This document shows, piece by piece, positions 1 to 38,076 of a stretch of DNA of 38,076 nt (positions are counted from its first letter, which is position 1; every line of letters starts with the position of its first letter). The stretch is from contig NZ_CAKZOT010000074.1 of NCBI RefSeq assembly GCF_937138205.1, positions 1-38,076 on the forward strand, given 5' to 3'. The DNA comes from an uncultured Rhodospira sp. (GTDB lineage Bacteria; Pseudomonadota; Alphaproteobacteria; Rhodospirillales; Rhodospirillaceae). Both the position numbers and the translations under genes were made by a program. The notes beneath the pieces are model-generated. The model worked only from the letters and a program-made list of their open reading frames with translations, was not told the DNA's origin and did no database searches.

Positions 1-81
1 GCTTGCGCATGGGACGCGAAGGCGGCCTGCGGGCTCTGGGGGCCGCGCCATGGGCAAGAGGCCGGGCGGATTGGCGCGGTG

Positions 82-161
82 CCTTGGTGTCCTTGGTGTC
101 TTGGTGGTTTTCTTCCGCCCGGCCGCAGAGGTGAACCACCAAGACACGAAGAACACCAAGG
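82..161. repeat. Dispersed palindromic repeat, CTTGGTGTC type
   Basis: This is a long imperfect inverted repeat. The left arm (82-110) and right arm (133-161) match at 26 of 29 positions around a 22-nt loop. The core words are CTTGGTGTCTTGGTGG on the left and its complement on the right. From general knowledge, this repeat recurs between genes in many unrelated GC-rich bacteria and tends to be mis-called as a small protein containing HQDTKNTK. The same false reading frame is present here (50-367). Function unknown. Confidence 0.75.
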
Positions 162-219
162 GAGCGTCACCCGGCCGGAGCGGAGGCACGCGGCTGTGGC
201 GATGGGAGACGACGTGTAG

Positions 220-256
220 GGTGGATTCGGCCCGCGCGAACGGGCCAATCCGCCAC
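220..256. repeat. Dispersed palindromic repeat, GTAGGGTGGATT type
   Basis: The arms GGATTCGGCCCG (223-234) and CGGGCCAATCC (241-251) pair with one bulged base around a 6-nt loop. The flanks are GTAGGGTG and GCCAC. The sequence resembles the common proteobacterial intergenic repeat of GTAGGGTGGATT...AATCCGCCAC type. It sits 59 bp after the repeat ending at 161, so two repeat families are stacked here. Family assignment rests on recall; the hairpin is seen directly. Confidence 0.55.
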
Positions 257-316
257 CGGTCCCGGACACGGCGACTTGCGCCTGCGGCACGAAGCCGGCC
301 CACGGCCTCCAATACC

Positions 317-1144
317 TCAATCATTGTAGCATGCGGACCCAGCAAGATCGAGCATCTCTTCTTTTAAAATAGTCAACTTTTTTCTTACATCAACGTCGTC
401 GGGATCCATTCTTAACGTATTAAACAAGATATGAATCTCTACGGCTTTCAGATTAACTCCGATTCTTCTGAGGGCATTCTGCACGCCAATTGCTCTGAAC
501 TCCCACAAAATGTTATAGAAGGGGTTGTCAGAGGAAGAAATTCTGTCATACAATTTGACATCTTGAGAGTTTTGAATGATTAGTTCTCTTATATCCTCTG
601 GGAGTTCGTCAAATACTTTATCGATTTCATCAAGTACGTTTACAACGTACCCTAAGTTCTCTCTGACTGCGAAGATGTGGTGTAAGGGATCTCTATGAAC
701 GTCAACCTCCATTGCCTCGTTAACTTCTTTAAGCCACAATGAGTTTATTTTTTCGATGTCGTGATATAGCAAATTCTGTTCTTTTGATATCTGATCTAAT
801 GCCTCTTCTCTAATAGAGAAGGCGCTCTCTCCGAAATTAGATTCGTGTTCCCTCTTCATTTCCCGGAGGACTTCAGCCGAATATATATCTGTGTTGTTCG
901 TTTTTACGTGATGTCTGTAGCAAAGGACGACAAGGTTCTTCTCCGAACGACGTTCTTCGTCGGTCATAGCTGGATTATAACGCTCCCCCTTCGGTTCGGC
1001 CGCTTCAATATGACAGATTTGGGCCACAAAATCGCCGTCATCGTCAACTAGAGGATGATTGCATCCGGGGAATGCGCACTGGTTTCCCGTTTTGGCAAAT
1101 AGACTGCGAAATGTCTCTTTGGTATGCGCCAATCGAGCCATCAT
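317..1144 (-). CDS. HNH endonuclease-like protein, AT-rich, probably acquired
   Basis: The 275-residue protein has an N-terminal HNH (beta-beta-alpha metal) nuclease fold. Cys23 and Cys28 (CAFPGC), Cys44-His45 (ICHIEA), Asn70 and Cys75-x2-His78-His79 (NLVVLCYRHH) give the usual Cys pairs plus the H...N...H catalytic spacing. Residues 100-275 are helical and charged and match no family I recognise; they may be a sensor or partner domain. Two ATGs stand in tandem after GAGGAA, so translation may begin at 1144 or 1141. The gene is clearly AT-richer than its neighbours and its start lies 30 bp after the duplicated purL end. Both facts suggest transfer. Stand-alone HNH proteins of this shape often occur in defence islands, so an anti-phage role is possible but is inference. 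Confidence 0.7.
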   Translation of the reverse strand: MMARLAHTKETFRSLFAKTGNQCAFPGCNHPLVDDDGDFVAQICHIEAAEPKGERYNPAMTDEERRSEKNLVVLCYRHHVKTNNTDIYSAEVLREMKREHESNFGESAFSIREEALDQISKEQNLLYHDIEKINSLWLKEVNEAMEVDVHRDPLHHIFAVRENLGYVVNVLDEIDKVFDELPEDIRELIIQNSQDVKLYDRISSSDNPFYNILWEFRAIGVQNALRRIGVNLKAVEIHILFNTLRMDPDDVDVRKKLTILKEEMLDLAGSACYND

Positions 1145-1173
1145 TTCCTCAGCGACCGTGCGTTAACTTTTTC

Positions 1174-1344
1174 TCCCTACCCCATAACCCCCGGCAGCCA
1201 CCCTTCGTGCGCCGCGCGCAAGTCGGCCAGGGTCACCTCCGCGCCGCCCATGGTGATCGCGGTGCCGCCCGTCTCGCCGATATGCCGCGCCAACGCACCC
1301 AGCTCCGCCAGCAGCCCCGTCACCCCCTCGGCCGGCACGGTGAC
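1174..1344 (-). pseudogene. Second, diverged copy of the purL 3' end
   Basis: This 171-bp block matches the real end of purL (1908-2090). It carries 14 base differences and one 12-bp in-frame gap, which removes codons for GPDA. Twelve of the 14 differences are synonymous; the other two are Asp to Glu and Ala to Gly. The stop codon (complement of 1177-1179) and three following bases are shared. Matching starts abruptly near 1344, so only about 56 codons are present and there is no start. The divergence pattern is that of two purL genes that evolved under selection in different genomes, not of a decaying local copy. It is probably a remnant of an integration or recombination event at the purL end. 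Confidence 0.85.
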
Positions 1345-1371
1345 GGCGGGCCACGACGGGCCGCGCCGATG

Positions 1372-1599
1372 TCACAAACCGCGCGCGAAGTCCTCAACAC
1401 TCACCCCCGCGTCCCGGATCAGGCTGCGGAGGGTGCCGCGCTTGACGGGCTGCCCCTTGTGGACGGGAACGGACAATGTGGCATCGTGGCCGGGTTTCTC
1501 AAGGATCACATGGCTCCCCCGTCGACGAGCAACACGCCAACCGGCCGCTTCGAATGCGCGGAGAACGTCGGCTCCGGACAGGACGGGAAGGCGGGTCAT
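1372..1599 (-). CDS. hicA: HicA mRNA interferase toxin
   Basis: HicA toxins are small double-stranded-RNA-binding-fold ribonucleases that cut mRNA and stop translation until bound by HicB. This 75-residue protein has the family layout: an N-terminal helix (SGADVLRAFEAAGW), then RRRGSHVIL with the conserved Gly28-Ser29-His30, where the His is catalytic, then a basic HKGQPVKRGTLRSLIRDAG segment. Length is normal. It is the second gene of the pair: its ATG starts 1 bp after the hicB stop and has no strong ribosome site, so translation is probably coupled to hicB. The pair lies between two copies of the purL 3' end. Confidence 0.9.
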   Translation of the reverse strand: MTRLPVLSGADVLRAFEAAGWRVARRRGSHVILEKPGHDATLSVPVHKGQPVKRGTLRSLIRDAGVSVEDFARGL

Positions 1600-1600
1600 G

Positions 1601-1810
1601 CTATACCGCGATGTCCATCACCTGATCATGCGGATCAGAGGCCGTGGCGCGGTCGTTCAGAACCTCCAGGCACAGTTCGATGGCCTCGCGGATGTTCGCA
1701 AGCGCCTCGTCCACGGTCTCGCCCTGGGAATGACAGCCCGGCAGCGCCGGGCAACTGACGACAAACCCGCCGTCCTCCGGGTCGGGTCGGATCAGGACAC
1801 GCAGATTCAT
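1601..1810 (-). CDS. hicB: HicB antitoxin
   Basis: HicB antitoxins neutralise HicA and usually repress their own operon. The protein shows the HicB N-terminal ferredoxin-like fold: an NLRVLI strand, PEDGGFVVSCPALPGCHSQG, then a DEALANIREAIELCLE helix. I start at 1810 because GGAG lies 6 bases before that ATG, giving 69 residues. An in-frame ATG at 1828 has no ribosome site. The protein ends soon after the RNase-H-like half-domain and I see no clear C-terminal HTH or ribbon-helix-helix DNA-binding domain, so autorepression may be weak or may need another factor. Antitoxin-first order is one of the two known arrangements. Confidence 0.88.
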   Translation of the reverse strand: MNLRVLIRPDPEDGGFVVSCPALPGCHSQGETVDEALANIREAIELCLEVLNDRATASDPHDQVMDIAV

Positions 1811-1858
1811 CGGGATCTCCATATCCATCGAGAGGACACGATCAGGACAAGGCGCCTG

Positions 1859-1873
1859 CTCGCGTGCCGCGAG
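1859..1873. promoter_or_regulatory. Palindrome upstream of hicBA
   Basis: CTCGCG-TGC-CGCGAG is a perfect 6+3+6 inverted repeat about 50 bp upstream of the hicB start and 38 bp after the purL stop. It could be an operator for hicBA or a hairpin closing the purL message. The sequence does not tell which. Confidence 0.35.
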
Positions 1874-1910
1874 TCTAGCCTGAAGCGGTGTCGCGACGCT
1901 ATGGGGTTCC

Positions 1911-4118
1911 CTACCCCATCACCCCCGGCAGCCACCCTTCGTGCGCCGCGCGCAGGTCGGCCAGGGTCACCTCCGCCCCGCCCATGGTGATCGCGGCGTC
2001 CGGGCCGGTGCCGCCCGTTTCGCCGATGTGGCGCGCCAGGGCGCCGAGTTCGGCCAGCAGCCCCGTCACCGCGTCGGCCGGCACGGTGACCACATACCGC
2101 CCCTGGTCCTCGCCGAACAGGGCCGCCGCCGACGGCGCGGCGAGCGTCAGCGTCGCGCCCATGTCCCCCGCCAGCGCCATTTCCGCCACCGCGACCAGCA
2201 GGCCGCCGTCCGACACATCATGACAGGCGGTCACCCTACCCGTCTGGATCAGCCCGCGCACCAGGTCACCCACACGGCGTTCGTGCTCCAGGTCCACGGG
2301 CGGCGGCGCGCCCTCTTCCCGGCCGCACACCTCGCGCAGGTACAGGCTCTGGCCCAGCCAGCCGCTCTCGCGCGTGTCCGGCCGCTCGCCGATCACCACG
2401 ATGGCCTCGCCCGGCGCCTTGAACGCCACGGTGGCCATGCGGTCCAGGTCGTCGATCACGCCCACCCCGCCGATGGTCGGCGTGGGCGGGATGGCGCGGC
2501 CCTCGGTCTCGTTGTAGAGGCTGACGTTGCCCGACACGACCGGGAAGTCGAGCGCCCGGCACGCCTCGGCCAGCCCCTGGCAGGCGCCGACGAACTGGCC
2601 CATGATCAAGGGCTTTTCCGGGTTGCCGAAGTTCATGTTGTCGGTGACGGCCAGCGGCCGCGCCCCGGCGGCGGTCAGGTTGCGCCACGCCTCGGCCACC
2701 GCCTGTCGCCCGCCCATCACGGGATCGGCGCGCACATAGCGCGGGGTGCAGTCGGTGGTCATGGCCAGCCCGCGCTCGGACCCGTGGATGCGCACCACCG
2801 CCGCGTCGCCGCCCGGGCGCTGCACCGTGTCGCCCATGACCATGTGGTCGTACTGCTCCCAGATCCAGCGCCGACTGGCCACGTCCGGGGAGCCCATCAG
2901 GGCGGGCAGCGCCTCGGTCCACGGCACCTCGGGCACGTCGGCCGCCGCGACCACCGCCTGCGGCGGCGTCGGCTCCCACGGACGGTCGTACTCGGGCGCC
3001 GCCTCGGCCAGCGGGTCGATGGGCAGGTCGGCCACCGTCTCGCCGTACCACGTCAGCACCATGCGCCCGGTGTCGGTCAGGTGGCCGATGACGGCGAAGT
3101 CCAGGCCCCACTTGCGGAAGATGGCCTCGGCCACCGGCTCCTTGCCCGGTTCCAGGACCATCAACATGCGTTCCTGGCTTTCCGAGAGCATGAGTTCGTA
3201 GGGCGTCATGCCCTCTTCGCGCATGGGCACGCGGTCCAGCGTCAGTTCGACGCCCAGGCCGCCCTTGGACGCCATCTCGAACGACGACGAGGTCAGGCCG
3301 GCCGCCCCCATGTCCTGGATGGCGACGATGACGTCGGTGGCCATCAGCTCCAGGCAGGCCTCGATCAGGAGCTTTTCCGTGAACGAGTCTCCGACCTGCA
3401 CCGTGGGGCGCTTTTCCTCCGAATCGGCGTTGAACTCGGCCGAGGCCATGGTCGCCCCATGGATGCCGTCGCGGCCGGTCTTGGAGCCGACGTAGACCAC
3501 CGGGTTCCCCACCCCGCTGGCCTTGGAATAGAAAATGCGGTCGGCGGGGGCGATGCCCACGGTCATGGCGTTGACCAGGATGTTGCCGTTGTAGTCGGGG
3601 TGGAAGTTGACCTCGCCGCCCACGGTGGGCACGCCCACACAGTTGCCATAGCCGCCGATGCCGGCCACCACGCCCGAAATCAGGTGGCGCGTCCTGGGGT
3701 GGTCGGGGGCGCCGAAGCGCAGCGCGTTCAGGTTGGCCACCGGCCGCGCGCCCATGGTGAACACGTCGCGGAGAATCCCGCCCACACCGGTCGCCGCGCC
3801 CTGATAGGGCTCGATGAAGCTGGGGTGGTTGTGGCTTTCCATCTTGAAGACGGCGGTCAGGCCGTCGCCGATGTCGATGACGCCGGCGTTCTCGCCCGGT
3901 CCCTGGATCACCCAGGGCGCGGACGTCGGCAGCGTCTTCAGCCATTTCTTCGAGGACTTGTAGGAGCAGTGCTCCGACCACATGACCGAGAAGATGCCCA
4001 ACTCGGTGATGTTCGGGTCGCGGCCGAGGATCTCCAGCACGCGCTGGTATTCCTCGGCGGTCAGGCCGTGTTCGGCGATGATCTGGGGAGTGATCTTGGG
4101 GGGGGTGATCTCGGTCAT
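1911..4118 (-). CDS. purL: Phosphoribosylformylglycinamidine synthase, large subunit PurL
   Basis: PurL is the ATP-dependent synthase subunit that turns FGAR plus ammonia (from PurQ) into FGAM in de novo purine synthesis. At 735 residues this is the short PurL that works as a PurS-PurQ-PurL complex. Visible hallmarks are SEHCSYKSS with His50, the PGENAGV and [10 protein letters not shown] segments of the AIRS-type ATP site, [12 protein letters not shown], and [11 protein letters not shown] in the second half. The ATG at 4118 overlaps the purQ stop by 4 nt (ATGA), fixing the start; a longer open frame to 4529 only runs across purQ. The last ~60 codons have a diverged twin at 1174-1344, so this 3' end may itself have been replaced during an insertion event. 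Confidence 0.97.
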
Positions 4119-4807
4119 GACAGCGCCTCCAGCAGCGAGGCGAACAGGGGCCGGCCGTCGGTGCCGCCCAGGCGCGGGTCGGCCAGCCGTTCCGGGTGAG
4201 GCATCAGGCCCAGCACGGTGCGCTCCTCCGACAGAATGCCGGCGATGTGGTCCAGCGAGCCGTTGGGGTTGGCGGCGTCCGTGGTCTTGCCGCCCGGGTC
4301 GCAGTAGCGGAAGGCGATGCGGTCCTCGTCCTCCAGCATACACTGGGTCGGCAGGTCGGCGACGTAGTTGCCGTCGTGGTGGGCGATGGGGATGCGGATG
4401 ACCTGCCCGGGCGCATAGTGGCCGGTGAAGATGGTGTCCGTGGTCTCGACCCGCAGGTGCACGTCCTTGCAGACGAAGCGCAGGTCGCGGTTGCGGATCA
4501 GGGCGCCCGGCAGCAGCCCGGCCTCGCACAGCACCTGGAAGCCGTTGCAGATGCCCAGCACGGCCACGCCGCGTTCGGCGGCCTTGCGCACCCCGGTCAT
4601 GGCGGCGGCGTGGGCGGCCATGGCGCCGCAGCGCAGATAGTCACCGTAGGAGAACCCGCCGGGGACGACGATCAGGTCCAGGTCGGCGGGCAGGTCGGGG
4701 TCACCGTGCCAGTGCATGACGGGCGGGCGGCCGGTGGTCTGCTCCAGGCTGACGGCCACGTCGCGGTCGCAGTTGGAGCCGGGAAAGACGATGACGGCGG
4801 ACTTCAC
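4115..4807 (-). CDS. purQ: Phosphoribosylformylglycinamidine synthase, glutaminase subunit PurQ
   Basis: PurQ is a class I glutamine amidotransferase that releases ammonia from glutamine and channels it to PurL. The 230-residue protein has the nucleophile Cys87 in GICNGFQVL and the His204/Glu206 pair in [22 protein letters not shown] is the family oxyanion-side motif. The start is GTG at 4807, chosen because family members begin with an [16 protein letters not shown]-like sequence; the open frame upstream to 4963 has no homology to the family. It overlaps purL by 4 nt. In most alphaproteobacteria purS is immediately upstream. Here purS lies 3.5 kb away, so purQL probably has its own promoter (see 4850-4878). 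Confidence 0.96.
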
Positions 4808-4849
4808 GGGCGGGGCTCTCGATGGGTCGGGGGAAACGGAATGGCGCCG

Positions 4850-4878
4850 GGTATAGCGCGGATCGGCCCGCCTGTCGC
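4850..4878 (-). promoter_or_regulatory. Candidate promoter for purQL
   Basis: On the minus strand GCGACA (4878-4873) and TATACC (4855-4850) are separated by 17 bp, a sigma70-like arrangement 43 bp before the purQ GTG. The need for a separate promoter follows from the split of the purine cluster. Support is by eye only. Confidence 0.35.
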
Positions 4879-4947
4879 CCCCCTGGGACGGCTGGCACGC
4901 GCGGGAAGAACAGGGCCGCGTGAGCATGTCTCTGTGGATAACGCCGC

Positions 4948-4963
4948 ATGAGATCTTGCTCAT
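4948..4963. promoter_or_regulatory. Palindromic operator candidate for the Xre-RES operon
   Basis: ATGAG-ATCTTG-CTCAT is a perfect 5+6+5 inverted repeat. Its right half overlaps the -35-like TTGCTC of the candidate promoter at 4957-4985. The word ATCTTGCT occurs here (4953-4960) and again at 4981-4988. An antitoxin bound here would block the promoter, as expected of an autoregulated toxin-antitoxin operon. Confidence 0.4.
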
Positions 4964-4985
4964 GGCAGCATTGATCCGATATCTT
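4957..4985 (+). promoter_or_regulatory. Candidate promoter of the antitoxin-toxin operon
   Basis: TTGCTC (4957-4962), a 17-bp spacer, and TATCTT (4980-4985) lie 41 bp before the antitoxin ATG. The -35 element overlaps the palindrome at 4948-4963. Confidence 0.4.
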
Positions 4986-5025
4986 GCTACATAGAGATGT
5001 TACAGCGCCTTCAGGGGAGGTTCCC

Positions 5026-5406
5026 ATGACCGGCGAAACGGCGGCGGCCGTCACCGCATCACCGGGCGACGGCGTCCTGGTCGGGAAAGCCGTCCTGCGG
5101 GCCGCCCGCCTTCTTGGCCTCAACAACGTGATCCTCGCCAACGTTCTGGGGATCTCCCAGTCCCAGGTGTCCCGGCTCGATCGGGGCAAGGCGGCGCTGG
5201 ACGGCAAGCCCCTGGAAATCGCGCTGCTGCTAATCCGGGTGTTTCGCAGCCTGTCCGGAATCGTGGGACCGGACGACGACGCCGCGAAGTCCTGGATGCG
5301 CGCCGACAACACCGCGCTCCGGGGCCGCCCCTGCGATCTCATCCAGCGCATCGACGGCCTTGTCAGCGTGATGACCTATCTGGACAGCCATCGTGCGCGC
5401 CTTTGA
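5026..5406 (+). CDS. MbcA/ParS/Xre-type antitoxin
   Basis: This 126-residue protein pairs with the RES toxin that follows. Residues about 20-60 form an Xre-like helix-turn-helix region (KAVLRAARLLGL, NVLGISQSQVSRLDRG). The C-terminal half has the short toxin-binding module seen in MbcA/ParS proteins: an ALLLIRVFRSL helix, a central Trp (KSWMRADN), ALRGRPCDLI, and a closing helix with VMTYLDSH. The ATG at 5026 follows GGGGAGG at ideal spacing; an in-frame TTG at 4984 has no such site. Its 3' end overlaps the toxin by 14 nt, a normal sign of coupled translation. Orientation is opposite to the interrupted purine genes. Confidence 0.88.
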   Translation: MTGETAAAVTASPGDGVLVGKAVLRAARLLGLNNVILANVLGISQSQVSRLDRGKAALDGKPLEIALLLIRVFRSLSGIVGPDDDAAKSWMRADNTALRGRPCDLIQRIDGLVSVMTYLDSHRARL

Positions 5407-6130
5407 TCCGGTGCCGGTCTCCGGCGACGCCTGGCGACTGGTCGAGGACCAGTGGTCGGCGGCAACCGTCCGCATCACCGACAGCTTGGACGAACAGGCG
5501 CGCCTGGAACAGCTTCTGGATCAGACGAAGCCGCCCCTGCCGCCCGCGTGCGATGGGTACCACTACCTGATCGCAACCCCGTTCCGGTATCGCCCTTATC
5601 CCAAGGGGTCCCGGTTTCGGCGGGCGCTTCAAGAGGACGGCGTCTTCTACGGAAGCGATCGGGTGCAAACCGCCCTGGGCGAGTTCTGCTTCTACAGGCT
5701 TCTGTTCTTCCTGGATGCGCCCCAGGCCAAACGGCCCGAAACGCCCCAACAGGCCACGGCCTTCAAGGTCCGTTTCAGGGCCTCGCGCGCCATCGACCTG
5801 ACCACGGCGCCCCTCTCGGCAGAGGCGGATCTGTGGTCGCATCCAACGGACTATGGGGCGTGCCAGGATTTGGCCGACGACGCACGGGCGGCCGGGGTGG
5901 ATGCGCTTCGCTATCGCTCGGTGCGATGTCCCGACGGTGGCATCAATAGCGCCATCCTGGAGATCCGGGCGATTGTTGACCGGCAGCCCCAAGTGCAACA
6001 GACATGGCACGTCCTGGTCAGAGAGACCACGGTGCAGGCGTGGTGCGAGTTTCCGCGCCTGCGGAAAGAATTCAGCATCGCGGACTGGGCAACCACGGAC
6101 GACAGGGTTCCCGATCCCGAATCGCGGTGA
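5393..6130 (+). CDS. RES-domain toxin (NAD+-degrading family)
   Basis: RES toxins deplete cellular NAD+ (MbcT is an NAD+ phosphorylase) and are held in check by Xre/MbcA antitoxins. In this 245-residue protein the family's Arg-Glu-Ser set is visible: the Arg-rich YRPYPKGSRFRR segment (about 66-77), Tyr86 in GVFYGS, Glu97 in ALGEFCFYR, and Ser186 in GGINSAIL. The protein is somewhat longer than the compact RES toxins, with an N-terminal extension of about 50 residues. GTG at 5393 lies inside the antitoxin gene. The downstream gene converges on it with only 43 bp between. Confidence 0.88.
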   Translation: MRAFDPVPVSGDAWRLVEDQWSAATVRITDSLDEQARLEQLLDQTKPPLPPACDGYHYLIATPFRYRPYPKGSRFRRALQEDGVFYGSDRVQTALGEFCFYRLLFFLDAPQAKRPETPQQATAFKVRFRASRAIDLTTAPLSAEADLWSHPTDYGACQDLADDARAAGVDALRYRSVRCPDGGINSAILEIRAIVDRQPQVQQTWHVLVRETTVQAWCEFPRLRKEFSIADWATTDDRVPDPESR

Positions 6131-6173
6131 TGGCCCGATGTCCGCTTCGGTTGGTCCTGTTCCACCGCTGGGG

Positions 6174-8234
6174 TCACCGCGCCTCGATCTGTCGCGTCGC
6201 CAGAACCGCTCCGTTGGCGACGTCCACATACCGCAGTTCGTAGCTGCCCGGCGTGCCCGGCAGGGTCAGGGCCACGCCGTCGCCTTCGTCGGTCTTCACC
6301 CCGGTGGCCGCCAGCCACTGGAACGGTCCCTGGTCCGGCGCCGCCACGGCGATGCGGTCGCGCTCACCGCCCGGTCCCGTCCAGCGGACGCGGATGGTCT
6401 CGCCGGGAGCGGCCGTATCCGGCGCGTTCAGGGACGCCGCGACGGATATGACCGCGACATCGGCGCTGCCCAAGATGGCACCCGTCTCGCCCAGCCGATA
6501 GCGCACGGCGTAGGACCCGGCGTCATCGGGCGCGGTGAATCGCGCGCTGTCGTCCCGGTCGGCGCGGGCCGCCTCCAGGGGTGCGGCGTCCGGCGGCGCC
6601 TCGGCGGGCACCAGTTCGACGCGGTCATCGCGCCGGCCCGGACCGTCCCAGGACACGTCCAGGGCGGCCCCGGCAACGACCTCGCCCGGCGCCGTCACGG
6701 TGGCCGACAGCGGCACGATTTCCAGGGGCGCGCGGGCGAGCACACGCCGGCCTTCGTTCAGGACGTAGCGGACTTCATACAGCCCGGGTTCGCCCGGGGC
6801 CTGAACCTGGTCCTTTTGGTCCCGGCTGCTGGCGCGCTTGTAGCTGCCGACCTCATCGTCGGGCGTGCCCATCGGCACGATGGTGACATAGTCGCGGACG
6901 CCCACCGTGGGATCCCAGGACACCGGCACGCGCGATCCGGCCGGCGCTGTCTCGGGCGCGGTCAGGGTCACGGTGGCGTTGGTCAGTTCGAGGGGCGCGC
7001 GGGCGAGCACACGCCGGCCTTCGTTCAGGACGTAGCGGATTTCATACAGCCCCGGTTCGCCCGGGGCCTGAATCTGGTCCTTTTGGTCCCGGCTGCTGGC
7101 GCGTTTGTAGCTGCCGACCTCATCGTCGGGCGTGCCCATCGGCACGATGGTGACATAGTCGCGGACGTCCACTGTGGGATCCCAGGACACCGGCACGCGC
7201 GATCCGGCCGGCGCCGTCTCGGGCGCGGTCAGGGTGACGGCGGCGTTGGTCAGTTCGAGGGGCGCCCGGGCGAGCACACGCCGGCCTTCGTTGAGGACGT
7301 AGCGGATTTCATACAGCCCGGGGTCGCTCGGGGCCTGAACCTGGTCTTTTTGGTCTCGGCTGCTGGCGCGTTTGTAGCTGCCGATTTCGTCGTCGGGGGT
7401 GCCCCTCGGCACGATGGTGACATAGTCGCGGGGCGTGACGGTCGGGTCCCACGACACCGCGACGCGCGATCCGGCCGGGGCGGTGGCCGGCGCCGTCAAG
7501 GTGACCTCCGGCGCCGGTGTCTCGGGCTCTGGTTGGGGGGCGGGTTCGGGCTCCGATTCTGGCGCGGCTGTGACCTCGAACAACGCCTCCTGGAGCGAGC
7601 CGGCGTCGTCGGCCGTGCGGAACGTGCCCCCGGTGTTCTCCGCCAGACAGCGCAGTTGTGCCTGGTCCTCCGGCGCGTCGACGTCGAATCCGATGACATG
7701 GGCGGTGAAGTCGATACCGGCGGCCTCCAGGGCCTCGGCCACGGCGCAGGGGTCGCGGTCGCAGGTCTCGCGGCCATCGGAAATCAGCACGACCGTGGCC
7801 GCGTTCTCCTCGTATCGCAGGGCCTCGGCGGCGCGCCGGACGGCGTCGGAGAGAGGGGTCTTGCCCTTCGGGTTGAGGCCCTCGACGGCGGCACGGATGG
7901 CGTCGCGGTTGCCCGTGCCGGCGGGCACCAGCTCCTCGATGTCGGCGCAATCCCCTTTCCGGTTATGCCCGTAGGCCCACAGGCCGAGCGTCTGGTCCGC
8001 CGGCAAGGTGCCCAGCAACTCGCCCACCACCTCGCGCGCGATGGTGATCTTGTGACCGCCCGCGATCTGCTGCCACATCGACCCGGAGGCGTCCAGGACG
8101 AGCACGGTGCGCGGCGGTTCGGGGGCTTGCGCGCGCGCCGGATCAGCCGTCGTCACCGCGACCAGAAAGGCGGTGAACCCCAGGACGAGACCGGCCGCCA
8201 GGGCGACGCGACCGAGGTGGATGGGCACGGTCAT
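6174..8234 (-). CDS. Exported von Willebrand A protein with tandem repeat domains
   Basis: This 686-residue protein starts with a signal peptide (about 1-35, hydrophobic 8-29, ending ARA). A vWA domain (about 42-220) follows, with a complete metal-ion adhesion site: Asp48-x-Ser50-x-Ser52 (DASGS), Thr126 (GKTPLSD) and Asp153 (SDGRE). Cys residues at 96, 158, 163 and 196 may form disulfides. An acidic Pro/Glu linker (225-243) leads to five tandem units of about 89 residues. Units one to three (244-332, 333-421, 422-510) are nearly identical and units four and five (511-686) are diverged. Each has a beta-sandwich look (TAPAGSRVPVSWDP, GLYEIRYVLNEGRRVLARAP). The ATG at 8234 follows GGAGGG. A periplasmic or surface adhesion role is likely; the ligand is unknown. 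It lies between purS and purQ. Confidence 0.85.
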   Translation of the reverse strand: MTVPIHLGRVALAAGLVLGFTAFLVAVTTADPARAQAPEPPRTVLVLDASGSMWQQIAGGHKITIAREVVGELLGTLPADQTLGLWAYGHNRKGDCADIEELVPAGTGNRDAIRAAVEGLNPKGKTPLSDAVRRAAEALRYEENAATVVLISDGRETCDRDPCAVAEALEAAGIDFTAHVIGFDVDAPEDQAQLRCLAENTGGTFRTADDAGSLQEALFEVTAAPESEPEPAPQPEPETPAPEVTLTAPATAPAGSRVAVSWDPTVTPRDYVTIVPRGTPDDEIGSYKRASSRDQKDQVQAPSDPGLYEIRYVLNEGRRVLARAPLELTNAAVTLTAPETAPAGSRVPVSWDPTVDVRDYVTIVPMGTPDDEVGSYKRASSRDQKDQIQAPGEPGLYEIRYVLNEGRRVLARAPLELTNATVTLTAPETAPAGSRVPVSWDPTVGVRDYVTIVPMGTPDDEVGSYKRASSRDQKDQVQAPGEPGLYEVRYVLNEGRRVLARAPLEIVPLSATVTAPGEVVAGAALDVSWDGPGRRDDRVELVPAEAPPDAAPLEAARADRDDSARFTAPDDAGSYAVRYRLGETGAILGSADVAVISVAASLNAPDTAAPGETIRVRWTGPGGERDRIAVAAPDQGPFQWLAATGVKTDEGDGVALTLPGTPGSYELRYVDVANGAVLATRQIEAR
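6705..7505 (-). repeat. Three tandem near-identical 267-bp coding repeats
   Basis: The units are 7505-7239, 7238-6972 and 6971-6705, each 89 codons of the vWA protein. Long words recur almost unchanged at DNA level, for example GGCGAGCACACGCCGGCCTT and CTGGTCCTTTTGGTCCCGGC. This indicates recent duplication or ongoing gene conversion, and unit number may vary between strains. Confidence 0.9.
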
Positions 8235-8330
8235 CGAACACCCTCCGCACACTGATGGCAGTGAAATGATAGTCACGTGCAATCGTGCGGGACCGAGGCG
8301 CCGGGTGTCAAGCCACGGGCGGGGCGCCGA

Positions 8331-8573
8331 TCAGGCGTCCACCTCGATCCGGTAGGTCTCGATGACGGTATTCGCCAGCAGTTGGCGGCACATGTCGTCC
8401 ACGCGCGCTCGCGCCGTCTCGGCGTCGGTGTCGTCCAGGTCCAGGTCGATCACCTTGCCCTGGCGGGCCTCCTTCACGCCATCGAACCCCAGCGACTGGA
8501 GCGCATTGGCGATGGCCTTGCCCTGCGGGTCGAGCACACCGGGCTTCAGGGTGACATGAACGCGCGCCTTCAC
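8331..8573 (-). CDS. purS: Phosphoribosylformylglycinamidine synthase subunit PurS
   Basis: PurS is the small structural subunit that bridges PurQ and PurL in the FGAM synthase complex. The 80-residue protein has the standard form: a KARVHVTLKPGVLDPQGKAI start, LQSLGFDGVKEARQGKVIDL in the middle, then an acidic DDTDAETARARVDDMCRQLLANTVIE segment. GTG at 8573 follows GAGGAG, which decides the start. purC lies 50 bp upstream. The expected downstream neighbour purQ is displaced by the vWA and RES/Xre genes. Confidence 0.95.
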   Translation of the reverse strand: MKARVHVTLKPGVLDPQGKAIANALQSLGFDGVKEARQGKVIDLDLDDTDAETARARVDDMCRQLLANTVIETYRIEVDA

Positions 8574-8623
8574 GGACGGACTCCTCAAGGTCTTTGGTTG
8601 TTCGGCTGCCCCGGCCTGAATGG

Positions 8624-9394
8624 CTACTGCAACACCGCCGGTCCCTGGATGTCGCGCGGGCCGCCCTCGGGCAGGATGCCGAGCCGGCGGGCGACCTCCT
8701 GATAGGCCTCCTCGACGCCGCCCATGTCGCGGCGGAAGCGGTCCTTGTCCAGCCGCTCGTTGGTCTTGACGTCCCACAGGCGGCAGTTGTCGGGGCTGAT
8801 CTCGTCGGCCAGCACCAGGTGCATCTCGTCGGTCTGGTCGTCGTAGACGCGGCCGAACTCCAGCTTGAAGTCCACCAGCTTCAGGCCGATGCCCAGGAAC
8901 AGGCCCGACAGGTAGTCGTTGACCCGCAGCGACAGGCTCATCATCTCGTCCAGGTCCTGGATGCTGGCCCAGCCGAAGGCGGTGATGTGCTCCTCGGTGA
9001 CCATCGGGTCGTTCAGGTCGTCGCTCTTGTAGTAGTACTCGACGATGGAGCGCGGCAGCACGGTGCCTTCCTGGATACCGAAGCGCTTGGACAGCGAGCC
9101 GGCGGCGACGTTACGGACCACCACCTCGATGGGAATGATCTCCACCTCGCGCACCAACTGCTCGCGCATGTTCAGGCGGCGGATGAAGTGGGTCGGCACG
9201 CCGATGTCGCCCAGGCGCTGCATCAGGAATTCGCTGATGCGGTTGTTCAGCACCCCCTTGCCGGTGATGGTGCCCTTTTTCTGATTGTTGAAGGCGGTGG
9301 CGTCGTCCTTGAAATACTGCACAAGGGTGCCGGGTTCGGGTCCTTCGAACAGGACCTTGGCCTTGCCTTCATAGATCTGTCTGCGTCGGGCCAT
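8624..9394 (-). CDS. purC: SAICAR synthase PurC
   Basis: PurC (phosphoribosylaminoimidazole-succinocarboxamide synthase) joins aspartate to CAIR with ATP in purine synthesis. At 256 residues it is typical of the bacterial single-domain enzyme. The start [16 protein letters not shown] is the conserved ATP-binding N-terminus, and [27 protein letters not shown] and [14 protein letters not shown] are family signatures. The C-terminal tail [12 protein letters not shown] is an ordinary alphaproteobacterial extension. The start at 9394 matches the family; the open frame upstream has no homology. It heads the remaining purC-purS pair. Confidence 0.97.
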
Positions 9395-9437
9395 CAGTGT
9401 CGTCTTGTGGGAGTGGCGGAGGGAAAAGACTCGCACA

Positions 9438-9477
9438 CCCGTCACCGGTGGGCGACGGGCGTGATCGGCGCACCATA
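9438..9477 (-). promoter_or_regulatory. purC leader: -10-like element and hairpin
   Basis: On the minus strand TATGGT (9477-9472) is a possible -10 element without a good -35. It is followed by CCCGTC...GACGGG (stem 9459-9454 with 9443-9438, 10-nt loop) and a loose U-rich patch. This could be a simple leader hairpin or an attenuator. I see no known riboswitch pattern. Confidence 0.25.
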
Positions 9478-9534
9478 GCGCGGGCGGCGCGCGGGTGAAA
9501 GGTGGTTGTTGAGGATCAGGCCGGACCCCTGGGG

Positions 9535-9921
9535 TCAGCCCGTGGCCGCCTGGGGTTCGGCGCTGCCCTCGGGCGCGGGCGAGGCGTCGTCCGCGCCTGT
9601 GTCTCGCGCGGCGGGCGCGGCCTTCTTCTTTTTCCGGGCCTTGGATCCGGCCACCTCGTCCGGCGCCGGGGTGGTTCCCGCGTCTGGTTCGGGCGGCACG
9701 CCCTGGGCACCAAACGCCGGGCCGTGATAGTCCGTCACCCCCTGGGCCAGGGCGAAGCAGGCCAGGCGCACCGCCTTGGGGATCTCGAGGGAGTCCCCGT
9801 CCCGCTCGCCCTTTTCGTAGTACTGCACGACCCGGCGCTTCAGGCCCAGCGCCTCGGCCGCCTCCTTTTGCGACATGCGCATGACGCCCTTGCGCCAGTG
9901 CTTGAAGTCCTTCGGCGTCAC
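9535..9921 (-). CDS. Small HTH DNA-binding protein with low-complexity tail
   Basis: Residues about 4-45 of this 128-residue protein form an Xre-like helix-turn-helix ([20 protein letters not shown], then [15 protein letters not shown]). A helix with [11 protein letters not shown] follows. From about residue 72 the protein is low-complexity, Pro/Ala rich, with a KARKKKK basic cluster, and is probably disordered. GTG at 9921 is chosen because GGGGGAGG precedes it; an in-frame TTG at 9945 is the alternative. It lies upstream of purC on the same strand with a 140-bp gap, so it could regulate the neighbouring genes, but the sequence gives no direct evidence of a target. Confidence 0.75.
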
Positions 9922-9959
9922 GCCGCCTCCCCCGCTTGCATACAATCCCCTGTCGGCTA

Positions 9960-9988
9960 GACGTATGACAGATTTGTGACCAAATCAA
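9960..9988 (-). promoter_or_regulatory. Candidate promoter for the HTH gene
   Basis: TTGATT (9988-9983), a 17-bp spacer, and TACGTC (9965-9960) on the minus strand lie about 40 bp before the GTG start of the HTH gene. Confidence 0.3.
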
Positions 9989-10008
9989 GCTGTTTTGGGT
10001 GCCCACTG

Positions 10009-10794
10009 TCAACACCCCGGGCGGCCTACCGTGCCACCAAGATCAAGGTCAACGGCAGCGAACGGCGTCCGATCCGGGGGTCCCGGCGCGAACCGCAGGA
10101 TCGGCGCGGGGCCGTCCACGGCCGGGGCCGGCAGGGCGATCTGGGCGGCGTTGACGGTGGCGAATCCACTGTCCAGTTCAAAGCACATCCCGGCGTTGGG
10201 TGCCGGCGCGTCGGGATCGGCGCCCAGGCCCTGCATCGCCGTCCAGGCGTCCCAGCTCTCCGGGTCCGGGGGATCGGGCACCGGCGCCGCCCGAACGCGC
10301 GGCAGGTTGGCGCGGATGCGTGGGTCGGTCTCGTCGTTGGCGTCGGCGGCGGAGATCATCCACAGGCCGTCATCCAAGGCCCTGGCCTCCACGGGCCTGG
10401 GTCCGGCATGGCGCAGCCACAGGGTATCGCGGTTGTCGGCGAGGACCATGTTGAACGGCCGGTAGGCGTCGGGGTTCAGGTCGGCCAGCGCCTCGGCGGC
10501 CGCCACGGCGTCGGCGTGGTCCAGCGCCTCCAGCACCAGTTCGCCTCGGCTGCGCTTGCCGGCCTGCGGACCGAGAGTGCCAGGCCGGTTCAGAATGACC
10601 GCCACCACGCCGTGGTCGTTCAGCCCCAGCCAGGAGCCGCCGGCCAGGTCGTCGCGCCCGGCCACCACCTCCGGCCGGTCGGGCCAGTGGCGTCCGGGGC
10701 CGGTCCACGGTCGGTCGCGCATCTCGTCGCGATTCCCGGCCAGGATCAGCGGCCAGGGATGTCCGGACCGGCGCAACACGATCACGGTACACAT
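10009..10794 (-). CDS. NRDE (TANGO2-like) family protein
   Basis: The 261-residue protein begins MCTVIVLRR and carries GNRDE (Asn21-Glu24), the signature of the NRDE/TANGO2 family. In that family Cys2 is conserved in Ntn-hydrolase-like fashion. Further family features are [21 protein letters not shown] and RPFNMVLAD. Biochemical function is not settled: eukaryotic TANGO2 has been linked to haem and lipid handling, and bacterial members are uncharacterised. The start at 10794 follows AGGAGA. It is divergent from the DUF1476 gene with 173 bp between. Confidence 0.88.
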
Positions 10795-10967
10795 GGGATG
10801 CTGGTCTCCTTTTGGCCCGTGGCACGTCGGAGTCCAATGTAGTCGCTCCGGCGCGTATCCACAAAACACTTGGCGAAAAAGGGGGTAGGCCGGGGCCGCG
10901 CGGCGACGGTATAACGGGCGCGCACAGCGGGGAGGGCTGCGGTCCGGACGAGTGAGAGGGGACAAGG

Positions 10968-11312
10968 ATGAGTGATCCGTTCCGCGAGCGCGAAAAGGCG
11001 TTCGAGGCGAAATACGAACACGACGAGGCCCTGCGGTTCCGCATCACGACGCGCCGCAACAAGCTGCTGGGGCTGTGGGCGGCCGGGGAACTCGGCCTGA
11101 CCGGCGCCGAGGCCGAGGCTTACGCGCACAGCCTGATCGAATACGACCTGACCCACGCCGGCAGCACCGATCTGCTGGACAAGGTGCGCACCGATCTGAC
11201 GGCCCGGGGCATCGAGATCTCGCACCACCGCCTGGACCTGCGGGCGGCCAAGCTGCTGCACGAGGCCGAGGCGCAGATCAACGCCGAACTGGTCGGCTCT
11301 GCGCCGCGCTGA
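10968..11312 (+). CDS. DUF1476 protein, ATPase inhibitor subunit zeta
   Basis: This is the alphaproteobacterial zeta subunit family, which inhibits ATP hydrolysis by the F1-ATPase. The 114-residue protein starts SDPFREREKAFEAKYEHDE, the inhibitory N-terminal helix, followed by RFRITTRRNKLLGLWAA and a helical bundle ending in AEAQINAELVG. Length is close to the usual 105-110. A GAGGGGACAAGG site precedes the ATG. DUF1476 beside purC is a conserved gene order in Rhodospirillales, which anchors the position of the split purine cluster. Confidence 0.95.
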   Translation: MSDPFREREKAFEAKYEHDEALRFRITTRRNKLLGLWAAGELGLTGAEAEAYAHSLIEYDLTHAGSTDLLDKVRTDLTARGIEISHHRLDLRAAKLLHEAEAQINAELVGSAPR

Positions 11313-11709
11313 GCCGGCCGGCCGGTATCAACACACAGGTCTGCCGGGATGATGCGGCGACGGGACGGGTTTGGCCTGCGGTGCTCGACTCCCTCGAAAG
11401 CCTGCGCAAACCGATTGATAGGGTGTTCAGACAGATCCGCTTAAACTTTTAGATGATAATGGCCGGAACCACGGCGGCATGTGATCGTGTCGAAGGTTCG
11501 ATTGCGCACCCTGATGTCTGGTGCCGAACCTCGGACGTCAACGCTGCTCTGCCCCGCCTTCCGCCCAATACAATTTAAGGGTCGCGGACTGTGCCTTCCG
11601 GCTTCGCCATTTTGACTGCGACGCTTCCGACCTTGCTCCCCCGGGCCGGTTCCCGTTCAATGCGGCGGAGCCGGTCCTCTCCTCTCTCGCGTTCGGTCCG
11701 CCCGCCGCC
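11313..11709. other. Intergenic region before recN
   Basis: I see no gene in these 397 bp. The middle is AT-richer. A -10-like TACAAT (11569-11574) could start a recN message with a leader of about 130 nt, but its -35 is poor. I looked for alphaproteobacterial LexA boxes (GAAC-N7-GAAC or GTTC-N7-GTTC) and found none intact. Confidence 0.4.
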
Positions 11710-13425
11710 ATGCTGGTTTCGCTGTCCATCCGCGATGTCGTGCTCATCGCGCGCCTTGACCTGTCGTTCGGCGACGGGCTCGGTGTGCTGACCGGCGAGA
11801 CCGGGGCGGGCAAGTCGATCCTGCTGGACAGCCTGGGGCTGACCCTGGGGGCGCGGGCCGATAGCGGTCTGGTGCGGGCCGGGGCCGAGCGGTTGTCGGT
11901 GACGGCGGCGTTCGATATTGGCCGCGACCATCCGGCCCACGCCATCCTCGCCGAGCAGGACATGGCGGAGACCGAGGACCAGCTTGTGCTGCGCCGCGCG
12001 GTGAACGCCGACGGCCGCAGCCGCGCCTGGGTCAATGACCAGCCGTGCAGCGTCGGCCTGCTGCGCCGGCTGGGCGAGACGCTGGTCGAGGTGCACGGCC
12101 AGTTCGACACGCACGGCCTGCTCGATCCTGGGACTCACCGGGCGGTGCTGGACGCGCACGGGGCGCTGGGATCGCATCTGATCGCCTGCCGCGCCGCCTG
12201 GGACGCGTGGCGGGCGGCGGCGCGGGCGCACGCGGCGGCGCTGCGCGATCTGGAGCAGGCCCGCGCGCACGAGGACCACCTGCGGGTCATGCTGGCCGAC
12301 CTGGAAGCGCTGAACCCGAAGCCCGAGGAAGAGGCCGCCCTGGCCGAGAAGCGCACCCGCCTGATGAACGGCGAGAAGCTGGCCGAGGGCCTGAACGGCG
12401 CGCTGTCGGCGCTCAGCCAACCGACCGACGTCGAGGCCGCCTTGCGGTCCGCCCAGCGGCACCTGGAGCGGTTGGGCGATGCCGCCGGCCCGGCGCTCGG
12501 CCCGATCGCCGAGGGCCTGGAACGCGCCGCCATCGAGGTCGCCGAGGCCCGCGCCGCGCTCGACCACGCCGCCGCCGACGTGGATCTCGATCCGCGCCAT
12601 CTTGATCAGGTCGAGGAGCGCCTGTTCGCCCTGCGCGGGTTGGCGCGCAAACACGGCGTGGCGGTGGACGACCTGTGCGACCTGACCGCGCGCACGCGGG
12701 CCAGCCTGGACGCCCTGGAGGACGAGGGCGGCGCCGTGGCCGGCCTGGCCAAGGCCGAACAGACGGCGCGCGAGGCCTACCTGACGGCCGCGCGGGCGCT
12801 GTCGGCGGCCCGGACCAGCGCGGCGACGACGCTCGACACGGCGGTGAACGGAGAACTGCCACCGCTGAAGCTGGACAAGGCCCGCTTCGCCACCCGGGTG
12901 GAGCCGATGGACGAACGCGACTGGGGACCGGAGGGCCTGGACCGCGTCGCCTTTCAGGTGGCCACCAATCCCGGCACGGCCCCCGGAGCGATCCACAAGA
13001 TCGCCTCGGGCGGCGAACTGGCCCGCTTCATGCTGGCGTTGAAGGTGGTGCTGGCCCGCGCCTCGACCATCCCGACGCTGGTGTTCGACGAGGTCGACAC
13101 CGGCATCGGCGGCGCCACCGCCGCCGCCGTGGGCGAGCGGCTGGCGCGGCTGGCGCGGGACGTCCAGGTGCTGGTGGTGACGCACTCGCCGCAGGTGGCG
13201 GCGACCGGCCACCATCACTGGCGGGTGGAGAAGGCGGCCGGGGACGACGCGCCGGTGACGCGCGTGGTTCGCCTGGCGGACGAGGAGCGACGCGAGGAAA
13301 TCGCCCGCATGTTGGCCGGGGCGACCGTCACCGCCGAAGCCCGCGCCGCCGCCGAGACCCTGCTGCAGCACGCCGGCACGGCGCAACTGGACCTGGACCT
13401 GGCGACCGGCTCCCAAGCACCCTGA
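11710..13425 (+). CDS. recN: DNA repair protein RecN
   Basis: RecN is an SMC-like ATPase that acts at double-strand breaks during recombinational repair. The 571-residue protein has Walker A GETGAGKS (29-36), a long central coiled coil rich in Ala/Glu/Arg (about 150-370), the ABC signature SGGEL (433-437) and Walker B VFDEVDTGIGG (458-468), followed by VLVVTHSPQVAA with the switch His. The start MLVSLSIRDVVLI at 11710 is the normal RecN N-terminus; the open frame upstream lacks homology. It stands alone and converges on addA. Confidence 0.96.
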   Translation: MLVSLSIRDVVLIARLDLSFGDGLGVLTGETGAGKSILLDSLGLTLGARADSGLVRAGAERLSVTAAFDIGRDHPAHAILAEQDMAETEDQLVLRRAVNADGRSRAWVNDQPCSVGLLRRLGETLVEVHGQFDTHGLLDPGTHRAVLDAHGALGSHLIACRAAWDAWRAAARAHAAALRDLEQARAHEDHLRVMLADLEALNPKPEEEAALAEKRTRLMNGEKLAEGLNGALSALSQPTDVEAALRSAQRHLERLGDAAGPALGPIAEGLERAAIEVAEARAALDHAAADVDLDPRHLDQVEERLFALRGLARKHGVAVDDLCDLTARTRASLDALEDEGGAVAGLAKAEQTAREAYLTAARALSAARTSAATTLDTAVNGELPPLKLDKARFATRVEPMDERDWGPEGLDRVAFQVATNPGTAPGAIHKIASGGELARFMLALKVVLARASTIPTLVFDEVDTGIGGATAAAVGERLARLARDVQVLVVTHSPQVAATGHHHWRVEKAAGDDAPVTRVVRLADEERREEIARMLAGATVTAEARAAAETLLQHAGTAQLDLDLATGSQAP

Positions 13426-13434
13426 TTCGCATCG

Positions 13435-13484
13435 CCCGACACAAGGATTGGTCATCCCGACGCCTCCGAAGGAGGCGAGGGATC
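13435..13484. repeat. Dispersed palindrome after recN
   Basis: After a leader CCCGACACAAGGATTG (13435-13450) there is a hairpin: ATCCC (13454-13458) and CGCCTCC (13461-13467), loop GAA, GGAGGCG (13471-13477) and GGGAT (13479-13483). The leader recurs with one change at 25262-25277, again just after a plus-strand gene. It may act as a terminator for recN, but no U-run follows. Confidence 0.6.
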
Positions 13485-13647
13485 TGGTTGAGAAGAGCGA
13501 CCACCTTGCGGATGTCGTCAAAGGAGCGATGGTATCATCCCAAGCGTCGGACGGCATAGACATACACGCTTGTCGTGGCGCCCAACCGATCGTCTGCCGG
13601 TATGTCGCAGGACAGCCGTCCATTGGCGCGACCTGTCGTGCACCCGC

Positions 13648-16600
13648 CTATGCCACCGGCCTCGCCGTATCAAGCACCATCACCCCCGGGCCGGCGGTCC
13701 AGACCAGGGCGCAGGTGATCGCCCGGTCCGGGTAGATCTGGTCCAGGACCCCCCGATACAGCGCCATCTGGCGCACGTAGGTGTCGGGGATCGCAGTCGG
13801 ATCGGCCGGCACCGGCCGGCTGGTCTTGAAATCCACCACGACGACCCGGTCGTCCGTCACCAGCAGCCGGTCCACTTGGCCCGACACCACGGAGTCGCCG
13901 ATCACGCCGACGATCGGCACCTCGGCCCGCGCGCCGGGGCCGAACACGGGCGCCAGGTCCGGATGGTTCAGGACCGCCAGCACCTCATCGGCCAGCGTCT
14001 CGACCGTGGCCGCATCCAATTCATGAACCGGCCGCGCCAGCCACGCCCGCGCCGCCTCGGCCCGGCGCTCCGGCGCCAGGCCGGGCAGGTGTTGCAGCAG
14101 GCGGTGCACCAGAATGCCGCGCTGGAACCGCGCGCGCTCCGCCCGGGCCACCGGCGAGACCGGCGGCGGGTCAGCCCGGACATGGGACGGCGCCAGCGGC
14201 CGCGAGGGGCGCGGCTCGGCGGGCGCCGGCCGGGTCAGCCAGTCCGGGGCCTCGGTGTCCGCCGGTGCGGCGTCCATCGCGCTGTCGTCCGGCCGGGGCG
14301 GGCGCGTCTGGTCCGAGCGGTGGCGCAGCACCGTGGCGGACTCCGCCGCCATGCCGCAGGCGAGCAGGTCCGCGTCGTCCTCCGCCACCGCGAAACCCTG
14401 CAGGCCCCGCGCGACGAGCGCGTGCCAACAGCCGTCGGGCGCGGCCTTGCGCGTGTTCCAGCCGCACACGATGAGCCGGTCCTCGGCCCGGGTCATGGCG
14501 ACATAGAGCAGGCGGCGGTATTCCCGGTCCTGGGCGGCGCGGCGGGCGTCCTCCAGCGCCTGGGTGACGGGCTCGCGGTCGGCGGCGCGCGGCGGCCACA
14601 GCAGCAGGGCGTCGTCGCCGTCGCCGTCGAAATAGACGTGGGTATCGCCGGCCGGCGGCGTGCCGCGCGTGTCGGGCAGAATGACCACCGGCGCCTGCAA
14701 GCCCTTGGAGCCGTGCACGGTCATCACCCGCACCGCTTGGCCGCCGTGCTCCAGGTCGCGCTTGACCTCGGTCTCGGCCACGGACAACGCGCGCAGGAAT
14801 CCGCCCAGCGAGGGCGGCTGATCGCGGTCGTGGGCCAACGCCAGGGCCATGAACTCGTCGAGGGGGTCGTCGGCCTCCGGCCCCAGCCGCGCCACCAGGT
14901 TGCGGCGTCCGTCCAGCGTGTCCAGCACGCGGGCGAACAGTTCGTGCGGCGGGATCAGGTCGGCCACCGCCATCAGGTCGTGCATGTGTTTCCAGGCGGC
15001 GCCAAAGGCATCATCGGCACCCGCGCGCGCCTCCAGCCGGTGCCACAGCCGTTCGCCCGGCGCGCGGCCGTGGGCCAGCTCGAACAGTTGTTCTTCTGAC
15101 AACCCGATCAGCGGCCCTTTCAACACCGTGGCCAACGTCAAATCATCCTCCGGCAGCAGCATCGCCTGCCCCAGGGCCATCAGGTCCATCACCGCCAACT
15201 GGTCGGTCAGCACCATGCGGTCGGCCCCGGCCACCGGCACGCCGAGCCCCTTCAGCGCCCGCGACAGGTCGTTGACGAACGGCGTGCGGCGGCGCACCAG
15301 CACCATGATATCGCCGGCCCGGATGGGGCGGTCGCGCGCCTCCAGCCGTTCGCCGCCGATCATGCGGTGGATGCGCTGCGCCAGCACGCGGGCGAGGCGC
15401 GTCGGCGCGCTTTCCACCCGCAGGCGCTCGACCGGCGGTTTCCAGGGGTCGGGCGCGGGCGCCTCGGGCGGGTCGATGGGGGGCCACACCTCAACGTGGC
15501 CCGCCTGTCCCACACGCGCCGGGATGTGGGTGATGTCCTCGGCCCCCACCGCCACGCCGTCGCGGGCGTCGGCCTGAACGAACACCTGGTTGACCGCCTC
15601 CAGCACGGCCGCCGTCGAGCGGAACGAGACATGCAGGCCCACATCCTCGAACCGCGCGCCGGTGGCCCGCACGCGGTCGGCGACGCGCCCGCGCATGGCC
15701 TCGAACCCGGCCGGGTCGGCGCCCTGGAAGCTGTAGATGGACTGCTTGCGGTCGCCCACGGCGAACACGGTGCGGGTGGGCGGCACGGTGTCGCCGCGCG
15801 GCCCCTCGCGGCCCAGGCCGGCGTGGAACTCCTCGGTCAGCATCCGCGCCACCGCCCACTGGTCCGGGCTGGTGTCCTGCGCCTCGTCGATCAGCAGGTG
15901 GTCGATGCCGCCGTCCAGCTTGTAGAGAACCCAGGCGGCGCCGTCCGAGCGTTCCAGCAGGGCGCGGGTGTGGTGGATCAGGTCGTCGAAGTCGAGCAGC
16001 GCGCGGGCGTCCTTCTGCTCGGACAGGGCCTTCAGATAGGCATCGGCCACCGTCAGCAAGGCGCCGCTGGCCTCGGCCACGGCGGCGGCGCGGCGGTGCT
16101 CCGCGAGACGCAGGAGACGGTTCTGTTCCGTGACCATGATTTCGATGATGTCGGGGTGACTGTCGCGAACGGCCTTTGTGGACGCCAAGCCCTTTTCTGA
16201 ACGCGGGTTGCCATCCTTGTCGAGAAACAGGGCTTGGTGCCCGTCCAGCAACCTGGGCCGTTGTTCCGCAGACTCTGAAAGGAAGGCCAACAGGCCAGGC
16301 AGGCGCTCCTTCTCTTTCTTCCCACCTTTTTCGGCCAGAACTTGCGCGACGTTGAGAAGCCCCGCGTGGTCGAATGCGCCGTCGGCGCAGGCGCCGCAGG
16401 TCAAAGCCTCGGGCGTCTCGCCCTCGGTCACGCCCAGACGCGCCCAGGTGGCCGTGCGCACGGCGTTCAGGCCCCCGCGCGCGGCGAACATCCGCCGCAG
16501 GCGCGGCCCGGCGCGTTTCATCGCCGCCATCAGCTTGGGGAAGCGGTCCTCGGAGACGCACGCGCTCACCGTCTCCAGCGCCGCCGCCAGCGGATCGACG

Positions 16601-17142
16601 GCCGGGTCTCCCAACCGCGCCGTTTCCAGCACCGTGCGCAGGGCGGTCTCGCTCGCTTCGGCGGTCTGCCGCTCGTCCATCACCCGGAAGCCGGGGGACA
16701 GGCCCGCCTCCAGCGGAAACCGGCGCAGCACCGACTGGCAGAAGGCGTGAATGGTCTGGATGCGCAGGCCCCCCGGCGTGTCCAGCACGCGGGCGAACAG
16801 GCGCCGCGCGCCGGCCATGCGGTCGGGATCGGGGCGGGCGCCGGACAGGTCCGCCAATGCCCGCGCCAGCGTGGGATCGTCGCACACCGCCCACTCGGCC
16901 AGCCGGCGGGCGACGCGGTTGGCCATCTCCGCCGCCGCCGCCTTGGTGAAGGTCAGGCACAGCAGGCGCTCCGGCGCCGTGCCGTCCAGCAACAGGTTCA
17001 GCACGCGGTCGGTCAGCACCTTGGTCTTGCCGGACCCGGCGCTGGCCGCCACCCAGGCCGAGGCGGCCGGGTCGGCCGCGCGGCGCTGCTCGCGCCCGGC
17101 CAGGGCGACGGGGTCGAGCGGGGCGGGATTGGGGCCGGTCAT
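13648..17142 (-). CDS. addA: Double-strand break repair helicase-nuclease AddA
   Basis: AddA is the UvrD-like helicase and nuclease subunit of AddAB, which resects double-strand ends for RecA. The 1164-residue protein has Walker A ASAGSGKT (33-40), motif Ia LTFTKAAAAEM, motif II DEAQDTSP (419-426), motif III AVGDRKQSIYSFQGA, VMTVHGSKGLQAPVV and YVAMTRAEDRL. The C-terminal RecB-family nuclease shows GQVDRL, VVVDFKT and the Q-x3-YR motif (RQMALYRG), so both activities look intact. It ends with the operon and converges on recN. The usual overlap with addB is missing: 196 bp containing a palindromic repeat separate them. Confidence 0.97.
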   Translation of the reverse strand: MTGPNPAPLDPVALAGREQRRAADPAASAWVAASAGSGKTKVLTDRVLNLLLDGTAPERLLCLTFTKAAAAEMANRVARRLAEWAVCDDPTLARALADLSGARPDPDRMAGARRLFARVLDTPGGLRIQTIHAFCQSVLRRFPLEAGLSPGFRVMDERQTAEASETALRTVLETARLGDPAVDPLAAALETVSACVSEDRFPKLMAAMKRAGPRLRRMFAARGGLNAVRTATWARLGVTEGETPEALTCGACADGAFDHAGLLNVAQVLAEKGGKKEKERLPGLLAFLSESAEQRPRLLDGHQALFLDKDGNPRSEKGLASTKAVRDSHPDIIEIMVTEQNRLLRLAEHRRAAAVAEASGALLTVADAYLKALSEQKDARALLDFDDLIHHTRALLERSDGAAWVLYKLDGGIDHLLIDEAQDTSPDQWAVARMLTEEFHAGLGREGPRGDTVPPTRTVFAVGDRKQSIYSFQGADPAGFEAMRGRVADRVRATGARFEDVGLHVSFRSTAAVLEAVNQVFVQADARDGVAVGAEDITHIPARVGQAGHVEVWPPIDPPEAPAPDPWKPPVERLRVESAPTRLARVLAQRIHRMIGGERLEARDRPIRAGDIMVLVRRRTPFVNDLSRALKGLGVPVAGADRMVLTDQLAVMDLMALGQAMLLPEDDLTLATVLKGPLIGLSEEQLFELAHGRAPGERLWHRLEARAGADDAFGAAWKHMHDLMAVADLIPPHELFARVLDTLDGRRNLVARLGPEADDPLDEFMALALAHDRDQPPSLGGFLRALSVAETEVKRDLEHGGQAVRVMTVHGSKGLQAPVVILPDTRGTPPAGDTHVYFDGDGDDALLLWPPRAADREPVTQALEDARRAAQDREYRRLLYVAMTRAEDRLIVCGWNTRKAAPDGCWHALVARGLQGFAVAEDDADLLACGMAAESATVLRHRSDQTRPPRPDDSAMDAAPADTEAPDWLTRPAPAEPRPSRPLAPSHVRADPPPVSPVARAERARFQRGILVHRLLQHLPGLAPERRAEAARAWLARPVHELDAATVETLADEVLAVLNHPDLAPVFGPGARAEVPIVGVIGDSVVSGQVDRLLVTDDRVVVVDFKTSRPVPADPTAIPDTYVRQMALYRGVLDQIYPDRAITCALVWTAGPGVMVLDTARPVA

Positions 17143-17168
17143 GGCACTGTCTCCGCGCCCAGTGCCCC

Positions 17169-17270
17169 GTCATTGCGAGCCCGCGTCGTTAGACGCGGGC
17201 GAAGCAATCCAGAGCAGAAAACATCAATACTCGCCCTGGATGGCTTCGTCGCTTCGCTCCTCGCAATGAC
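17169..17270. repeat. GTCATTGCGAG-type palindromic repeat between addB and addA
   Basis: A 102-bp element is bounded by an 11-bp perfect inverted repeat: GTCATTGCGAG (17169-17179) and CTCGCAATGAC (17260-17270). Inside, GCCCGCGTC-GTTA-GACGCGGGC (17179-17200) is a perfect 9-bp hairpin, and GCGAAGCAATCCAG (17199-17212) pairs imperfectly with CTGGATGGCTTCGTCGC (17236-17252). A run of seven T follows at 17274. From general knowledge this is a widely dispersed proteobacterial repeat family with GCGAAGCAATCC arms. It carries no gene, so it probably spread as a non-autonomous element. Confidence 0.85.
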
Positions 17271-17338
17271 GGCTTTTTTTGCGGGACGGGAGTGAAACTC
17301 CACGCCGTCACATCTCGCAAGGGGATGCGCAACGTCCA

Positions 17339-20317
17339 TCACGCCCCCTCCTCGTCGCCGGCGGTGGACCACTCCAGGACACGGGCCAGGTGTTCGTAAT
17401 CCGAATACTTCGGCGCCTTGTCCGGCACCGGCCGGGCGGGATAGGGCGTCTCCGGCAGGGCGTACAGATTGACCAGGGCCACCAGCCCGGCCAGGGCCTC
17501 GGCGGCCAGCGTCGGCGGGTCGTCGGCCACGGCGCGGATCTCGCCGCCCTGGTCGCGCGATCCGCTCAGGCGCCAGTACTCCAGCCCGGCTACCGGCCCG
17601 GCGGGCACGTCGGCGAAGGCCCCGGCGGCCAGCATGGCGGCTTCCAGCGGCAACTGGGGCGCATAACCGGCCGCGACTTCCTTTTTCGCCGGCGGCTGGC
17701 CGGTCTTGTGATCGACCACCACCAGGGACCCGTCGCGATACGCCTCCACCCGGTCGGCGCGCGCGGTCAAGGTGAACGGCCGCGCCACGCCGGCCAGCGC
17801 CATCTCGCCCTTCACTTCGACGTGGACGCGGCGCAGCGTCGCCGCCCGCGCGCGTTCCTGGGCCGCCACCCACACAGCGGTGCGTTGGAAGCGCGGCCAC
17901 CAGAAGGCATTCACCGCCGCGTCGGCCATGCCCTCGGCGAACACGTCGCGGCCGATGTCCAGCAAGGCCCGCTCGACATCGGCGGGCAGGGTCTCGGGAT
18001 GGGCGAGGCGGAGGCGTTCCAACGCGGCGTGCACCAACTCGCCGTAGTCCTTGGCGCCGAGCGGCCGGTCGAGCGGCTCCAGCGCCTCCAGCCCCAGCAC
18101 ATACTGGGCATAGATGGCGTAGGGATCGCGCCGCCAGGTCTCGATGCGGGTGACGGACAGCCTGTCAGGGCGAGCCTCCACCGGCGGCGTGGGGGCCGGC
18201 GGCGGTGCGGGATCCACCGTCTCCACCGCGCGCAGGCGCGCCGCCCAGCCCAGCCAGGGGGTGCGCGCGGCCGCCGCCCAGGCGTCCGCCAGCCCCACCG
18301 CCGCCGTCGCAGCGTCCAGCCGCAGCAGCCAGCGCGAGGGCACGGTCGGCGTGCCCTCGACCCGCTCCGCCCGGGTCAGCACGACGCGCGGCGCGCCCAT
18401 CGCCTGGGCGAAGTCGTGCGCCGACAGGCCGACGCGCTGTTCCGGCGGCGGCAGGCCGAAATCCGCCTGCATGGGCCGGCTCATCCACGGATCGGCCTCG
18501 ACGGCGGGCGGCCAGGTGCCCTCGTTCAGTCCACCCAGGATCATCAGATCGGCGTGCCAGGCGCGCGCCTCCAGCGGCCCGAGGATGGACAGGCGCGGGT
18601 GCCCGCCCTGGGGCGGACGGACGGCGCGGCCGGCCATCAGGGCGTCAAGCAGGCCCGGATAGTGGCGCGGCTGGATGTCCGGCAGGCCGTCGGCGGCCTC
18701 GGCCAGTTCGGCGGCGAAGAGGGCGGCGGCCTCGCCGGCGGTTTCGGCCCACAGGCGCAAGGGGCCGGGCGTGGTCCGCGTTTCGGCCAAGGCCTCGGCG
18801 GCTTGCATGTGGGTCTCGACCAGGGCGCGCGGCGGCAGCGGTGGCCCACTCATCATTGTCAGGAGCGGCCCCAACCGCTCTTCCAGGCGGTCCAGAAGGC
18901 GCATCAGGCGGCCGTCGACCGGCACACCGCGTGCGCGGGCCACCCGGCGTAACCCGTCGAGCCCGCCGGGCGGGCGCGGGCCGCGCAGGACCCGGCGCTC
19001 CAGGTCGCGCACGCTGGCGCGGAAGCGGCCCACGTCCAGGCCGCCGCCGGCCAGCGGGTGGCGCAGCAGGTCGAGCAGCGGTCCCGGTGCCAGGTCCTCG
19101 GCCGCCGCCACGGCGAGCAGGCGCAGGAACGAACCGGGCGCGGTCACGGCCAACGGCCGGCCGGCGGAATCGTCCACGGTCAGGCGCCAGCGTTCCAGCA
19201 GCGCCGCCACCCGCCGCGCCAGATCGCGGTCCGGGGTGACCAGGGCGGCGGTGCGGCCGGGCGTCTCCAGGGTCTCGCGCATCATCAGGGCGATGGCCTC
19301 GGCCTCCTCGCGCGGGCCGGGGGCGGTCACCCGTTCGACGCCGGCCAGCGCCGACGGCGGCAGGGCCGGGGCCGCGCGCCACGCGTCGGTGGTCGCGGCT
19401 GGCCGCAGGGCCTCGGCGGTCAGGCGGAGGCGGGCGGCGTTTGCTGACGGCGCGCCGGCGAGAGGCGACGGCCAGTCGGGTACGTCGCGGCGGTCCATCC
19501 CCAGCCTGGCCAGCAACTCGCGCAGGCCGTACTGGGGATGGGTCGGGTCCAGCGCCGACCAGCTTTCGTCGTCCAGATCGCGGTCGAGGCCGGGCAGGAT
19601 GACAGCGCCGTTGGGCAGCCCGGCCACCACCGCCAACAGGTCGGCCGTCGCCGGGATCGACCCGGTGGAGCCGGCGGCGATCACCGGGCCGGGGGGCGGC
19701 GTCGTCCGCCAGTCTTCGGCCTGGGCGGTCATCAGCCGGTCGCGCCGCGCCGCCGGGTCGAGCGCGCCCTCGGCCTCCAGCACGGTGGGCCAGACCTCGA
19801 ACAGCACCCGCAGGAAATCCACCGTGATGCCCCAGTGTTCGGCGTAGCGCTCCGGCACCAGGGCAGCCAGCCGATCGAACGACAGCCGTTGCGTCTGCAC
19901 GCGGTCGAGCAGGCTCGCCAGCTCCCGCGCCAAGCGGGCGGCCATCTCGGGTGTGGGCGGGCGGTCGCCCGGCCCGAGCGGCCGCGCCTGGATCAGCCGC
20001 GCCAGCAGCAGCCGGCGGCGCAGGTCGCGAATGGCGGGCGGCAGGTCGGCCAGATCGTCGCCCAGGACGGCGGGCGCGGCCAGCAACAGGTCGTCCTCGT
20101 CGACATCGCCCAGGGCCATCATGCGCGGCAGCATCAGCGCCCGGCCGGCGCCGCGACGCAGGAACGCCTCGCGCAGGGTACGGCAGGCGCGCCGCGTCGG
20201 CAGCAGCACCGTGACGTCCGCCAGCGCCAGCGGATCACCGCCGTGGCGGTCCAGCAGGCCGGCGGCCAGCACGTCCACGAACGGGCGCGTGGGGGCGATG
20301 GTGAAAACGCGGGGCGT
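17339..20317 (-). CDS. addB: Double-strand break repair protein AddB
   Basis: AddB is the second helicase-like/nuclease subunit of AddAB. The 992-residue frame has TVLLPTRRACRTLREAF near the N-terminus, APGPREEAEAIALMMRE in the helicase-like core, and a C-terminal RecB nuclease with LTARADRVEAY, LVVVDHKTGQPP and a downstream Gln (YAPQLPLE). No CxxC iron-sulfur ligands are visible, as is usual in alphaproteobacteria. The family N-terminus (VFTIAPTRPFVDVLAAGLL) is encoded upstream of the first conventional start (GTG, 20278). The only fitting initiation point is ACG at 20317, six bases after CGGAGG and 12 nt after the murU stop. I therefore call an ACG start; initiation at the GTG would remove 13 conserved residues. 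Confidence 0.93.
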   Translation of the reverse strand, partial: TPRVFTIAPTRPFVDVLAAGLLDRHGGDPLALADVTVLLPTRRACRTLREAFLRRGAGRALMLPRMMALGDVDEDDLLLAAPAVLGDDLADLPPAIRDLRRRLLLARLIQARPLGPGDRPPTPEMAARLARELASLLDRVQTQRLSFDRLAALVPERYAEHWGITVDFLRVLFEVWPTVLEAEGALDPAARRDRLMTAQAEDWRTTPPPGPVIAAGSTGSIPATADLLAVVAGLPNGAVILPGLDRDLDDESWSALDPTHPQYGLRELLARLGMDRRDVPDWPSPLAGAPSANAARLRLTAEALRPAATTDAWRAAPALPPSALAGVERVTAPGPREEAEAIALMMRETLETPGRTAALVTPDRDLARRVAALLERWRLTVDDSAGRPLAVTAPGSFLRLLAVAAAEDLAPGPLLDLLRHPLAGGGLDVGRFRASVRDLERRVLRGPRPPGGLDGLRRVARARGVPVDGRLMRLLDRLEERLGPLLTMMSGPPLPPRALVETHMQAAEALAETRTTPGPLRLWAETAGEAAALFAAELAEAADGLPDIQPRHYPGLLDALMAGRAVRPPQGGHPRLSILGPLEARAWHADLMILGGLNEGTWPPAVEADPWMSRPMQADFGLPPPEQRVGLSAHDFAQAMGAPRVVLTRAERVEGTPTVPSRWLLRLDAATAAVGLADAWAAAARTPWLGWAARLRAVETVDPAPPPAPTPPVEARPDRLSVTRIETWRRDPYAIYAQYVLGLEALEPLDRPLGAKDYGELVHAALERLRLAHPETLPADVERALLDIGRDVFAEGMADAAVNAFWWPRFQRTAVWVAAQERARAATLRRVHVEVKGEMALAGVARPFTLTARADRVEAYRDGSLVVVDHKTGQPPAKKEVAAGYAPQLPLEAAMLAAGAFADVPAGPVAGLEYWRLSGSRDQGGEIRAVADDPPTLAAEALAGLVALVNLYALPETPYPARPVPDKAPKYSDYEHLARVLEWSTAGDEEGA

Positions 20318-20329
20318 GGCGGGCCTCCG

Positions 20330-21109
20330 TTACTGCTCGCTGCTGGGGCCGGGCTCGCCCAGCCTTTCCTCGGCCAGGGCAAGCGCGGTGGGTGTTCCCA
20401 CATGATACCACTCGCCATCGTGGGGCACAGCGAAGATGCGCTCCTCGTCGATGGCACGGTTGAACAGGCGGTTGAACGAGAACGGGCCATCCGGCGTGTC
20501 CTCGAACAGGGCCGCTGTGGTCATCAGCACGCCGGCGTAGACGAATGGGGCGATCTCGTGCTGGCGGCGGCGGCGCGGACGGCCCCAGGAATCGACGAAG
20601 AAGTCGCCGGGGCCTTCATATCCGTTGGCGCTGGCCAGACGCAGCACCAGCAGCAACAGGTCCATGCGCGCCGGGTCCCAGGCCCCGGCCAGCCGGGTCA
20701 GCGCCGGAATGGCGCCGTCCAGCCACAACACGTCGCCGTTGGCCACGAAAAAGGGATCGGCGCCCAGCAACGGCAGCGCCTTGCGGACGCCGCCGCCGGT
20801 GTCCAACAGGGCGTCGGTCTCGTCCGAAAAGGCGATGCGCGGCGCCGTGCGGTCGGCCAGGTGCGTGCGGACCTTGTCGCCCAGATGGTGGATGTTGACG
20901 ACGCAGGTCTCGACGCCGACGGTGGCCATGCGGTCCAGCGTCCAGTCGATGACCGGCCGGCCGCGCACCGGGACCAGCGGTTTCGGCGTGTGGTTGGTGA
21001 GGGGCCTCATGCGCGTGCCCAGGCCGGCCGCCAGGATCATGGCCCGGCGGGGCACGGCGACGTCGCCCACCGGCGGGATGGTGACGGTCTGATGCGGGCG
21101 CTGGGTCAT
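20330..21109 (-). CDS. murU: N-acetylmuramate alpha-1-phosphate uridylyltransferase MurU
   Basis: MurU makes UDP-MurNAc from MurNAc-1-phosphate in the recycling route that bypasses MurA/MurB and so fosfomycin. The 259-residue protein has the nucleotidyltransferase signature LAAGLGTRMRPLTNHTPKPLV (first residues about 26-45), then FVANGDVLW with the metal-binding Asp, and EWYHVGTPTALALAE at the C-terminus. An N-terminal extension of about 20 residues precedes the fold; an internal start is possible. It overlaps amgK by 4 nt, which supports the paired function. Confidence 0.9.
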   Translation of the reverse strand: MTQRPHQTVTIPPVGDVAVPRRAMILAAGLGTRMRPLTNHTPKPLVPVRGRPVIDWTLDRMATVGVETCVVNIHHLGDKVRTHLADRTAPRIAFSDETDALLDTGGGVRKALPLLGADPFFVANGDVLWLDGAIPALTRLAGAWDPARMDLLLLVLRLASANGYEGPGDFFVDSWGRPRRRRQHEIAPFVYAGVLMTTAALFEDTPDGPFSFNRLFNRAIDEERIFAVPHDGEWYHVGTPTALALAEERLGEPGPSSEQ

Positions 21110-22128
21110 GGCGGACGGGTCCTCCGCTCAGGGGGAATGTAGCGGTCGATCCAGGCGCGGACGCCGGCCAGCGCGGGGTGGTCTAGCGCCGCTTCGAACA
21201 GCCGCCAGACGCGCGGGATGTGATCCAGGTACAGCGGCTTGCCGTCGCGGCGCGACAGGCGGGTGAAGATGCCGATGACCTTGGCGTGGCGTTGCGCCGC
21301 CAGCACGGCCCAACTGGCGGCGAAGGCCTCTGGGTCGAGCCCCGGCACGGCCGAGAGATAGCGCGCCCGCATGGTCGCGACCAGATCGGGGTTCATGTCG
21401 CGCCGAGCATCCTCCAGCAGGGAGACGACATCGTAAGTCAGCGGGCCGACCACGGCGTCCTGGAAATCCAGCAGGCCGCAGCCCGCCAAGCCCGGGCGGC
21501 CGGGCACGTGCAGCAGGTTGTCGACGTGGAAGTCGCGCAGGACCAGGGTGTCCGGCACCGCTCGCGCCGGCGGGAACACGGCGCGCCACTGGGCCTCGTA
21601 GTCGGCCAGCGCGGCGTCGTCGGGCGCCTCGCCCAGCACCGCCGGCATGAACCAGTCGGTCAGCAGGCGGGCCTCCTGAAGCAGCAGGGCGTCGTCATAG
21701 GGCGGGGCCAGCCCGGGGGGTGCCGCCATATCGGCGGGGCGACGGTGCAGGTCGGCCAGCAGGTCCACGGCCAGCGTGTACAGCGCCGCCTCGTCCGCGC
21801 CGGCGGCCAGGCGGCGGGTGTAGGTCTCGTCGCCCAGGTCCTCCAGTAGCAGGAAGCCGTGCGCCGGGTCCTCGGCCAGCACCTCGGGGGCCGAATAGCC
21901 CAAGCCCGAAAGGTGACGGGCGACGCGGACAAAGGGGCGGATGTCCTCGTGCTCGGGGGGGGCGTCCATCAGCACTACGGATCGCGTGCCGCGCCACAGT
22001 CGGTGGTACGTGCGGAACGAGGCGTCGCCGGCCAGGAAGGTCACGCGCGCGTCGCCCCAGCCGGCAAGGCTGACGAAGGCGTCGCGGGCGGCGTCGCGGT
22101 CGCGGATCATGCGCTCATGCCCCGACAT
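21106..22128 (-). CDS. amgK: N-acetylmuramate/N-acetylglucosamine kinase AmgK
   Basis: AmgK phosphorylates MurNAc (and GlcNAc) at the anomeric position and feeds MurU. The 340-residue protein has the aminoglycoside-phosphotransferase fold: GDASFRTYHRL near residue 35, FLLLEDLGDETY as hinge, the catalytic loop LRDFHVDNLLH (Brenner-like, Asp then Asn), and LLDFQDAVVGPLTYDVVSL for the metal-binding Asp. ATG at 22128 follows GAGGTG and overlaps tsaE by 14 nt. Adjacency to murU favours this over a drug-resistance kinase. Confidence 0.9.
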   Translation of the reverse strand: MSGHERMIRDRDAARDAFVSLAGWGDARVTFLAGDASFRTYHRLWRGTRSVVLMDAPPEHEDIRPFVRVARHLSGLGYSAPEVLAEDPAHGFLLLEDLGDETYTRRLAAGADEAALYTLAVDLLADLHRRPADMAAPPGLAPPYDDALLLQEARLLTDWFMPAVLGEAPDDAALADYEAQWRAVFPPARAVPDTLVLRDFHVDNLLHVPGRPGLAGCGLLDFQDAVVGPLTYDVVSLLEDARRDMNPDLVATMRARYLSAVPGLDPEAFAASWAVLAAQRHAKVIGIFTRLSRRDGKPLYLDHIPRVWRLFEAALDHPALAGVRAWIDRYIPPERRTRPP

Positions 22129-22594
22129 GGCGGGCCACCTCGGGCAGGCGCCCGGCCCAGGCTCCGGCCGGCGTCAGGGTGACGCGGCGCGCCGTCGCGC
22201 CGGCGATGGCCAGGGTGACGTCCAGGCGGTCGCGCGGCAGCAACGGCCCCAGCCGGTCCGGCCACTCGATCAGCGTGGCCCCGGTCGCCAGCGCGTCGTC
22301 GAAGTCCAGTTCCAGCACGTCGTCGGGCCGCTCCAGGCGGTACAGGTCGTAGTGAGCGATCGGCAGGCCGTCGGCGCCGTCGTAGACCTGGAGAAGGGTG
22401 AAAGTGGGGCTTGGCACCTCGGCGTCGGCCTCGCCCGTGCGGGCGCGGATCAGCGCCCGGGCCAGCGCCGTCTTGCCGGCGCCCAGGTCGCCGCGCAGGG
22501 CCAGAACGTCGCCGACGCGCAACAGCCCGGCCAGCGCCGCGCCCAGGCGGGCGGTGGCGGCCTCGTCGGGCAGGTCGAGCATCACGTCGGTCAT
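22115..22594 (-). CDS. tsaE: tRNA t6A biosynthesis ATPase TsaE
   Basis: TsaE is the ATPase partner of TsaB-TsaD in making N6-threonylcarbamoyl-A37 of ANN-reading tRNAs. The 159-residue protein has Walker A GDLGAGKT (35-42), SPTFTLLQVY (switch I), HYDLYRLERPDDVLELDFDD and IEWPDRLG. ATG at 22594 follows AGGA; an in-frame ATG at 22621 would add nine residues. It heads the tsaE-amgK-murU-addB-addA operon. tsaC, acting earlier in the same pathway, lies about 12 kb away at 34956. Confidence 0.95.
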   Translation of the reverse strand: MTDVMLDLPDEAATARLGAALAGLLRVGDVLALRGDLGAGKTALARALIRARTGEADAEVPSPTFTLLQVYDGADGLPIAHYDLYRLERPDDVLELDFDDALATGATLIEWPDRLGPLLPRDRLDVTLAIAGATARRVTLTPAGAWAGRLPEVARHVGA

Positions 22595-22734
22595 GTCGGG
22601 TCCTGGGGCGTGTCGGGTCATGGGGACGGTTGTAACGGCCCACCTCCGGCCTCGCAACGGAGGCCGGGGTTGCGGTGGCCGGTGCGCCCCGGTATGTCAG
22701 GCTGCCCCGCCGCCAGGAACCGGAGACCCGTGCC

Positions 22735-23775
22735 ATGTCCGACGCCCCCATCCACCGCACCGACGCCATCGTCATCGGCGCCGGCCCGGTCGGGTTGTTC
22801 TCCGTGTTCCAGTTGGGCATGGCGCGCCTGCGCTGTCACGTAGTCGATGTGCTCGACGTGCCCGGGGGGCAGTGCGCGGCGCTGTATCCGGAAAAGCCGA
22901 TCTATGACATTCCCGCCTGCCCGGAGATGCTGGCCGGCGCGTTGGTCGAGCGCCTGGTGGAGCAGGCCAGGCCGTTCGCGCCCCGGTTCCATCTGGGACA
23001 ACGCGCGGAGTCGCTGCGGCGGACCGAGGATGACGCGGCGTGGCGCCTGACCACCAGCGCCGGCACCGTGCTGGAAGCGCCGGCCGTGATCATCGCCGCC
23101 GGGGCGGGGGCGTTCGGGCCGAACCGGCCGCCGCTGGAGGGCATCGAGGGCTACGAGGGCACCAGCATCTTCTACATGGTGGCCCGGCGCGAGGCGTTTC
23201 GCGGCCAGCGCGTGGTCATCGCCGGGGGTGGCGATTCGGCGGTCGACTGGGCGCTGTCGCTGGCCGACGTGGCGGCCCAGGTGATGGTCGTGCATCGTCG
23301 CGCCAAGTTCCGCGCCGCGCCCGAAAGCGTGGCCCGCCTGCACGCCCTGGCCGAGGCGGGCCGGATCGATCTGGTCACACCGTACCAACTGCACGCGTTG
23401 GAGGGGGACGGCCAGCGACTCGAGGCCGTGATCGTCGCCGACCTGGACGGGGCGATGCGCCGCCTGGAGGCCGATACCCTCCTGCCGTTCTTTGGCCTGG
23501 CCAATGACCTGGGGCCGATCGCCGGGTGGGGCCTGGAACTGCACCGGCACCAGATTCCCGTGGATCCATCCACGTGTGCAACGAACCTGCCGGGTGTGTA
23601 CGCCGTGGGCGACGTGGCGACGTATCCCGGCAAGCTGAAACTGATCCTGACAGGGTTCTCGGAAGCGGCGATGGCGGCCCACGCCGCATATCAGAGCGTG
23701 TATCCTGGTGAGGCGCTGCATTTTGAACATTCCACGACAACCGGTGTTCCCCGGTTGACCGAAGCAGCGTCTTGA
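22735..23775 (+). CDS. Ferredoxin--NADP+ reductase, thioredoxin-reductase-like type
   Basis: This FAD enzyme moves electrons between NADPH and ferredoxin/flavodoxin. The 346-residue protein has the FAD-binding GAGPVG (15-20), PGGQCAALYPEKPIYDIPA typical of the TrxR-like FNR class, the NADPH-binding GGGDSA (164-169) and the second FAD motif YAVGDVATYPGKLKLI. The CxxC redox centre of true thioredoxin reductases is absent, which separates the two families. ATG at 22735 follows CGGAG. It is divergent from tsaE. Confidence 0.93.
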   Translation: MSDAPIHRTDAIVIGAGPVGLFSVFQLGMARLRCHVVDVLDVPGGQCAALYPEKPIYDIPACPEMLAGALVERLVEQARPFAPRFHLGQRAESLRRTEDDAAWRLTTSAGTVLEAPAVIIAAGAGAFGPNRPPLEGIEGYEGTSIFYMVARREAFRGQRVVIAGGGDSAVDWALSLADVAAQVMVVHRRAKFRAAPESVARLHALAEAGRIDLVTPYQLHALEGDGQRLEAVIVADLDGAMRRLEADTLLPFFGLANDLGPIAGWGLELHRHQIPVDPSTCATNLPGVYAVGDVATYPGKLKLILTGFSEAAMAAHAAYQSVYPGEALHFEHSTTTGVPRLTEAAS

Positions 23776-24190
23776 TGATCGTTTTCTGGCGCGGTTCCAG
23801 GGGCTTGCGCGTTGTTTCGAAGGTAGTACATAAAGGAATATTGAAGAAAATTTCCGTTGGACCCGGCAGGGCTGGGCCGTATAGTAAAGGCACCGCTGCG
23901 GCGCGGGCGGTGCCGGTGCAAGAAATCGCCAAAATGGGCATCCCGCGTTCTCTGGCCGTAGACGGCTGGCGGATGTGACCCGCGTCACAGATTTACGTCA
24001 GTTTTCATGCTTACTTGTTTGGGGCGCTGCTATTACCCAGACAAAAGCGTCGTGTGTCTTGTATTTCGAGGCCGACTTATTCACTTGGCACCGGCGCATC
24101 CAACATGTTGTGCTTGTTCGGTTTGAGTGCCCTAGATTGGGTTTTGTCGGAGCCCCGTGACGGAAGTCTTTTTCAAGGATTGCGTATACC
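23776..24190. other. Intergenic region after the ferredoxin reductase gene
   Basis: No convincing gene is seen in these 415 bp, which are AT-richer than the surroundings. They hold a GCACCGC/GCGGTGC hairpin (23890-23896 with 23907-23913) and the CRP-type palindrome at 23974-23989. The long spacing suggests a regulated upstream region for the following gene(s). Confidence 0.45.
23974..23989. promoter_or_regulatory. CRP/FNR-family operator candidate
   Basis: TGTGA-CCCGCG-TCACA matches the enterobacterial CRP consensus TGTGA-N6-TCACA exactly in both half-sites. It lies about 200 bp before the small frame at 24191 and 200 bp after the reductase stop. A chance match is possible but unlikely in one short AT-richer region. 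Which CRP/FNR protein would bind is unknown. Confidence 0.45.
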
Positions 24191-24433
24191 ATGATCGTAC
24201 GGCTGATTCTGGACGGATTGTTCTCTCTGCGGCGCAGGCCGGTTGTCCCGACGCTGCGGCTGCCCCGCCCGGCTCATGCGGGCCCGGGCGCCGTGCCAGG
24301 GATGTCATTCCGGGGCCGTCCCGACCTCATGCTGGTGACGGGCGCCATGTCGGCGCCGCCGTCGGTGCCGCACCGCGCGGTGCGCGGGCGTCTGTCGACG
24401 GTGCGGGGGTCTGGGAGCCGCTGGGCCGCGTAG
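24191..24433 (+). CDS. Possible small basic protein
   Basis: This is an 80-residue frame starting ATG at 24191 with AAGGA 11 bases upstream. It is Arg/Pro rich (MIVRLILDGLFSLRRRPVV) with no domain I recognise. Codon third positions are GC-rich, as in real genes here, but that is also common in non-coding GC-rich DNA. It could be a leader peptide or spurious. Confidence 0.3.
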   Translation: MIVRLILDGLFSLRRRPVVPTLRLPRPAHAGPGAVPGMSFRGRPDLMLVTGAMSAPPSVPHRAVRGRLSTVRGSGSRWAA

Positions 24434-24550
24434 ACGGTCATCGTGGCTGTGCGCGCGACGTTGGGACTGGCCGGGGCGCGCCGAATGCGTCACGCTCACC
24501 GGTTCCGAACGGGGTCTGCACACGAGAAGTCCGGGCCGGGAGGATTGGTC

Positions 24551-25228
24551 ATGACGTATGGGGTTTTTCGCGCCTCCAGCCGTGGGGCGCGCGTCCGGCG
24601 GCGCGTCGCCGCCGGGGTTCTGTCCGCGGTTCTCGCCGCGAGTCCGGCGCCTGTGGCCTGGGCGGCCGGCGGAGGCGGCGGCCATTCGGCGAACGGGGAC
24701 TCGGACCATGGCGGCTCCGGCGGCGGCGCGGAGGAGACCCCGCCGCGAACCAAGGCGCAGCGTGTCGGCGGCCGGTACATGCAGCTCAATGTCTTGTGGC
24801 TGCCTGTGGTCCAGCAGGACCGTCATCGCTATCAGGCGGTGACGGCGCGGCTCGTGCCCCATCCGGCCAAGCGGGTGATGGCCTGCTTCAAGGCCCCCTG
24901 GGCGCAGGAGGCGCTTCTGTTCGCGCTGAACGAATCGCCCCTGACGCTGGACGCGATCGAAACGTGGCAGGCCGAATCCGCCCCGCGGCGCCTGATGGAA
25001 CGCGAGGATGCCGAGGAGCGCCTTTTTGGCGCGTTGCGCACGACGGAGTTGCGCACGACGGACGAGGCGGCGGAGAAACGCCGGCAGGCGGAGGCCTTCA
25101 AACAAAACCTGCTCAATCGGATCCACGAGCACGTCGGCGTGCGCGACCTCTACGTCGACATCCTGGTGGTGTCGGGGATGCCGCCGCCCGACGGCAGCGA
25201 GGAGACACTGAGCCGCATGTGCCGGTGA
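24551..25228 (+). CDS. Secreted protein of unknown function, FliL-like appearance
   Basis: The 225-residue protein has a signal peptide (RRRVAAGVLSAVLAASPAPV, cleavage after AWA near residue 38), a Gly/Ser/His/Asp-rich linker, then a domain from about residue 65 (RYMQLNVLWLPVVQ...VTARLV...). That domain has amphipathic helices and a closing strand RDLYVDILVVSG. The arrangement (strand, 'value' strands, long helix, last strand) resembles FliL-type stomatin-like domains, but similarity is weak and a function should not be assigned. ATG at 24551 follows GGGAGG; an in-frame GTG at 24443 is possible but would bury the signal peptide. A CRP-like site lies about 560 bp upstream. Confidence 0.7.
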   Translation: MTYGVFRASSRGARVRRRVAAGVLSAVLAASPAPVAWAAGGGGGHSANGDSDHGGSGGGAEETPPRTKAQRVGGRYMQLNVLWLPVVQQDRHRYQAVTARLVPHPAKRVMACFKAPWAQEALLFALNESPLTLDAIETWQAESAPRRLMEREDAEERLFGALRTTELRTTDEAAEKRRQAEAFKQNLLNRIHEHVGVRDLYVDILVVSGMPPPDGSEETLSRMCR

Positions 25229-25807
25229 TCGCCTTGGTCACCGGCTATGGGAGCCATGCCACCCGACGCAAGGATTGACCGGTCTTGCCGGGCTGCCATC
25301 ACGCCCCTGCCCCAGATCCCTCGGCTCGCTTCGCTCGCCCGGTATCACACTTGATGCCCGCAAGGTCCACCTTCGCCTGGAAAGCCGGCGCGCCCCGGCG
25401 CCCGACTCGGCCCGAGTCGAGCGGGCGGCGCATCGTGGGCGGCCGGCCGGTCCCCATTTTCGCCGACCGGGCAAGCATCCTTTCGTTCGTTGTCTTCGTT
25501 CGCCGCCCGTACAGCCCGGCAACAGTTTGTTAACCCTCCATCCCCGATTTCGTAGGACTTGACCCTCTCTTGCCCAGATATGGGAAAACTGCGCGGGCCG
25601 CCTGCCGCGTCGCCCTGGGCCAGCCCCTGCCCCGGACCTGGTCTGGGGAAGAATTTTCTTGCGATATCAGCGGACTCGTTCACACTCCTGAGACGCATGT
25701 TTAGGTAGGATGCGCGGCGTCTGGACGTGTCCATCGCGTCTCGGACTGCGCCGGCGCGCAAGATGTCGCAGGTCATCGAACCGACCGGAGACAGCGGGAG
25801 AAAGACG
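25229..25807. other. Intergenic region before the OmpA gene
   Basis: In these 579 bp I see a dispersed repeat (25262-25345), a perfect hairpin CGACTCG-GCC-CGAGTCG (25403-25419), and an AT-richer leader from about 25640 that presumably holds the ompA promoter. Overlapping open frames on both strands look like chance frames. No gene is supported. Confidence 0.45.
25262..25345. repeat. Dispersed repeat related to the one after recN
   Basis: CCCGACGCAAGGATTG (25262-25277) repeats the leader at 13435-13450 with one change. Further on, AGATCCCTCGGCTCGCTTCG and CTCGCCCGGTATCAC (25314-25345) look like the complement of the ATCCCGA...GAGGGATCT unit in the recN copy. It begins 33 bp after the stop of a plus-strand gene, as the first copy does 9 bp after recN. 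Confidence 0.5.
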
Positions 25808-26857
25808 ATGCGGGCGAATGGACAGAGGCGGGTCGCCGGCTGCACCGCGATCGTGCTGGGCCTCGCGTTGAGCGCGCCGGCCGCGGCCGAACGCGTGCCG
25901 GAAGGTCCCTATTTTGGCGCGGGCGGCGGCTTGAACCTCAACGATTCCGGCGATCTGGACAGCGGCGGCGTGGGCCGCGAACTCGACACCGACCTGGGCT
26001 TTGTCGGCCTCGCCTCCTTCGGCTACGCCTTCGGCAACGGCGTGCGGACGGAAATCGAGGGCGGCTATCGCCAGAACTGGGTCGACAGTTGGGGCGGCAC
26101 CGGTGTCGACGGCACGCTCAGCGCCTGGCACGGCATGGTCAACGCGCTGTACGACTTCGAGACCCATTCACCGTTCACGCCCTATGTTGGCGTCGGGCTG
26201 GGCGCCGCCGTGGTCAGCGTCGACGCCGACAACCGCAGCGCCGGAATTGACCTGGACGACACCGAGGTCGGCCTCGCCTATCAGGCCATCGTCGGCATGG
26301 GCTACGATGTGGCCGAGAACCTGGCCATCACCGCCGACTACCGGTTCTTTCATGTGATCGACCCGGACCACGTGCTGTCCGACGGCGATGGTGGCGGGCC
26401 AAGCGACACCTATTTGAACCACACGTTCGCCCTGGGCTTGCGCTATGCATTCGGGACCCCGCCGCAGCCCGCCGCCGCGTCTCCGGCGCCGACGCCGGAG
26501 CCCATGGACGAGCCGCCACCGGCCGTGCCGACCAGCTATCTGGTGTTCTTCGGCTTCGACAGCGCCACGTTGACGCCGGAAGCCATCAGCATCGTCGACA
26601 CGGCGGCCAGCAACGCCAAGCAGGTCGGCCCGACCCGCATCGAGGTCACCGGCCACACCGACCGCGCCGGTCCCAGCAAGTACAACCTGATCCTCTCGCA
26701 GCAGCGGGCCAAGGCGGTCATGGACCGGCTCATTGCCCAGGGTGTCCCATTGGGCGACATCGCGGTGTTCGCCAAGGGCGAGGACGAGCCGTTGATTCCC
26801 ACCGCCGACGGCGTCATCGAGGCCCAGAACCGCCGCGTCGAGATCATCCTGCTGTAG
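25808..26857 (+). CDS. OmpA-family outer-membrane porin
   Basis: The 349-residue protein has a signal peptide (1-27, ending APAAA) and an N-terminal 8-strand-type beta-barrel (about 30-215; alternating hydrophobics, Gly/aromatic belts, last strand HTFALGLRYAF). A Pro-rich hinge (about 219-240) and a C-terminal OmpA domain (about 243-349) with FGFDSATLTPEA, VTGHTDRAGP and NRRVEIIL for peptidoglycan binding follow. It tethers the outer membrane to the wall and may form a small pore. ATG at 25808 follows GGGAGAAAG; in-frame upstream sequence would hide the signal peptide. Confidence 0.93.
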   Translation: MRANGQRRVAGCTAIVLGLALSAPAAAERVPEGPYFGAGGGLNLNDSGDLDSGGVGRELDTDLGFVGLASFGYAFGNGVRTEIEGGYRQNWVDSWGGTGVDGTLSAWHGMVNALYDFETHSPFTPYVGVGLGAAVVSVDADNRSAGIDLDDTEVGLAYQAIVGMGYDVAENLAITADYRFFHVIDPDHVLSDGDGGGPSDTYLNHTFALGLRYAFGTPPQPAAASPAPTPEPMDEPPPAVPTSYLVFFGFDSATLTPEAISIVDTAASNAKQVGPTRIEVTGHTDRAGPSKYNLILSQQRAKAVMDRLIAQGVPLGDIAVFAKGEDEPLIPTADGVIEAQNRRVEIILL

Positions 26858-26876
26858 GGCCGGTCGAGCGCGGGTC

Positions 26877-26897
26877 CTCCCCCATGAAATTGGGGAG
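26877..26897. terminator. Hairpin between convergent ompA-like and usp genes
   Basis: CTCCCC (26877-26882) and GGGGAG (26892-26897) form a 6-bp stem with a 9-nt loop, 19 bp after the porin stop. There is no clear U-run, so it is a weak terminator candidate. Confidence 0.4.
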
Positions 26898-26943
26898 TCG
26901 GAACGAGGGCCTCCGGAGCGCGCCCACCCTGCCCCACGCGTTC

Positions 26944-27765
26944 CTACCGCGACAGCAGCAGCGGCAGCGTCAGACCCGGCAGGATCGACTTGGTCACGCC
27001 CCCGCGCAGCAGGCGCGGCGCGTCATAGCCGCCGTGCGCCCCCATGGCCAGCATGTCGGCCGCCAGATCGGCGCAACGCGACAGGATCAGTTCCGAGATC
27101 GGAATGTCGGCCGGCACCTCGTGCTCGATCTCGGCCTTGATGCCGTGCCGGCCCAGTGCGTCGCGATGGGCTTCCCAGCGCCATTGCTGCGCCACCGGAT
27201 CGCGGCTGATGGCCAGCAGCGTCACCACCTCGCAGCCACCCAGGAACGGCAGCGCGTCGGCCAGGGCGCGGGCGCTGGCCCCGTCCTCGTTCAGCGCGAT
27301 CACGGCCCGGCGCGGCGTCGGGAACTCGCGCGTGATGTACGGCAGGACCATCAGCGGCCGGCCGGCGTTGACCGCCACCTGCTCGATCACCTCGTTGCTG
27401 GCGGTGTGGCCCATGTCCTCGGTGCGGGGCTGCGACATCAGGCCCAGGTCGCAGGTCTGCACGTTGGCCGCCAGCTGCGTGGCGATCAGGTTGGTGTCGG
27501 CCCCGTGGATGCCGTGCCAGCCGCAGCGCAGGCCGCGTTCCTCGCAGGCGGCGCGGAAGGGCACCTCGGCGGCGTCCACCTTGGCCAGGAAGTCGCTGGA
27601 CACCTGACGGCTGTAGGGGTGCCGCTCGGTCTGGTCCACCACCCCATAGACGCCCATGACGTAGCCGTCGCCGGCACCGTCACCCAGGATCGCCCGGGCG
27701 ACGTCCAGGCGGATATGCCAAGCGTCGGTATCGTCCACATGAACCAGGATGGTGCGCGGCGTCAT
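26944..27765 (-). CDS. Universal stress protein, tandem UspA type
   Basis: The 273-residue protein is about twice a single Usp domain. The N-terminal half starts TILVHVDDTD; the second half starts RAVIALNEDG and ends MGAHGGYDAPRLLRGGVTKS, which keeps the G-x2-G-x9-G-like ATP-binding loop in variant form. The first half lacks that loop (GLMSQPRTEDMGHTASN). Usp proteins respond to starvation, redox and envelope stress; the specific role is unknown. ATG at 27765 follows GGAGGAAA. Confidence 0.88.
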   Translation of the reverse strand: MTPRTILVHVDDTDAWHIRLDVARAILGDGAGDGYVMGVYGVVDQTERHPYSRQVSSDFLAKVDAAEVPFRAACEERGLRCGWHGIHGADTNLIATQLAANVQTCDLGLMSQPRTEDMGHTASNEVIEQVAVNAGRPLMVLPYITREFPTPRRAVIALNEDGASARALADALPFLGGCEVVTLLAISRDPVAQQWRWEAHRDALGRHGIKAEIEHEVPADIPISELILSRCADLAADMLAMGAHGGYDAPRLLRGGVTKSILPGLTLPLLLSR

Positions 27766-27897
27766 CAGGTTTCCTCCGTCTGCTCTTGGCCGGATCGGTC
27801 ACAGCCGTCCGGGATGTTGGATGGCGCAAGGGCGCGTTGAGCGGCCCCGCTTATAGCACGGCCATTGCAGGGACGGTACAGGGAGAAAAGGGGGTCC

Positions 27898-28155
27898 TCA
27901 AACCGGCGGCATCAGGCGGTAGTTCTTCAGGCGCGCCATGATGGGCGTGTCGTGCTCGGCCGGCACGGGCGCGCGGTCGAACAGCCAGTCCATGATGTAG
28001 GTGTCCGGCTCCTCCAGCAGGGTCTCGAACTGGTCCAGTTCGGTGTCGGACATGCCGGCCACGTGCGTCTCGGCGAAGCCGCCCAGGATCAGGTCGGTTT
28101 CCTTCATGCCGCGCAGCTTGGCCCGGTACAGAATGCGTTTGCGTCGGTCGTCCAT
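27898..28155 (-). CDS. sdhE: FAD assembly factor SdhE
   Basis: SdhE attaches FAD covalently to the succinate dehydrogenase flavoprotein. The 85-residue protein has the defining RGMKE motif (Arg15-Glu19; LYRAKLRGMKETDLILGGF) and the acidic helix LDQFETLLEEPDTYIMDWLF. ATG at 28155 follows CGGAG; a longer frame to 28203 lacks homology. It is divergent from recG, a common alphaproteobacterial arrangement. Confidence 0.94.
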   Translation of the reverse strand: MDDRRKRILYRAKLRGMKETDLILGGFAETHVAGMSDTELDQFETLLEEPDTYIMDWLFDRAPVPAEHDTPIMARLKNYRLMPPV

Positions 28156-28256
28156 GATGCGCTCCGGCCGGGAGGACGGCGTCGGCGCGCGCCGTCCGGT
28201 CATGGTATATCCGCTCCATCACCGTCTGTCAGCCGCGTCCGGATCCTGCTCTCGCC

Positions 28257-30353
28257 ATGCGCCCCGAACTGCTCTACCCGCTGTTCCAACCCGTCGACTC
28301 CCTGAAGGGCGTGGGCGCGCGCGTGGCCCCGCTGATCACCAAGCTGGCGGGGCCGAAGGTGGTGGACGTGCTGTGGCACCTGCCCACCGGCGTCATCGAC
28401 CGGCGGTTCCGCCCCAAGGTGGCCGAGGCGGTGCCGGGCCGCATCGCCACCCTGGTCCTGACCGTCGACGAGCATCGGCCGCCGCCGCCGGCCAGCCGGG
28501 CGCCGTACCGCGTCGCCGCCTCCGACGAGACCGGCACCCTGACGCTGGTGTTCTTCCGCGCCAGCCGGGACTACATGATGAAACTGTTGCCCATCGGCGA
28601 GCAACGCGCGGTCAGCGGCCGCATCGAATACTACAACGACCTGCCGCAGATGGCGCACCCGGACCATGTGGCGCCGGTTGCGGAGTTGGCGGAGATCCAG
28701 ACCGTCGAGCCGGTTCACCCGCTCACCCAGGGCCTGACGCCGAAGACGCTGCGCAAGGTGGTGGAGTCGGCCCTGGCGGTGGGCCTGTCGGTGGCCGAGA
28801 CGGCACCGGAATGGCTGGACCCCAGCGTGCTGGACCGCCACGGCTGGCCGGCCTGGGGCGAGGCGTTGCAAGCGGCGCATCATCCCGAGGACGAGGACGC
28901 CCTGTCGCCGTTGTCTCCGGCACGGCAGCGGCTGGCCTACGACGAGATGCTGGCGACCCAGCTGGCCCTGATCGTGGTGCGGGCGAAGATGCGCGCGCGC
29001 CCCGGCCGCGCCCGCGTCGGCGACGGGGCGTTGCGCGACAAAGCCTTGGCCGCGTTGCCGTTCGACCTGACCGGCGCGCAGGAGCGGGCGCTGGCCGACA
29101 TCGCCGCCGACATGGCCCGGCCGGCGCGGATGCTGCGCCTGTTGCAGGGCGACGTGGGCAGCGGCAAGACCGTGGTCGCCTGGCTGGCCATGCTGATCGC
29201 CCTGGAGTCGGGCGCCCAGGCGGCGTTGATGGCGCCGACCGAGATCCTCGCCCGCCAGCACTGGACCACCCTGGCGCCGCTGGCCGAGGCGGCCGGTGTG
29301 CGCCTTGCCCTGCTGACCGGGCGCGACAAGGGCGCGGCCCGCGAGGAGACGCTGGCGGATCTGGCGGCAGGACGGATCCAGGTGCTCGTTGGCACCCATG
29401 CGCTATTCCAGGCCGACGTGGCCTTCCGCGACCTGGGCCTCGTGGTCATCGACGAACAGCACCGATTCGGCGTCGATCAGCGGCTCGGCCTGTCCGCCAA
29501 GGGCCGTGACGCGGACGTGCTGGTCATGACCGCCACGCCGATCCCCCGCACCCTGACGCTGACGATGTACGGCGACATGGACGTCTCGCGCCTGGACGAA
29601 AAGCCGCCCGGACGCCAGCCCATCGACACCATCCTGCTCTCGTCGCAGCGCCTGCCGGAGGTGGTGGACGCCCTGCGCCGGGCCATCGACGGCGGCAGCA
29701 AGGTCTATTGGGTGTGCCCGCTGGTCGAGGAGTCCGAAACCCTGGACCTCGCCGCCGCCGAAAGCCGGTACGAGGACCTGCGCGCGCGCTTCGGCGGCCG
29801 GGTGGGGCTGGTTCACGGCCGCATGAAGCCGGCGGAGAAGGATTCCGTCATGGCCCGGTTCGCCGGCGAGGGCGTCGACATCCTGGTGGCCACCACGGTC
29901 ATCGAGGTGGGCGTGGACGTGCCCGCCGCCACGGTGATGGTCATCGAGCACGCCGAGCGCTTCGGGCTGGCGCAGTTGCACCAGTTGCGCGGCCGCATCG
30001 GGCGCGGGGCCGGCAAGTCCACCTGCCTGCTGATGTACCAGGGGCCGCTGGGCGAGATCGCCCGCGAGCGCCTGAAGGTGATCCGCGAGACCGAGGACGG
30101 CTTCCGCATCGCCGAGGAGGACCTGCGGCTGCGCGGCGCCGGCGAGGTGCTGGGCACCCGCCAGAGCGGCCTGCCCGACTTCCGCCTGGCCGACCTGGAG
30201 GCCCACGCCGACCTGCTGGCCATGGCCAGCGACGAGGCCAAGCTGATCGTCAACCGCGACCCCGACCTGGAGGGCGAGCGCGGCCGGGCGTTGCGCGTGC
30301 TGCTGTACCTGTTCGAACGGGACGCGGCGGTGCGGACGGTGCGGTCGGGGTGA
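28257..30353 (+). CDS. recG: ATP-dependent DNA helicase RecG
   Basis: RecG remodels stalled replication forks and branch-migrates Holliday junctions. The 698-residue protein has the N-terminal wedge/OB domain (about 1-170, with LKGVGARVAPLITKL and LVFFRASRDYM), Walker A GDVGSGKT (298-305), the DEQH box (399-402), MTATPIPRTLTLTMYGDMD, a C-terminal helicase lobe with VATTVIEVGVDVP and QLHQLRGRIGRG, and the TRQSGLPDFRLADL hook. Length matches the family. The start at 28257 gives the normal MRPELLYPLF N-terminus. Confidence 0.96.
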   Translation: MRPELLYPLFQPVDSLKGVGARVAPLITKLAGPKVVDVLWHLPTGVIDRRFRPKVAEAVPGRIATLVLTVDEHRPPPPASRAPYRVAASDETGTLTLVFFRASRDYMMKLLPIGEQRAVSGRIEYYNDLPQMAHPDHVAPVAELAEIQTVEPVHPLTQGLTPKTLRKVVESALAVGLSVAETAPEWLDPSVLDRHGWPAWGEALQAAHHPEDEDALSPLSPARQRLAYDEMLATQLALIVVRAKMRARPGRARVGDGALRDKALAALPFDLTGAQERALADIAADMARPARMLRLLQGDVGSGKTVVAWLAMLIALESGAQAALMAPTEILARQHWTTLAPLAEAAGVRLALLTGRDKGAAREETLADLAAGRIQVLVGTHALFQADVAFRDLGLVVIDEQHRFGVDQRLGLSAKGRDADVLVMTATPIPRTLTLTMYGDMDVSRLDEKPPGRQPIDTILLSSQRLPEVVDALRRAIDGGSKVYWVCPLVEESETLDLAAAESRYEDLRARFGGRVGLVHGRMKPAEKDSVMARFAGEGVDILVATTVIEVGVDVPAATVMVIEHAERFGLAQLHQLRGRIGRGAGKSTCLLMYQGPLGEIARERLKVIRETEDGFRIAEEDLRLRGAGEVLGTRQSGLPDFRLADLEAHADLLAMASDEAKLIVNRDPDLEGERGRALRVLLYLFERDAAVRTVRSG

Positions 30354-30398
30354 AGGGGATGGCTGTGGCAGCCGTTGCGACGCCCTGCACGAAAACTC

Positions 30399-30443
30399 AT
30401 CCACCATATGATGGAGGCCCGATGCCTCCACCATCAGGTGGAT
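30399..30443 (+). terminator. Long imperfect hairpin after recG
   Basis: Arms 30399-30418 and 30424-30443 pair at 17 of 20 positions around a CCGAT loop. The right arm also contains TCCACC-ATCA-GGTGGA (30427-30442), a shorter competing hairpin. It lies 45 bp after recG, and a weak GGGG-TTT-CCCC-GATTTT element follows further down. It may be a transcript end, a protecting stem or a regulatory switch for the next gene. Confidence 0.45.
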
Positions 30444-30549
30444 TGACGTCCCCTGGGGTTTCCCCGATTTTGCTTAAATTGTGTGTGGGGATCCGCTTCA
30501 GCCCCGCTGGCTGGGGGCGCCACCGTTTGAAAGATTGGGAGATGCAGGG

Positions 30550-31278
30550 ATGAACAGAACGTTGAAGCAGATCGGGGCCGTGGCGCTGGCTGTTGGCATG
30601 ACAACTTTTGCGGCGACATCTGCGGACGCTGCGGTCATGACCGATTTGGGTTGGAACGACAACGATTTTTGGGCATCGCCACACGACGGCAATATCATTT
30701 CAACGGCAGAGATACGGGCCGAAACACAGGGGAACTGGGAGTTCGGTCTCTGGAATGGCGATTCCTTGGGTGCACAAGGCGATCACACATGGAACGGCTT
30801 CGCGAACTTCTCGCTTTCCTACGACGCAGACGATACTAAATTGAGTCTTACTCTGGGTGGCACCGCAATTGATTCCTTTGTGGATCTGGGCAGCGCCCAA
30901 ACCATGTTCTTGCGCTTGCGTTCGGACGAGGAAAAAAATAACCAACCGAACGCTCAAGTATCGGTAAAGGACCTAACGCTATCCGGCGCGTCCCTGGCAG
31001 GCGGCACCATTGAAAGTCCGCTCCCACATGATCCCAACTCTTACTACTCAAACTACTGGATGATTTCCGGATTTGACATCGCGGCTGATTGGACGCTCGC
31101 GGGCCAAGTCAAGATCGCCGATGCCGTTAATCAAGACAGTCACACGGCGATGAATGTTAAGATATCTGACGTTCCGCCCGTCCCCCTGCCCGCTGCCGCG
31201 TGGTTCATGCTGACGGCCCTTGGTGGCTTGGTCGGCAGCCGCTGGCTCAAGGGGCGCACGGCCGATCAGGCCGCGTAA
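30550..31278 (+). CDS. Exported VPLPA-CTERM protein
   Basis: The 242-residue protein has a signal peptide (1-27, ending SADAA) and a C-terminal sorting signal: VPLPAAAWF (211-219), a hydrophobic helix (LTALGGLVGS) and basic RWLKGR. This is the VPLPA variant of PEP-CTERM, processed by an exosortase/archaeosortase-like enzyme and surface-anchored, often with exopolysaccharide. The middle is a beta-rich domain with conserved-looking Trp residues (LGWNDNDFW, GNWEFGLW, HTWNGFANFSLSYD); it may be a choice-of-anchor-type domain, but I am unsure. ATG at 30550 follows GGGAG. It is AT-richer than its neighbours, which suggests transfer. No exosortase lies in the window. Confidence 0.85.
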   Translation: MNRTLKQIGAVALAVGMTTFAATSADAAVMTDLGWNDNDFWASPHDGNIISTAEIRAETQGNWEFGLWNGDSLGAQGDHTWNGFANFSLSYDADDTKLSLTLGGTAIDSFVDLGSAQTMFLRLRSDEEKNNQPNAQVSVKDLTLSGASLAGGTIESPLPHDPNSYYSNYWMISGFDIAADWTLAGQVKIADAVNQDSHTAMNVKISDVPPVPLPAAAWFMLTALGGLVGSRWLKGRTADQAA

Positions 31279-31308
31279 CGCGTCAGCCTCAGCGAAGCCC
31301 CCGCCAGA

Positions 31309-31339
31309 AAACGCCCCAGGCCGCCAGCCTGGGGCGTTT
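31309..31339 (+). terminator. Intrinsic terminator after the VPLPA-CTERM gene
   Basis: A perfect 13-bp stem (31309-31321 with 31327-31339; arms AAACGCCCCAGGC and GCCTGGGGCGTTT) around a 5-nt loop lies 30 bp after the stop. The U-run is short, but stem strength and position make it a good terminator. Confidence 0.85.
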
Positions 31340-31445
31340 GCCATTCGCGGTCACGCCCTTTCCCAAACCGCGCCGCAATTCGGCCGTGGTGTCGATGATG
31401 ATGGGTCCACATGGGCCCCATCCGCCGGTGCGCGCCATCGGTCGC

Positions 31446-31474
31446 TTGATCCATGGCGGGGCGCGGCCTACATC
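31446..31474 (+). promoter_or_regulatory. Candidate degP promoter
   Basis: TTGATC (31446-31451), a 17-bp spacer and TACATC (31469-31474) lie about 85 bp before the degP start. CTTGAT one base earlier also resembles a heat-shock -35, but no clear heat-shock -10 follows. Confidence 0.35.
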
Positions 31475-31558
31475 GTGAACACCTTATCATGGGCACCGTC
31501 CGCATCGCCGCTCAGGCGCGCGTTCCCTGGTGCCCCTCGCAGTTCGGGAGGCCAATCC

Positions 31559-33088
31559 TTGTCTCGTCAAATCCCCGCCCCGTCCGCCGCGCGCGTCCTG
31601 CCCGGCCAGGAGTCACCGCGCCGCGCGGCGATCCGACGCATCGTCGCGACCCTCGTCGTTCTGACCGCGCTTGTCCTGGCCATCACGCCGGCGCTCGCGC
31701 AATCGCGGCCGGCCCCGGACGGCTTCGCCGACATGGCCGAGCGCCTGCTGCCCTCGGTGGTCAACATCTCGACCACGCAGACGGTCAGCGCGGAACGCGG
31801 CCCGTCCATCCCCAATTTCCCCGAGGGCTCGCCCTTCCGCGATTTCTTCGAGGAGTTCTTCGATAATCACGGCCGGCCCATGCCGGGACCCCGGCAGGCG
31901 ACCTCGCTGGGCTCGGGCTTCATCATCGACGAGTCCGGCTACATCGTCACCAACACGCACGTCATCGCCGACGCCGACGAGGTGACCGTAACCCTGTTCG
32001 ACGACACGGCCCTGAAGGCCGAGATCGTCGGCCGCGACCCGAAGACGGATATCGCCCTGCTGAAGGTCGAGCCGGACCGCGATCTGCCGGCCGTGCCCTG
32101 GGGCGATTCCGACGCCTCGCGGGTCGGTGACTGGGTGGTGGCCATCGGCAACCCGTTCGGCCTGGGCGGCTCGGTCACGGCCGGGATCATCTCGGCGCGC
32201 GCCCGCGACATCAACGCCGGGCCGTACGACAACTTCATCCAGACCGATGCCTCGATCAACCGGGGGAACTCCGGGGGACCGTTGTTCAACCTTGACGGCC
32301 AGGTCATCGGCATCAACACCGCGATCTTCAGCCCCTCGGGCGGCAGCGTCGGCATCGGCTTCGCCGTGCCCGCCAACCTCGCCAAGCAGGTCATCAGCGA
32401 CCTGAAGGAATACGGCCGCACCCGGCGCGGCTGGCTGGGCGTGCGGATCCAGACGGTCACCCCGGAAATTGCCGAGAGCCTGGGCATGGAGGACGCGCGG
32501 GGCGCCCTGGTGGCCTCGGTCACCAACGATGGTCCGGCGCAAGAGGCAGGCCTGCGGGCGGGCGACGTGATCCTGTCGTTCAATGACCGCGACATCGATG
32601 AAATGCGCCAGCTGCCGCGCATCGTCGCCGAAACCGAGGTCGGCGCGACGGTCCCGGTCGAGATCTGGCGCGACGGCGATCTGACAAACGTCAAGGTCGA
32701 ACTGGGTGAACTGGAGGCGGCCGAGGATCAGGGCCTGCTCGCCTCGGAAACGCCGCATCCGGGGATGCCCGGTGGCGAGAGCGAAGGCGGCGGCGCCGAC
32801 GTGCTCGGCATGACCCTGCAACCACTGACCCCCGACCTGGCGCGCGAGTTCGGCCTGTCGGAGTCGGCCGGTGGCGTCGTCATTACCAGCGTGGGCCCCG
32901 ACAGCGATGCCGCGCGCAAGGGCCTTGAGCCCGGCCACGTCATCGTCGAGGTCAACCAGACGCCGGTGAGTTCGGTCGGTGACGTGCAGACGGCGCTGGA
33001 CCAAGCGCGCGAGGCGGGCCGTACCTCCGTGCTGATGCTGGTGCAGCGCGACGAGGCCATGTCGTTCCTGGCCCTGAAGCTGGGGTAA
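31559..33088 (+). CDS. Periplasmic serine protease/chaperone DegP (Do/HtrA family)
   Basis: Do-family proteases degrade or refold damaged envelope proteins. The 509-residue protein has an N-terminal membrane/signal segment (VATLVVLTALVLAITPALA, about 24-42), a trypsin-like domain with the triad His134 (TNTHV), Asp164 (KTDIALL) and Ser238 (GNSGGP), and two PDZ domains (about 275-370 and 415-505; GWLGVRI and GMTLQPL at their starts). The start is TTG at 31559, chosen because GGGAGG lies 7 bases upstream and the signal segment then sits near the N-terminus; no ATG is nearby. It could be a DegP, DegQ or MucD orthologue. Confidence 0.93.
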   Translation: MSRQIPAPSAARVLPGQESPRRAAIRRIVATLVVLTALVLAITPALAQSRPAPDGFADMAERLLPSVVNISTTQTVSAERGPSIPNFPEGSPFRDFFEEFFDNHGRPMPGPRQATSLGSGFIIDESGYIVTNTHVIADADEVTVTLFDDTALKAEIVGRDPKTDIALLKVEPDRDLPAVPWGDSDASRVGDWVVAIGNPFGLGGSVTAGIISARARDINAGPYDNFIQTDASINRGNSGGPLFNLDGQVIGINTAIFSPSGGSVGIGFAVPANLAKQVISDLKEYGRTRRGWLGVRIQTVTPEIAESLGMEDARGALVASVTNDGPAQEAGLRAGDVILSFNDRDIDEMRQLPRIVAETEVGATVPVEIWRDGDLTNVKVELGELEAAEDQGLLASETPHPGMPGGESEGGGADVLGMTLQPLTPDLAREFGLSESAGGVVITSVGPDSDAARKGLEPGHVIVEVNQTPVSSVGDVQTALDQAREAGRTSVLMLVQRDEAMSFLALKLG

Positions 33089-33114
33089 CAGCGGGTCGAT
33101 TTCGTCCCCCGCTG
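33089..33114. terminator. Hairpin immediately after degP
   Basis: CAGCGGG (33089-33095) and CCCGCTG (33108-33114) form a 7-bp stem starting right after the stop codon, followed by GTTTGC. Confidence 0.45.
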
Positions 33115-33130
33115 GTTTGCAACCGAGTGG

Positions 33131-33153
33131 GGCGGGGGGGCACCCCCCCCGCC
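33131..33153. terminator. G-run/C-run hairpin between convergent degP and phnN
   Basis: GGCGGGGGGG (33131-33140) pairs with CCCCCCCGCC (33144-33153), a 10-bp pure G:C stem in the convergent gap. It can end transcripts from either side. The G-run is also a likely slippage or quadruplex-prone tract. Confidence 0.5.
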
Positions 33154-33219
33154 GCTCCGCAAGGATGCATCGAAAGGTCCGGAGAGGGCCGGCCCGGTCC
33201 TGGATCCGAAGGGCACTGC

Positions 33220-33840
33220 TCACGAAGGCTCGAACGCCAGCGTTCGCCGGCTCGCCTCGGCGACGGCTTCGATCAGCGCCATCAGGCGTGAGCCGCCGTT
33301 TTCGATCGACCCGGTGTTGTCCACGGTCGCCAGCAGGGGATGCTCGACCGCCAGGGCGTTTGTGCGGTGCAGCCGGTCCTCGATCTCCGCCTCGGTCTCC
33401 CGGCCCCGGGCCTGCAGGCGTTGCCGCAGCACATCGGGCGCGACCGTGATCAGCACCGGCCGGAGATCGGGGTAGCGTTCGGCCGCCGCCGGCAGGTGCT
33501 CGCGCGAGCCGTTGACCACCACGGTCAGGCCGGCGGCCCGCCACAAGTCGATCTCGATGCCGATGCCGTACCGCAAGCCGTGGCCCTGCCACGTCATGGT
33601 GAACAGCCCGGCCGCGCGGCGGGTCTCGAACTCATCAACGCTGAGCGGGACATGGGCCTCGCCCACGGAGCCGTTGCGCCGCGTGATGTAACGGTGCGCG
33701 AAGGCAATCGGCAGGTCGGGCCGCAGCGCGTTGATGCGGCCGCGCACCCAGTCGATCAGGGTATCCTTGCCGGCGCCCGAGGCGCCGATGACGTAGACCA
33801 GTCCGCCGCGGCGCGGCGTGTCCGTGCTGGCAGTGCCCAT
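33220..33840 (-). CDS. phnN: Ribose 1,5-bisphosphokinase PhnN
   Basis: PhnN phosphorylates ribose 1,5-bisphosphate to PRPP, the last step of C-P lyase phosphonate breakdown. The 206-residue guanylate-kinase-fold protein has a P-loop GASGAGKDT (19-27), FAHRYITRR and FTMTWQGHGLRYGIG, which mark PhnN rather than Gmk. None of the other phn genes (phnG-M) is present in the window, so it may serve PRPP salvage alone. It follows the TIM-barrel gene after 7 bp, which implies a two-gene operon. Confidence 0.9.
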   Translation of the reverse strand: MGTASTDTPRRGGLVYVIGASGAGKDTLIDWVRGRINALRPDLPIAFAHRYITRRNGSVGEAHVPLSVDEFETRRAAGLFTMTWQGHGLRYGIGIEIDLWRAAGLTVVVNGSREHLPAAAERYPDLRPVLITVAPDVLRQRLQARGRETEAEIEDRLHRTNALAVEHPLLATVDNTGSIENGGSRLMALIEAVAEASRRTLAFEPS

Positions 33841-33847
33841 GCGCCAC

Positions 33848-34789
33848 CTATTCCGCCGCGACCGGATCGGCGCGGTGCCGGTCCGGCAGCAGGGCGAGGG
33901 CGCGCGCCCGGTCCAGGCTGGCCGCGATCGCCTCGTGGGTGGCGAAGGATGGGGCGATCTCCAGGGTCAGACTGGTCCCGGCCGGCAGCGGCAGGCCGGT
34001 GAGCAGCCGTTCCCAGGGCAGCGACCCCTCGCCGAGCGGCAGGTGCAGGTCCCCCATGCCGTAGGCAAGCTCCTCGCCGTCGCCCGGGCGCGGCAGGGTG
34101 GGCACGCGGCCGAACGAGTCGTGCAGGTGCAGGTGCCGTGTCACCGGCGCCAGGGCGCGCACCTGCTCGACCGGGTCCACGCCGAGGTGGGGACTGGAGA
34201 CGCAGGCGTGGCTGAAGTCGATGGTCGCCGCCAGGTTCGGGTGATCCACCGCGCGCACCTGGTCGCGCACGCTGACGCAGTCGATGCCGTGATTGAGCAA
34301 CGCGCCGCTCAGGAGCTCTGGAATGACCGGCATGTTCTCCAGCGCCAGGATGACGTCGGTCTCGGCTGCTCGCGCCGCCAGGGCGCGCAGGCCGTCGCGC
34401 TCCATCGCCATCAGGCGGTCGCGTTCGACCAGCAGGCGGCGGCCGTCGACCCAGCCGGGATGGACCACCATGCAATGGGCACCCAGGGCGGCGCAGATGT
34501 CGATGCTGGCGCCGCCGACCGCCTGGTGCAGGTCGGCGTGGACGTCGTCCATGAAGTTCAGGCCCAGGGGGGCATGGATCGTGACCCCCAAAGTGCGCCC
34601 GACGAACGCGTCCGCCAGCCGCTGAAGGCGGGCGTCGCAAACCCGTCCGTTGGCGATCAGCCCGGCAAGGGCGGGATTGATCTCGACGTGGTCGGCGCCC
34701 AGCGACTCCAGCAGGTCGAGGGATTCGGTCACCTCCCGGGGGTCATATCGGGGCAGCATGACGCCGATGCTTGAGATTGTCCTCGCCAT
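33848..34789 (-). CDS. Xylose-isomerase-like TIM-barrel protein
   Basis: The 313-residue protein belongs to the sugar phosphate isomerase/epimerase (AP-endonuclease family 2) superfamily. Typical metal-site strands are visible: VEINPALAG, VTIHAPLG, MVVHPGWVDG, LALENMP, IDFSHACVS, HLHLHDSFG and LTLEIAPS. Glu, His and Asp ligands are in place, so it is probably an active metalloenzyme; the substrate is not predictable. ATG at 34789 follows GGAG; GTG three codons earlier is an alternative. It is the first gene of a pair with phnN, so a ribose- or phosphonate-derived sugar phosphate is a reasonable guess. Confidence 0.82.
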   Translation of the reverse strand: MARTISSIGVMLPRYDPREVTESLDLLESLGADHVEINPALAGLIANGRVCDARLQRLADAFVGRTLGVTIHAPLGLNFMDDVHADLHQAVGGASIDICAALGAHCMVVHPGWVDGRRLLVERDRLMAMERDGLRALAARAAETDVILALENMPVIPELLSGALLNHGIDCVSVRDQVRAVDHPNLAATIDFSHACVSSPHLGVDPVEQVRALAPVTRHLHLHDSFGRVPTLPRPGDGEELAYGMGDLHLPLGEGSLPWERLLTGLPLPAGTSLTLEIAPSFATHEAIAASLDRARALALLPDRHRADPVAAE

Positions 34790-34955
34790 CGTCCTCACTC
34801 CACTGGTCCGTCGGTAACCCGAGGGCCGCCGTCGCGGCTCCGGTCGAACGCGCTCCGGACAGACCTGTTTGATGGTTCACCGGATGGTGCCGGTATATAG
34901 GGACCGAAGCCTTCGGCCCACCGCGGCGACGAAGAATGTTTTGTTGCGCGCGCCG

Positions 34956-35990
34956 TCACGACGACGGCGCGGCGCGGCCCGAACGGGGCGCCGCCGCGCG
35001 CCGCAGACGGTCATTGAGCGCCTGGCCGAGGCCATAGTGGGGAATCGGCGCCACGGCAATGCCCGCATAGGCAGGGCTGTCCAGCGTGCGGAGCATGGCG
35101 AACAGGTTGCGGGCCGCTTCCGCGAGGTCCCCGGCGGGGCTGAGGTCGAGCGTCGCCCCTGGGGTGCCGCCGAAGCCCAGCAGGGCCTCGCCGGGATGCG
35201 CCGCCGTGGCGTGCAGTCGTACCGGCAACGCCGGCGCGTAGTGGCTGGACAGCAGGCCGGGCGAGGCGAGGGGGGCGTCCTCACGGGCGTCCTCACGGGC
35301 TGCCACCGCGATGCCCAGGGTGGCCTCAATGGCCTCCCGAGTCACGCCGCCGGGGCGCAGCAGGCGGGGGTGTGGGCCGCTGACGTCCAGGACGGTCGAC
35401 TCCACACCGACACGGCAGGGGCCACCGTCCAGGATCAGCGCCGGTTTCGGCCCCGGACCGTCGGCCAGGTCGGCCAGGACATGGGCGGCGGTGGTCGGGC
35501 TGACCGCCCCGGACCGGTTGGCGCTGGGGGCCGCGACGGGCACCGCCGCGGCCCGCAACAGGGCCAGGGCGACCGGATGGGCCGGGGCGCGCAGGGCGAC
35601 GGTGGCGCCGCCCGCTGACACGCGCGCGGACAGGGGAGAGTCAGGCCGCCGGCGCACCACCAGGGTGAGCGGTCCGGGCCAGAAGGCGGCCGCCAGGGGG
35701 GCGGCCGCCGTGGGAAGCGCCGCCAGGGGGGCGGCCGCCGCCAGGTCCGGAACATGCACGATGCAGGGGTTGGTGTCGGGGCGGCCCTTGGCGGCGTAAA
35801 TGCTGGCGACGGCGATGTCGGATCGCGCGTCCGCCCCCAGCCCATAGACGGTCTCGGTCGGAAACACGACCAGGCGACCGGCGCGCAGGGCGGCGGCCGC
35901 GTCTTCTATGGCCTCCGTCGTGGCCGGGCGCAGGATGGCACCGGCGGGGTCGGCGGGCGGGGCTGGGGGGGCGTCGGACTGGGGCATCAT
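34956..35990 (-). CDS. L-threonylcarbamoyladenylate synthase TsaC/Sua5
   Basis: This enzyme makes threonylcarbamoyl-AMP from Thr, bicarbonate and ATP for tRNA t6A. The 344-residue protein is the long Sua5 form: a YrdC domain (about 18-205) with VVFPTETVYGLGADA, the AAKGRPDTNP motif (from residue 66), FWPGPLTLV, APSANRSGAVSPTTA and ESTVLDVSG, then a linker ending SSHYAPALPV and a Rossmann-like Sua5 domain to the end. ATG at 35990 or 35987 gives the family N-terminus. The DAREDA repeat in the linker is a short local duplication. Confidence 0.93.
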   Translation of the reverse strand: MMPQSDAPPAPPADPAGAILRPATTEAIEDAAAALRAGRLVVFPTETVYGLGADARSDIAVASIYAAKGRPDTNPCIVHVPDLAAAAPLAALPTAAAPLAAAFWPGPLTLVVRRRPDSPLSARVSAGGATVALRAPAHPVALALLRAAAVPVAAPSANRSGAVSPTTAAHVLADLADGPGPKPALILDGGPCRVGVESTVLDVSGPHPRLLRPGGVTREAIEATLGIAVAAREDAREDAPLASPGLLSSHYAPALPVRLHATAAHPGEALLGFGGTPGATLDLSPAGDLAEAARNLFAMLRTLDSPAYAGIAVAPIPHYGLGQALNDRLRRAAAPRSGRAAPSS

Positions 35991-36068
35991 GGCGAGCCGG
36001 ATGGACGAGCGTGCGAAACGGGGGCGGTCTCTCGCTCCACTACCACACTCTGTCCACGGATACACCAC

Positions 36069-36098
36069 GGGGACCCTGGCTGATCGACCGGGGTCCCC
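36069..36098. terminator. Hairpin between lapA and tsaC
   Basis: GGGGACCC (36069-36076) and GGGTCCCC (36091-36098) form a perfect 8-bp stem. It lies about 120 bp downstream of the lapA stop (minus strand) and 79 bp upstream of the tsaC start. There is no U-run; it could end the rpsA-ihfB-lapA message. Confidence 0.4.
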
Positions 36099-36221
36099 GC
36101 GTGCGGTCAAGCTATACACAAGACAAACCATATCCTTCGGCGATTGCGTCTCCACGCTTACGGAGCCGCCATCACCGGGTCTTGTTCGGAAGAGATCGCG
36201 GCCGGATTCGCGGGCCCGATC

Positions 36222-36533
36222 CTATCCCTTGGCTTTGCCCTCGGCACGCTCAGCGCGCGCGACGGCGGATTGGAGTTCGCGGCGGCATGTGTTGAGGTCG
36301 CGGCGGTACTGACGCATCTGCCGGCGGGTGCCACCGCCGGTCAACGACGTCAGGAACACGCCGATGATGAAACCGGCCAAGAGAGCGCCCTCGACCGCCC
36401 AGTACAGCGGAATCGCCACGTCATACTCGGTCGGCCACAGGTCGAGCGTGACCGGAGCCTGATTGGAAACGGCGAAAAACACGCAGATGATGATGACCGG
36501 CAGGCCGATCAGCCAAGCGAAGAATTTGAACAC
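36222..36533 (-). CDS. LapA-domain membrane protein
   Basis: The 103-residue protein has two membrane helices (about 5-24 and 43-64) joined by SNQAPVTLDLWPTEYDVAIP, the LapA/DUF1049 pattern, and a basic, coiled C-terminal tail (about 69-103) in the cytoplasm. LapA proteins are linked to lipopolysaccharide assembly and FtsH regulation in enterobacteria; the alphaproteobacterial role is less clear. The start is GTG at 36533, eight bases after AGGA. It is third in the conserved order rpsA, ihfB, lapA. Confidence 0.9.
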   Translation of the reverse strand: MFKFFAWLIGLPVIIICVFFAVSNQAPVTLDLWPTEYDVAIPLYWAVEGALLAGFIIGVFLTSLTGGGTRRQMRQYRRDLNTCRRELQSAVARAERAEGKAKG

Positions 36534-36744
36534 GGGTCGCGTCCTGTTCTTGAGTGTTGCCAGCCCCCGTGCACGGTGGTACAGGCTGCCCGCGCCACCG
36601 TGCCTCGGCGCCCCTCATGTGGTGACCGCGCCCTGCGGCTCGGCACCGTGCCCGGAAAACACGCACACGACCAATGCGCTCCAGTCCGACAGACCCTGGT
36701 CACGCACGATCGCCCGGTGATCTCGTTTCGGGCCGGTGTCCAGT

Positions 36745-37038
36745 CTACGAGACAGGATCGCCTCCGTTCAACAATTCCCTTAGCTGCTTTCCGGTCTTGA
36801 AGTAGGGTGCCGCCTTGGCCTCAACCTTGACGGTCTCACCCGTGCGCGGGTTTCGCCCAATCCGCGAGTCGCGGTGTTTGACCGAAAAGGCGCCGAAACC
36901 GCGCAATTCCACCCGGTCGCCGCGCGCCAGGGCGCTGGCGATTTCCTCGAAGATCGTGGAAACAATGCGTTCGACGTCACGCTGATACAAATGCGGGTTC
37001 AGTTCCGCGATGCGCGCGATCAACTCGGACTTCGTCAT
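36745..37038 (-). CDS. ihfB: Integration host factor subunit beta
   Basis: IHF-beta pairs with IHF-alpha to bend DNA at specific sites in recombination, replication and transcription. The 97-residue protein has the DNABII fold: an N-terminal [16 protein letters not shown] helix pair, [14 protein letters not shown], the beta-arm with the intercalating Pro in IGRNPRTGE, and [13 protein letters not shown] at the end. [16 protein letters not shown] is typical of the beta subunit. It follows rpsA after a 261-bp gap, a conserved order. Confidence 0.95.
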
Positions 37039-37084
37039 CCTGTGAACCCCATAGACCCAGGGTCGGGACGGCTGTCGCGACTCG

Positions 37085-37099
37085 GATTCGGCCCGAATC
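37085..37099. promoter_or_regulatory. Palindrome upstream of ihfB
   Basis: GATTCG-GCC-CGAATC is a perfect 6+3+6 inverted repeat about 47 bp before the ihfB start. It may be a leader hairpin or binding site. Confidence 0.25.
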
Positions 37100-37227
37100 G
37101 GATGTCACCGCCCGAAGAGACCCCAAATTGCCAAAGGGTTGCCGGCAGGTCAAGATAACGTCTTCCACAAGAACGATTTTTTCCCTCTGGGGCCGGGGCG
37201 GGCACGTTGGCACCCTCTGAATGCGCA

Positions 37228-37260
37228 CGCGGCGACCCGACCATTGGCCGAATCGCCGCG
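37228..37260 (-). terminator. Hairpin downstream of rpsA
   Basis: CGCGGCGA (37228-37235) and TCGCCGCG (37253-37260) form a perfect 8-bp stem with a 17-nt loop, about 40 bp after the rpsA stop on the minus strand. There is no U-run, so it may be an attenuating or protecting stem rather than a full terminator. Confidence 0.35.
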
Positions 37261-37299
37261 CTTAAGGACCCCAAAGCTCAGCCATGAAGGGGTCAGGCC

Positions 37300-38076
37300 T
37301 TACTCGTCCTCGCCCTTCTTCTCCTGCTGCGCCTGTTTCAGGGCCGCGCCGAGGATGTCACCGAGCGAGGCGCCGGAATCGGTCGTGCCGTAGTTCGCCA
37401 TGGCCTGCTTTTCCTCGTCCATCTCGCGCGCCTTGATGGACAGGCCGATCCGGCGGTTCGCCTTATCGATGTTGGTGACCTTGGCGTCCACCTTCTCGCC
37501 GACGGCGAACCGTTCCGGCCGCTGGTCGCCTCGGTCGCGCGCCAGATCGCCCTTGCGGATGAAGCCGATGGCACCGTCCACCTCGACCTCGATCCCGTTG
37601 TCCTGGACCTGGGTGACGACGCCGGTGACGGTCTGGCCCTTGCGCAGCTCGGCGGTGGCGGCGGAGTACGGATCCTCGCCCAGTTGCTTGATGCCCAGGC
37701 TGATGCGCTCCTTGTCGACGTCGACGTCGAGCACCTTGGCCTTGACCACGTCGCCCTTGGAATAGTCCTTGACCGCCTCGTCGCCGGACCGGCTCCAGTC
37801 CAGGTCGGACAGGTGCACCATGCCGTCGATCTCGCCGGGCAGGCCGATGAACAGGCCGAACTCGGTGATGTTCTTGATCTCGCCCTCGACCTCGGATCCC
37901 TGCGGGAACTTCTCCAGGAAGTCCGACCACGGATTGCCCATGGTCTGCTTCAGGCCGAGCGAGATGCGGCGCTTGTCCGGGTCCACGTCCAGGATCATGA
38001 CGTTCACTTCCTGGCTGGTGGAGACGATCTTGCCCGGATGGACGTTCTTCTTGGTCCAGCTCATCTCGGAGACGTG
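37300..38076 (-). CDS. rpsA: 30S ribosomal protein S1, C-terminal part
   Basis: S1 binds mRNA and delivers it to the 30S subunit. The window holds the last 258 codons; the gene continues past the right edge. Two full S1 (OB-fold) repeats are visible: one starting GSEVEGEIKNITEFGLFIGL and one starting GQTVTGVVTQVQDNGIEVEV. The end of a preceding repeat (HVSEMSWTKKNVHPG, RISLGLKQT) is also present. The acidic/Gln tail ending QAQQEKKGEDE is typical of alphaproteobacterial S1. It is upstream of ihfB on the same strand. Confidence 0.97.
   Translation of the reverse strand, partial: HVSEMSWTKKNVHPGKIVSTSQEVNVMILDVDPDKRRISLGLKQTMGNPWSDFLEKFPQGSEVEGEIKNITEFGLFIGLPGEIDGMVHLSDLDWSRSGDEAVKDYSKGDVVKAKVLDVDVDKERISLGIKQLGEDPYSAATAELRKGQTVTGVVTQVQDNGIEVEVDGAIGFIRKGDLARDRGDQRPERFAVGEKVDAKVTNIDKANRRIGLSIKAREMDEEKQAMANYGTTDSGASLGDILGAALKQAQQEKKGEDE

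Follow-up and report, generated by a model that had tools for sequence, protein, structure and literature searches.

How small toxin–antitoxin pairs that lack mobility genes enter bacterial chromosomes is, to our knowledge, poorly known, and the locus examined here raises that question in a specific form: by what route did a hicBA pair come to lie exactly between two diverged copies of the 3′-end of a purine biosynthesis gene, purL? The locus belongs to a stretch of 38,076 nucleotides, called the window here, which is contig C74 of the 118-contig draft genome of an uncultured Rhodospira sp. (GCF_937138205.1) and whose first base is the first base of that contig. The arrangement consists of the following features:

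317–1144, minus strand: candidate HNH nuclease ORF, 275 amino acids, AT-rich, starting 32 nucleotides after the outer purL stop codon.
1174–1344, minus strand: outer, displaced copy of the purL 3′-end, with its stop codon at 1177–1179.
1345–1371, minus strand: linker of 27 nucleotides from the hicA stop codon to the displaced copy.
1372–1599, minus strand: predicted hicA toxin gene, 75 amino acids (PF07927, 2.4e-19).
1601–1828, minus strand: predicted hicB antitoxin gene, 75 amino acids (PF15919, HicB-like domain, 6.4e-11, profile positions 3–55 of 123).
1829–1910, minus strand: spacer of 82 nucleotides between the purL stop codon and hicB.
1908–2090, minus strand: inner copy of the repeated purL 3′-end, comprising the last 180 nucleotides of the gene and 3 nucleotides past the stop codon.
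1911–4118, minus strand: intact purL, 735 amino acids, with the inner 3′-end (NCBIfam equivalog NF002290).

A first reading of the DNA, made from the sequence only, had held that 1174–1344 repeats about the last 180 bp of purL (1908–2090), and this is confirmed both by comparing the window with itself and by searching the genome. The self-comparison returns direct repeats pairing 1174–1262 with 1908–1996 at 97% identity and 1260–1344 with 2006–2090 at 87%, and when purL DNA is searched against its own genome, 1174–1344 is the top secondary match (E 3.1e-57), the next standing at 1.1e-7. The gene carrying the inner copy encodes a full-length PurL (NF002290, 1042 bits against a cut-off of 648). 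The repeat extends through the stop codon to three bases past it; it contains an identical stretch of 34 bp and, at its 5′ boundary, 17 bp that are identical. The earlier count of 14 substitutions, 12 of them synonymous, with a 12-bp in-frame gap agrees with our codon alignment, where 14 codons differ by one base each (12 synonymous, 2 non-synonymous) and the gap spans 12 nucleotides; another placement of the gap gives 15 differences rather than 14. At the inner edge of the outer copy, the BLAST homology to purL ends at 1344; a gapped alignment extends it weakly, which we take to be chance.

The interval between the copies is 563 bp long and, as had been claimed, holds hicB and hicA, each with a Pfam match. 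The likeness to type II HicBA toxin–antitoxin systems lies in the HicA and HicB domains, in the adjacency of the genes and in their order, hicB–hicA; compared with known systems of this kind the window's proteins show nothing unusual, and the location alone stands out. The GSH stretch of HicA aligns with that of the solved HicA3 (E 5.5e-4), and a search of NCBIfam with HicA at E 0.01 gave no match. A consensus scan of 1100–2100 found neither a sigma-70-like promoter nor a terminator-like site, and Pfam gave nothing for three further mechanical ORFs that overlap the inter-copy interval or its borders. Between the copies, ORF matches are to HicA and HicB only, so that the remark that no integrase is seen also holds there. 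Five congeners (G001–G005) give no match to HicB at E 1e-8. One of them, G003, has a 70-nucleotide DNA match to hicB (E 2e-4), and in the window genome itself (G000) contig C10 gives another HicB-like match, a diverged one.

It is informative to look at what lies on the far side of the outer copy. The HNH ORF runs in the same direction as purL, and its GC content is 0.38–0.48, compared with 0.71–0.76 for purL and about 0.65 for hicBA. In its N-terminal part it is similar to candidate defence nucleases (PADLOC PDC-M68A, 3.4e-26) and to a solved HNH endonuclease (9om4, 1.4e-7); searches of Pfam and NCBIfam gave no match, and neither did the five congeners at E 1e-20. Each of these congeners yielded a single purL end, with other genes downstream: a DUF2806 gene in G004, a gene for a pentapeptide protein in G003, a radical SAM protein in G005, an aminotransferase in G001, and in G002 an ORF with no Pfam match that is open at the contig end. 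The sequence-only reading had also proposed looking for genomes in which purL is directly followed by bolA. Such genomes exist: among 162 loci, bolA lies at most 200 nucleotides after purL in 83, at a greater distance in 21, and is missing from the downstream DNA available for 58. In the window and the five congeners there is no bolA downstream of purL within the 0.5–8.6 kb available per genome. Close to the contig end, window positions 211–305 contain a dispersed repeat: a query of 180–345 has 8 matches in the window genome, 18 in G004 and 9 in G002, with no match in G001, G003 or G005.

One conceivable origin of two such copies is local: the genome's own purL end would have been duplicated and hicBA inserted between the duplicates afterwards. 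The pattern of substitutions bears directly on this. When the codon changes are polarised against G004, the nearest congener, the outer lineage receives six, all of them synonymous, and the inner lineage six, two of them non-synonymous; two more, both synonymous, can be assigned to neither. Given that 29–32% of random changes would be synonymous, six of six has a probability of about 0.001 under neutrality. Because all the outer changes are synonymous, the displaced copy appears to have evolved inside a working purL and to have been part of a functional gene until recently, in line with the earlier view that the two copies were both working coding sequence while they evolved. Judged by these substitutions, duplication followed by decay is an unlikely origin for the outer copy. 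Local duplication with later hicBA insertion does draw some support from a GCG codon missing from both inner and outer copies and from their being weakly nearest to each other in a tree of purL tails, but the all-synonymous outer changes (P about 0.001 for a neutral copy) and the in-frame gap oppose it, and we regard it as very unlikely.

The same comparisons say less about which copy is foreign. The inner and outer copies differ at 14 of 168 nucleotides, similar to whole purL between the window and G004 (167 of 2190), and they are slightly nearer to each other than to G004. The 12-nucleotide gap is also found in the purL genes of G001, G003 and G005. In a tree of 13 tails the inner, outer and G004 branches are equally short (0.055, 0.049 and 0.048) and form a trichotomy. 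Grouping of inner with outer has support of 73/71, and neither inner with G004 (p-AU 0.17) nor outer with G004 (p-AU 0.31) is rejected. A tree of this kind had been put forward as an arbiter, transfer being favoured if one copy grouped with another species and tandem duplication if the two were nearest neighbours; it comes down on neither side. Along the inner purL, divergence from G004 is 7.6% overall, with 10.7% in the last 60 codons and 7.4% elsewhere (19 of 177 against 148 of 2013 nucleotides), a difference that is not significant (Fisher p 0.11).

A second case bears on how the arrangement arose. That different cargo would be found between duplicated purL ends elsewhere had been predicted, and Magnetospirillum sp. 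UT-4 (genome G139, locus L053) provides it. There, a displaced purL tail of 110 bp (85% identity, E 7e-33) lies 3.2 kb downstream of purL, and the DNA between the copies (L053:8289–11153) contains two ORFs, one of 518 amino acids with weak WD40-like Pfam matches and one of 435 amino acids with none. Neither matches an integrase family or any entry in PADLOC or NCBIfam, and the 435-amino-acid protein has no match in plasmid records; together the two may form a gene pair not described before. The displaced tail is followed by EamA, starting about 250 nucleotides on, then by bolA and grxD. Among 12 other Magnetospirillum loci, EamA and bolA follow purL in nine; L135 and L140 have neither, and L134 offers only 933 nucleotides of downstream DNA. 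In six of the nine, EamA starts 67–201 nucleotides after the purL stop codon, and in the other three farther away. Since EamA, bolA and grxD lie past the displaced tail in UT-4 just as they follow purL in its relatives, the outer copy sits in the native position. An intact purL together with a displaced end is seen in the window as well, the native position of the outer end being shown for UT-4 only. The two UT-4 tails differ by 11 non-synonymous changes (including the stop codon) and 5 synonymous ones over 39 codons, unpolarised, so the displaced copy looks as an older, dead copy would, in contrast to the outer copy of the window. The tails of UT-4 are nearest to each other (93 of 109) rather than to another species, and no donor emerged from this comparison.

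How widespread are such displaced tails? Each locus's own tail was compared with its own downstream DNA. A purL end is present in 166 loci (L076 has none), and 160 distinct loci were tested after four with identical tails and two with under 300 nucleotides downstream had been dropped. Although 15 of the 160 were flagged at loose thresholds, clear copies of the 3′-end are found in two, the window and UT-4; tails under about 40 nucleotides escape detection and contigs often end near purL, so these counts are lower bounds. A significant match in L075 (E 2e-20) is to an internal piece of purL rather than to its end, that in L105 covers only the last ~45 nucleotides (E 3e-5), and those in the other 11 flagged loci are weak or 25–37 nucleotides long. 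Broader searches give a similar picture. Outer-copy DNA matches 19 of 73 genomes of the family, with two purL-tail matches in the window genome only; second DNA matches in G003, G008, G039 and G058 are 24–36 nucleotides long and on other contigs. The protein tail matches 262 of 297 genomes of the order, 17 of them twice, and among these order genomes only UT-4, besides the window genome, has the second match on the purL contig. A tail profile matches 255 of 386 genomes of the class, with two matches in four (the window genome, G468, G636 and G696), those in G636 and G696 including a weak second match, and 53 of 55 genomes of the UT-4 family, with two matches in UT-4 and in G311, where one of the two starts at base 2 of its contig. 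In G468, a further block made up of a purL tail, bolA and grxD (L221:2777–3607) lies on another contig than purL and is 69% identical to the genome's own.

These results can be set against the better-known behaviour of integrative elements. Besides dusA, the protein-coding genes guaA, icd and prfC host such elements at their ends. Integration at the ends of protein genes, for example the 5′-end of dusA, is described in one account (PMC4482086). The window and UT-4 resemble such cases in that the gene is kept or restored, cargo lies alongside and, as in elements that use 3′-ends, the old end is displaced; they differ in that no integrase was found, no core position is common to the two and, in our samples, occupancy is not recurrent. 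One could suppose that a small element integrated site-specifically and restored the purL 3′-end, with the integrase acting in trans or since lost and the 17-bp identity at the repeat's 5′ boundary as the core. A restored gene, cargo and a displaced end are the usual leavings of such elements, but no integrase ORF lies between the window copies, the cargo ORFs of UT-4 match no integrase family, second tails are rare, and the displaced copies begin at different positions in purL, −179 in the window and −116 in UT-4. As there are just two clear cases, the difference in start position argues only weakly against two distinct integrases. We consider site-specific integration unlikely, though not negligible, and the earlier proposal that the purL end may be an attachment site or recombination hot spot is not supported, given the missing integrase between the copies, the differing starts and the tally of clear tails (2 of 160).

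As a control for specificity to purL, other direct repeats were listed in 162 loci (1.74 Mb); a rough check of those in eight loci, too small a number for any claim of enrichment, turned up no clear instance of a truncated gene end. Among the papers listed by literature searches, judged without full texts, none named a purL landing site, and no paper was found that reports purL together with hicBA. Two loci have repeats of other kinds beside purL. In L121 a 247-bp repeat outside the listed ORFs (8198–8440, 11034–11276) starts at the purL stop codon, recurs 2.8 kb on and flanks two DUF2336 genes; in L182 a 92-nucleotide sequence right after purL (692–783) recurs 6.8 kb downstream (7457–7548) at 99% identity.

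Variable starts, the lack of an integrase and a displaced native tail are most simply accounted for by homology at one end and an illegitimate joint at the other. Two reports describe this process, homology-facilitated illegitimate recombination, in three competent species (Acinetobacter baylyi, Pseudomonas stutzeri and Streptococcus pneumoniae) and, at low frequency, in conjugation of Escherichia coli (PMC3240628, PMC6382021). Applied to the window, DNA from a related bacterium carrying the 3′ part of purL followed by hicB and hicA would have entered the cell; one end would have recombined with the resident purL by homology, for which the 34-bp identical stretch could have been the pairing seed, and the other would have formed a non-homologous joint inside the resident purL tail. 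In the product, purL would be intact, either as a hybrid or by replacement, and would be followed by hicBA with the same orientation, by the old resident tail cut at about −179, and by the HNH gene as the resident's former downstream neighbour. One homologous and one non-homologous junction would in this way yield a restored gene, cargo and a truncated end, and the differing starts at −179 and −116 are what an illegitimate joint would give. There is a clear difference from the known examples: those come from laboratory experiments, whereas the event in the window is read from a scar in sequence and no donor was found. We infer the nature of the donor, the direction of transfer, the dependence on RecA and the non-involvement of an integrase.

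Several observations count against capture through purL homology. Besides the missing donor, the inner tail does not differ from G004 significantly more than the purL body does, the inner and outer copies share the missing GCG codon, the UT-4 copies are nearest to each other, and G003 has the DNA match to hicB. On balance we put capture of this kind at about an even chance. Of the earlier interpretation, the part that saw foreign capture is supported by the synonymous divergence, by the lack of matches in the congeners to HicB at E 1e-8 and to the HNH protein at E 1e-20, and by UT-4, while the attachment site is not.

A close rival is a Campbell-type insertion, in which a RecA-mediated single crossover would have inserted a circle carrying a purL tail and hicBA. 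The same architecture would be expected, and one of these reports names circularisation with a single crossing-over among the courses that linear DNA can take in E. coli (PMC3240628). Divergence is also uneven along the repeat in a manner that mosaic halves might leave, with 11 differences in the 5′ 81 nucleotides and 4 in the 3′ 87 (15-difference gap placement), but this unevenness is not significant (Fisher p 0.057), and the purL–hicBA block has no match in plasmid records; on this evidence insertion of a circle is rather unlikely. Searches for a donor extended to phage records, again with no match to the block, and to viral contigs, among which none matching the HNH protein was found. Relatives of HicB occur on seven plasmid records, all below 60% identity, and the HNH protein has partial matches in 176 plasmid records, none covering over 80%.

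It is also worth asking whether the arrangement could be an artefact in which purL ends from co-occurring strains were joined in a draft contig. The fragmentation of the assembly and the position of the window at a contig end invite this suspicion, but the estimated contamination is 0 and the same architecture recurs in a second assembly, that of UT-4, with the usual synteny beyond it. A misassembly therefore seems most improbable.

The surroundings of purL in the window contain further accessory genes:

5026–5406, plus strand: Xre/MbcA/ParS antitoxin gene of a second toxin–antitoxin pair.
5393–6130, plus strand: RES-domain toxin gene of the same pair.
6174–8276: VWA-domain gene beside purQ.

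In G004, G001 and G005, purQ adjoins the stretch leading into purC; in the window the VWA gene lies between them, and the Xre–RES pair lies between purQ and the VWA gene. The VWA gene is found beside purQ in the window genome and in G002 and is absent there in G004, G001 and G005, and the corresponding stretches of G004, G001, G005 and G002 have no match to Xre–RES. Around purQ and purL, the window genome thus has two toxin–antitoxin pairs and a gene for a candidate defence nuclease. No long flanking repeat was seen around Xre–RES, and a duplicated gene end accompanies the purL insertion only.

These observations invite the speculation that the purL 3′-end is a recurrent, integrase-free landing pad in the Rhodospirillales for small toxin–antitoxin or defence cassettes, an idea that we hold to be quite doubtful. 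If it were true, the conserved purL end would supply the homology arm for cassettes riding at the tail of the pur operon, and displaced native tails would count past captures. What the evidence here shows is a scar, not a dedicated pathway; the scar suggests an entry of foreign DNA through pairing with purL. When a cassette is bordered by two ends of a housekeeping gene that evolved independently, a single entry event can be read from the sequence, and the example in Magnetospirillum shows that a search for such scars is feasible. The VWA gene beside purQ has a repeat of its own, a 267-bp unit present 2.8 times at 6720–7478.
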